From Spirochaetota bacterium (lineage in GTDB: Bacteria > Spirochaetota > UBA4802 > UBA5550), in assembly GCA_009787025.1 (NCBI GenBank), contig WRGT01000063.1:1-45330 (forward strand): a stretch of DNA of 45,330 nucleotides, written 5' to 3'. Made by a program: the position numbers and the translations under genes. Positions 1 to 45,330 of this stretch are shown piece after piece (positions within the stretch are counted from its first letter, which is position 1; each line of letters starts with the position of its first letter). Below the pieces are notes generated by a model. That model had not been told where the DNA came from. It did no database searches and worked only from the letters and a program-made list of their open reading frames with translations.

Positions 1-16
1 GAACAATGTAAACTCG

Positions 17-130
17 GCGTGGCAATCCAGTAGGATAAATTAAGACTCTGGATTGCCACGCGCAGGTTACACAATCTATACTCAAACATGGTTAAAGCGC
101 TCGCAATGACGCAGGTATTTACTTATCGTT
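17..130. repeat. Inverted repeat and degenerate interspersed-repeat remnant
   Basis: A 14-bp perfect inverted repeat (arms 17-30 and 48-61, core CGTGGCAATCCAG) encloses a 17-nt loop. About 40 nt further on lies CTCGCAATGAC. The combination of a CTGGATTGCCACG block followed by CGCAATGACG resembles the widely seen short dispersed repeats of the GTCATTGCGAG...GGCAATCCAG kind, here degenerate. No coding potential is seen in 1-187. The dispersed-repeat assignment is from memory of the motif and not from a second copy in this window. Confidence 0.5.
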
Positions 131-187
131 TACTCTTGTTACTTATTGGAAAAAACATGTAATTAACGTTCCGGCGGAGGAAAAATA

Positions 188-2791
188 TTGAAGAAGAAGT
201 TTAATATTGCAAAATTTTTAAACAGGTTTTTTGGGACAAATAAACTGTCGGGACTTTTTGTAGGAATTATCACAATTTTACTTGTTATACCTTTCAGCTT
301 TTCGGACATATATAATCTTTTTGAACTGAAACTTTTTGATTTAAGGATGAAAAGCAAGCCGTCTATTTCCCAGTGGAATAAATTATATTTTGTTAATATT
401 GACGACACCAGTATAAATTCTCTGGGTCAATTTCCATGGACGCGCGACCTCTATGCGGCAGGTCTTGATACAATGAAAGATATGGGTATGTCGCTAATAT
501 CTTTTGACGTTATGTTTCCGGACCCGTCGCCAAACAGAATTAATGAGGACGTTTATAACGAACTTTTAAAAAAGGCCGATTCAAAAAAAACTATTCAGAA
601 AAATGCAATAATACCTGTTTTAAGAAATATAGATGAGATATTTCAAACTGCGCTTAAAAATAACGGTACTGCAATAATATCATATACGTTTTCCGATGAC
701 GAGCCTACGGTTGATCTGATTAAAAGACAGAAGAGCCGCCTGTTTATTGACGGGAAAAAAAGGTTTGAATCAATAGCGTCAATTCCTGTTCCGCAGGGGA
801 GAGAACGCGAGTTTGAGCCGCTGCGGGATAAGAGGGTTAAAGCTATTGTATATCCCATAGACAGACTCCTTCAAGCGTCCAATAATTTCGGCTTTGTAAA
901 CAGGTTTACCGACCTTGACGGAACTATAAGAAGAGTGCGTCTTGTACAGGTATTTGACGGCAGAGTTTATTTTAATTTGGCATTATCAATGATTATTGAA
1001 GCCTGTAATGTAAAAAAGGAAAATATTGAGGTCAATCCCGGCAGGAACATAATCTTAAAAAAAGCCTTTAATGAAATTAAACAGGCGCATGAAAATATAA
1101 TTATACCAATAGACAGTTCAGGCATGATTATTGTAAATTGGGCAGGCGAAGGTCCGATGGAGAAATCATTTAAATCAATTCCATTCTTTGCGCTTTTGGA
1201 GTATCCTAAATTTGTAAATGCCGTATATGAATTTTTTGACAGCGCAGGCGGATCAGAGGGTATTCATAAAAGGGCGCAGCTTGTATCCGAAATAGATAAT
1301 CTTGAAGCGTCATATTCGCGCGCAGCAAATGACAATGAAAGAGGGAAGATTTGGAAAGAACTTCAAAATAAAAAAGATGAACTTGATAATGAAAAACTCA
1401 GTTACCTTAAAGTGCTGGTTGATAGAAAGGGGAAGATGCTTGCAGAGGGTGATGCGAAGAATATAGATACTGTAACCGAAGATATTAAAACAGTAGAGTT
1501 GGTTTTAAATGTAGAAAAGACCAGGGATAAAATAGGCATTATAGGGCTTACTGCAACAGGCACTTCTGATATTGCATCTATACCATTGCATAATGAATAT
1601 CCCGGCGTAGGAACGTATCATAATACTGTAAATACTATAATGCAGAGGGAGTATATTCGAAACGCAGGCAAATCTGTAAATTTTATTTTAATAGCGGTAA
1701 TCGCAATACTTACAGGTTTTGTTATGCAAAAACTTTCTTCAATACGCTCTTTATTGGTTTCAATTTTCGGATTTATTCTTATGAATGTTTCAATATTTTT
1801 TGTTTTTGTATTGTCTAATATATGCGTTGAACAGCTTGGGCTAAACCTTGCTTTCGTTATTCCGTCTGTTGTAATTGTTTCAATAAAATTAGTAACAGAG
1901 GAGAGTCAAAAGAAGTTTATTAAAGACGCGTTTTCACGCTATATTGCGCCTGATGTAATAGCGGAGATTATGGAAAATCCCGAATCACTGCAGCTTGGCG
2001 GCGAGAGCAGAGAGCTGACAATCTTTTTTTCGGATATTGCAGGGTTTACGTCAATATCGGAAAAACTTTCACCTGTTGAACTTGTCAGGCTCTTAAATGA
2101 ATATCTGTCGGAAATGACAAATATTATTATTTCGCACGGAGGCACTGTTGATAAGTATATGGGCGACGCAATTATGGCATTTTACGGCGCTCCGCAAGCG
2201 TATGATGATCACGGACTTCGCGCCTGTCTCGCAGCAATTGATATGAAAAGGAGACTAAGAAGCCTTCAGGAAAATTGGAGGAAAAGCGGTCAGCTTGAAT
2301 TTTTTGCCAGAATGGGGATAAACAGCGGAAAAACAGTTGTGGGCAACATGGGGTCTGCCTTGAGAATGGATTATACTGTAATGGGAGATTCTGTAAACCT
2401 TGCATCGCGTCTTGAAGGCGCAAATAAAATCTATGACACAACTGCCATGATTAGCGAGCATACCTATAATTATGCTAAGGATCATATTGAAGCAAGAAAG
2501 CTGGACAGTATTAAAGTAGTAGGAAAAACAGAGGCTGTTGTAATATATGAACTTCTCGGCAGAAAGGGAACGCTGCCGCAAAATGTTTATGATATGATTG
2601 AACAGTATAATAAAGGGCTTGAGATGTTCGCCGAACATCAATGGGATAAAGCGCATAAATGTTTTAAAGATGCAATGAAGGTACTCCCTGATGACGGTCC
2701 TTCAAAACTATATATTGACAGATGTAATAAATATATGAAAAATCCTCCGTCAAAGAGTTGGAATGGAGTTTATACTTTAGATACTAAATAG
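188..2791 (+). CDS. CHASE2-domain class III adenylate cyclase
   Basis: A membrane-bound nucleotide cyclase that makes cAMP from ATP in response to an extracytoplasmic signal. A membrane segment at residues 22-40 precedes a large CHASE2-type sensor region, which includes a charged, coiled-coil-like insert at about 370-450. Three membrane helices follow (about 498-570), then the linker FSRYIAPDV and the class III catalytic domain (608-788). Metal-binding Asp616 (SDIAGFT) and Asp660 (KYMGD) are present. Lys656 and Asp728 (DYTVMGD) fit adenine rather than guanine recognition, and Asn737 and Arg741 (VNLASR) fit the transition-state pair. A single TPR-like helix pair closes the protein (about 807-850). 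The start is TTG, chosen because GGAGG lies 7 nt upstream. It is monocistronic; the next gene is convergent. A second, unrelated cyclase lies at 37972. Confidence 0.93.
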   Translation: MKKKFNIAKFLNRFFGTNKLSGLFVGIITILLVIPFSFSDIYNLFELKLFDLRMKSKPSISQWNKLYFVNIDDTSINSLGQFPWTRDLYAAGLDTMKDMGMSLISFDVMFPDPSPNRINEDVYNELLKKADSKKTIQKNAIIPVLRNIDEIFQTALKNNGTAIISYTFSDDEPTVDLIKRQKSRLFIDGKKRFESIASIPVPQGREREFEPLRDKRVKAIVYPIDRLLQASNNFGFVNRFTDLDGTIRRVRLVQVFDGRVYFNLALSMIIEACNVKKENIEVNPGRNIILKKAFNEIKQAHENIIIPIDSSGMIIVNWAGEGPMEKSFKSIPFFALLEYPKFVNAVYEFFDSAGGSEGIHKRAQLVSEIDNLEASYSRAANDNERGKIWKELQNKKDELDNEKLSYLKVLVDRKGKMLAEGDAKNIDTVTEDIKTVELVLNVEKTRDKIGIIGLTATGTSDIASIPLHNEYPGVGTYHNTVNTIMQREYIRNAGKSVNFILIAVIAILTGFVMQKLSSIRSLLVSIFGFILMNVSIFFVFVLSNICVEQLGLNLAFVIPSVVIVSIKLVTEESQKKFIKDAFSRYIAPDVIAEIMENPESLQLGGESRELTIFFSDIAGFTSISEKLSPVELVRLLNEYLSEMTNIIISHGGTVDKYMGDAIMAFYGAPQAYDDHGLRACLAAIDMKRRLRSLQENWRKSGQLEFFARMGINSGKTVVGNMGSALRMDYTVMGDSVNLASRLEGANKIYDTTAMISEHTYNYAKDHIEARKLDSIKVVGKTEAVVIYELLGRKGTLPQNVYDMIEQYNKGLEMFAEHQWDKAHKCFKDAMKVLPDDGPSKLYIDRCNKYMKNPPSKSWNGVYTLDTK

Positions 2792-2815
2792 AGTAAAATA
2801 ACCATGACATAAACC

Positions 2816-3238
2816 TCACTGAAGTTTTTTTATTAAAACTTCCGGGACTGTACATATCTTCTTATCTAAAAAATTAAAACATACATGACCGGTTTCCGCA
2901 AGAGCTGCGGTTTTACCGTTTTTTGAAATCCTATAAAAAATTCTAAACCCCTTTTCTTCAATTTCTCCAATATCCGTTTCAACTGTAATAGTTTCATCTA
3001 AGAAGATTTCGGCTTTATAGTTGACTGCAAGGTCGCTTACTACAGCGCCTGTTTTTCCATCGCCTAAATTAAGTTCATTAAGTTCAAGTTTTTTTAACAT
3101 TTGATATCTTCCGTCATGGAGAATCTCAACCATTTGTGAAGCGCCGACATGCATAGCCTGATTTATGTTGGACATACAAATTCTCTGTTCATGACTAAAC
3201 CTGTAGTTATTAAGCTGTTCTAATTTAATTCTGCCCAA
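2816..3238 (-). CDS. Hotdog-fold acyl-CoA thioesterase family protein
   Basis: A 140-aa protein of the 4HBT hotdog superfamily, whose members hydrolyse acyl-CoA or acyl-ACP thioesters. The single hotdog repeat shows the family layout: an N-terminal segment with MSNINQAMHVGASQMVEILHD, where the catalytic Asp/Asn region of YbgC/FadM-like enzymes lies, followed by the strand-rich half (VNYKAEIFLDETITVET). The substrate cannot be inferred. I prefer the TTG start at 3238, because AGGTGG sits 5 nt upstream; a GTG three codons earlier (3247) overlaps that ribosome-binding site and is the alternative. The gene converges on the CHASE2 cyclase with a 24-nt gap. Acyl-CoA dehydrogenase and enoyl-CoA hydratase genes elsewhere in the window give a plausible acyl-CoA context. 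Confidence 0.8.
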   Translation of the reverse strand: MGRIKLEQLNNYRFSHEQRICMSNINQAMHVGASQMVEILHDGRYQMLKKLELNELNLGDGKTGAVVSDLAVNYKAEIFLDETITVETDIGEIEEKGFRIFYRISKNGKTAALAETGHVCFNFLDKKICTVPEVLIKKLQ

Positions 3239-3525
3239 TTTATCCACCTCTTTTTATCTATATTAAGAAATATTATTTAAATAAAACATAAAGTACAGTT
3301 AAAATATTTACAATGATAATTATTTAAAAGCTGTAAAAATATTATTGAATTTTAATCTTTTAAATAAATATAATGTATGGAAAACGTAAAATTTCTTACA
3401 CATTTATAGAGAATTAAATCATAGAGAATTTATATGCGCATGGTTTTATTATAGTTCTATATTTAGACAATGATTGAATTGTTAAAGATTATAATAAATT
3501 TTTAATAAAACAAATGAGATAGCTT

Positions 3526-4329
3526 ATGAAAGGTAAAATTATTAAATTGCTCTATTTATTGTTTATATCTGTTTTTTTAGCATCGGGATGCGGAACAAAG
3601 AAAACAGATGATAAATCATTAGAGCAGATTAAGGCTAAAGGTTATTTTATTTTAGGTCTTGATGATCAATTTCCTCCAATGGGTTTTAGAGGGCAGGATA
3701 GCAGTGAGATAGTCGGTTTTAATATTGATTTGGCAAAAGAGGTAGCAAAAAAACTTGGAGTTACCGTAAAGCTGAATCCTGTAGCATGGGATGGTATTAT
3801 TGCAAGCTTAAATAAAGGCGATATTGATGTTGTATGGAACGGTATGACAATAACTGATGAGAGAAAAAAGAATATAGATTTTTCAAAACCATATCTCAAT
3901 AACAGACAGATAGTAATGGTTACTGCTGATAGTTCCATAACAACTGTTGAGATGCTTAAAGGTAAAAAAGTAGGTCTTCAGCTTGGCAGCAGCAGTGAAA
4001 ATGCTTTAAACGGTAAACCCGATGTTGCTAAAAATCTGAAAGAATTAAAAAAATATGAAAACAACACTCTTGCTTTAATGGATCTTACATCTAAACGTAT
4101 TGATGCTGTTGTAATAGATGAGATTGTGGGAAGATGGAGTATGGCAAAGAAGCCCGGCGTTTATAAGGTACTTAGCGAAGATTTGGGACCTGAGCTTTTC
4201 GGCGTTGGTCTTAGAAAGTCCGATGTAACATTTAAAGAGGCATTTGACAAGGCTTTAGATGAAGTTAAAAAAGACGGTACTGGCGCTGATGTTTCAAAGA
4301 AATGGTTTGGAGAAGATATACTTAATTAA
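3526..4329 (+). CDS. Polar amino-acid ABC transporter, substrate-binding lipoprotein
   Basis: The extracytoplasmic receptor of an amino-acid uptake system (solute-binding protein family 3). The N terminus is a lipoprotein signal with lipobox LASGC (Cys about 22), so it is probably anchored to the outer face of the inner membrane. The typical family opening follows (GYFILGLDDQFPPMGF, then IVGFNIDLAKEVAKKLG), as do the hallmark WDGIIASLNKGDIDVVWNGMT and TDERKKNIDFSKPY. The 267-aa length is normal. The ligand is not predictable, although glutamine/glutamate, arginine or cystine types are typical. It is first in a three-gene operon, with 7 nt to the permease. Confidence 0.93.
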   Translation: MKGKIIKLLYLLFISVFLASGCGTKKTDDKSLEQIKAKGYFILGLDDQFPPMGFRGQDSSEIVGFNIDLAKEVAKKLGVTVKLNPVAWDGIIASLNKGDIDVVWNGMTITDERKKNIDFSKPYLNNRQIVMVTADSSITTVEMLKGKKVGLQLGSSSENALNGKPDVAKNLKELKKYENNTLALMDLTSKRIDAVVIDEIVGRWSMAKKPGVYKVLSEDLGPELFGVGLRKSDVTFKEAFDKALDEVKKDGTGADVSKKWFGEDILN

Positions 4330-4336
4330 GTAAATT

Positions 4337-4990
4337 ATGGAAAATTACCTCCAATATATTTATGATTCGTCAATTTTTATCCTAAAGGGGAGTATTTTAA
4401 CAGTTCAGCTTTATTTTGTTACAATAGTATTTTCAATTCCCCTTGGGATAATTCTTGCTTTGATGAAAATATCAAAATATAAGTTTTTAAAACTATCAAT
4501 AGGTTTTTATACTTGGGTGTTCCGGGGGACACCCCTTCTTTTGCAGTTGTTTTTCACATATTACGGACTTTCAATATTCGGCATAAATCTTCCTCCGTTT
4601 ACTGCTGCTGCATTGACTTTTGTAATAAACTATTCTGCTTATTTAACTGAGATATATCGCGCAGGTATTGAGTCTATTGATAAGGGACAATATGAAGCGG
4701 CAAAGGCATTAAACATGAATTATTATCAGACTATGAAGCGTATAATATTGCCTCAGGTTGTTAGAAGAACAATTCCTCCGACATGCAATGAGGCAATTAA
4801 TCTTGTAAAAGATACTGCGCTTGTTGTTATTATAGGGATGGGTGATCTGCTTAGATCTGCAAAGGAATTATTCTCGAGGGACTTTGCAGTCACGCCTTTT
4901 ATTATAGCAGCAGTGATCTATCTGTTGATGACTTCCGTCATAGTCTTTTTCTTTAAAAAAATAGAGGTTAAATATTCAATATATGAATAA
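4337..4990 (+). CDS. Polar amino-acid ABC transporter, permease
   Basis: The inner-membrane subunit of the amino-acid importer (His/Glu/Gln/Arg/opine permease family). It is 217 aa, with about five hydrophobic helices. The signature FRGTPLLLQLFF is followed by the EAA loop that contacts the ATPase (GQYEAAKALNMNYYQTMKRI), then by IILPQVVRRTIPP and NLVKDTALV. A single permease gene suggests a homodimeric channel. It lies 7 nt behind the receptor gene and 12 nt ahead of the ATPase gene. Confidence 0.95.
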   Translation: MENYLQYIYDSSIFILKGSILTVQLYFVTIVFSIPLGIILALMKISKYKFLKLSIGFYTWVFRGTPLLLQLFFTYYGLSIFGINLPPFTAAALTFVINYSAYLTEIYRAGIESIDKGQYEAAKALNMNYYQTMKRIILPQVVRRTIPPTCNEAINLVKDTALVVIIGMGDLLRSAKELFSRDFAVTPFIIAAVIYLLMTSVIVFFFKKIEVKYSIYE

Positions 4991-5002
4991 GGGTATTTTT
5001 CA

Positions 5003-5782
5003 ATGAAGATGATTCAGGCAAATAATCTGTTTAAGTCCTTTGGACAGCATACGGTTCTTAATGATGTGAGTTTTGAGGTAAACAAAGGAGAGGTTATTGC
5101 TGTTATTGGTCCTTCGGGGTCCGGTAAAAGTACGCTGCTTAGATGTTTAAACGGGTTGGAGGAAATTGATTCCGGAATTATTGCTATAGAGAGTGAACAC
5201 TATGCTGATAAAAATCATGGGGGAAAGGATAAAATAAATTTAAAGGAGAAAAAAAATATAGCAACAAAACTTGGCATGGTATTCCAGCACATTAATCTCT
5301 TCCCTCATAAAACTGTTCTTGAAAATGTAATAGAAGCACCGATAACCGTATTAAAGATGAAAAAAAATGATGCAATCCCATTAGGTGAAGCTTTGCTTGA
5401 AAAGGTTGGTCTTTTGGATAAGAAGGATTTTTATCCGTCAAAAATATCAGGAGGGCAAAAACAGCGCGTTGCCATAGCCCGCGCCTTAGGCATGAACCCT
5501 GACATTATGCTCTTTGACGAGCCGACTTCATCGCTTGATCCAGAATTGGTCGGAGAAGTACAAAAGGTAATAGCCGATCTGGTAAAGGAAAAGATGACTA
5601 TGATGATTGTAACGCATGAGATGAGATTTGCCGAAGAGGTTGCCGACCGCATAATTTTCATGGATGAAGGAAGAATAATTGCCGATGAAAAACCTGAAAA
5701 AATTTTTTATAATCCTGAACATCCCCGCATTATGTCATTTATTGAAAATATTGCAATGAGGCAACTCATTGATAAAGATTAA
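5003..5782 (+). CDS. Polar amino-acid ABC transporter, ATP-binding protein
   Basis: The ATPase that energises the importer. All motifs are intact: Walker A GPSGSGKST (near residue 35), Q-loop VFQHINLFPH, signature SGGQKQRVAIARAL, Walker B IMLFDEPTSSLDP and H-loop VTHEM. The length (259 aa) is close to GlnQ/HisP relatives, with a slightly longer insert between the Walker A strand and the Q-loop (HYADKNHGGKDKINLKEKK). It is the third gene of the operon. No clear terminator is seen before the lipoprotein gene 26 nt downstream, which may be co-transcribed. Confidence 0.95.
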   Translation: MKMIQANNLFKSFGQHTVLNDVSFEVNKGEVIAVIGPSGSGKSTLLRCLNGLEEIDSGIIAIESEHYADKNHGGKDKINLKEKKNIATKLGMVFQHINLFPHKTVLENVIEAPITVLKMKKNDAIPLGEALLEKVGLLDKKDFYPSKISGGQKQRVAIARALGMNPDIMLFDEPTSSLDPELVGEVQKVIADLVKEKMTMMIVTHEMRFAEEVADRIIFMDEGRIIADEKPEKIFYNPEHPRIMSFIENIAMRQLIDKD

Positions 5783-5808
5783 CCGCTACTCTGCAAATAA
5801 GTAATATT

Positions 5809-6216
5809 ATGACAAGACTATTTCTGAAAATACAAATTTTAACATTGATATACTTATCAGGATGCAGCAGTTTTGATAATACTTCGGAATTGTGGGAAGG
5901 GGTATCGGATAATACTTTAAGAGTAATTATATCGGAATATATTCCTTATCATGAAAGTAACAGTAATGATATAAAAATGCCGGTAAGGGAGAGATTAGAT
6001 CAAAGGGGGTCACTCCTTATTGCCAGCTATATTGTAATGAACTTAGACAAGAGTAAATCCTCGTATGAGACTGATATGTTATTTAACAATTTAATGGACG
6101 AAGCTATAAAGCATGGTGAAATTGTTAGTATTGACTGCACTGAAAATAATTATTGCAGGGCAACCGGTGAATATAATATTTCAGAGATACAAAAAAAATT
6201 AGAATCTATTAAATAG
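5809..6216 (+). CDS. Small predicted lipoprotein of unknown function
   Basis: A 135-aa protein that I do not recognise. The N terminus (MTRLFLKIQILTLIYLSGCSS) is a short lipoprotein signal with an LSGC lipobox, so the mature chain starts at about Cys19 and is probably membrane-tethered. The rest is polar and predicted mixed alpha/beta, with two further cysteines (CTENNYC) that could form a disulfide in the periplasm. It lies 26 nt after the ABC ATPase gene on the same strand, so it may belong to that transcription unit, but a role in transport is only a guess. Confidence 0.7.
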   Translation: MTRLFLKIQILTLIYLSGCSSFDNTSELWEGVSDNTLRVIISEYIPYHESNSNDIKMPVRERLDQRGSLLIASYIVMNLDKSKSSYETDMLFNNLMDEAIKHGEIVSIDCTENNYCRATGEYNISEIQKKLESIK

Positions 6217-6221
6217 CAGCA

Positions 6222-6325
6222 AACCTGTTAATGAAGCGTATAATTATTTAAATCGATGGCGACGCCATCGATTGATACAACAGCGCCAACGTCAACCTGT
6301 TAATGGAGAGTATCATTATTTGAAT
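6222..6325. repeat. Direct repeat pair flanking a 23-nt palindrome
   Basis: Two 32-nt direct repeats (6222-6253 and 6294-6325) match at 28 positions and lie 72 nt apart. Each starts with AACCTGTTAATG. The copy at 6294 covers the 3' end and stop codon of the rhomboid gene. Between them lies AATCGATGGCG-A-CGCCATCGATT (6251-6273), a perfect inverted repeat with a 1-nt centre. The arrangement suggests either a local duplication or an inserted palindromic element. The palindrome might also act as a shared hairpin for the two convergent genes, but no T-run follows it. Confidence 0.7.
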
Positions 6326-7172
6326 AGTAGTAGTTTTTTCTTGCCCATTCTAAACTCTTCTTCTCTTCAGGTGTAAGTGAATTCATACCATCTCTTGCTA
6401 TTTTTTCAAGAAGAGTGTCAATTATTCTTTTTGCTTTAATTCTTGAGTCAATAATATTTTTTTTGTTGTTCAATCTTGATTTTTTATTGAGACGTTCAAA
6501 AAATGAACCGCTTTTTTTTGTTTGAGATTTTGATTTCATCATATAATTGACTAAGAAAAAGCCTGTAATTATACCGCCTAAGTGACCAATATGGCTTATA
6601 TTGCCGCCTGCTCCTGTTGCAGTGGAGAGTGTTCCGTAAAATTCCAGAACTCCAAAAATTAATACTAAATATTTCATTTTTATTGGTATTAAAAAAAAGA
6701 ATAAAACCTCGCGGTTGGGCCAGCGCATGGCATAAGCCAGCAGTATGGCATATATTGCTCCTGAAGCGCCTATTGTAACGGGTGTTGATCCGTAATGCGT
6801 ATATGCAATATAGTTCATCAATGCGATAAATAATCCTGCGCCTATACCCGAAAGAATATAGTATTTTATGAATCTTTTTCTCCCCCATTCTATTTCTAAT
6901 TCTCCGGCAAACATCCACAGACCAATAAGATTAAATATAATATGCGCCCAACCTCCATGTAGAAACATATAAGTAAGCGGCTGCCAAATCATAAAGTCTG
7001 TAAATAGCCCCGGATGGCTGATCCCAAAAGTATATTCCAATAAATGTGGATCAGACATTATTATATCAGCAAATTTTTGAATTATAAAAACAATGATGTT
7101 TATTATCATTATTAATTTGACACCGGGGGTTATTGGTCCGCCTATTCTTATTCCAATATTTCTCTGATACAT
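6300..7172 (-). CDS. Rhomboid-family intramembrane serine protease
   Basis: A polytopic inner-membrane protease that cuts transmembrane helices of client proteins. The catalytic dyad is present: Ser137 in GASG and His197 in HIGHLGG. The conserved His77 and Asn81 lie in LHGGWAHIIFNLIGLWMFAG. About six transmembrane helices (20-210) form the core. A basic cytoplasmic tail of about 80 residues follows (KKSRLNNKKNIIDSRIKAKR...), ending in LTPEEKKSLEWARKNYYYS. The start is supported by GGAG 10 nt upstream. The 3' end overlaps one copy of the direct repeat described here, so the last residues may have been altered by that event. Confidence 0.93.
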   Translation of the reverse strand: MYQRNIGIRIGGPITPGVKLIMIINIIVFIIQKFADIIMSDPHLLEYTFGISHPGLFTDFMIWQPLTYMFLHGGWAHIIFNLIGLWMFAGELEIEWGRKRFIKYYILSGIGAGLFIALMNYIAYTHYGSTPVTIGASGAIYAILLAYAMRWPNREVLFFFLIPIKMKYLVLIFGVLEFYGTLSTATGAGGNISHIGHLGGIITGFFLVNYMMKSKSQTKKSGSFFERLNKKSRLNNKKNIIDSRIKAKRIIDTLLEKIARDGMNSLTPEEKKSLEWARKNYYYSNNDTLH

Positions 7173-7317
7173 GAAAATTCTCCGCCATACTTTTACAAAA
7201 AATGAAATAGAGTAATTATCCCTATATAAAAAATTACATTTATCTTTTTCTTAATATAATTTCAATCAGAAAAATAGAGATTTATTCTTCAATTCATAAA
7301 AGAAACTCATAACTTGT

Positions 7318-7346
7318 TTGACAAAATTTATTTGAATTGTTATTTT
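7318..7346 (+). promoter_or_regulatory. Sigma70-type promoter of the antiporter gene
   Basis: TTGACA (7318-7323), a 17-nt spacer and TATTTT (7341-7346) lie about 30 nt upstream of the ATG at 7377. The -35 is a perfect consensus; the -10 matches four of six bases. Confidence 0.55.
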
Positions 7347-7376
7347 CATAAAAAATAAAAAATCAGTGAAGGTAGT

Positions 7377-9341
7377 ATGGGATTAGCAGGAGATTTAATA
7401 ATTATAATAGTTGTCGGTCTTGCCGGAGGACTGATTTTTAATCTGATAAAACTTCCTCCAATTATCGGATATATTATTGCAGGGGTAATAATAAGTTCGT
7501 CAACCAGTACCTCTATAGTTGCAGACATCTCCAGTATTGAACTTCTTGCAGAAATTGGTGTTGCGCTTCTTTTATTCTCCATAGGTCTTGAGCTGTCATT
7601 CAGCGAACTAAAAGATGTACGGGGTATTGCTGTTGCAGGAACCTCTTTACAGATATTGCTCTGTATATTCTTTGGATATGGTATTGGTCATTTCATGGGT
7701 CTGCCAGTGACTGTTTCTATAGTTTTTGGCATGATAATTGCTCTATCCAGTACGATGGTTGTTTTAAAAGTGCTGATGGGTAAAGGACTAATGGGTACTC
7801 TTTCGAGCAAGGTTATGATTGGTATTCTAATTGTGCAAGATCTTGCAGCTATGCCGCTTATGATTATAATTCCAAAGTTGCATGATATTCAAAATAATCT
7901 CTCTGCGATAGGCATAGTTATTTTAAAAGAGATAGTTGTTCTGATAATAATAGTCATTATAGGAATGCGATTAATCCCATTTTTATTAAAATATGTTGCA
8001 TTGCTCAATTCAAGAGAACTGTTCCTTATTGCTTCAACGGCAATAGGTCTTGGAGTAGGGTATGTTACTCATTTGTTTGATTTGTCACTTGCATTCGGCG
8101 CATTTATTGCAGGCATGATTATAAGCGAATCGGATTATAATCATCAGGCTCTGAATGATGTTATCCCCTTACGGGATATCTTTGGTCTCATATTCTTTGT
8201 TTCAATTGGTATGCTCGTTAATTTTCAAGTTGTAATATCAAATATCTCTACTATTGCAGCATTAGTTGTAGTCGCAATCATAGGGAAGTTTATAATTTTC
8301 TATTTTATCGCTTTAATCTTTAAATACCGAAATATTGTGCCTTTGGCGCTTGGTTTAGGATTAGCGCAGATAGGTGAGTTTGCTTTTGTACTTGCCAAAA
8401 CGGCAGAACAGGGTAATGTTATTGATAAGAACTTCTATTCTACAGTACTTTCTGTTTCTATAATAACGATGATAATATCGCCATTTATCTCTATGCTGTC
8501 AACACCTTTATATTCTTTAAGAAAGAAATGGTTTAAGTTTGAAAAAGTTCAAACAATTAATATGCCCAATAATGAACTTAAAGATCATGTGGTTATATCC
8601 GGCGGCGGACGTGTCGGCTCACAAATTGCCTTAGTATTAAACCGTCTTAATATTCCATTTATTATAATTGAGCAGGATTATCGAAGATTTGAAAAGATTA
8701 AAGAATATGGATATCCGGCCATATATGGAGATGCGATATTTGAAACCGTACTCTCGGCAGCAGATGTAGAAAAAGCTAAAATGTTGATAATAACCCTGCC
8801 ATCAACCCTATTTATAAGTCAGATTACATCATTTGCATTAAAACATAATCCCAACATCTTTATAATTGCCAGAGCAGAAGATATAGAGCAGGTAAAACAA
8901 ATTGGCAAACTTAACATTGGTGAAGTTGTACAACCGGAATTTGAAGCAAGCCTTGAAATTATAAGACAGACCCTCTTGCATCTTAATTTTCAAATAACCG
9001 GAATACAAAACATTATAGATGAAATGAGGCGTGATGCTTATAGCTATGATAATAATCAGGGATTAAATGTTTCATTATTGTCAAAGCTTAAAGATACGCC
9101 GTTTTTACTTGAAACAGGCTGGTATGAAATTAAACCGGACAGTATTTTTGAAGGTAAATCTATAGTGGATATGGAAATAAGGGAAAAGACAGGCGTATCT
9201 ATTGTCGGTATAATGAGAGACGGCAACTTTATTCCTAACCCCGACCCTAAAATAATATTTAAAGCCGGTGACCTAATTGCCGTAATAGGGATACAGGAAA
9301 CAAGAACACTGTTTGAACAGAATTATTTTCAGACAGTTTAA
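7377..9341 (+). CDS. CPA2 cation:proton antiporter / K+ efflux protein with RCK domains
   Basis: A 654-aa inner-membrane antiporter of the KefB/KefC/YbaL type. It exchanges K+ or Na+ for protons and is gated by a cytoplasmic nucleotide-binding domain. The membrane part (about 1-385) has 12-13 helices with characteristic stretches LLLFSIGLELSF, LSSTMVVLKVL and LAFGAFIAGMIIS. A TrkA-N (RCK-N) Rossmann domain begins near residue 400 (HVVISGGGRVGSQIA, acidic strand end IIEQD). A TrkA-C domain closes the protein (about 560-650). It is probably monocistronic with its own promoter; the acyl-CoA dehydrogenase gene starts 34 nt later and could be read through. Confidence 0.92.
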   Translation: MGLAGDLIIIIVVGLAGGLIFNLIKLPPIIGYIIAGVIISSSTSTSIVADISSIELLAEIGVALLLFSIGLELSFSELKDVRGIAVAGTSLQILLCIFFGYGIGHFMGLPVTVSIVFGMIIALSSTMVVLKVLMGKGLMGTLSSKVMIGILIVQDLAAMPLMIIIPKLHDIQNNLSAIGIVILKEIVVLIIIVIIGMRLIPFLLKYVALLNSRELFLIASTAIGLGVGYVTHLFDLSLAFGAFIAGMIISESDYNHQALNDVIPLRDIFGLIFFVSIGMLVNFQVVISNISTIAALVVVAIIGKFIIFYFIALIFKYRNIVPLALGLGLAQIGEFAFVLAKTAEQGNVIDKNFYSTVLSVSIITMIISPFISMLSTPLYSLRKKWFKFEKVQTINMPNNELKDHVVISGGGRVGSQIALVLNRLNIPFIIIEQDYRRFEKIKEYGYPAIYGDAIFETVLSAADVEKAKMLIITLPSTLFISQITSFALKHNPNIFIIARAEDIEQVKQIGKLNIGEVVQPEFEASLEIIRQTLLHLNFQITGIQNIIDEMRRDAYSYDNNQGLNVSLLSKLKDTPFLLETGWYEIKPDSIFEGKSIVDMEIREKTGVSIVGIMRDGNFIPNPDPKIIFKAGDLIAVIGIQETRTLFEQNYFQTV

Positions 9342-9375
9342 CAATTATTTAATCTAAATATAAGAGGGGGCATCC

Positions 9376-10617
9376 GTGTTTGATTTTATAATGACTGACG
9401 ATCAGATTAAACTTAGAGATGAAGCAAGGGAGTTTACTAAATGGGTTCCGAGAGAAATGATTCTTGATATGGATGCCGATAAAATTCAATTTCCTCATGA
9501 ATATCTTAAAGAATGCGGTAATAGAAATTTGTTAGGAATAAGACTCCCAAAAAAATACGGCGGCAGAGGATTCGGCTGGGTTGAAGATTCCATTGTTGCC
9601 GAAGAGATAGGAGTAGCAAGTTATTCCTTAGCATGTCTTTGGGGTGTAGGCGCAGATATAGTCTGCGAAGCAATTATAAAATACGGAAGTGAAGAATTAT
9701 GTAACGAAATAGTGGTTCCGCTCCTTAAGGGTGATGTTTATGCCGCAGAATGCTTAACAGAACCAAGGGGAGGATCGGACTTTTTTGGCGCTACAACAAA
9801 GGCGAGAAAAGACGGAAGCGACTGGATAATTTCAGGTCAGAAGAGATTTATAGTCGGCGCAGAGGGCGCAGACTGGTTTATGGTATATGCTGTTACCGAT
9901 CCATCAGCTCCGCCGCACAAAAGAATGACATGCTTTATGATTCCAAGAACTAAAGGAGTAGATACAAAATATATATATGGACTAATGGGCGTACGCGGCG
10001 GCGGCGCAGGGAGACTTATACTTGACGAAGTGCGTGTTCCCGAAAGATATATTCTAAACGGAGTAAATAACGGCTTTGAGGTATTTATGACAAATATGAT
10101 TCCTGAAAGACTTGGAACCGCTGCAATGACAGTTGGTTCTGTCAGACCTGCCGTTGAAATTGCAACAAAATATACTTCAAGAAGAAAAGCCTTTGGTACA
10201 CAAATCATGAATTTTCAGGCTGTTGGATTTAAGGTAGCAGACTGCGCCATGAAAATGGATGCTATGAGAGCTATGGCATATACTACATCTTTGGCAATAG
10301 ACTCCGGAAAAGTAGATGCAGGCAGATGCAGACGCATGGTTTCACAGGCAAAAAAATTCATAACTGAGGGCGCATGGGAAGTTGTAAATAACTGTATGCA
10401 GGTAATGGGCGGTATAGGATATACTAATGTTTTCCCTATAGAAAGGATTTTGCGTGATATAAGATTATCAATGATATGGGTTGGCACTAACGAAATAATG
10501 CAATATATTATACAGACGGAATGGTATAAAGAATTCCTAAAGAAAAAAGAAGATGTCCGTGATGTTGAAGCGGACGCTGCTGCTGCATTTGAGCCTGATG
10601 AAAAGATATATGAATAA
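9376..10617 (+). CDS. Acyl-CoA dehydrogenase with relocated catalytic glutamate
   Basis: An FAD enzyme of the acyl-CoA dehydrogenase family: alpha,beta-oxidation of an acyl-CoA, or the reverse reaction, with electrons exchanged through ETF. It is 413 aa, with the full N-helical, beta and C-helical domains. Family segments include LTEPRGGSDFFGATT, FGTQIMNFQAVGF and QVMGGIGYTN. The usual catalytic-base position near the C terminus (YEGT in most family members) is Val369 in IWVGTNEI. A glutamate is present at Glu244 in IPERLGTAA, which aligns by eye with the alternative base of isovaleryl-CoA and long-chain dehydrogenases. The start is GTG at 9376, with GAGGGGG 5 nt upstream. The substrate is unknown. 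Confidence 0.93.
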   Translation: MFDFIMTDDQIKLRDEAREFTKWVPREMILDMDADKIQFPHEYLKECGNRNLLGIRLPKKYGGRGFGWVEDSIVAEEIGVASYSLACLWGVGADIVCEAIIKYGSEELCNEIVVPLLKGDVYAAECLTEPRGGSDFFGATTKARKDGSDWIISGQKRFIVGAEGADWFMVYAVTDPSAPPHKRMTCFMIPRTKGVDTKYIYGLMGVRGGGAGRLILDEVRVPERYILNGVNNGFEVFMTNMIPERLGTAAMTVGSVRPAVEIATKYTSRRKAFGTQIMNFQAVGFKVADCAMKMDAMRAMAYTTSLAIDSGKVDAGRCRRMVSQAKKFITEGAWEVVNNCMQVMGGIGYTNVFPIERILRDIRLSMIWVGTNEIMQYIIQTEWYKEFLKKKEDVRDVEADAAAAFEPDEKIYE

Positions 10618-10627
10618 CCCCTTGATT

Positions 10628-10661
10628 CGTAGAGCCTGCAGGAAAACCTACAGACTCTACG
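10628..10661. terminator. Hairpin between convergent genes
   Basis: CGTAGAG (10628-10634) pairs with CTCTACG (10655-10661). The inner arms CTGCAGG and CCTACAG add six more pairs around an AAAA loop. It lies just after the acyl-CoA dehydrogenase stop and upstream of the convergent AsmA-like gene end. Only a short T-rich stretch follows, so it may serve both strands or need Rho. Confidence 0.55.
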
Positions 10662-10670
10662 GGATTATTT

Positions 10671-10710
10671 AACATATACAATTGCCTGCGTGTAACTTAT
10701 CAGACAGCCT
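10671..10710. repeat. 40-bp intergenic repeat, copy 1
   Basis: This stretch begins AACATATACAATTGCCTGCG and matches 13501-13540 at 36 of 40 positions in the same orientation. Both copies are intergenic, one downstream of the AsmA-like gene and one downstream of the 13586 hydrolase gene in minus-strand terms. Confidence 0.75.
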
Positions 10711-10717
10711 GAAAATA

Positions 10718-12220
10718 TTATTTAAATAGACCTTTAACTTTACCCTTTGCTTTCTCTTTACCCTTATCAGCCTTCTCTGATACCTTGTCTGCAACTTTCT
10801 GCTGTGCCTTTTCCTTTGCCGCATCAGCAACATTGGCGCCAACGTCTTTTAGAGCATCTTTAATTATATCAGAAAGCGAACCGATTTTAGGATGTATGAG
10901 ATTTACACTCGGTTTTGAAGCAGTACCTTTTACAGTGTACTGTAAGAATAACTCTCCCTTATCATTGACCATAGGTTTAATAGCTGTATTTGCAATAGTA
11001 TCAGGTTTGATATAATTTTTTGCATTGCTTGGAATAGCTTTTTCAGCCAGTTTTGAAATTTGACCCTTAACCTTTTCAGTATGTTTATTTGCAAGAGTCA
11101 TATCCGAATTTAGATTTAGCCCCATAGATGCAATATTTACAGAACCGCCAAAAGTAAGTCCATAATCGTCGGTAGAGATTTTGCCGTTTGAGATCGTTAC
11201 TACATTAGCCTTATAATGGATATTAACATATCCATTCTTCCAATCTATCTCTTTTTTAAGGAAATCAAATTTTCCGGAATATTTGGCTAAAGTTTCAACA
11301 TTTATCATTTCATTAAATATCTGTAAGCCTGTTATATTGCCGTATGGAGATCCCGCTTTAACAGAAACCTCCGGATCTAATATTCTCGTCTTTTTATCAA
11401 ATGGAATAATATTCCCTGCTACATCAAATCCGATGTCAAATGACTGAACGCTCCCGGATTCAGGGCTGCTTAATGTCTTAATCCCTGCAAATATCTTTAA
11501 AGACATTGAATTGGTTTTTTCAATATCTTGCGGATCAATTTTAATATTAAAAACCTTTGCTGTTACTTTATATAAATTTAATTTCTGCCCGGTTCCCATA
11601 TCTGTAAAATTGACATTTCCATCCTCCATACCTACAGAACCGACATTAATTGCAACCGGCAGATCATCCGCTTTAAGAGGTTCGGATTTCTCCTTTGGCT
11701 TTTCAGCTTCTTCGCGCATTTTTTTCTCCTGCGCTGCTTTCTCCTCTGCAGTCTTAGGCTTTGGGACTAAAAGATCGGAAAAGTTAAATGCCCCGCTCTT
11801 ATATCTTACAATATTTACCTGCGGCGACAATAACATAAGTTCGTTGAGAACAAATTTTTTGCTTAATAGCGGCGGTATTGAAATCTTGAAATTTAAAGCC
11901 TTCATTGAGGCAAAAATATCATTATCTGCAATTGGTTTTTCCTTTAAAGATTCAATCTCTTCTTCAGTTTTATAGTTTGATATCTTTACGTCTTTAACCG
12001 TAAATCCTGAAATTGCTGAAAACAGACCTCCGCTAAGATCTCCAATTCTAACCTGCCTGTGGAGTTGTCCTTCCATTATACCTTCGATAAAGGGTTTAGT
12101 AATAATCATCATTGCAGCAATGCTAACCCCAACAATCAGCACTATAATTACTCCAAAAAAAATAGACACAAATTTTAAAATTCTTCTTATAATCCCTTTT
12201 TTTTCCTTGTCTTTAGACAT
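10718..12220 (-). CDS. AsmA-family envelope protein
   Basis: A 500-aa protein anchored by one N-terminal transmembrane helix (about 15-43, after a basic stretch KEKKGIIRRILKF), with the bulk in the periplasm. The region after the helix (QVRIGDLSGGLFSAISGFTVKDVKI) matches the opening of AsmA-like proteins, which resemble lipid-transfer bridge proteins and affect outer-membrane assembly or lipid movement. The C terminus is a long Ala/Lys-rich helix (about 450-500) of low complexity. A Lys/Glu-rich insert is also present at about 157-185. It is probably monocistronic; GAGG precedes the ATG. The family call rests on pattern resemblance, and AsmA-like proteins are poorly conserved. Confidence 0.78.
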   Translation of the reverse strand: MSKDKEKKGIIRRILKFVSIFFGVIIVLIVGVSIAAMMIITKPFIEGIMEGQLHRQVRIGDLSGGLFSAISGFTVKDVKISNYKTEEEIESLKEKPIADNDIFASMKALNFKISIPPLLSKKFVLNELMLLSPQVNIVRYKSGAFNFSDLLVPKPKTAEEKAAQEKKMREEAEKPKEKSEPLKADDLPVAINVGSVGMEDGNVNFTDMGTGQKLNLYKVTAKVFNIKIDPQDIEKTNSMSLKIFAGIKTLSSPESGSVQSFDIGFDVAGNIIPFDKKTRILDPEVSVKAGSPYGNITGLQIFNEMINVETLAKYSGKFDFLKKEIDWKNGYVNIHYKANVVTISNGKISTDDYGLTFGGSVNIASMGLNLNSDMTLANKHTEKVKGQISKLAEKAIPSNAKNYIKPDTIANTAIKPMVNDKGELFLQYTVKGTASKPSVNLIHPKIGSLSDIIKDALKDVGANVADAAKEKAQQKVADKVSEKADKGKEKAKGKVKGLFK

Positions 12221-12288
12221 TTTTATACCTCTTATTTTAATTATGACTTATTATTAAACAGTATATTAAAAATTTTTTGTCAAGCCTT

Positions 12289-12762
12289 TTACTCATTCCA
12301 GCCCTTACATATATCTATCCATTTGACTCCATCGGAATAGTGAAAAAGCTCTTCGCAGGTAAATTCTATAGCGCTGTTTGAACTTCCGCAGGCAGGGAAG
12401 ACAGTATCAAAGCGTTTCATTGATATATCTGAATATACGGGAATATTTTCATTAATTCCAAAAGGGCATACACCGCCAATCTCATGACCAACTAATGTTA
12501 TTACTTCCTCAGGGCTAAGCATCTTTGCTTTCATGGAAAATTCCGATTTGAATTTTGTATTGTCAATTTTTGCATCACCTGCGGTAATAATTAAAATGCA
12601 ACTGTCATCTTTTTTAAATGAAAGAGTTTTTGCAATCCTTGCCTCAATTACTCCAAGCGCTTCTGCCGCTAATGCAACAGTTGCGCTTGATGCTGCAAAT
12701 TCCATTATCTTACTCTCTAATCCGTATCTTTTAAAAAATTCTCTAACCCTTTCAATAGACAT
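12289..12762 (-). CDS. YbaK/EbsC-type aminoacyl-tRNA deacylase family protein
   Basis: A 157-aa YbaK/ProX-fold protein. Relatives trans-edit mischarged tRNAs such as Ala- or Cys-tRNA(Pro). Supporting stretches are ARIAKTLSFKK (the conserved lysine on the second strand), LIITAGDAKID, VGHEIGGVCPFG and VFPACGSSNSAIEF, all typical of the family. I start it at ATG 12762, because AAGGA lies 8 nt upstream. A longer reading from 12801 would overlap the gene upstream, which ends at 12779. It probably forms an operon with that upstream gene (16-nt gap). Confidence 0.9.
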   Translation of the reverse strand: MSIERVREFFKRYGLESKIMEFAASSATVALAAEALGVIEARIAKTLSFKKDDSCILIITAGDAKIDNTKFKSEFSMKAKMLSPEEVITLVGHEIGGVCPFGINENIPVYSDISMKRFDTVFPACGSSNSAIEFTCEELFHYSDGVKWIDICKGWNE

Positions 12763-12778
12763 ATTGTAATCCTTAATT

Positions 12779-13477
12779 TTATTGCGGAGTTGTGACAACA
12801 AAATTCTTTAACTGTTCCTGTTTTTTATCAACTCTTGATATGTGGTTATTGATGATTTTATTAAAGTCAAGATCGCCTGTAATAATTCTATATCTTTCGG
12901 ATTCAATATTGCTTAACTTAGTAGTAAGTTTTATCATGCTGGCTTCTTCGGCATATCTTTTAGCTTCTACCCAATATGGAATTGCCTCTTTATAGAAATC
13001 TCTTGCCATGTCCAAACTTTCATTTATCTCTTGAGCAAAAGAGACATCATGAAATTTAATACCCTTCTTATCATACCTTACGCCTATTTTAAGATAGTTA
13101 CGCATAATCATTATATTTATGTGCATGAACATGAGCTTTCTATATTTTAAATACTCATCCTCAGTATCAACTGTTACTAAGGCTTGTGACGGGTGGCGGA
13201 ATTTACAGTTGAGTCCTATCTTCAACATTTCAATATTTTTTCTTAATGAATTTTCATTGTAGTATAGTTTCATGCCATAGAGAAGATAGAAATCTTCCAA
13301 ATAGTGAGGAACGGTGTAGTAGTGTAATCTTACCCTTGGAATATAATCTGAAAACGGCACATACTCATCCCTTTCTGTGAAATATTGATATTGATAATCT
13401 TCACCTGAGAGATTTGTAGTAAAAAAAATAACGGTTATAAGTGTCAGCGTTAAAAACTTTTTAGCTTTGAATTTCAT
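12779..13477 (-). CDS. Exported protein of unknown function
   Basis: A 232-aa protein that I do not recognise. It opens with a Sec signal (MKFKAKKFLTLTLITVIFFT, cleavage likely around SGED) and is therefore probably periplasmic. The mature chain is rich in tyrosine and charged residues, and its second half is helical (MARDFYKEAIPYWVEAKRYA), suggestive of helical-repeat packing. The start at 13477 is chosen for the signal peptide; a GTG five codons earlier is possible. It lies upstream of the YbaK gene on the same strand. Confidence 0.7.
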   Translation of the reverse strand: MKFKAKKFLTLTLITVIFFTTNLSGEDYQYQYFTERDEYVPFSDYIPRVRLHYYTVPHYLEDFYLLYGMKLYYNENSLRKNIEMLKIGLNCKFRHPSQALVTVDTEDEYLKYRKLMFMHINIMIMRNYLKIGVRYDKKGIKFHDVSFAQEINESLDMARDFYKEAIPYWVEAKRYAEEASMIKLTTKLSNIESERYRIITGDLDFNKIINNHISRVDKKQEQLKNFVVTTPQ

Positions 13478-13500
13478 GTCATAAACATCCACAAGGTTCT

Positions 13501-13540
13501 AACATATACAATTACCTGCGTGTTACTTATCAAACACCCT
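13501..13540. repeat. 40-bp intergenic repeat, copy 2
   Basis: This stretch begins AACATATACAATTACCTGCG and is the second copy of the repeat at 10671-10710 (four substitutions in 40). It lies between the exported-protein gene and the 13586 hydrolase gene. Confidence 0.75.
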
Positions 13541-13585
13541 TATTCTGTTTATCGGTTAATATAATTTTTGTACTATAATAATATT

Positions 13586-14386
13586 TTAAATTATATCTTT
13601 GTTTATTAATTTAGGGTCATGAGAGAAAATACTTATATCTGCAAGTTTATAGAGTTCCTTTGCAGGATAATCCTTTAATGGCTTTTGCGATTCATTTTTA
13701 TTCTTATTATACCACTTTTCTATAACAGGGAGGATATCTTCTGTCCAAAAAAACTTTTTCCCATCTCCGTTTTTGTATGAAGCCCAATATTTATGCGGGA
13801 CCATTGTCCACAGCCAGTCATAAGTGAACGGCGCATCGCCAAGCAGCAATATAGTCTTATCCTCTCCCTGCACTTTAACCGATTGATGCCCGGGAGTATG
13901 AATGCCGGTATGTATCACCTCTATACCCGGTAGAATCTTATGATCTCCATGTATTAAGATGAAACTATCCGTTCTGTCCAGCCAATTGCTCGTATTGAAC
14001 GCTACATCTTCAAATTCTTGTAAATCTAAAAGTCCCTTAATCTCGCCAACTTGAAGATATATCTCTGCATTAGGAAAATATTTAAGACCTGCAGTATGGT
14101 CCCAGTGAAGGTGTGTCTGGATTATCTTTTTTATTTTTAGCGGATCAACGCCGAATTTTTTTATTAGGTCGGAAATCTCCAGACCGTCTATTCTTTCGCC
14201 GTATGAATCCGGAGCAGGAATATGATCTATGTCAAAACCCGTATCTACCAACAGCGCTTCGCCGTTTTCATCAAATAACAAAAAGATAAATGAAGGAATG
14301 TTTACTACCTTGGGAAACTTAACATCATCACCATGATATGCTACAGTAAAGTTCCCTATATGTATTGGATGTACTCTATATTTCAT
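13586..14386 (-). CDS. MBL-fold metallohydrolase, N-acyl homoserine lactonase-like
   Basis: A 266-aa cytoplasmic hydrolase of the metallo-beta-lactamase fold. Two-metal ligands are visible: His92, His94, Asp96 and His97 in THLHWDHTAG, His167 in HTPGHQS, Asp184 in LLGDAPFTY, and a C-terminal His in FSHDP. This spacing, with a family-like N terminus, is typical of AiiA/AttM-type lactonases. Many such proteins act on other lactones or esters, so quorum-signal hydrolysis is only a possibility. No strong ribosome-binding site precedes the ATG. It is read alone, away from the hemerythrin gene upstream. Confidence 0.85.
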   Translation of the reverse strand: MKYRVHPIHIGNFTVAYHGDDVKFPKVVNIPSFIFLLFDENGEALLVDTGFDIDHIPAPDSYGERIDGLEISDLIKKFGVDPLKIKKIIQTHLHWDHTAGLKYFPNAEIYLQVGEIKGLLDLQEFEDVAFNTSNWLDRTDSFILIHGDHKILPGIEVIHTGIHTPGHQSVKVQGEDKTILLLGDAPFTYDWLWTMVPHKYWASYKNGDGKKFFWTEDILPVIEKWYNKNKNESQKPLKDYPAKELYKLADISIFSHDPKLINKDII

Positions 14387-14470
14387 CTTTATATATTATC
14401 AATTTTCTACACTTTTAAATTTAAAGTATAAATGTCAAACCATATTCACATTAGAATAGAACAAAAGAAA

Positions 14471-14503
14471 AACACATAAAACCGTTGAGCGTTTTTATGT
14501 GTT
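14471..14503 (-). terminator. Rho-independent terminator of the hemerythrin gene
   Basis: AACACATAAAA (14471-14481) pairs perfectly with TTTTATGTGTT (14493-14503). One C-T mismatch and two further GC pairs close a TTGAG loop. On the minus strand the stem is followed by TTTCTTTTGT, giving a U-rich tail just past the stop codon at 14512. Confidence 0.8.
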
Positions 14504-14511
14504 AGTTGAAG

Positions 14512-15006
14512 CTACTCTATTACCATCTTGTTTGTATTTTCATCTTTTTTTACCTTGAGAACTATCTGCCGTAGCTCGCCGCTTCTTTTCTTTTCCAAAA
14601 TATACGAACCCAATTTTTTATCGTTTACAGCAATATGTTGGAGTATCCAATCTCTGAGGTAGTACACAAAGGTAAGAGCTGTATTGTTTCTGCCGAAATT
14701 GAATTCTTCTACCTTTATCAAAACTTCTTTAACAAAAGACACGTGTTCTTTCTTGTGCGCTTTGTATTCAGGGTAATTAATCTTTTCCATAATTCTTTCT
14801 TCAGTACTAAAATGGTAGCCTACATAATCTACAACTTCATTAATAACTTGAAGAAATATACTATCAGCCTGGCTTCGTTCATGACCGGACATACAGCTGG
14901 CAAATAGCTTATTCGTCAGCTTAATAAGTGCCATGTGCTGCTCGTCAATTACCTTGATACCTACAGAATATGAATCATGCCATGTAACAATAACATTGTC
15001 AGTCAT
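14512..15006 (-). CDS. Bacteriohemerythrin
   Basis: A 164-aa single-domain O2-binding di-iron protein. All seven expected ligands can be picked out: His24 (IDEQH), His65 and Glu69 (HFSTEE), His84 and His88 (HKKEH), His124 and Asp129 (HIAVND). The N-terminal W-x-DSYSVGI signature is also present. Such proteins buffer or sense oxygen, or deliver it to chemotaxis or detoxification partners. A C-terminal extension of about 30 charged residues follows the domain. GAGG precedes the ATG, and a clear terminator follows. The gene is transcribed divergently from the flavoprotein gene across a 319-nt spacer. Confidence 0.95.
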   Translation of the reverse strand: MTDNVIVTWHDSYSVGIKVIDEQHMALIKLTNKLFASCMSGHERSQADSIFLQVINEVVDYVGYHFSTEERIMEKINYPEYKAHKKEHVSFVKEVLIKVEEFNFGRNNTALTFVYYLRDWILQHIAVNDKKLGSYILEKKRSGELRQIVLKVKKDENTNKMVIE

Positions 15007-15325
15007 ATTTGTTTACCTCGCAACTTATTATATTTTATTTATATATGATTACTAAAATACACTAAAGATTAAATTTAATAAAGTAAAGTGTTTTTTTTAA
15101 TTTTGTATGATTTTATTTTTCCTGTATAATTTTTTAATATTCTTTTCTATGGCGAAATTTAATCTATATTTATTACAGAAAAATAAATAATGACCGTATA
15201 GTCCTGATTTACATCATCTGCACGGACATTAAAATATAATTTACTAAAAATTATAATGGATTACAAAAAAATCTGTTAAAAAAGAGTGCTATAAAATATA
15301 GTAAAAAATAAGGAAGATTAAAATT
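15007..15325. promoter_or_regulatory. Divergent AT-rich control region with FNR/CRP-like half-sites
   Basis: This 319-nt spacer between the hemerythrin and flavoprotein genes is very AT-rich and has no gene. At 15205-15216 lies TGAT-TTAC-ATCA, a perfect dyad that matches the inner core of FNR/CRP-family sites (TTGAT-N4-ATCAA) with both outer bases changed. It is about 110 nt upstream of the flavoprotein start. The sites for both genes' promoters presumably lie here, but no convincing -35/-10 pair stands out. Confidence 0.4.
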
Positions 15326-16363
15326 ATGTATGATATTGCCATTATAGGGTTAGGACCAGCCGGCGCCACATTAGCAAGGCTGCTCGATAAAAAATATAAG
15401 GTGATTGCAATAGATAGAAAAAATTCCCAAATCGGTAAATGTTGTGGAGGATTGTTGTCGCCTGATGCGCAAAAAATACTTGCACGGTTTGACATCTGTC
15501 TGCCAAAAGATATTTTATCCGATCCTCAAATATTTTCTGTAAAGACTATAGATTTAGATAACCGCATTGAAAGATTTTATCAAAGATTCTATATCAATAT
15601 GAATAGAGCTAAATTTGATAATTTTTTGATCTCTTTAATTTCGGGCAATGTTGAAATATGCAATAACACTATTTGTATGAAAATAGAAAGAGAGAAAGAT
15701 TCATATAGACTGGAATTAAAAACAAAAGGTGAAAATAGAATAGAAAAATCAAAAATCATAATTGGAGCAGACGGCGCAAATTCCATTGTGCGGAGGACAT
15801 TTTACAAAAACAATAAAATACATAAATATGTAGCTATCCAGGAATGGTATGAGGACAAAACAAATTCGCCGTTTTATTCATGTATTTTTGATAAAGAGAT
15901 AACAGATTCATATAGCTGGACAATATCAAAAGACAATTATTTTATTATTGGAGGAGCTTTTCCGATAGAGGACAGCAGCCGAAAGTTTGACATGTTAAAA
16001 GAAAAAGTAAAAATCAACAAAATTTCTTTTGGAGAATCAGTAAAAAGAGAAGGCTGTTTTGTATATTTGAATAAAGGACTTAGAAGTACATGTACAGGCA
16101 AAAATGGGGCTTATTTAATAGGAGAAGCTGCAGGTATGATTAGTCCAAGTTCTTTAGAAGGAATTAGTTATTCCATGGAAAGCGCAAGAATATTAGCAGA
16201 GATAATCAATGAAGGTTTAAACAATATTGGATACAAATATTTTATGAGAACATTCGGGATTAGAATAAAATTAATATTAAAAATATTTAAAATGCCATTC
16301 ATGTATAACAGAATTTTAAGACTGTTAATAATGAAAAGCGGATTAAAAGCAATTAAGAGGTAA
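15326..16363 (+). CDS. FAD-dependent oxidoreductase, geranylgeranyl reductase family
   Basis: A 345-aa flavoprotein of the geranylgeranyl-reductase/CbrA-like group. An N-terminal Rossmann motif (IIGLGPAGATLARLL, with acidic end IAIDR) binds the FAD ADP moiety. The cysteine pair GKCCGGLLSP near residue 40 is conserved in this group, as are IIGADGANSIVRR and the second FAD motif YLIGEAAGMISPSSLEGI. Members reduce isoprenoid double bonds or act in unknown redox steps; the substrate here cannot be told. AAGGA precedes the ATG. It lies 7 nt ahead of a metallohydrolase gene, so the two are probably co-expressed and functionally linked. Confidence 0.88.
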   Translation: MYDIAIIGLGPAGATLARLLDKKYKVIAIDRKNSQIGKCCGGLLSPDAQKILARFDICLPKDILSDPQIFSVKTIDLDNRIERFYQRFYINMNRAKFDNFLISLISGNVEICNNTICMKIEREKDSYRLELKTKGENRIEKSKIIIGADGANSIVRRTFYKNNKIHKYVAIQEWYEDKTNSPFYSCIFDKEITDSYSWTISKDNYFIIGGAFPIEDSSRKFDMLKEKVKINKISFGESVKREGCFVYLNKGLRSTCTGKNGAYLIGEAAGMISPSSLEGISYSMESARILAEIINEGLNNIGYKYFMRTFGIRIKLILKIFKMPFMYNRILRLLIMKSGLKAIKR

Positions 16364-16370
16364 GAAGTTT

Positions 16371-17198
16371 ATGCTAAAAATAAACGTGTTATTGGAAAAT
16401 TATTCTATTGAAAATCGGTTTAAACCAAGACATGGGCTGTCCATATTGATAGATTATAACGGCAGCAACATTTTATTGGATGTTGGACCTGATGATAAAT
16501 TTATAGAAAATGCAAATAAAATGAATAAAGATTTAACGAAGATAACATCTTTATTTTTATCACATAATCATATTGATCATACAGGGGGAATAAACGAATT
16601 TATTAAAGTAAATAATAAAGCTAATATTTACTTGATGGATGATATTGACAGTAAATATTATTTAAAATTGCTTTTTTTTAATATTCCCATTGGATTAAAA
16701 TTAAATAAAGAGAATCGTTCAAGGATTATTCAAACAAGTGATGATGTAATCATTGATGATAAAATATACTTTTTAAAAAATACGGTTTCTCAATATCTAA
16801 AACCGACTTTTAACAAAAAACTATATAAAAAAGATAAGAATAAAATAATACACGATACTTTTGATCATGAAGGCATATTGGTATTAGAAGATAATAATGA
16901 ATTACTGATATTTAATTCTTGTTCGCACAATGGGATATTAAATATTATTGAAACTGTAAAGTCAAAAATTCCCGGCAAAAGAATTAGAAGTTATGTTGGA
17001 GGATTGCATCTGTTTAACCCGGCGACAAAAATCCATGAAAGCAAAGAATATTTGGATTATTTAATAAAAGAATTAACGAAAATGAATATCATTATTTATA
17101 CAGGGCACTGTACGGGAAAATTTGCATTGGATTATATGAGAGGAAAATTAGGAGAAAAGATACAAGAGATAAATACGGGAATGGAATTAAGTGTATAA
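16371..17198 (+). CDS. MBL-fold metallohydrolase, COG1237-like
   Basis: A 275-aa metallo-beta-lactamase-fold protein. The metal motif is His65-x-His67-x-Asp69-His70 (LSHNHIDHTGG). The later segments NSCSHNGILNII, YVGGLHL and YTGHCTGKFALDYM match COG1237 proteins, which include an archaeal tetrahydromethanopterin-pathway enzyme (dihydropterin aminobenzene phosphate synthase) and many uncharacterised bacterial members. A pterin role is not implied here. It is co-directional with the flavoprotein gene (7-nt gap) and its end lies 5 nt from the convergent Rrf2 gene end. Codon use is very AT-rich, like its partner. Confidence 0.85.
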   Translation: MLKINVLLENYSIENRFKPRHGLSILIDYNGSNILLDVGPDDKFIENANKMNKDLTKITSLFLSHNHIDHTGGINEFIKVNNKANIYLMDDIDSKYYLKLLFFNIPIGLKLNKENRSRIIQTSDDVIIDDKIYFLKNTVSQYLKPTFNKKLYKKDKNKIIHDTFDHEGILVLEDNNELLIFNSCSHNGILNIIETVKSKIPGKRIRSYVGGLHLFNPATKIHESKEYLDYLIKELTKMNIIIYTGHCTGKFALDYMRGKLGEKIQEINTGMELSV

Positions 17199-17203
17199 AA
17201 TGG

Positions 17204-17641
17204 TTATATATGATATTTGTCCGCACAAGTATCTTTATAAATTCCCAAAATATCTTGAAGTGTAATACTGTCGAGATATTTGTTTATGACCTTTTCAAGC
17301 CCCTTCCATACCGGTAAGGTCTTGCAGTATCCACAGCGCTCACACCGGTTGGGTTCATCACCCAGACACGAAACCGGATATAACCCTCCTTCGGTGATTC
17401 TGAGAATTTGACCTATCGTATATTGGCTTGGTTCTTTTGCCAGCATATACCCTCCCTTGTTACCGCGATTTGTACGCAAAATGTCAGGACGGTTAAGCAG
17501 GGTAACAATCTGTTCCAAATATTTTCTGGAAATACCCTGGCGCTGCGAAATATCTTTTAATGAAACAAAACCTTCGTTTTTATGTTCAGCCAAATCCACA
17601 AGCATTCGGAGCGAATATCGCCCTTTTGTCGATATTTTCAT
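17204..17641 (-). CDS. Rrf2-family transcriptional regulator with cysteine cluster
   Basis: A 145-aa DNA-binding regulator of the Rrf2 (IscR/NsrR/CymR) family. The winged-helix N terminus is typical (MKISTKGRYSLRMLVDLA, then VSLKDISQRQGISRKYLEQI and the wing RGNKGGY). Four cysteines (Cys92, 100, 103, 106) sit where IscR-type members bind an Fe-S cluster, but the spacing differs from IscR. Iron-sulfur, oxygen or NO sensing is therefore likely but unproven. Its promoter has a dyad in the spacer (17676-17690), suggesting self-repression. No isc or suf genes lie beside it; it converges on the flavoprotein/metallohydrolase pair. Confidence 0.93.
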   Translation of the reverse strand: MKISTKGRYSLRMLVDLAEHKNEGFVSLKDISQRQGISRKYLEQIVTLLNRPDILRTNRGNKGGYMLAKEPSQYTIGQILRITEGGLYPVSCLGDEPNRCERCGYCKTLPVWKGLEKVINKYLDSITLQDILGIYKDTCADKYHI

Positions 17642-17668
17642 TGTTTTTTCCGTTTCATATTTTACCCT

Positions 17669-17697
17669 ATTATACCATAGATTTACTATGTTTTCAA
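17669..17697 (-). promoter_or_regulatory. Promoter of the Rrf2 gene with internal dyad operator candidate
   Basis: On the minus strand: TTGAAA (17692-17697), a 17-nt spacer and a perfect TATAAT (17669-17674), about 30 nt before the start. The spacer holds CATAG-TAAAT-CTATG (17676-17690), a perfect dyad placed where a bound regulator would block RNA polymerase. Autoregulation by the Rrf2 protein is the natural inference. Confidence 0.65.
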
Positions 17698-17804
17698 GTT
17701 TTTTTATTTTTTTTATGACAAACTATTGATAAAATTGTTATCTTTTTCTTTAATATTATTAAAAACATAGGGAATATATGTATTACAGGAAAAGGGGAGT
17801 CATA

Positions 17805-17953
17805 GGAAAATTATGGTTGAACGCAGGTTATTCATTTGGAAAGTGTGGAGAGAGCTTTGAGCGCATGAATGCAGCCTGTCCACGTTCGTCGCTTTGTGTA
17901 AGGCGCTGGAACGGTTGAAAAATGTGGATTGGGAAAATATTGATTCAGAGTGA
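17805..17953 (+). pseudogene. Decayed XRE-type regulator remnant
   Basis: No intact gene lies here, yet one frame (17864-17953) reads SLSTFVALCKALERLKNVDW and stops at TGA 17951. This resembles the last helices of XRE/HipB-like regulators, where SLSTF-x-x-L-x-x-ALxRL is common. Upstream in another frame is NAGYSFG, which resembles the AG-x-S-x-G start of the recognition region. Joining them needs at least one frameshift, so this looks like a dead antitoxin-type regulator. The stretch is also less AT-rich than its flanks. A 46-codon open frame (17778-17918) overlaps it and is probably fortuitous. Confidence 0.45.
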
Positions 17954-17978
17954 AAAAATCTATTTCAAGGAATTATCT

Positions 17979-18422
17979 ATGAAAGAACTTTCGTATGGTA
18001 TTTTAATGGAAAATGACCTTTTGTCATTATTGGAATTGTATAAACAATTAAATCCAAACGACAGCATGATAAATAAAATTACCGCAAAAAATATATGGAT
18101 GAAAATTCAGAACCAAAATATAAAATACTTTGTTGCCAGAGAAAATGGAAAAATAATAGCGTCATGTTATATATGTATTATTCCCAATTTAACACGGGAA
18201 GGAAAATCAATAGGATTCATAGAAAATGTAATCACCGATGTAAAATACAGGCGAAAAGGCATTGGAAAAAATATTGTGGAAAATGCAATTAAATATGCAA
18301 AAGAACAAAATTGTTATAAAATATTATTGCAGAGCGGGAACAAAAGAACGGATGCACATAGATTTTATGAATCAATAGGATTTGACGGAAAATCAAAAAA
18401 GGCATTTGAAATGAGATTTTAA
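17979..18422 (+). CDS. GNAT-family N-acetyltransferase
   Basis: A 147-aa acetyl-CoA-dependent acetyltransferase. The core is recognisable: strand 4 (SIGFIENVITDVKYR), the acetyl-CoA pyrophosphate loop RRKGIGKNIV, a helix of the KYAKEQNCYKILLQSG type and the terminal DAHRFYESIGF. The acceptor is unknown. The start at 17979 is chosen because AAGGA precedes it by 8 nt; an in-frame ATG at 17922 lies inside the XRE remnant and would add 19 atypical residues. It opens a run of small accessory genes on the same strand. Confidence 0.88.
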   Translation: MKELSYGILMENDLLSLLELYKQLNPNDSMINKITAKNIWMKIQNQNIKYFVARENGKIIASCYICIIPNLTREGKSIGFIENVITDVKYRRKGIGKNIVENAIKYAKEQNCYKILLQSGNKRTDAHRFYESIGFDGKSKKAFEMRF

Positions 18423-18459
18423 AAAAATAATTGATAAATTTAAATCAGGAGTAACCGAA

Positions 18460-18882
18460 ATGTTAAGAAATCCACAAGAAACAATCGGCAAGTTAATTGA
18501 CAAACAGGGAGTTGCTTTAATAAGTTCTGTTGACGAAAACGGCTATCCCAATACAAAAGCAATGCTGCCGCCTGCTAAAAGAGAAGACATTAAAACATTT
18601 TATTGGCATACAAATAGTCCTTCAATGAGAATAAAACATTATAGAAACAATCCAAAGGCTTGTATTTATTTCTATGATAAACGCTTTTTCCGTGGCATAA
18701 TGTTAAAAGGGACAATGGAGGTATTGGATGATAAAAAAATAAAGAAAGAAATTTGGAAAGATGAGTATGAAGTGTATTATAAAGGCGGAATGTCCGGAGG
18801 GGATTTTATAATTCTAAAATTTACTGCGGAGACCGGACGTTATTACAGTAATTTTAATTCGGAAGATTTTAAAATAGAATAA
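18460..18882 (+). CDS. Pyridoxamine 5'-phosphate oxidase-fold protein
   Basis: A 140-aa split-barrel flavin-binding protein of the PPOX-like superfamily, near the general-stress-protein-26 group. Key stretches are ALISSVDENGYPNTKAMLPP (first barrel strands), FYWHTNSPSMRIKHYRNNPK (typical flavin-phosphate contact region), ACIYFYD and GTMEVLDDKK. Members bind FMN, FAD or F420 and reduce various small molecules; the substrate is unknown. AGGAG precedes the ATG. It lies immediately upstream of a truncated relative (18909), suggesting that this locus once held two PPOX-fold genes. Confidence 0.85.
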   Translation: MLRNPQETIGKLIDKQGVALISSVDENGYPNTKAMLPPAKREDIKTFYWHTNSPSMRIKHYRNNPKACIYFYDKRFFRGIMLKGTMEVLDDKKIKKEIWKDEYEVYYKGGMSGGDFIILKFTAETGRYYSNFNSEDFKIE

Positions 18883-18908
18883 TATGACCGGCATAAAAGG
18901 AATTGAAA

Positions 18909-18990
18909 ATGAGAAGGAAAGATAAAGAGACAGCCGGCATAGATGAAAAACTGGAAATTATCAAGCTAAGGATTAACGATGAGCCATCAA
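18909..18990 (+). pseudogene. Truncated Nim-like PPOX protein remnant
   Basis: The reading frame starting at ATG 18909 (AAAAGG upstream) begins MRRKDKETAGIDEKLEIIK and continues LRINDEP before losing resemblance. MRRKD-R/K-E...EIIEII is the hallmark opening of NimA-type pyridoxamine-phosphate-oxidase-fold proteins (nitroimidazole resistance group), which normally run about 150 aa. Here the frame turns into the out-of-frame MFS coding sequence and stops at 19091. I read it as the 5' stub of a gene whose remainder was deleted at the junction with the MFS gene. Confidence 0.5.
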
Positions 18991-20154
18991 AGGTTATGGA
19001 CAAAAAATTTTATTTTTGCAATGATTTCAAACGTATTTCTTGCGTTAGTGTTTTATCTCCAAATGACTATTTTGGCATTGTATTCAATTAAAACGTATAA
19101 TGCAAGCGCGAGTATGGCAGGATTTACTGCCAGTTTATTTATTATCGGCGCTCTGTTTAGTCGAATTTTTACAGGCAGATACATAGAGCTTATTGGGCGG
19201 CGCGAAGTTGCTTATGTTGGCTGTATTCTTTTCTTCCTGATTTCATTTGGTTATTTTATCCATGGCGGTATCGGCGTTTTGCTGGCTGTTCGAGTTTTTC
19301 ACGGTATCTCATTTGGTATTTTCAGCACAGCTATTTGGACTATTGTTTTAAGCTATATACCAAAAGAGAGGCAGGGCGAAGGCATTGGTTATTTTTCGTT
19401 AAGCGTTACCTTGGGGACAGCCCTTGGTCCGTTTATAGGTATCTTTATAACGCAGCATTATAATTATAATGTTCTTTTTGGAATTTGTTCTGTTTTTGCT
19501 TTATGTTCGTTGATTTTAATGTTCTTTATAAAAATAACGGATATTGAATTATCCGACGAACAGCTTATGAACATGAAAAAAGGATTGCGTTTCAAAGATT
19601 TCTTTGAAGTCAGGGCGTTATCTATTTCGGCGCTGTTTATAATTTTCGGTATATGTTATTCGAGCGTTGTAGCATTTATCAGCTCGTATTCCGAGTATAT
19701 GGGTACGGTAGGTATTGCCTCAATTTTTTTTCTCGTCTATTCTGTATTTATTTTATTGTCGCGCCCTGTTTCCGGGAAGTTGTTAGATAAAAAAGGCGAT
19801 AATATTGTCATGTATCCGACAATAATATTTTTTAGCGCAGCGTTGCTGTTGCTTGGTGTTGCTAGTAGTAAAATCATATTTCTACTTTCAGCCGTGTTTT
19901 TAGCATTAGGCTTCGGTAATCTTATGTCCTGCGGACAAACTATTGCGATAAAATCAGCTCCACCACATAGGGTTGGTATGGCTATTTCCACCTTTTTTGT
20001 CTGCACGGATAGCGGGATTGGAATAGGTCCTGTAATAATGGGGCTGATTGTTCCGTGGAAAGGATATTCAGGGATGTATGCCACAGGGGGCGGAATCATT
20101 TTGTTGTCGGTTATACTGTATTATTTCTTGCATGGAAAACATTTTAAGAAATAA
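18979..20154 (+). CDS. MFS transporter
   Basis: A 391-aa major facilitator superfamily permease, the usual 12-helix size. Helices run through the whole length; the loop 2-3 region reads GRYIELIGRREVAYVGC (the GxxxD-RxGRR-type signature). Loop 8-9 (GKLLDKKGDN) repeats the motif in the second half. The cargo is probably a small drug or metabolite, but this cannot be specified. The start ATG 18979 has AAGGA 6 nt upstream and overlaps the out-of-frame Nim-like stub. It lies in the accessory stretch among GNAT, PPOX and immunity-like genes. Confidence 0.9.
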   Translation: MSHQRLWTKNFIFAMISNVFLALVFYLQMTILALYSIKTYNASASMAGFTASLFIIGALFSRIFTGRYIELIGRREVAYVGCILFFLISFGYFIHGGIGVLLAVRVFHGISFGIFSTAIWTIVLSYIPKERQGEGIGYFSLSVTLGTALGPFIGIFITQHYNYNVLFGICSVFALCSLILMFFIKITDIELSDEQLMNMKKGLRFKDFFEVRALSISALFIIFGICYSSVVAFISSYSEYMGTVGIASIFFLVYSVFILLSRPVSGKLLDKKGDNIVMYPTIIFFSAALLLLGVASSKIIFLLSAVFLALGFGNLMSCGQTIAIKSAPPHRVGMAISTFFVCTDSGIGIGPVIMGLIVPWKGYSGMYATGGGIILLSVILYYFLHGKHFKK

Positions 20155-20237
20155 TTGAAAAGAGATTGTGTAAGGGCATACTTTGCATAACAGGGGACTG
20201 TTTTATATTTATTGGCTGTTTAAAAGGATAAGACAAT

Positions 20238-20705
20238 ATGTTTTTTGGGAAAAAGACCGAAAAAATAATTAAAAATAAAGATGGATCTGAAGCAATTATT
20301 GAAATTGATAATTTATTGTCGCCGATTTTCTATAAGAATCATGAAAAATTAACATTATCTGAAAAAATTTTTGTTTATATAGAAGAACTGGAACGTGAAG
20401 TTAATAATGGCGGTTTTGATCAGTATTTTTTTAATTCTTCCGGAGACTGTACAATGGAAACAATAAATGCTTTAGAAATAATCGGATCAAAAGTATTTCT
20501 TAATTTATTAAAAAAGGCGGTGAATAAATTTCCAAATGGTATTGTACCTAAAGATAGAAATGAACGACAGAAAATATTGCTTGAAATTACAGAAAATAAT
20601 AAGGAATTATGGAATGATTTAGATAAAGAATTTTATAAGTGCGAAGAAGATATTAATAAATTATTAATCGATTATATAAAAAATAATATTAATGATTTTA
20701 GATAA
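20238..20705 (+). CDS. DUF4375-type protein, possible immunity protein
   Basis: A 155-aa acidic, helical protein. The central motif REVNNGGFDQYFFNSSGD is the signature I associate with DUF4375 (DMP19-like). Such proteins turn up in polymorphic-toxin immunity islands as well as elsewhere. No partner toxin is seen. A short junk-like spacer (20706-20776) separates it from another small acidic protein of the same general character. Codon use is AT-rich. Function is unproven; the immunity idea rests on family context. Confidence 0.7.
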   Translation: MFFGKKTEKIIKNKDGSEAIIEIDNLLSPIFYKNHEKLTLSEKIFVYIEELEREVNNGGFDQYFFNSSGDCTMETINALEIIGSKVFLNLLKKAVNKFPNGIVPKDRNERQKILLEITENNKELWNDLDKEFYKCEEDINKLLIDYIKNNINDFR

Positions 20706-20776
20706 AATGGTGTACGGCGGCTCTGGGTGACTTTCGCTTAGGTCGGTCTGCTACATAAACTCATAGAGGTATAAAA

Positions 20777-21265
20777 ATGGCTAACTACAAAACAAAATAT
20801 TTTGGAGAAATCTTCATAGATGAGACCAGTGATTTTGAATATATTGATGTAAAATACAAAAATAAGGAAGTAAATCTTTCATTATCGGACTGTAATCTTT
20901 ATGGAAATAAACTTAAAACTTGTTTGAGCATAATTGATAAATATATTGAAATAAACGAAATAGCAAAAAAGGCTATTCTTGAAAATTTTTTGAAAAGTGA
21001 AACGATAAAATATTATTTTGAATGTCATTTTGACATATTGGACGAAGAACAAGTTCTTGAAATATTTGGCGTAAAGACCTTTGATAAATTTGATATTAAG
21101 AAAGCAGTTGAAAAATTGGATTATCCCAGTTTACTCTTTGGGATAGAAGGCAATGAAATAAATCTTTCTGTAGATTATAAGGTTTCTGAAGAATATTCTG
21201 ATGAAATATTATGTGTAAAGATGGACGAAAAATTAAATATAACCGATTTTGCACATGAAAGTTAA
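20777..21265 (+). CDS. DUF2004-like small protein, possible immunity protein
   Basis: A 162-aa acidic protein. The opening (KYFGEIFIDETSDFEYIDVKY, followed by KEVNLSLSD) and the middle (FECHFDILDEEQVLEIFG) look like DUF2004 family proteins, which are often found beside immunity-type genes. GAGG lies 8 nt before the ATG. No toxin or secretion gene is adjacent. Together with the DUF4375 gene it may be an orphan immunity pair. The family call is from pattern memory and is moderately sure. Confidence 0.6.
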   Translation: MANYKTKYFGEIFIDETSDFEYIDVKYKNKEVNLSLSDCNLYGNKLKTCLSIIDKYIEINEIAKKAILENFLKSETIKYYFECHFDILDEEQVLEIFGVKTFDKFDIKKAVEKLDYPSLLFGIEGNEINLSVDYKVSEEYSDEILCVKMDEKLNITDFAHES

Positions 21266-21381
21266 AGATAGAAATAGTAGTGCATACTGCTGAATATAAA
21301 ACAAATTTCCCGCATAAAACTGTTGCAGCAAGAGTTGGTCTTGGCTGGATAGAAAAAAACGGCTTGGAAAAAACGGCTTAA
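21259..21381 (+). pseudogene. QueG-like (COG1600) remnant
   Basis: A frame open from 21259 to the TAA at 21379 reads YKTNFPHKTVAARVGLGWIE followed by KNGLEKTA. The stretch PHKTVAxRxGLGWIGKNxL is a hallmark of QueG-like corrinoid Fe-S proteins (epoxyqueuosine reductase and relatives, usually above 250 aa). No start codon with a ribosome-binding site, no ferredoxin cysteines and no remaining domains are present, so this is an internal fragment. A duplicated AAAAAACGGCTT near its end probably caused the premature stop. Confidence 0.6.
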
Positions 21382-21422
21382 ATGAATAAAGAATTAAAGT
21401 TGTGTAATGAGGATATAGGCGA

Positions 21423-22595
21423 ATGACTTTTGCTAAAATAGATTATAGAGATTATGCACGTTTTCTTGCGGCTGTATTTTTGTTTGGTTTCGGCACAGCC
21501 ATAATAAATTCTGTTCTCAATAATTTTTTAAATGAAACTTTCGCAATGAGTGATTTTGCCAGAGGGTTTTTGGAGTTTCCAAGGGAATTACCCGGTTTTC
21601 TGGTGGCTTTTGTGTCGGCGGCTTTTTTCTTTTTAAGCGTAAAGAACCTTGCGTCTCTTTCGCATTTGCTGGCAGCTATAGGCGTTTTTCTTATAGGTCA
21701 TTTTTCATCAAACTATGAAATAATGCTGTTATGGCTTTTTATCTATAGCATGGGGCAGCATATATTTCTTCCGCTTATATCAAGCATAGGAATGAGTTTT
21801 GCCAAAGACGGTCATGACGGCAAAAAACTTGGGCAAATCAATGCGCTTAACAATATTGCCACTATAGCCGGCAGCACCGCTATTTTTGTTGGATTCAGGT
21901 TTTTTGATTTTAATTTCGGAAAATCTTTTACCATAGCTGCCGCAGTATTTTTTGTATCTTCGCTGTTTTTGATTTCTATAAAAAAAGAGAGAACTGTAAA
22001 GGCAAAGACAAAACTCATTTTTCGCAAAGAATATTCGTTTTATTACTGGCTGTGCATTCTTTACGGTACGCGCAAGCAGTTATTCCTTACATTCGCGCCA
22101 TGGGTAGTTGTTACGATTTTTAGAAAGGATACGGCGATTGTCGCAGAACTTATGACCATAGGCGGAATTATCGGCATAGGATTTAATCCTATACTCGGAA
22201 GAGTAGTAGATAAATTTGGCGAACGTTTTACATTCATCTGCGAGGCTTTACTCCTCGTTTTTGTCTGCTTGGGTTATGCCTTTTCGCTGGCGCTGTTTTC
22301 AGAGAACATTGCTTTTATAATCGTGTCGGCATGTTTTATAGCAGATCAACTGTTGATGTCGGTAAATATGGCAAGGGCTACTTACATGAAAAAAATAGCG
22401 CTGGCTCCTGAAGATATTACGGGAACTCTCACGATGGGTGTAACTATAGACCACTTTTTCTCAATTGTGATAGCTATTGTGAGCGGATTTGTGTGGACAA
22501 AATTAGGATACCAGTATGTTTTTATTATAGGCGCTTTTATTGCTTTTTTGAATCTGTTTTCAGCTATTATAATGAGGATAACCAAAAAAGGATAA
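21423..22595 (+). CDS. MFS transporter
   Basis: A second 390-aa major facilitator permease, not closely similar by eye to the one at 18979. It has about 12 helices. Typical elements are the central loop after helix 6 (SIKKERTVKAKTKLIFRKEY) and GRVVDKFGERFTF in loop 8-9, the MFS signature copy of the C-terminal half. The cargo is unknown. It starts after the QueG-like remnant and ends 59 nt before the convergent histidine kinase gene. Confidence 0.88.
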   Translation: MTFAKIDYRDYARFLAAVFLFGFGTAIINSVLNNFLNETFAMSDFARGFLEFPRELPGFLVAFVSAAFFFLSVKNLASLSHLLAAIGVFLIGHFSSNYEIMLLWLFIYSMGQHIFLPLISSIGMSFAKDGHDGKKLGQINALNNIATIAGSTAIFVGFRFFDFNFGKSFTIAAAVFFVSSLFLISIKKERTVKAKTKLIFRKEYSFYYWLCILYGTRKQLFLTFAPWVVVTIFRKDTAIVAELMTIGGIIGIGFNPILGRVVDKFGERFTFICEALLLVFVCLGYAFSLALFSENIAFIIVSACFIADQLLMSVNMARATYMKKIALAPEDITGTLTMGVTIDHFFSIVIAIVSGFVWTKLGYQYVFIIGAFIAFLNLFSAIIMRITKKG

Positions 22596-22654
22596 ACTCT
22601 CATTTTAAAAAAAATAATTTACCAATGGGATAATAAGATAAAAGGCAATCTTTA

Positions 22655-25600
22655 TTAATTTAAATACTTTCTCAACATGGACATTACTTCGTCAAAATCA
22701 ATGGGCTTTCCGACATGGGCGTTCATGCCTGACATCAGACACTGCTCAATATCCTCACGGAACACGTTTGCCGTCATCGCAATAATCGGGATCTCTTTAG
22801 CGCGCGGTGTGTTTAGTCTGCGTATGCGCTGCGTAGTTTCGTACCCGTCCATCTCCGGCATCTGTACGTCCATGAATATAATATCATATTTTTCAGGAGA
22901 GGCCTCAAACATTTTAAGAGCCACTACACCATTTTCAGCGCATTCAATGTTCAGATTGACAGGTTCCATCATAGCCATCATAATTTCGCGGTTTATTTCC
23001 ATATCCTCCACAAGCAGAATCGTATGCATTGAGAAATCTTCAAGCTCTTTATCGTTTTTGGTCTGCCTCACTGCTTTTTCATGACCAAGGGTTTCGTTGA
23101 GAAGATCAACAATTGTCGACTGAAACAAAGGTTTCTCCAAGAATTTGTCCACACCGGCAGCGCGGGCATTATCTTCTATTATACTTCGATCGGCTGATGA
23201 AAATATTGTGATGATAGATTTATTGGTCGTTTTCGCGCGTATTTGACGGGCAAGCTCAATTCCGTTCATGCCGGGTAATTTCCAATCGATGAAATAGAAG
23301 TTGTAATGGTCATCTAATGCCAGCATGTCAACAGCCTCCTCGCCGCTGGCTGCAACTACACAGTCAATGCCAAGATTTGCCGATACATTCATGAAGAACT
23401 CGCGGATTTGCGGTTCGTCGTCCACCGTAAAAATGCGGATATTGTTCCAGTTGACGCCTTCGTCAAGCAGAGGCTTGTGTTTATCGGAATCCCGTTTGAG
23501 CAAAACGGTAAACGCAAATTTAGAACCTTTGCCCTGTTCGGATTCTACCCATATTTTACCCCCCATCAATTCAACGATATGTTTTGAAATAGCAAGACCT
23601 AACCCTGTACCGCCGAATTTGCGTGATGTGTTGGCTTCAGCTTGTTCGAATGAATGGAACAGACGTTTTTTATGCTCATCACTAATTCCAATACCTGTGT
23701 CGGTTATGTCAATTTGTAAACGGCACATGCCGCCCGCCTCCTCCGATATAAGGCGCGAATTAAGATGTATCTCTCCTTCATCAGGCGTAAACTTAACAGC
23801 GTTTGACAAAAGATTGGTTATTATTTGTGCGAGCCATCGATCGTCACCGATGAGACTGGACGGAATATTTTTGTCTATATTGACATAAAACTTTTGGTGG
23901 CGTTCATCCACGCGAAAATTTATTATGTTTACGACTTTTTTTAGCATAACCTCAAACTCAAAATTGACCGGCGATAATTCTAACTTGTTTGCCTCTATCT
24001 TTGACATATCGAGGATGTTGTTAATAACTCCCAACAGATGTTTTGAGGCATTATCTATCTTATTGAAAGCGTAATCTTTTTTCTCAATACTATTAGACAG
24101 CTTCCCTATGCCGGTCATACCTATGATGGCGTTCATCGGGGTACGTATTTCATGTGACATATTTGAGAGAAAATCGCTCTTGGCGCGGCTTGCATCAATA
24201 GCCTGTTTAAGCGCGGCGGCGCGCTCCTTTTCTATGATATCGCGGGCAATCAGATTAGATATTGCGCTAGATACTGTGCTTACGAGTTGAGCGTCACTCT
24301 CGCTCCAACGGTAAAAATCTTCGCATTTTTCAATAATCAAAATACCCCACAACTCATCCTCAATATATATGGGCTCCCAGATAAACGCTTTAACTTGTAC
24401 ACTTTCGTAGAATATTTTGTATTTGCCGTTTTCGTATGTTACTGTATTGTCGCAGTAAATGTTTGGAATGTCATCTCTTTCATGTTGATAGCTGGGGAAC
24501 TCTGATTTTAATATAGCGCCAAACTCTTTCTTCGAATAGTCAGGAATCCATTGGGAGTCTGAAAACCAAAAATATTCGGTGGAGCTCATCATCAAATCAT
24601 TCTCAGGAACAGCGATAAACACGCGTGAAGCATTCAAAAATCTGCCCGTGCTGTCTAATGCACCTCGTATGATGTTTCCAATATCTTCTTTTGATAAAAA
24701 ATTTTTGCTAATAGTAGACATAAGCTGTTGTTGCTCCAGCCGTTTGTTCATCTGGTTCATACTATCATTGCGTTCTACTGCGTTTGCAAGCAGCAGACTG
24801 CCGGATTGAAGGATAGCCGCCTCCCGTTCGGAGCATAGCTTCTCACTGTGACAGTTGTCGAATGAGACGAACCCCCAATACTTGTTCTGTAAAAAAATCG
24901 GGAACGCCATTATTGCTTTGACATCGCAGACTAAAAACTGAGTCCATACGTCACCGATAAATACGTTTGCTTTTTCAGATATGTAGTCTCGTTTGCTAAA
25001 CAGCTTATCATCCCATTCTGTTACACGAGGGATAGTCTTTGAGCCAAACACTGCTTCGAGTGTTTTTGATTTATCCGCATTTGGCGAAACCCATCCGTAA
25101 ATCTGTGTATAGACAGGATTCCCGTCATGTTCACAGGTACGCCATATATACACTCGGTCAATATCTACACTTACGGCCATTTTTTCCATACTTTCAATAA
25201 GCGCTGCCTCAAACTTATCCGGATCAGTTGTAAGCAGGAGAACAGCTGCTTCATTGACTAATGTCAGAAGTTTTTCATTGCGTATAATCTCTTCACCTGC
25301 AGCTTCGGCTTTGCGCCTTTCAATTTCATGTAAACGGCTTTGAAACATCATTAGCGCGCTGATACAAAAACTGACAAACAGATACTCCAATATATTATAC
25401 AAGTATCTGATTTGATTCAAATATTCAGAATGACCGCTTAAAGAGGCAATCTTGTCAGGATATAATGAATTGATATAATAACAAACAACGGCTAAAACAA
25501 TATGAAGCGCTATGAAAAGTATGCGTAGTCTGCCGCGTAAAAGCATGACGATAATAACAATACCCATTACAAAATAACTCGTACCATATTCATTACCTAA

Positions 25601-25891
25601 CAGTATGGACGTTATAGGCAGCATGATAAAACATATGTAGACTATAATAATCAATGTGAAAATAGTATATGCTTGAAATCGGTTATAGAGATACATTGTA
25701 ACAGCCATTGTTAAAAGAGTTGCAGATAGTATGCCTAATAATGCCGGTGTCACACCTATAAAAAGCCATACAGCTATGGCAATAAACATGCCAAATATTC
25801 CAATAATGGAGATAGCGTTGATTCTTTTGGCTTCCAATGTGATGCTTTCAGATAAAAGATATTTGTTTATTATTTTTGTTATAGTCTTCAT
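22655..25891 (-). CDS. Hybrid sensor histidine kinase with two GAF and two receiver domains
   Basis: A 1078-aa membrane-bound signalling kinase. About six transmembrane helices (28-182) are followed by a short coil and two GAF-like domains (about 225-372 and 400-548). The HisKA domain has phosphorylatable His580 in NMSHEIRTP, and the HATPase domain has N-box Asn697, DTGIGI at 731 and GGTGLGLAI at 760. Receiver 1 has Asp869 (FIDWKLPGMNG) and Lys920; receiver 2 has Asp1008 (FMDVQMPEMDG). No HPt domain or separate response regulator is adjacent, so output partners must lie elsewhere. Sampled sequence is clearly GC-richer than its neighbours (36 of 60 at 22801-22860), consistent with transfer. 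Confidence 0.95.
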   Translation of the reverse strand: MKTITKIINKYLLSESITLEAKRINAISIIGIFGMFIAIAVWLFIGVTPALLGILSATLLTMAVTMYLYNRFQAYTIFTLIIIVYICFIMLPITSILLGNEYGTSYFVMGIVIIVMLLRGRLRILFIALHIVLAVVCYYINSLYPDKIASLSGHSEYLNQIRYLYNILEYLFVSFCISALMMFQSRLHEIERRKAEAAGEEIIRNEKLLTLVNEAAVLLLTTDPDKFEAALIESMEKMAVSVDIDRVYIWRTCEHDGNPVYTQIYGWVSPNADKSKTLEAVFGSKTIPRVTEWDDKLFSKRDYISEKANVFIGDVWTQFLVCDVKAIMAFPIFLQNKYWGFVSFDNCHSEKLCSEREAAILQSGSLLLANAVERNDSMNQMNKRLEQQQLMSTISKNFLSKEDIGNIIRGALDSTGRFLNASRVFIAVPENDLMMSSTEYFWFSDSQWIPDYSKKEFGAILKSEFPSYQHERDDIPNIYCDNTVTYENGKYKIFYESVQVKAFIWEPIYIEDELWGILIIEKCEDFYRWSESDAQLVSTVSSAISNLIARDIIEKERAAALKQAIDASRAKSDFLSNMSHEIRTPMNAIIGMTGIGKLSNSIEKKDYAFNKIDNASKHLLGVINNILDMSKIEANKLELSPVNFEFEVMLKKVVNIINFRVDERHQKFYVNIDKNIPSSLIGDDRWLAQIITNLLSNAVKFTPDEGEIHLNSRLISEEAGGMCRLQIDITDTGIGISDEHKKRLFHSFEQAEANTSRKFGGTGLGLAISKHIVELMGGKIWVESEQGKGSKFAFTVLLKRDSDKHKPLLDEGVNWNNIRIFTVDDEPQIREFFMNVSANLGIDCVVAASGEEAVDMLALDDHYNFYFIDWKLPGMNGIELARQIRAKTTNKSIITIFSSADRSIIEDNARAAGVDKFLEKPLFQSTIVDLLNETLGHEKAVRQTKNDKELEDFSMHTILLVEDMEINREIMMAMMEPVNLNIECAENGVVALKMFEASPEKYDIIFMDVQMPEMDGYETTQRIRRLNTPRAKEIPIIAMTANVFREDIEQCLMSGMNAHVGKPIDFDEVMSMLRKYLN

Positions 25892-26091
25892 TTTTATGCA
25901 TCCATTTCATTTATGAATAGAAATCAAATTATCTTTTACTTGTACAGTATTAATTTTATTTGATATGAAAAGACTTATGTTATTCGATCGTTTTTCTATT
26001 ATACAAACTATGCAAAAAAGTATCAATAGATTTATAAAAAAATTTTGAGTTATTTAATCTCATAATAAAATCAATATTAAATAAATTATCC

Positions 26092-26122
26092 TTGAAAAAT
26101 GGATATAACTAATAAATATAAT
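26092..26122 (+). promoter_or_regulatory. Possible promoter of the selA operon
   Basis: TTGAAA (26092-26097) and a perfect TATAAT (26117-26122) are separated by 19 nt, somewhat longer than ideal, about 40 nt before the selA start. The remainder of the 272-nt spacer from the histidine kinase gene is AT-rich without other visible signals. Confidence 0.35.
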
Positions 26123-26163
26123 TGTTTATTAAATATTAAAGATTGATCTATAATCAGGAGTCT

Positions 26164-27558
26164 ATGTCCGGTATTAATGAACTTTTAAGAAACATCCCTC
26201 AAATTGAAAAACTCATGCAGGATAGTGATATAGCAGGTCTGATTGAAGAGACCGGCAAAGTGGTTGCAGCAAATATTGTCAGGGCTTGTGTTGAAAAGCA
26301 CAGAGAGGCTGTTATAACAGGCTCTGTTCTTGAAATCTCTAATCTTAAAAATGATATTATATTTAATATAAAATTAAAAATATCAGAAAAGCTGCAAAGG
26401 ATTATTAATGGAACAGGTATAATAATTCATACAAATTTTGGAAGAGCTCCCCTTGGTGAAAATATATTTAACAGATTAAAGGAACAGTTGTCTGGCTTCT
26501 GCAACTTGGAGTTTCATATACCGACAAAATCCAGAGGCAAGAGGGGCGGTTTTGCCGAAGAGCTCATCTGTCATATTACCGGCGCGGAGGATGCGCTCAT
26601 TGTAAATAATAATGCATCAGGCGTATTTTTGATCTTACGGGAATTTGCTCAAGGAAAAGAGGTTATTGTATCACGCGGTGAGTTGATTCAGATTGGCGGA
26701 GGATTTAGAATACCTGATATAATGAAAGAGAGCGGAGCTGTTCTTGTTGAGACCGGTACTACAAATATTACTGCTATTGAAGACTATATGTCTGCAATCA
26801 CTAAAGATACGGCAATGATCTTTTCTGCACATACATCAAATTATAAGATTGAGGGTTTCTCCGAATCTCCGTCATTAAGAGAACTCTCTAAACTTAAAAA
26901 TGAAAATATAATCTATGTCAGGGACCTTGGCAGCGGAAATGTTGTTCAACCGGAGAATGAACTTGGAGTGTTTGAGCAGACTGTGTATTCTGAAATTGCG
27001 CAAGGTCCGGATATTATATGTTTCAGCGGCGATAAACTCCTTGGGGGCTGCCAAGCCGGTATTATTGCCGGCAATAAGGCTTTTATTTCAAGGTTGAGAA
27101 AAAATCAACTCATGCGTATGATCAGGGTTGATAAGATTACATATATGATACTTCAAGAGACTCTTATTGAATATATTAATGGTAATAAGAACAATGTTGA
27201 ACTTTGGAAACTAATAATGCAAAAACCTGATGATATTATGAAGAAGGTTAATTCATTTTTTAATATTATGAAAGATAGAGGTATATCCGGCTGCTCTATG
27301 ATTACCGAAACTAAGGCTGCCTATGGAGGCGGTTCAATGCCCGGTATTGAATTAGACAGCTATGGAGTTGAAATATCTATACCTGAAACTAAACCAAATG
27401 AGCTAAATGATTATTTTTTGTCATTCACTCCTCCGATTGCAGGGATAGTGCGTGATAACAGATACATTATTGATTTCTTTACTATCTTTGAAAGAGATGT
27501 AAATGTCATTATTAATGCTGTGGAGTCTCTTGTGAATAAATCGGCAGGGAATATTTGA
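26164..27558 (+). CDS. selA: L-seryl-tRNA(Sec) selenium transferase SelA
   Basis: A PLP enzyme that turns Ser-tRNA(Sec) into Sec-tRNA(Sec) using selenophosphate. It is 464 aa, a normal length. The PLP lysine is Lys291 in FSGDKLLGGCQAGII. Conserved segments INGTGIIIHTNFGRAPL, RGELIQIGGGFRIPDIM and ETGTTN are all intact. The start ATG 26164 gives the usual SelA N terminus (LLRNIPQIEKL); AGGAG sits only 3 nt upstream, so the in-frame TTG at 26143 is the alternative. It is directly followed by selB (stop TGA abuts ATG), forming the canonical selenocysteine operon. Confidence 0.97.
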   Translation: MSGINELLRNIPQIEKLMQDSDIAGLIEETGKVVAANIVRACVEKHREAVITGSVLEISNLKNDIIFNIKLKISEKLQRIINGTGIIIHTNFGRAPLGENIFNRLKEQLSGFCNLEFHIPTKSRGKRGGFAEELICHITGAEDALIVNNNASGVFLILREFAQGKEVIVSRGELIQIGGGFRIPDIMKESGAVLVETGTTNITAIEDYMSAITKDTAMIFSAHTSNYKIEGFSESPSLRELSKLKNENIIYVRDLGSGNVVQPENELGVFEQTVYSEIAQGPDIICFSGDKLLGGCQAGIIAGNKAFISRLRKNQLMRMIRVDKITYMILQETLIEYINGNKNNVELWKLIMQKPDDIMKKVNSFFNIMKDRGISGCSMITETKAAYGGGSMPGIELDSYGVEISIPETKPNELNDYFLSFTPPIAGIVRDNRYIIDFFTIFERDVNVIINAVESLVNKSAGNI

Positions 27559-29379
27559 ATGTATATAGTCGGAACATCAGGTCATATAGATCATGGCAAG
27601 ACATCTTTAATCCGCAGCTTAACAAATATTGACTGTGATAGACTCCCTGAAGAGAAGGCTCGTGAGATGACAATTGACATAGGTTTTGCCAACATGGAGT
27701 TCCCGAGTTTTGGTACTGTTAGTATAATTGATGTTCCGGGGCATGAAAGATTTATACGGAATATGGTCTCAGGAGCATGGGGGATTGATATTGCGCTGCT
27801 TGTTATTGCTCTTGATGACGGATGGATGTTGCAGACAGAGGATCATTTTAGAGTACTCCAATTACTTGGCATTGAAAGAATTATTGTTGTAATAAATAAG
27901 ATAGATCTTGGCGATGAAGAGATGATTGAAACGGTTAAAGATGATGCTAAGGAGAGATTAGAATCAACAAGATATAGAGATGCCGATATTGTTCCTGTTT
28001 CATCAAAGACCGGACAAGGTATTGATAATCTAAAAGATATTATAGCTGCTAATCTTCACAGACTTGCAAAAGCGTCTGATTGGGACAAGCCGTACCTTTT
28101 TATTGACAGGGTATTCTCTCCGCGGGGAGTAGGTACGATAGTAACAGGCACTTTGAAAAACGGAGTTTTTACCGATAATGACAATGTAATTGTTTTACCA
28201 TCAAAGAGTATGGTTAAAATAAAGAAGATTGAGAGTCACTATAAGGAACTTCATGTGGGGGTGACCTCTCAAAGAACAGCGCTCAATCTTTCAAATATTA
28301 CCAAAGATGAACTTAAGCGCGGCGATATTGTCTGCAAGAATAATTTTTTTACCGAGACAGACGATACAATAGCAAAAATTAAAATTATGCAGGATAATAA
28401 AAAAATCAAGAATAATACCTATGTTGAGATTCTTGCAGGAACCGGCTCAAACAGGGCTAAACTTATTATGCTGAGTGATGAGAATTTAACGGATGAAATG
28501 TTTGTTCGCCTAAAATTTGATACTAAAACAAATCTATACCCCGGAGAATCGTTTATACTGACAGCACAAGGAAGCTGCAGGATTATTGGCGGCGGAACAG
28601 TTATTGTACCTCATTATGTAGCGGCAAAGCATAAAAGGAATATGAAAATTATCATCGGAGCATTTAATCCTAAAAATATCAATGAGATAGTTTTATTCAA
28701 TATTGCTGTTAAAGGATCAATAAAAAAAGAAGAGATATATTCATCTCTCCCTATAAGCAAAAAGGGTTGTGAAAGAATTATAGCAGAGCTTGAAACTGAT
28801 AAAAAAATATTAACTATTAACGGCATAGTCCTTAGCCATGAATATTATGCTAATGCAATAACTTCAATTAGGAGAGTTCTTAAGGAAGGCTCAGGTCTTA
28901 ATACTAAAGAGATATCAGACAAGTCTAAAATAGATTTTGAAATATGCAGTCTGCTAATGGATATTATTCATAAAGAGGAAACGCTTATTGAGAAAGACGG
29001 GAGATATTTTACACAGGAGTCTGTTACAGAGGATACACTCCCGGAATCAAAAAAACAGATCATAGCAATGGCTAAGAAAAACGGAGGAGATGGGATTGAA
29101 CTCGATAAAGTTAAAGATTCCGGTGAAAAAAAAGAGATTGGCGATTTAATTAAACTGAAGTTTCTTGTAAGCCTTGACGGTAATATTGTTTACTATAAAG
29201 ATGTTTATGATGATATGAAGAGAAACATTCTTGATCTTTTCAATACAAGAGATAAGATAACCATATCGGAGGCTAAGGATTCTGTTAATCTGTCAAGAAA
29301 GTATATAATACCGTTACTTAACAGAATAGAGAACGAAGGCTTATTGAAAAGACTTGGAGATTTTAGGATAAAGGTTTAA
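27559..29379 (+). CDS. selB: Selenocysteine-specific elongation factor SelB
   Basis: A GTPase that delivers Sec-tRNA(Sec) to UGA codons carrying a SECIS hairpin. It is 606 aa. The GTP-binding loop GHIDHGKTS (8-16) is followed by DVPGHERFI and NKIDL (guanine specificity). EF-Tu-like beta-barrels come next (RGVGTIVTGTLKNG), then the C-terminal winged-helix array that binds SECIS RNA (about 370-606, ending ISEAKDSVNLSRKYIIPLLNR). It starts with no gap after selA, so translation is likely coupled. No selD or selC was seen in the window. Confidence 0.97.
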   Translation: MYIVGTSGHIDHGKTSLIRSLTNIDCDRLPEEKAREMTIDIGFANMEFPSFGTVSIIDVPGHERFIRNMVSGAWGIDIALLVIALDDGWMLQTEDHFRVLQLLGIERIIVVINKIDLGDEEMIETVKDDAKERLESTRYRDADIVPVSSKTGQGIDNLKDIIAANLHRLAKASDWDKPYLFIDRVFSPRGVGTIVTGTLKNGVFTDNDNVIVLPSKSMVKIKKIESHYKELHVGVTSQRTALNLSNITKDELKRGDIVCKNNFFTETDDTIAKIKIMQDNKKIKNNTYVEILAGTGSNRAKLIMLSDENLTDEMFVRLKFDTKTNLYPGESFILTAQGSCRIIGGGTVIVPHYVAAKHKRNMKIIIGAFNPKNINEIVLFNIAVKGSIKKEEIYSSLPISKKGCERIIAELETDKKILTINGIVLSHEYYANAITSIRRVLKEGSGLNTKEISDKSKIDFEICSLLMDIIHKEETLIEKDGRYFTQESVTEDTLPESKKQIIAMAKKNGGDGIELDKVKDSGEKKEIGDLIKLKFLVSLDGNIVYYKDVYDDMKRNILDLFNTRDKITISEAKDSVNLSRKYIIPLLNRIENEGLLKRLGDFRIKV

Positions 29380-29387
29380 CAAGCTGT

Positions 29388-30206
29388 ATGTTTTTAGGAA
29401 TTGATATTGGCAATACTTCAACTGTAATAGGACTATATGATGACGATTCCGTTATACCTCAAAATATTAACAGATATAAAACAGATAAAAAGTGTAATAT
29501 AACTAAATTGATCAACACAATGAGCATGTCTCTAAAAAATGTCGGCGATTATAATGTTATCTCTTCTGAGATTACAGGGATTGCCTTTTCAAGCGTGGTA
29601 CCTGAGGTCAATTCAATGTACCATAATTTAGGGATGAAATTGTTTAACGTAGAGCCCTTTGAAATAAGATATGACTCTGATTTTCCAATAGGTATTAATT
29701 ATAGGGATATTAAAAAACTTGGAATTGATAGAATAGTTAACAGCGTTGCCGCTCACCATGAATACGGCAATGGCTGTATAGTTATTGATGCCGGTACTGC
29801 CGTAACAATTGACGTTTTAAATTTCGATGGTTTTTTTGACGGAGGAATAATCTCTCCGGGAATTGGTACAATGATTAAGGCATTAGCCGCATCAGCTTCA
29901 AATCTGCCGGTAATTCCCTTTGAAAAACCCGATGATTTAATAGCGCTTGATACTGAGAATGCCTTAAAGTCCGGTTTCTATTATGGATGGATATCCTTGA
30001 TTGAAGGATTAGTGCAAAGAATTGAAAAAATTTATAATAAAGAATTTAAGATTATTTTAACAGGCGGTTTTGCTGAAAAAATATTTCAGGAATTTGAGAG
30101 AAAAATAATACTCGATTCTCTATTGACAATGAAAGGGATTAAATATATTTATCATAATAGATACAATTCTAAAAGGCTTAAGCTTAAAAAAGATTTTATA
30201 AAATAA
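29388..30206 (+). CDS. coaX: Type III pantothenate kinase CoaX
   Basis: The first enzyme of coenzyme A synthesis: ATP + pantothenate to 4'-phosphopantothenate. It is 272 aa. ASKHA-fold motifs are present: GIDIGNTSTVIGL (phosphate-1 loop), KKLGIDRIVNSVAAHHEYG, VIDAGTAVTIDVL and GGIISPGIGTM. The last 20 residues are lysine-rich. It lies 8 nt after selB, so it appears to be third in the selenocysteine operon; this linkage to CoA metabolism is probably only genomic convenience. The ribosome-binding site is weak, as expected for coupled translation. Confidence 0.95.
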   Translation: MFLGIDIGNTSTVIGLYDDDSVIPQNINRYKTDKKCNITKLINTMSMSLKNVGDYNVISSEITGIAFSSVVPEVNSMYHNLGMKLFNVEPFEIRYDSDFPIGINYRDIKKLGIDRIVNSVAAHHEYGNGCIVIDAGTAVTIDVLNFDGFFDGGIISPGIGTMIKALAASASNLPVIPFEKPDDLIALDTENALKSGFYYGWISLIEGLVQRIEKIYNKEFKIILTGGFAEKIFQEFERKIILDSLLTMKGIKYIYHNRYNSKRLKLKKDFIK

Positions 30207-30217
30207 AAGGAAATTTA

Positions 30218-30616
30218 ATGACAGACACGCCTTATACATACTATAAATTCTTAGGAATAAATTCCTTTATGAAAATGCTTGATGATTCGGAGACATCATA
30301 TACTGTATATGATGATAATTATGATAAACTCTTTAGTAAATATGAAGGTATATTGGGCAAGGAGGATTCTCTTAAAACAGGCGTTTTAAGCAGAGACGGG
30401 CAGCATCTTTTTTTTACAGAGATAGGAGTAAAGATTACTAAAAGCTATACCTCATACTTTGTTTATATCTTCGATCATCATCCAACCGAAGCTGAAATTG
30501 AATTTATAGTCGGCAGCTTGGAATCCATAGTAGATGAAAATCTCAATAACATAGACCCGTCTGAGATTGCCTCGGCTCTGTCTGATCAAAATAGAAACGG
30601 ACACACAATAAATTGA
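30218..30616 (+). CDS. Unknown protein, fourth gene of the selA-selB-coaX operon
   Basis: A 132-aa acidic, soluble protein without a signal peptide or membrane segment. I do not recognise the family. It is predicted mixed alpha/beta with a helical C-terminal half (PTEAEIEFIVGSLESIVDEN). AAGGA precedes the ATG and the gap to coaX is 11 nt, so it is probably co-transcribed. It ends 2 nt from the convergent 926-aa gene, with no visible terminator hairpin in between. Confidence 0.72.
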   Translation: MTDTPYTYYKFLGINSFMKMLDDSETSYTVYDDNYDKLFSKYEGILGKEDSLKTGVLSRDGQHLFFTEIGVKITKSYTSYFVYIFDHHPTEAEIEFIVGSLESIVDENLNNIDPSEIASALSDQNRNGHTIN

Positions 30617-30618
30617 TT

Positions 30619-33399
30619 TTATTTTTTTGCTTTGGTCTGAATTTCCAGTCGCGTTTTAAGCGTGTCCGGATCAATGGAAAATTCTAACCTCATGCTCTGC
30701 ATTTCATCTATAATCACTTGTCGATATGTATCGGGCAATTTATTGGTTTGATATAATGTTTCTTCGCTCCAGGCAGTTGACTTCCAGCGGTCAGGCTGTT
30801 CTTGGTTTGCCGCTACAAAAGTTCCTCCTAATGGACAGAGCAGACTTTGATTCTGCACTGCCTTTAATGCGCCGGTCAGGTCTTGAGGCTGTAGTTGCTG
30901 CTGATATGCGTGAAGAAGGAGCGCATTGCCTGCGGATGTACGCCGGTCTCTGGTATAAGCTTCTGCGTGTAAAAAATTCCCAAAACGGCTTTTACTTAAA
31001 TCGCCCAGATTCAGAGATATTTGGCTCGGATGATCTGTTTTTTCAATGCGAATCTTGGGAGAAACAGTTTCCAAAAGTGACCGCCCTGTGGCGATTATAT
31101 AGTATGAGTCAAAACGGCGCGCCCAGAGCTCGTTTTTCGGTCCAAAATATTCATTCAGCTTTACATATCCCTTGGCGTCCGGTTTTGTTTCAGGCCGCAG
31201 ACTATATGACAGAGCCTCTTCGTCTATATTAGGCGGGACCGTGATACCTGCATAGAATTTAAGATCATAAGTCGCTATTTTATTCACTATTTTCTCCAGT
31301 TTATCCGAGTAATATGCTCCGCTGGTCACTCCATGCTGAATTGACCATGGGATATCCATATCCCGTAAGGCGCCAAAAATGCGCAATGAGAAAGGTTTCG
31401 ATTTCTTCACCGCCTTTTTGGTATTCACTTCATCATCGTCTTCATCTTCCTGAAACAATTCTCTAATGAGATGTCTTGCCAATTGTACTTCTAAAGAAAC
31501 AAGATCACCGGAGATCATGGCTACGCGGTCACGCGCAGGTTCGCCTAAGAACTGATCCAAATTACCATAACGTGATTTGGCATAGGGGCTTATGCTCAGT
31601 TTAAGTTCCAATCGTTCTCCGTTGTTTTTTTTATCGTTGTTCAGTAATCCGAAAACAGGATCCATATTTGTCCAGATGCCGCTATAGGCATTGGCGAAAT
31701 CTTTATAGGCTTCCGCTTCCGCAGAGGTGATTTTGTCTATTGTCACATCAGGAACTGGAATAAAGGAACCCAAAGCTCCCCGCTTACTGTCCGCAGCTGC
31801 GCCGTCTTCTTCAAGTGTAGGACGAGATTTGTCCGGACGCAGACCAAATCCTTTGGGCAAGAATCCTTTTTCTATCAGTGATTGTATGGAAGGCGATGCA
31901 ATGCCTTCCTGTAATGCTGCAAGACGCGCTAAGGATAACATCTGTAATTCGGCTATGGACCCGGAGCGCCGCGTCATTTCCACACGATATGCCGGGCTGA
32001 CTAAGTTGCGGAAGAAGGGATCGGACATATAAATGAATATACCTTTTTCCGAAAAGTCTATCTGACTGCGGGCATAACGAAATTCCTTAAGACTGCCCAG
32101 ACTTTGATTGGATGTCTTTGTTGCGAGGAAGGCTTGTACTATCCGGCTTGATGTTGTGACTAAATGAAAATCTCCATCCTGTACATAAAAGGAGCGTACC
32201 TCATTGCCGGTCGATGACAGCAGGGATATTGTGCGTCCGTTTATTGTTACGGAAGATTCTTTCACAGAGGGGTTTTCTTTTAGAACATCGCTGCGGAGAG
32301 AATCTAACTGATTTTTTAAGAGAGTGTTACTTTTCGCTTCAAAGAGAATACCTATTGCTGCGCCTTCACGCAGGAATGTATCCGTACCGATTATTGCCAC
32401 GTCCTTGATCACAGAGCTGCCGAAATACCGGCTCAAGGCTGTTTCCTTCAGCGCAAGCTGGCGTTCTATGCGTTTTGCCATGGCATAATCAGCGCTCCGT
32501 GAAGACAGGGTAGAGCGAAGGATTGTACCCCAGCGGTCTAAAAAATCTCTTGCTTCCAGAAAGGCTGAAAATGATCCGAAGCGGAGATAAAAACATTCCT
32601 GAGGCACACGCATAGCTATAGGCTCAACCTTGACCTTGCTTTCATTGAAATGAGGTATGGGCATAGGCGGAGGAGATACAGCTTTAGGGAGATTTTGATT
32701 TGCAATTTCGACTTTGTCCTTTGTATTCAACATGGTATTGGTCTGCATAGCCAGACGAATGGATTCTGTTCCAAGAAGCAGACCGAACACGTGATCAAAC
32801 TCTTTTCTGTCATAATTATACTCGGGTGTAAGATCCTTCATGGGTAAACCCAGACGTCGGCTCATCATGGATGCTATGCCTAATTCAACGGAAGGATCGT
32901 AAAGGTCAAGGGAAATGAGAATCTCAAGTTTCGCGATGTAGGCGTTCCACCATTCTTTTATCAGTTCCTTGCGTCGTACTTCGTTTTTAACAGGTTTAAT
33001 CTTTATTTTTTCACGAAACGCTTCAAATCCTGTCTTGGCAAGAATCACATCCAATTCATCAGATCCATGAAAGAGAAACAGCATGGTCTTGTTGTGGTAA
33101 TCGCCTGATTTACCGGCATCGACATTCCATGCGGGATACAGAGAGCGTTTCTTGCTTTCATAAACCGATGCCTGATAGAAAAATTCAAAAAGTGACGCAG
33201 CGGAATAAATATTATCTAAATCATAGACGTTTTGGGAAACTATTTTTTGTTCCGTATTAGACATGGGAAGTTCAATGCGGCAAACGCCGAAGGGTTCGCC
33301 AAAAAAAGCCTCGGCTTTCAGGGCAAGGGCTTGAATTTGTATCAGCGCAAGAAACAGGAAAGAAAATAAAGGTATCATAAAAAAGTATGAGCGTTTCAT
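30619..33399 (-). CDS. Large exported protein of unknown function (926 aa)
   Basis: A secreted or periplasmic protein with a Sec signal (MKRSYFFMIPLFSFLFLALI, cleavage near ALALKAEA). The start at 33399 is chosen for GGAG 7 nt upstream; the longer frame to 33504 adds 35 residues that cross the promoter. I do not recognise a named family. The middle (about 300-480: a self-contained alpha/beta region with FYVQDGDFHLVTTSSRIVQ, then LGSLKEFRYARSQI) recalls DUF3352-like repeats, but this is weak. The rest shows no catalytic motif. The gene is GC-richer than its neighbours and has its own promoter. trpB2 lies upstream on the same strand. Confidence 0.8.
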   Translation of the reverse strand: MKRSYFFMIPLFSFLFLALIQIQALALKAEAFFGEPFGVCRIELPMSNTEQKIVSQNVYDLDNIYSAASLFEFFYQASVYESKKRSLYPAWNVDAGKSGDYHNKTMLFLFHGSDELDVILAKTGFEAFREKIKIKPVKNEVRRKELIKEWWNAYIAKLEILISLDLYDPSVELGIASMMSRRLGLPMKDLTPEYNYDRKEFDHVFGLLLGTESIRLAMQTNTMLNTKDKVEIANQNLPKAVSPPPMPIPHFNESKVKVEPIAMRVPQECFYLRFGSFSAFLEARDFLDRWGTILRSTLSSRSADYAMAKRIERQLALKETALSRYFGSSVIKDVAIIGTDTFLREGAAIGILFEAKSNTLLKNQLDSLRSDVLKENPSVKESSVTINGRTISLLSSTGNEVRSFYVQDGDFHLVTTSSRIVQAFLATKTSNQSLGSLKEFRYARSQIDFSEKGIFIYMSDPFFRNLVSPAYRVEMTRRSGSIAELQMLSLARLAALQEGIASPSIQSLIEKGFLPKGFGLRPDKSRPTLEEDGAAADSKRGALGSFIPVPDVTIDKITSAEAEAYKDFANAYSGIWTNMDPVFGLLNNDKKNNGERLELKLSISPYAKSRYGNLDQFLGEPARDRVAMISGDLVSLEVQLARHLIRELFQEDEDDDEVNTKKAVKKSKPFSLRIFGALRDMDIPWSIQHGVTSGAYYSDKLEKIVNKIATYDLKFYAGITVPPNIDEEALSYSLRPETKPDAKGYVKLNEYFGPKNELWARRFDSYYIIATGRSLLETVSPKIRIEKTDHPSQISLNLGDLSKSRFGNFLHAEAYTRDRRTSAGNALLLHAYQQQLQPQDLTGALKAVQNQSLLCPLGGTFVAANQEQPDRWKSTAWSEETLYQTNKLPDTYRQVIIDEMQSMRLEFSIDPDTLKTRLEIQTKAKK

Positions 33400-33442
33400 A
33401 GGAATCTCCAATATTGATATGATGGGTAACAGACTTAAAAGG

Positions 33443-33471
33443 AACATATCCTGCAGCATTGAAGATGTCAA
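33443..33471 (-). promoter_or_regulatory. Promoter of the 926-aa exported protein gene
   Basis: On the minus strand: TTGACA (33466-33471, perfect), a 17-nt spacer and TATGTT (33443-33448), about 45 nt ahead of the ATG at 33399. It lies between the hairpin at 33490-33524 and the gene. Confidence 0.5.
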
Positions 33472-33489
33472 TATAAAAAGGAATGTTTG

Positions 33490-33524
33490 TCTGAAAATGG
33501 GCATAAACTGCGCCCATTTTCAGA
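33490..33524. other. 13-bp stem hairpin between trpB2 and the exported protein gene
   Basis: CTGAAAATGGGC (33491-33502) pairs perfectly with GCCCATTTTCAG (33512-33523) around a 9-nt loop; the flanking T/A pair (33490/33524) extends the stem. On the minus strand it follows trpB2 by about 45 nt, but no U-run follows, so it could be a Rho-assisted terminator or an operator for the downstream promoter. Confidence 0.6.
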
Positions 33525-33567
33525 TATGGTCAGGCATATTTAGACATAGTCAGACACTACTGCCTTT

Positions 33568-34950
33568 TTACCCTCTGTTTTGAGGAATGTCGGGAATACT
33601 TGCAAAGCCTCGTTCCAGATCCTCATCACTCGGAATATAGTCAGACATTGTCTTGTTGTTATACTCCATGTAGGCGCTTAAATCAAAATATCCTGTGCCA
33701 GACAAACCAAAGAGTATAACCTTCTTTTCTCCGGTTTTTTTACATTCCAAAGCTTCGTCTATGGCTGCTTTGATGGCATGGGAAGATTCGGGCGCAGGGA
33801 GTATCCCTTCAACCTTCATAAACTTTATAGCCGCATCAAAAACATCAGTCTGTACTTCTGCTCTGGCTTCAAGAAAGCCGTCCTTGTACAGTTTACTCAG
33901 AGTGGAATTCATGCCGTGGTAACGGAGACCTCCCGCATGATTTGCCGAAGGAATAAAACCGCTCCCCAGAGTCATCATCTTGATGAGCGGAGTAGTTTTA
34001 GCCGTATCCCCAAAGTCATATGCATAGCGGCCTCGCGTAAATGTAGGGCAGGAAGCCGGTTCTACTGCAATAAAACGGGCTTTGGATTTTCCCGCTAATT
34101 TTTCTCCCATGAAAGGACCTATGAGTCCGCCAAGATTTGACCCGCCTCCTGCGCAGCCGATTATAATGTCAGGCTTTATTCCGTATTTGTCCATTGCGGC
34201 TTTTGCTTCCTGCCCGATGATGGACTGGTGCAGCAGTACGTGGTTTAGGACGCTTCCCAAAACATAGCGGCACTTTTCTGTCTTTACAGCCTTCTCTACC
34301 GCTTCGGAAATGGCACAGCCCAAAGAACCGCCAGTATTAGGATCTTTTGCCAGAATGGCTTTCCCGGATTCGGTGGTATTAGACGGAGAAGGAATTAGCT
34401 GCGCGCCGTATGTTTCAATCAGGGCTTTGCGAAAAACTTTCTGCTCGGAGCTTACCTTGACCATATAGACTGTCAAACCCAGACCGTAAAAACCTGTTGC
34501 CATAGCCATGGCTGTTCCCCATTGTCCTGCGCCGGTTTCTGTTGTTACTGAGGTTAGTCCGTCTTCTTTGGCATAAAAGGCTTGCGGTCCTGCAGAATTG
34601 AGTTTATGGGACCCTGAAGTATTGGTTCCTTCAAATTTGTAATATATTTCCGCAGGGGTTCCCAAAGCTTTTTCCAAAAAATAAGCCCGAATAAGAGGTG
34701 CAGGTCTATAGGCTCTGTAAAATTCCTGAATGCCTTCGGGAATCGGAATGAAACGGGTAGTATCATCAAGTTCCTGTTTGACCGGTTCTTTACAGAACAC
34801 AGGTTCCAGATCGGTTACTGTTGCAGGTTTCAATGTTCCGGGATGAAGTAACGGATCAGGCTTATTCTTCATGTCTGCGCGAAGATTATACCAGTATTTT
34901 GGAATCTCGTCTTCCGAGAGATAGAGTCTTGTTGGGATTTTCGTTGTCAT
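33568..34950 (-). CDS. TrpB2-type tryptophan synthase beta chain
   Basis: A PLP enzyme that condenses indole with serine to tryptophan. It is 460 aa, longer than canonical TrpB. PLP lysine Lys116 lies in GTNTSGSHKLNSA, the catalytic glutamate in VTTETGAGQWGTA (the Trp variant marks the TrpB2 group), and the PLP phosphate cup in IGCAGGGSNLGG. No trpA lies nearby, which fits TrpB2 enzymes that act alone, perhaps salvaging indole. The start at 34950 follows a strong AAGGAG; the frame extends 8 codons further upstream without support. It is GC-rich relative to the window average and preceded by an 18-bp perfect palindrome. Confidence 0.93.
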   Translation of the reverse strand: MTTKIPTRLYLSEDEIPKYWYNLRADMKNKPDPLLHPGTLKPATVTDLEPVFCKEPVKQELDDTTRFIPIPEGIQEFYRAYRPAPLIRAYFLEKALGTPAEIYYKFEGTNTSGSHKLNSAGPQAFYAKEDGLTSVTTETGAGQWGTAMAMATGFYGLGLTVYMVKVSSEQKVFRKALIETYGAQLIPSPSNTTESGKAILAKDPNTGGSLGCAISEAVEKAVKTEKCRYVLGSVLNHVLLHQSIIGQEAKAAMDKYGIKPDIIIGCAGGGSNLGGLIGPFMGEKLAGKSKARFIAVEPASCPTFTRGRYAYDFGDTAKTTPLIKMMTLGSGFIPSANHAGGLRYHGMNSTLSKLYKDGFLEARAEVQTDVFDAAIKFMKVEGILPAPESSHAIKAAIDEALECKKTGEKKVILFGLSGTGYFDLSAYMEYNNKTMSDYIPSDEDLERGFASIPDIPQNRG

Positions 34951-35004
34951 AATATTCTCCTTGCGCTCGGACATTTAGCCGGGCATATAAATTTTATTGG
35001 AAGA

Positions 35005-35044
35005 ATGTTTCTATTTATAGAAGCGATTCTATAAATAGAAACAT
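35005..35044. promoter_or_regulatory. 18-bp perfect palindrome upstream of trpB2
   Basis: ATGTTTCTATTTATAGAA (35005-35022) and its exact reverse complement (35027-35044) are separated by GCGA. The 40-nt element lies 55-95 nt before the trpB2 start. Such a long perfect hairpin in a leader could be an RNA attenuator stem, or a tandem operator for a dimeric regulator. The surrounding sequence to 35130 is AT-rich. No second copy is seen in the window. Confidence 0.7.
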
Positions 35045-35193
35045 CGTAAAACAGGTAAAATCTGTCAAGGGGATTTTTTAAAAAATTTTAGAAAAAAATT
35101 ATTTTTTTTTAATTTTGTCTATTATGGTTAAATTAAATGAAAAAATGAAGCAATATCACTGGTTATAAATTATGATATTTGGGAGAAATTTGA

Positions 35194-35379
35194 TTATTTC
35201 TTTATTTGCGCTCTTATTGATTTTATGGATTCTCGCATTGGTTTAATTTTCCCCTGCTTAATTTGATTTAATCCTTCATCAATTAAAGAATACAGTTCTA
35301 ATTTTCCTGATAGCATTTCATATGTTTCTATGCTCATTACGGCAAGATCTCCGGTTCCGTTTTTTGTTATTAGGACGGG
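35194..35379 (-). pseudogene. Phd/YefM antitoxin remnant lacking its N terminus
   Basis: On the minus strand an open stretch reads PVLITKNGTGDLAVMSIETY, then EMLSGKLELYSLIDEGLNQI, and ends at TAA 35194. This is the C-terminal two thirds of a Phd/YefM antitoxin. The preceding codon is a TGA stop (35380-35382), and the usual N-terminal DNA-binding part is absent upstream. No toxin gene follows downstream. The fragment is probably what remains of a toxin-antitoxin module. Confidence 0.7.
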
Positions 35380-35421
35380 TCACTCTATTATGTATCAAAA
35401 TTACAGAGTGCAGAGTACAAC

Positions 35422-35739
35422 TTAAAAATTTATTACATACTCTTTGGAATTTTCTCCCCTTGGTATTTCATCAGAATCTTCTAACAGGCTAAGTTCGTCG
35501 CAGGTTAGCGTATCATTAACACCCCAGTAAATATCAAAATATCCTCTCCTGTCATTTTCTTTAATAAAATTTAAAATTACTGCTTTATACTCAGCTTCGT
35601 TAGAAATATCCAGAGAATCAATAGAAACTAAAATATTATCGCCAATCATTTTAACTTCAATATAAAGTTGAGGATACAGTTTTTTGACAATATTTATATG
35701 TTTTTTTAACTGTTGCTTAACCTTCTTAGTCATATTCAT
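35422..35739 (-). CDS. Small unknown protein (105 aa)
   Basis: A 105-aa soluble protein that I do not recognise, with a basic helical N terminus (MTKKVKQQLKKHINIVKKLY) and an acidic C-terminal half. GAGG lies 8 nt before the ATG. The partial frame 35753-35863 lies 13 nt upstream on the same strand. The Phd remnant lies just downstream. The setting suggests a small two-gene module of toxin-antitoxin size, but nothing in the sequence shows toxicity. Confidence 0.55.
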   Translation of the reverse strand: MNMTKKVKQQLKKHINIVKKLYPQLYIEVKMIGDNILVSIDSLDISNEAEYKAVILNFIKENDRRGYFDIYWGVNDTLTCDELSLLEDSDEIPRGENSKEYVINF

Positions 35740-35752
35740 AAATTTATCCTCA

Positions 35753-35863
35753 TCAATAATTGTATTTTTTCAGTTCATTAATAAATATTTCAGCTAACTC
35801 AATGGCATATTTCAAGCTTTTTTTACTAATGACGGTTTTTTCATAATCACCATTTAATCTCAA
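35753..35863 (-). pseudogene. Short fragment upstream of the 105-aa gene
   Basis: A frame from TTG 35863 reads LRLNGDYEKTVISKKSLKYA, then IELAEIFINELKKYNY, and stops at TGA 35753. The ending resembles the last helix of HEPN-type proteins (xxAIELAExxIxxLKKY). The frame is open further upstream into the DUF554 gene but without a start site. It looks like the tail of a lost gene, or a very small ORF translated with the 105-aa gene. Low certainty. Confidence 0.3.
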
Positions 35864-35867
35864 CGGG

Positions 35868-36590
35868 TCACATCTTTGTAATAAAATAATAGATAAACGG
35901 AATGAATATTGCAGGAAGCATATTCCCTACTTTTATTCTCTTAAATTCAAGAATATTAAATCCTATTGCAATTATAAGAACACTGCCAACAAGTGATGTT
36001 TGGGTAATAACAGTATCCGTAAGCCATGGTTTGACCACTCCTGCCATTAGGGTAATACTGCCCTGATAAATAAATACAGGTATTGATGAAAAAGCTACGC
36101 CAATACCGAATGAGGCTGCAAATATTACAGAGAGTACGCCGTCAAGTATTGATTTGGCAAAGAGAGTACCCGTATCCCCTGTTAATCCGTCTTCAAGAGA
36201 ACCGACAATTGCCATGGCTCCTACACAAAAACAAAGACTTGCAGTAATAAATCCTTCTGCGAAATTTCCGCTGTTCTTTAAGTATCTGTTTTGAATCCAT
36301 AATCCCATTCTCTCAAGCTTATTCTCTATATTCAACAATTCCCCTATTATAGCGCCAATGACAAGGCTAAAAATCATAAGCATAATAAATTCCCTGTTGA
36401 GTTTACCGTCATCAATAACTCTGAATATCCCTTGCAGCGAACCTGAAATCCCTATCATAAGTATTGAAAGCCCTAAAGCCTGCATAATAGTCTCCCTAAA
36501 ACGACCGGAGAGACCGCTTCTAAGGAGAGAACCGCTGATACCGCCTATAATTATAGCTGCAACATTTATAATTGTACCAAGACCAATCAT
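35868..36590 (-). CDS. DUF554-family membrane protein
   Basis: A 240-aa polytopic inner-membrane protein of the DUF554 (YdfK-like) family. The opening MIGLGTIINVAAIIIGGISGS, the middle CVGAMAIVGSLEDGLTGD (the family signature with a conserved GS-x-x-DGL) and the end NILEFKRIKVGNMLPAIFI are all characteristic. About seven helices. Its function is unknown; a transporter or channel role has been proposed for the family. The start at 36590 is chosen because AGGAG lies 6 nt upstream; 27 upstream codons are atypical. It reads away from the long AT-rich region upstream. Confidence 0.9.
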   Translation of the reverse strand: MIGLGTIINVAAIIIGGISGSLLRSGLSGRFRETIMQALGLSILMIGISGSLQGIFRVIDDGKLNREFIMLMIFSLVIGAIIGELLNIENKLERMGLWIQNRYLKNSGNFAEGFITASLCFCVGAMAIVGSLEDGLTGDTGTLFAKSILDGVLSVIFAASFGIGVAFSSIPVFIYQGSITLMAGVVKPWLTDTVITQTSLVGSVLIIAIGFNILEFKRIKVGNMLPAIFIPFIYYFITKM

Positions 36591-37080
36591 CCTAATTCTC
36601 CTAAAAGAGGACTTGTCCACAAAGTTATCCTTGTTATCAACAAAAAAATCAATAAAGTGGATTAATTCCATAAATTAACCCATTAAATAGCAATTGAATA
36701 TTTCATTATTTATTAGAGCGCTGTTTTATATGAGACATAAATATAAAATCCCTGAATTATTCAGAGGATTTTTCACTAACTTAATTATATTAGTTAATTT
36801 GGCATGTTTTAGTTAAATAAATTTGTTCTTTATAATTTAATTATACATTTTATAATTTTTGTTGATTTTTTTGCTTTTGTTAATATCTTTTTTTTATGCA
36901 CATATAAATATCGAATCCTGATAATTTGTTTAAATATTTTTAAATACAAGGTGTATTTTTAATAAAATAAAGTTAATGTGCAATTTTTAAGCATGAGTTT
37001 TTTTGTTGTATTTAATTTATTGAAAAGATAGAGATTATATCGTTTTATTGTTTTAAATATTTATAATAGAGGTATTTTTA
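36591..37080. other. 490-nt AT-rich intergenic region with one hairpin
   Basis: This spacer between divergent genes has no credible ORF. A stand-alone hairpin at 36745-36772 (AAAATCC-CTGAA, loop TTA, TTCAG-A-GGATTTT, with one bulged A) is followed by T-rich sequence and could terminate a small transcript. Near 36608-36645 TTGTCCACA and TTATCAACA resemble DnaA boxes but are isolated. Confidence 0.4.
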
Positions 37081-37800
37081 ATGGTTGAAGAAGTTTTATT
37101 TAAAATAGAGAATAATGTTGCAATCATTACGCTAAATCGTCCCGAAAAAAGAAATTCCATCAATAGAAATCTTCTTATAGGTCTGTATAATTCGCTTGAA
37201 GAGGTTGCAAATAATAATGACATTAAAACTGCTATAATAACAGGTAACGGGAAATCTTTTTGTTCCGGTATTGATCTATCGGTGATTGGCAAAGAAGACC
37301 TGTTCAATCCAAGAGGTGACGGCAAAGATATGCCGGAGATGTTTGCCCTGTGCAAAAAACCTGTAATCGGCGCAATTAATGGTCATGCCATAACAGGCGG
37401 ATTTGAGATTGCGCTTAATTGTGATTTCTTAATCGCTTCTGAAAATGCAATGTTTGCCGATACGCATGGAAGAGTAGGCATTCACCCGGGTTGGGGTATG
37501 ACACAGCTCTTACAGCAGGCTGTCGGCAGAAAGATGGCTATGCAGATGTCTATGACATGCCAGTTTGTAGATGCTCAGACAGCTTTTAGGATTGGTCTTG
37601 TTAATGAAGTTGTACCTCACGATGAGCTTCTTCCCAGAGTATTGCAGATAGCCGGTTTTATCTGTGAAGGAAAATTTGATATGCTAATGACTGTTAAGGA
37701 ACTTATTGAATATAGAGATAAGGCAACATTTGAAGAATCATTCGAAAATGAAAAAAGAGGCTTTAAGGAGTTTGTGAAGAAGAATATTCCCAAGGCATAG
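37081..37800 (+). CDS. Enoyl-CoA hydratase/isomerase family protein
   Basis: A 239-aa crotonase-fold protein. The CoA-ester oxyanion-hole segments are present: GKSFCSGIDLS and AINGHAITGGFEIALNCD. The first catalytic-type Glu (GGFEIAL) is kept. The second, usually in the FGQPE motif of hydratases, is replaced in ADTHGRVGIHPGWGM, as in a known family subset. The activity may be hydration, isomerisation or another crotonase reaction. AGAGG lies 9 nt upstream of the ATG. It is monocistronic in a gene-poor area. Confidence 0.9.
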   Translation: MVEEVLFKIENNVAIITLNRPEKRNSINRNLLIGLYNSLEEVANNNDIKTAIITGNGKSFCSGIDLSVIGKEDLFNPRGDGKDMPEMFALCKKPVIGAINGHAITGGFEIALNCDFLIASENAMFADTHGRVGIHPGWGMTQLLQQAVGRKMAMQMSMTCQFVDAQTAFRIGLVNEVVPHDELLPRVLQIAGFICEGKFDMLMTVKELIEYRDKATFEESFENEKRGFKEFVKKNIPKA

Positions 37801-37971
37801 ATTTTCTATACTATCTCTGAGGAGTTCCAATATACATAGTTAATAATTTTGTTTATTTCAATAATTTGTTTTATAATAAATGTTGTATTTTTTGGAATAT
37901 AAAAGAGTTAATGGTATTTTATAAAAAGTAGAGTTGCTTTTCGATTGTTTTATTAAATTCGGTATGGTAAA

Positions 37972-40692
37972 ATGAGTCTACATAGTATTATTGAAGAGAA
38001 TTATAACCTTTTTTTGAAATTTAATCAAATGAAGTTTGATAGGTTTCAGCAACTTTTTTTTAATGTAAATATCAAGCGTGTTATTAATTCAATACCTGCA
38101 TTACTATCTATGAATAACAAAAAAATTCCCGGTTATTTAGACGGTAAATGCCCTTATGGAATTTTTGGATATATGCCTGATACTGAAACAGCCAAGTATA
38201 TTAAAGCCAGATTTGGCGTTGAATTTGTTTCATCTGATAAAAAATCATTCGTTGAGATGCTCGCCGTAATGGGCAGTGTTGGAACTATTGCCTATAACAA
38301 AAAATCCGATTTTGATTATTGGGTATGCATTGATAAAAGTAAAACCGATAGTAATGGGTTTGACCTTTTTCTAAAAAAAATTGAAGAAGTACAAAAATGG
38401 GCAATGAAAGAAGCAGGTGTTGAGGTTCATCTTTTTATTAATGATGTTTATAATTTGAAGATGAATATATTTGCAGAAGACGCTGATGAGGGTTTTGGTT
38501 CAACAACAGGCGCAGTCTTAAAAGATGAGTTTTTTAGAAGTTCAATTATAGTCGCAGGGAAAATTCCATTTTGGTGGGTATTGCCAAAATTTGTAACTGA
38601 TGATGAATATGATAGAGTTTTTAATAATATCCCTGAAGAGGAAAGAGAAAAGAGGTTTATAGATATAGGCAACCTGTTTAAAATATCCAAAGAGGATTTT
38701 ATGGGGGCTGCTCTTTTTCAGCTTATAAAGGCTATCGGTAATCCGTTTAAATCTATTCTTAAAATAGGTATTCTTGAAAGTTACCTATTCGGCAATGAGA
38801 ACACACTTCTTTTAAGCCAAAAAGTAAAGACTGCAATTATTAGGGATGATATAACGCCAACTATCCTTGATTCTTATCTGCTGATGTTTAATGAAGTATA
38901 TAACTATTATGAAGAGGTTTTAAATGATAAGTCTCTTTTGGTAATTTTAAGACAGAATCTTTATCTAAAAATCGACCCTCAGCTTTCTAAATATCTTGCT
39001 CTTAAAGATAAAAAAAATCTGCCTTATAAAGTTGTAGTTATGTTTAAGGTTATTCGTGAGTGGGGTTGGAGTATAGATGTTATACGCGACCTTGATGATT
39101 TTGAGAGCTGGGATTATAGCAGGATGATTCAATTTTGGAATTATATAAAAAAATTCATGCTTCTTTCATACCAGAAGATATCGCGCGAAATGCCGGCAAT
39201 GAATCTTCAGAATAAAATTTCAAAATCAGATTTTAAGCTGTTAAGCAGTAAGTTGAAAGCGAACTTTTCTATGGAGCCGGAGAAAATAGAAAATTTCATA
39301 ACATTTAAGGATACTCCAAATGAATCTTACCTCTATATAGAACCTGATATAAAAGGTACTAAAATAGAAGGTTGGCGTGTATATAAAAAGATCAAAAGCA
39401 ATAAGATTGTCCAAGATGAAAAGGAGGTTACAATAAAGAGTGAAGATAACCTTGTTAAACTTCTTGCCTGGTGTTCTATAAATCAGGTATATGAACCTAC
39501 ATTTAGCAGGCTTTATGTTGATACCGGATATTATCACATAAATAAGAGTTTGATTATTGAACTGCTCAATAAAATTTTTGAAATGTTTAATTCTGAAAAG
39601 ATTCACCTTGGGAATAAGTTCTATTTACAAAATCCAAGAACATATAAAAATATGATAATAATGAACTTTAGCTATGATAAGGCTAACTCTATAAATTCTC
39701 TCTATCATCTTTATATGAATACATGGGGCGAAGCGTTTTTAAAACATTACACTGATACTTCAGATTTAGTGATGATATTCTCTGATATACTTAAAGACGG
39801 ATTATTAAATAATAGAAGCTTTGATGAATTCTGTTACTTCGTATCTCCTGAGCCTCATAAAAAACTTTATAGACAGATAGAGAGAACATTCAGTAATGCA
39901 TATAATTTTTTTATGAGCGGAAAACCTAATATTAAACAGAGGGTGTTATTAAATATTGATGATAAACTTGTCTGCGCAACTAAAGACGATAAGGAGGTAA
40001 CAGTAGCGACTTTTCACAATGATATTGAACTTCTTTCTTATATTTCACAAAGACCATTTAAGTATTCTGATAACAGAATTTTTCAAGAAGATAATCCCCG
40101 GCTTTTTATCATTGATGAGATATATAAAAAGAGAGAAAATTATTGTATTACAATAGTCCTTGAAAATAGACAGAAGTATAATGTGATATATATAATGGAT
40201 GGGATTGGGAATATTTTTACATTTGCTAAAAGAAGAGGAGTGAGTGATTATTTTTCCAGTACATATAGATTTTGTACGAATATTGTTTCAAATATACAAA
40301 AGTCTTATGCGGGTAAAGTTAAATATCCTGTTGAGAAAATTAAATGTTTTAAGCTTGATATTGATAAATACGGAAAGATTAATTTTAAAGATGATTCGCT
40401 GATGTTTAGTCAGCGTGATTATATATATAAAGTTGATGAAGATGCAATAATGATTAATATTGAGCTGAAGGATAATATTACGCTGTACTCTATCCGGAGT
40501 AATGCCGGAAATATTGACGGCATTAGACTTAATCAATTTCCTGAAAAAATCAAAGAGCTTGGTAAAAATCAAACGTGTGAGATTATTGATATAAAATTCC
40601 ACAATTTTCCGGCTGAAAGGATAGAACTTGGGAGTACCCTGTATTTTTATGAAAAATATAAGATTGAGAAAATGTTAGGAGCTATACTGTGA
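37972..40692 (+). CDS. Class I adenylate cyclase (CyaA-like)
   Basis: A 906-aa cytoplasmic adenylate cyclase of the enterobacterial CyaA class, unrelated in fold to the class III enzyme at 188. The catalytic nucleotidyltransferase core is in the N-terminal half: MGSVGTIAYNKKSDFDYWVC (residues 100-119), with Gly101-Ser102 and the metal-binding pair Asp113/Asp115. Downstream segments also match E. coli CyaA: WAMKEAGVEVHLFIND, LKDEFFRSSIIVAGK, IDIGNLFKISKEDFMGAALF and GILESYL. The C-terminal half is probably regulatory, rich in tyrosine and lysine, and not recognisable. The ribosome-binding site is weak. It ends 5 nt from a convergent gene. Confidence 0.88.
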   Translation: MSLHSIIEENYNLFLKFNQMKFDRFQQLFFNVNIKRVINSIPALLSMNNKKIPGYLDGKCPYGIFGYMPDTETAKYIKARFGVEFVSSDKKSFVEMLAVMGSVGTIAYNKKSDFDYWVCIDKSKTDSNGFDLFLKKIEEVQKWAMKEAGVEVHLFINDVYNLKMNIFAEDADEGFGSTTGAVLKDEFFRSSIIVAGKIPFWWVLPKFVTDDEYDRVFNNIPEEEREKRFIDIGNLFKISKEDFMGAALFQLIKAIGNPFKSILKIGILESYLFGNENTLLLSQKVKTAIIRDDITPTILDSYLLMFNEVYNYYEEVLNDKSLLVILRQNLYLKIDPQLSKYLALKDKKNLPYKVVVMFKVIREWGWSIDVIRDLDDFESWDYSRMIQFWNYIKKFMLLSYQKISREMPAMNLQNKISKSDFKLLSSKLKANFSMEPEKIENFITFKDTPNESYLYIEPDIKGTKIEGWRVYKKIKSNKIVQDEKEVTIKSEDNLVKLLAWCSINQVYEPTFSRLYVDTGYYHINKSLIIELLNKIFEMFNSEKIHLGNKFYLQNPRTYKNMIIMNFSYDKANSINSLYHLYMNTWGEAFLKHYTDTSDLVMIFSDILKDGLLNNRSFDEFCYFVSPEPHKKLYRQIERTFSNAYNFFMSGKPNIKQRVLLNIDDKLVCATKDDKEVTVATFHNDIELLSYISQRPFKYSDNRIFQEDNPRLFIIDEIYKKRENYCITIVLENRQKYNVIYIMDGIGNIFTFAKRRGVSDYFSSTYRFCTNIVSNIQKSYAGKVKYPVEKIKCFKLDIDKYGKINFKDDSLMFSQRDYIYKVDEDAIMINIELKDNITLYSIRSNAGNIDGIRLNQFPEKIKELGKNQTCEIIDIKFHNFPAERIELGSTLYFYEKYKIEKMLGAIL

Positions 40693-40697
40693 GCATT

Positions 40698-41297
40698 TTA
40701 GTCAGAGGGAAAATTTTCTCTAAAAAATCTTATCTTTTTTTCTTTATCAAGCAGCTTTTTATTAATAGCCCCTTTTTCTAATGCAACATCAAGGAGTTTA
40801 ATGCTTGTATCATCAAGCGGTGTATCAAGCTCACTGAATGGTTTGGAAACTTCTTCCTCTTTTTCAAAATTCAGCTTCTCTTCACTCTCAATAGCTTGAA
40901 ATCTTTTATCAATCTGATCTTGTGTAAGCATCGGTATTTCATCATCGTCAGGTAATGTTATATTCCTTTTTGATGTTTGTGCAGTTTTGGTCTCTTCAGA
41001 TGTTTTTGGTTTGGTTTTTTTTACGCTTCTTTTTGCTTCTCCAACTTTATGAATCGGCGAATTATCGATCTTTTCAGTATCCTCATCATCTGATGATAGT
41101 GGTGCCGGCGGATTTAAAATTTGAAGGTCAAGTAGTTTTATCCTTTCACCAAGGAGTATATTTATCTGTTTTTCTATAGTCATAAATATGGGGGTTGTAA
41201 AGGATTTATCGCGTGTAATCGATTTTTCAAGTTTTTTAAGTTCTTTTATATCATTATCTATGGTTTCTATTCTTTTTATAACATGAACTACTTTCAT
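40698..41297 (-). CDS. Charged, probably coiled-coil protein of unknown function
   Basis: A 199-aa soluble protein that I do not recognise. The N-terminal helix (VIKRIETIDNDIKELKKLEK) has heptad-like spacing and looks like a short coiled coil. A second helix follows at about 35-62, then a low-complexity Asp/Ser/Lys/Thr-rich linker (about 65-140) and a helical C terminus. AAGGAG precedes the ATG at 41297, so 15 upstream codons are discarded. It converges with the class I cyclase and lies downstream of the TPR gene on the same strand (105-nt gap). Confidence 0.72.
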   Translation of the reverse strand: MKVVHVIKRIETIDNDIKELKKLEKSITRDKSFTTPIFMTIEKQINILLGERIKLLDLQILNPPAPLSSDDEDTEKIDNSPIHKVGEAKRSVKKTKPKTSEETKTAQTSKRNITLPDDDEIPMLTQDQIDKRFQAIESEEKLNFEKEEEVSKPFSELDTPLDDTSIKLLDVALEKGAINKKLLDKEKKIRFFRENFPSD

Positions 41298-41402
41298 TGT
41301 GCGCTCCTTACTTTTTTGAATTAATAAATTATATAAAAACATAATTTATTAGTCAATAAGTTTTTGTTACAAAAATTATTATATTTTTTAACAGATAAAA
41401 TT

Positions 41403-43094
41403 CTATTTTTTGATCAGTTTATTTATTTCACGTAAATTGTTACCGGCCTCTTCATCTTCAGGTCTTAACTCTAATACTTTACTAAAATCGCCGGCAGCTC
41501 CTTTATAGTCTTTTATTTTAAATCTGGCTACACCTCTGTTATTATATGCCTCTGCATAATCAGGGCTAAGTTTTATTGCTTGATCAAAATCCTTTATAGC
41601 ACTGTCATATTTTTTTAAGGCAGATTTTGCAGTTCCGCGGTTAAAATATAATTCCTTTGTAAGGGTGTTAAGCTTTATTGCCATATCATAGTCTTTTATA
41701 GCATCTGAATATTTTTCCTGTTTATATAAGGCATATCCTCTGTTGTTATATGCTTGATAAAATTTAGGATTAAGCTGTAATGAGCTGTTAAAATCTAAAA
41801 TAGCATCGGCATATTGTTTTAATTCAATCTTAGCATTCCCTCTGTTGTTGTATGCTTGATGGAATGAATTATCTAACTCAATAGCTTTATCATAGTATTT
41901 TATTGCTTCTTCAAATTCTGCGGTATTATATTTTGCTAATCCTCTGTTAAAGTAGAGCTTTGGATCATTTGGATTTAATTGAATTGCCCTATTGTAATCC
42001 TCAATAGCGCCTTCAAAATCATTTGCCTCTGCTTTCGCTATTGCCTTGTTATTTAAAGCTTCAGGGTCTTCATAGTTGACATTTACTGTGTTTACTGATG
42101 AATAGCTTTCAATGAATACTTTTACAATTTTTATATCTTTAGCTGCATCAGGATTTTTGAGACTGTTCTGAGCAAGAGTTCTGTTATTGTAGGCATAAGT
42201 ATAACTTGGATTTAAATCCACCGCTTTAGTAAAATCTTCTATTGCGCCTTTAAAATCTTTGAGTTTAAGCTTAGCAATACCTCTATTGTTATAAAACTTA
42301 TAAAAGTTTGGATTTAATTCAATCGCCTTATTATAATCTTGTAAAGAGTTTTCATAATCGCTTATTTCAATTCTTGCTATACCTCGATTGTTATAAGTAT
42401 CAGGGTTGCTGCTGTCTAATTCAATAGATTTTGTATAATCATAAATTGCTTCAGTTATTTTATTGAGTTTATAGTTGGCATTTCCCCTATTGTAGTATGC
42501 GCTGGAATAAGCAGGAGCAAGTTCAATTGCTTTATTGTAATCTGCAATAGCTCCGTTATAATTATCTAAATTGGCTTTAGCAATACCCCTTTTATTGTAG
42601 GTTTTTGCATGTTTCGGATTTTGTCCAAGAACTATAGAATAATCATGTTCAGCTTTGGCAAACTCTTTCATTTCTATATAGATATTTCCTCTGACATAAT
42701 ATGCATTGAAATTATCAGGCTCAAGTTCAATGACTTTGGTTAAATCTTCAACAGCGCCGGTATAGTCTTTTAGCTCATTCAGGTCTATTCCTCTTAAAAA
42801 ATATGCTTCAGCAGATTTAGGATTTAATTTTATTGCATTTGAATATGCTTCAACAGATTGCTGAAACTCTTTGTTATCAGCAAAAATATATCCTTTAGCA
42901 AGCCACCCATATTCCGATTCAGGTGAAATTTGTACAATCTCTTCCATTATTGATAATTTTTCTTTTTCGGAGTTTTTTGATTCTGATTGTTTATACAGGT
43001 TTTGAGCTCTTAAATAAGCATTATCGTCAGCGGATGCATCAGCTAATATGAATGAAAAATTAATTAGAACTAAAAGTATGATGATATTTTTCAC
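41403..43094 (-). CDS. Exported TPR-repeat protein
   Basis: A 563-aa protein with a signal peptide (VKNIIILLVLINFSFILADA, likely cut near ASADD) and then an almost continuous array of about 14 TPR units with the consensus YNNRGIAKxKLxDFxGAIxDF. The array is interrupted once near residues 310-350 by a non-repeat stretch with ESYSSVNTVNVNYEDPE. It is therefore a periplasmic or surface helical scaffold for protein contacts. I use GTG 43094 with AAGGA just upstream; the in-frame TTG at 43106 is less likely. Near-identical repeat units make internal recombination probable. Confidence 0.9.
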   Translation of the reverse strand: MKNIIILLVLINFSFILADASADDNAYLRAQNLYKQSESKNSEKEKLSIMEEIVQISPESEYGWLAKGYIFADNKEFQQSVEAYSNAIKLNPKSAEAYFLRGIDLNELKDYTGAVEDLTKVIELEPDNFNAYYVRGNIYIEMKEFAKAEHDYSIVLGQNPKHAKTYNKRGIAKANLDNYNGAIADYNKAIELAPAYSSAYYNRGNANYKLNKITEAIYDYTKSIELDSSNPDTYNNRGIARIEISDYENSLQDYNKAIELNPNFYKFYNNRGIAKLKLKDFKGAIEDFTKAVDLNPSYTYAYNNRTLAQNSLKNPDAAKDIKIVKVFIESYSSVNTVNVNYEDPEALNNKAIAKAEANDFEGAIEDYNRAIQLNPNDPKLYFNRGLAKYNTAEFEEAIKYYDKAIELDNSFHQAYNNRGNAKIELKQYADAILDFNSSLQLNPKFYQAYNNRGYALYKQEKYSDAIKDYDMAIKLNTLTKELYFNRGTAKSALKKYDSAIKDFDQAIKLSPDYAEAYNNRGVARFKIKDYKGAAGDFSKVLELRPEDEEAGNNLREINKLIKK

Positions 43095-43383
43095 AATTCC
43101 TTCCAAATCTCTGTTACCGTACTATTTTCATTTGTACTCTATATTTAATCTATCTTAGCAAAGTGAATATAATATTGACTCAAAAAGGCAACAATATTAT
43201 TGTATTATTTTGTTCCATAAACTATTTTTAAACGATTTTTTATTATAAGTTGCTTAAATTAATCCAAATTTGTATAAAAATTAGCATTAATTTCGTTGAC
43301 AGTTTTAGGGGTATATATTGTTTTTAATTTTTACAGTAAATATTTGAAAAACTAAAGATTTTATATATATGTGAGGATTTTAG

Positions 43384-43830
43384 ATGATTAAGGGTATTCA
43401 AAAGACCTATTCTATGAAAGGGTCGGAGATCAAGAAAAAATGGTATCTTGTTGATGCAGAGGGAAAGATATTGGGAAGGCTTGCCAGTGAAATTGCCGGC
43501 ATTTTAAGAGGAAAAGACAAACCCGAATATACGCCGTATCTTGATATGGGTGATAATATTATAGTTATCAATGCTGAAAAAGTAGTATTAACAGGAATGA
43601 AATCTCAGGATAAGGACTACTTCAGTCATTCAAATTATCCGGGCGGTGAAAAATTTACTAACATTAAAAAGATTATGAAAGAGAAGCCTGAATTTGTAAT
43701 CATGCACGCTGTAAAGGGTATGCTCCCTAAGAACAGGCTTTCAAGAAAGCTTATGACTAATTTAAAAATTTATGCAGGAGATAAGCATCCTCACAGCGCT
43801 CAATCGCCTGAAATATTGAATATTCAGTAA
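43384..43830 (+). CDS. rplM: Ribosomal protein L13 (uL13)
   Basis: A 50S subunit protein of 148 aa. Characteristic stretches are KKWYLVDAEGKILGRLASEI, LRGKDKPEYTPYLDMGDN, VMHAVKGMLPKNRLSRKLM and LKIYAGDKHPHSAQ. The N terminus has a short lead (MIKGIQKTYSMKGSEIK). GAGG lies upstream. A consensus -35 TTGACA at 43296 lies upstream, but no matching -10 at proper distance is clear. It forms the conserved rplM-rpsI operon with the gene 23 nt downstream. Confidence 0.98.
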   Translation: MIKGIQKTYSMKGSEIKKKWYLVDAEGKILGRLASEIAGILRGKDKPEYTPYLDMGDNIIVINAEKVVLTGMKSQDKDYFSHSNYPGGEKFTNIKKIMKEKPEFVIMHAVKGMLPKNRLSRKLMTNLKIYAGDKHPHSAQSPEILNIQ

Positions 43831-43853
43831 AGAGATTTAAAGGAGAGAGTTAA

Positions 43854-44243
43854 ATGGCAGAAAAGGTTTATGCTACAGGAAGAAGAAAGACATCAGTTGC
43901 CAGGGTATGGATGAAACCCGGAACAGGTCAGATTACTATAAACAAGCAGCCTATTGGAGAATATTTTAGAAGAATGACATTGGGATTAATTGTAAGGCAG
44001 CCTCTTGAGCATGTTGGACAGCTTGAGAATTATGATGTTATGGTTAACGTATGCGGCGGCGGCTGGTCAGGACAAGCGGGAGCTGTTAAAATGGGTATTG
44101 CCAAATGTCTTGTACAAACAGATGAAAAATTAAAGAAGACGCTTAGAGAAGCCGGATTTATTACAAGAGATGCAAGAAAGGTCGAAAGGAAAAAACCCGG
44201 GCAAAAGAAAGCAAGAAAGAGATTCCAATTTTCAAAACGTTAA
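43854..44243 (+). CDS. rpsI: Ribosomal protein S9 (uS9)
   Basis: A 30S subunit protein of 129 aa. The N terminus [20 protein letters not shown], the middle [19 protein letters not shown] and the basic tail [20 protein letters not shown] ending FSKR are diagnostic; the terminal KR reaches the P site. AAAGGAG precedes the ATG. It is followed by a clear terminator (44274-44304), so it closes the rplM-rpsI operon. Confidence 0.98.
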
Positions 44244-44273
44244 TATTCGCTTTGCAATATATATAAAAGAAGG

Positions 44274-44304
44274 GGCTGCCCAAGAAATAGGGACAGCCTT
44301 TTTT
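44274..44304 (+). terminator. Rho-independent terminator of rplM-rpsI
   Basis: GGCTGCCC (from 44274) pairs with GGGACAGCC (44290-44298) with one bulged base, around an AAGAAATA-type loop, followed by TTTTTT (44299-44304). It is placed 30 nt after the rpsI stop. The remaining sequence to 44514 is AT-rich and holds no convincing gene. Confidence 0.85.
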
Positions 44305-44514
44305 ATTTGTAAAAATATAATAGCATCTTATAATATTCTTAATCATATAAATGAAAGGATATCCGTATGAGTAAAGGGAAGAGTAACATTGGGATTTTAC
44401 GATACATTGACATGAATTGTCATTAAAGTTGATTGACAAGCAATTGAGTGAACATAAATTAAGAGAATTTAAGGGCCTTTTTATTGGGTAAAGATGAACC
44501 GGAAGAGTGAAATA

Positions 44515-44616
44515 ATGGTTCGGCTTGAAGATATACTAAAGCTGATTGACACAAAGGCGAAATATGCGAAGAATAGTGTAAAAAGCCATCGGAGGGAAGA
44601 CTTAAATGGCAGTTAA
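44515..44616 (+). CDS. Possible small ORF overlapping the hsdM start
   Basis: A 33-codon frame (MVRLEDILKLIDTKAKYAKN, then SVKSHRREDLNGS) with GGAAGAG 8 nt upstream of its ATG. Its last codons overlap the hsdM start (44606) in another frame, an arrangement that could couple translation. The amino-acid sequence is unrecognised, mostly helical and basic. It may also be a fortuitous frame or the tail of an earlier gene. Confidence 0.3.
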   Translation: MVRLEDILKLIDTKAKYAKNSVKSHRREDLNGS

Positions 44617-45330
44617 GAAAAGCGAGCTATACTCAAGCCTTTGGGCAAGCTGCGACAGCCTGCGCGGCGGTATGGATAGTTCGCAATACAAGGATTATAT
44701 ACTAACCCTGCTGTTCGTGAAGTATGTTTCGGACAAGTTCAAAGGGGTTGCCTATGGCGATATTAATGTTCCCAAAGGCGGCGGCTTTGACGATATGCTT
44801 GCCCTTATCGGTGATAAAAACATCGGAGAAAAAATGGACAAGGTTATCGCTAAACTTGCGGAGGCGAATAATCTTCGCGGTGTCATTGATAACGCCCACT
44901 TTAATGACGAGGGAAAACTCGGCAAAGGGCAGGAAATGGTCGATAAGCTTGGAGAGTTACTCGCCATTTTCCGCGACCAATTACCCGACTTAAGCCGCAA
45001 CCGCGCCGACGGCGACGACATCATCGGCGATGCTTACGAATACCTTATGCGGAACTTTGCCACGGAGAGCGGCAAGAGTAAGGGGCAATACTACACGCCC
45101 GCGGAAGTGTCGCGTATAATTGCCAATGTTGTCGGAATAAAAAATGCAAAAAGAAAAGCCGAAGATATTACACTTTACGATCCTGCGTGCGGTTCGGCTT
45201 CGCTGTTAATTCGTACTGCCGAAGCCGCGCCTTTTGAAGTTGCTATTTACGGACAGGAAAAAGATATAACAACCGCGGGACTTGCCCGAATGAATCTTTT
45301 TTTGCATAACAGAGCCACTGCCGAAATAAA
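44606..45330 (+). CDS. hsdM: Type I restriction-modification DNA methyltransferase subunit HsdM, partial
   Basis: The 5' part (241 codons) of an N6-adenine methyltransferase that runs off the window end. The N-terminal HsdM helical domain reads LWASCDSLRGGMDSSQYKDY and LTLLFVKYVSDKF. The catalytic domain begins at GQYYTPAEVSRII, and SAM motif I is DPACGSASLLIRTA. The catalytic NPPF motif would lie beyond the edge. GGAGGG precedes the ATG by 9 nt. The sequence is GC-richer than the ribosomal operon upstream, which fits a horizontally acquired defence locus; hsdS and hsdR are expected downstream. Confidence 0.93.
   Translation, partial: MAVKKSELYSSLWASCDSLRGGMDSSQYKDYILTLLFVKYVSDKFKGVAYGDINVPKGGGFDDMLALIGDKNIGEKMDKVIAKLAEANNLRGVIDNAHFNDEGKLGKGQEMVDKLGELLAIFRDQLPDLSRNRADGDDIIGDAYEYLMRNFATESGKSKGQYYTPAEVSRIIANVVGIKNAKRKAEDITLYDPACGSASLLIRTAEAAPFEVAIYGQEKDITTAGLARMNLFLHNRATAEI

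Follow-up and report, generated by a model that had tools for sequence, protein, structure and literature searches.

What a perfect 18-bp inverted repeat does in front of trpB2, a gene for a TrpB-like PLP enzyme, is the question raised by this locus, which lies in the window, the whole 45,330-nt stretch of spirochaete DNA that we analysed. The repeat occupies positions 35005–35044 and reads ATGTTTCTATTTATAGAA-GCGA-TTCTATAAATAGAAACAT, with 18 perfect pairs enclosing the 4-nt loop GCGA. An earlier note had described it as a hairpin 55–95 nt before the start codon, a distance that is true for the ATG at 34950 (the reading-frame listing of the window gives a further in-frame ATG upstream, at 34974), and as too long to be chance. 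RNA folding of the 40-mer bears out the latter claim, giving −19.2 kcal/mol and a z-score of −10.75, with 0 of 200 shuffles folding as well. Moreover, the repeat is the sole fully complementary one among the 12 listed in the 45-kb window whose arms measure at least 14 nt and lie at most 60 nt apart. A separate inverted repeat, with 24-nt arms that are 88% complementary, is present at positions 7–71, the very start of the contig.

Closer to the sequence, each arm of the repeat is itself a dyad, TTCTAT-TT-ATAGAA in one and TTCTAT-AA-ATAGAA in the other, a feature that the earlier note overlooked. The short palindrome TTCTATwwATAGAA is present in two head-to-tail copies, at 35009–35022 and 35027–35040, with their centres 18 bp apart. 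Since a palindrome repeated side by side necessarily makes a larger inverted repeat, the long 18-bp hairpin needs no separate explanation; the object is most likely best read as two tandem palindromes and not as one RNA hairpin, the hairpin being a by-product. A striking "RNA hairpin" can thus arise simply from two tandem operators. The elements of the locus are as follows.

33568–34950, minus strand: trpB2, the putatively controlled gene, encoding a TrpB-like PLP enzyme that scores above the cut-offs of NF009057 and TIGR01415
34958–34963, minus strand: ribosome-binding site AAGGAG, from the sequence
35005–35044, no strand assigned: the 40-nt inverted repeat, that is, both tandem dyads together
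35009–35022, minus strand: dyad 2, core TTCTATAAATAGAA, centre 18 bp from that of dyad 1, outer flank ACAT
35027–35040, minus strand: dyad 1, promoter-proximal, core TTCTATTTATAGAA in the minus-strand reading, outer flank ATGT common to relatives
35040–35045, minus strand: predicted −10 element GATGTT, 17 nt after the −35 element, overlapping dyad 1; TATGTT in many relatives
35063–35068, minus strand: predicted −35 element TTGACA; the position of TTGAC is kept in most site-bearing trpB2 leaders of relatives

Read along the minus strand, the order is TTGACA, 17 nt, GATGTT, dyad 1, dyad 2, AAGGAG and the ATG at 34950. A simple promoter scan did not list the trpB2 promoter, and the −10 element in the window is weak, matching TATAAT at 3 of 6 positions. 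A transcript from the predicted promoter would start near 35033, within dyad 1. As the dyads overlap the predicted promoter, transcription probably starts within or after them.

We consider it highly probable that the two dyads form a tandem operator pair for a TrpR-family, tryptophan-dependent repressor and that this pair overlaps the trpB2 promoter; the dyads, their conservation, their place relative to TTGACA and their occurrence at trp genes and before trpR are observed, and from these we infer TrpR binding, tryptophan dependence, repression and the use of indole by the enzyme. When tryptophan is plentiful, a TrpR-type dimer would bind L-tryptophan and sit on one or both of the dyads (consensus ATGTTTCTATATATAGAAACAT), and with the dyads occupied RNA polymerase would be blocked at the trpB2 promoter. 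When tryptophan is short, the repressor would leave, trpB2 would be made and indole would be converted to tryptophan.

A palindrome of this kind, with a perfect inverted repeat and AT-rich arms, could also belong to a REP- or MITE-like repeat family or have arisen by chance. A genome-wide copy search of the 1.66-Mb assembly found the exact dyad at two places, both at this locus, and no other exact copy, so that the element is single-copy in the genome as assembled. With up to one mismatch the dyad occurs in the same genome at 15 places against 17 in the reversed control, and with up to two mismatches the site occurs at 14 against 21, both of which are background. Likewise, the bare 16-mer shows no genome-wide enrichment at up to two mismatches, with 89 places summed over 17 genomes against 97 in the reversed control. 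From the 17-genome search only places beside trp genes or picked for inspection were followed up, and six sites from that search (L178, L183, L186, L189, L190 and L195), which lie within coding sequence or next to genes of unrelated function, were taken as chance. As the element, moreover, keeps its position at trp genes throughout the phylum, a repeat-family or chance origin is exceedingly improbable.

Conservation before trpB2 was examined in 44 leaders, that of the window and those of 43 spirochaete loci from the 80 trpB2 loci found in genome contigs. A leader was counted as site-bearing when it had, 20–200 nt upstream, a match of at least 13 out of 16 that kept six or more of the eight symmetric pairs; shuffles preserved dinucleotides where the shuffle closed and were otherwise mononucleotide. 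By this rule 27 of the 44 spirochaete leaders have the dyad, compared with 20 of 2200 shuffled ones. Both outcomes that the earlier note named as refuting the element, many unrelated copies across the genome and a lack of conservation before trpB2 in relatives, thus turned out in its favour. Five of 37 non-spirochaete leaders passed the loose rule, with weak A/T-rich matches of 13–14 points. L025 and L033, in which the dyad appears altered or shortened by eye, were scored as lacking it. The site also keeps its place relative to the promoter. The distance from TTGAC to the first dyad is 26–28 nt in 18 of the 27 site-bearing leaders and 22 nt in seven, with no TTGAC nearby in the other two; at the 26–28-nt spacing the likely −10 element, commonly TATGTT, runs into the dyad at its left edge, and at 22 nt this element falls inside the dyad. 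By inspection, the dyad is tandem in 14 and single in 13 of these 27 leaders. Tandem sites are found too in G001, G014 and G016, which belong to the window's own family and carry a trpB2 from a different branch, the second site being weak in G001. In G059, a Treponema MAG, there are two trpB2 copies (L013 and L015), each with its own TTACT-type site.

The earlier note had offered two readings, a new kind of operator or an RNA-based switch, either of them controlling tryptophan or indole salvage, and these leaders bear on the choice. A transcribed 18-bp hairpin in the 5′ UTR could act as a riboswitch, an attenuator or an mRNA stabiliser, and the fold of −19.2 kcal/mol is very stable. Pairing itself is of little help here. 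In 17 tandem leaders, Watson–Crick pairs number 217 of 272 within sites and 220 of 272 between sites, so that the between-site pairing a hairpin needs is kept about as well as that within sites and pairing alone cannot separate operator from hairpin. L026 even pairs throughout once G-U pairs are counted. The other 16 tandem leaders are, by contrast, never fully Watson–Crick paired between sites (11–14 of 16). As to the compensatory changes suggested as a check on the arms, we found them only within individual dyads, as matched changes on the two sides in L014 and L015 (TTACT...AGTAA); pairing between the arms of the long hairpin is kept neither better nor worse than inside the dyads. A long hairpin also cannot form where there is a single site, as in the 13 of 27 spirochaete trpB2 leaders and in most trpE and trpD leaders, and the centre-to-centre distance between dyads varies, from 18–19 at trpB2 to 22–25 at trpE and trpD. 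Furthermore, the dyads overlap the predicted promoter, and an Rfam search of the whole window at gathering thresholds gave no match to a T-box or other known RNA leader; an intrinsic terminator was likewise considered and dropped, the terminator scan having listed none. RNA control of a related gene does occur, in that Rfam finds a T-box in 10 of the 12 non-spirochaete (clostridial) trpB2 leaders given. On balance we regard an RNA element as very unlikely at the spirochaete locus. The operator half of the earlier proposal is strongly supported, the same dyad being found elsewhere at trpB2, trpE, trpD, trpX and trpR promoters, and the RNA-switch half is not supported.

The site at other tryptophan genes is already evident in the same-genus genome G001, where a perfect TTTCTATATATAGAAA stands before trpE-trpG and another before trpD-trpC. 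Among the 40 genomes searched, 15 have TrpE matches and nine of these 15 carry the site before trpE; G016, G063 and G075, with an incomplete leader or match, stand outside the site count. G080, G081 and G084 have no site before trpE and no detected TrpR; they serve as weak negative controls, because their trpE lies close behind another reading frame and may lack its own promoter. A 14-point match in G084 (L207) was rejected as a ribosome-site stretch. TrpD matches were found in 21 of the 40 genomes and the site stands directly before trpD in six of the 21; elsewhere trpD sometimes lies behind trpE.

We then searched 392 Spirochaetota genomes with the pattern TTGACA-N9..19-TTWCTNTATANAGWAAC. 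Its 15 matches fall in 11 genomes, and the reversed control had none. The genes behind these matches are trpE (10), trpD (2), trpX (1) and paaK-like genes (2). The trpX product is a TrpX-type binding protein of a tryptophan ABC transporter, its only family match, at 266 bits, lying below the 390-bit cut-off. The pattern was derived from trp-gene leaders including those of G001, so the two G001 matches are not independent; nor are those in G392 and G415, genomes that look the same as G095 and G094. Eight pattern genomes were not used in building the pattern: G006, G009, G010, G266, G274, G278, G317 and G426. Taken with the leaders above, a palindromic site overlaps promoters of tryptophan biosynthesis or transport genes at trpB2, trpE, trpD and trpX. 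The two paaK-like matches, L264 in G278 and L265 in G426, stand before phenylacetate-CoA-ligase-like genes, both below family cut-offs, and may hint at TrpR-type control of an arylacetate or indoleacetate route.

Because we infer the binding of TrpR, an operator for some other, non-TrpR transcription factor controlling the tryptophan genes has to be weighed, and the distribution of TrpR is the first evidence that bears on it. Proteins above the cut-off of Pfam PF01371 (Trp_repressor) are found in 226 of 392 genomes across the phylum. Two smaller sets gave 20 of 28 genomes, with one genome counted twice (G052 and G074), and 15 of 35, clostridia included. All 11 pattern-match genomes have a PF01371 protein. 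The strict pattern, a narrow one, matches just 11 of the 226 TrpR-bearing genomes, and sites of another kind may serve in other lineages. We tallied site and TrpR across the 42 spirochaete genomes for which there is a trpB2 leader: both occur in 20, the site alone in five, TrpR alone in one and neither in 16. Of the 25 genomes that have the site before trpB2, 20 therefore encode TrpR, against one of the 17 that lack it (Fisher P = 3e-6). This value overstates independence, as a single TrpB2 clade accounts for 12 of the 16 genomes lacking both, and 10 changes of the site label are required on the tree. The five genomes with the site and no detected PF01371 protein, one of which is the window's own, favour another factor; the window's genome is, however, just 73.6% complete, and the same-genus genome G001 has TrpR.

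Gene order provides stronger evidence for TrpR than these co-occurrence counts. Comparison of coordinates places trpR 13–290 nt upstream of a trpB2 homologue (~50% identical) and on its strand in at least 18 genomes. The dyad stands before trpR, with TTGACA upstream of it, in 16 of 18 such trpR-trpB2 operons, and the dyad turned up in 31 of 1800 mononucleotide shuffles; the exceptions are G051, with at best a half site, and G033, with a degenerate one. Five of the operons (G004, G012, G015, G017 and G018) have before trpR the same 18-bp tandem as the window. Stand-alone trpR genes are different, with none of 20 loci (L123–L142, two of them from one genome) carrying a site at a score of at least 14. 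Autoregulation is thus a feature of the operon form. A shared promoter of trpR and the trpB2 homologue, with the site at 16 of 18, together with the presence of TrpR in every pattern genome, makes a non-TrpR factor unlikely.

The sequence of the protein is compatible with TrpR as the repressor. A profile of the spirochaete proteins matches E. coli TrpR structures at 1.3e-8. All 14 spirochaete TrpR sequences are invariant at the residues aligned with E. coli T44, R54, R84 and G85, for which we assume the E. coli numbering and roles in contacting ligand and DNA. The segment aligned with E. coli I79-A80-T81 is L-C-K in 12 of the 14 and L-C-R in two. In all six TrpR compared, four operon-type, one from Treponema and one same-genus, the stretch LCKITRGS is identical, which is in line with a shared operator unlike that of E. 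coli. NCBIfam TIGR01321 is the best match of the two TrpR tested, at 57.8 and 49.1 bits against a cut-off of 67.25; both pass the Pfam cut-off. As the two fall below the NCBIfam equivalog cut-off, we call the protein TrpR-type.

The proposed system resembles that of E. coli in having a palindromic operator at the promoters of trp genes and of trpR, and in a TrpR-family protein that keeps the ligand-pocket residues in the alignment. It differs in the operator itself. The E. coli trp operator contains CTAG in its half-sites, whereas the spirochaete site is TTTCTATATATAGAAA, with half-sites TTWCTATA, and there is no CTAG in the site of the window. The L-C-K or L-C-R segment replaces I79-A80-T81, the sites are often tandem with an 18-bp centre spacing, and a stand-alone trpB2 is a key target. 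E. coli TrpR controls trpEDCBA, mtr, trpR, aroH and aroL, and the same source describes lineage-specific changes of the TrpR motif among gammaproteobacterial regulons (PMC5343134), a precedent for operator drift.

In Chlamydia trachomatis, trpRBA likewise has trpR in an operon with the tryptophan synthase beta subunit, and TrpR regulates this subunit, used in indole salvage (PMC6504234, PMC7755916). There, in contrast to the spirochaete TrpB2-type enzyme, TrpB works together with TrpA, and YtgR acts as a second regulator that depends on iron. The related clostridial gene is also apparently controlled by amino-acid supply. Its T-box leader is a tRNA-sensing RNA in place of a protein-DNA operator and probably answers to the same amino acid. 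The emergence of trpR has been placed within the gammaproteobacteria (PMC1173090). In the literature searched, we found no description of a spirochaete TrpR operator or regulon. The kind of element is known, and the operator, the regulon and the phylum are new as far as our searches reach. The assignment gives TrpR-family proteins an operator and a regulon in a phylum for which our literature searches yielded none. It provides a testable DNA sequence, protein and gene list, and predicts which spirochaete genes respond to tryptophan. A stand-alone trpB2 that is controlled like a tryptophan gene would also support a role for the enzyme in turning indole into tryptophan.

The trpB2 of the window appears to have a history of its own. 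An adjoining class-I adenylate cyclase (PF01295) is 73% identical to that of the same-genus genome, and a search of seven Treponema-like genomes did not find it, so the contig belongs to its genome. TrpB2 of the window, on the other hand, is 87% identical to that of Treponema L018 and groups, with full support, in a clade of 49 rows that consists for the most part of Treponema MAGs, presumably from termite guts judging by isolate names; the same-genus TrpB2 lies on another branch of the tree. Thus, trpB2 and its operator were probably acquired by horizontal transfer from Treponema relatives. Within its 73.6%-complete assembly the window's genome has no detectable TrpE, TrpD, second TrpB or TrpR, which suggests an indole-scavenging auxotroph. 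G052, which is 94% complete, shows the same pattern of missing tryptophan genes, yet TrpR is present.

We tentatively propose, at somewhat less than even likelihood, that the Spirochaetota have a tryptophan regulon of their own. It would be run by a branch of TrpR whose recognition helix differs in sequence and reads a non-CTAG operator, often an 18-bp-spaced tandem. The trpR-operator-trpB2 unit, or operator-trpB2, would move among gut spirochaetes as a ready-regulated indole-scavenging module, with TrpR kept chiefly for scavenging where trpE and trpD have been lost.

Two further reading frames flank the trpB2 unit in the window, both on the minus strand. Directly downstream, at 30619–33504, is a 961-aa open reading frame with no Pfam match at an E value of 0.001. 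Upstream of the trpB2 promoter, at 35203–35379, an open stretch without a start (PVLITKNGTGDLAVMSIETYEMLSGKLELYSLIDEGLNQIKQGKIKPMRES...) resembles what we take to be the C-terminal part of a Phd/YefM-type antitoxin.
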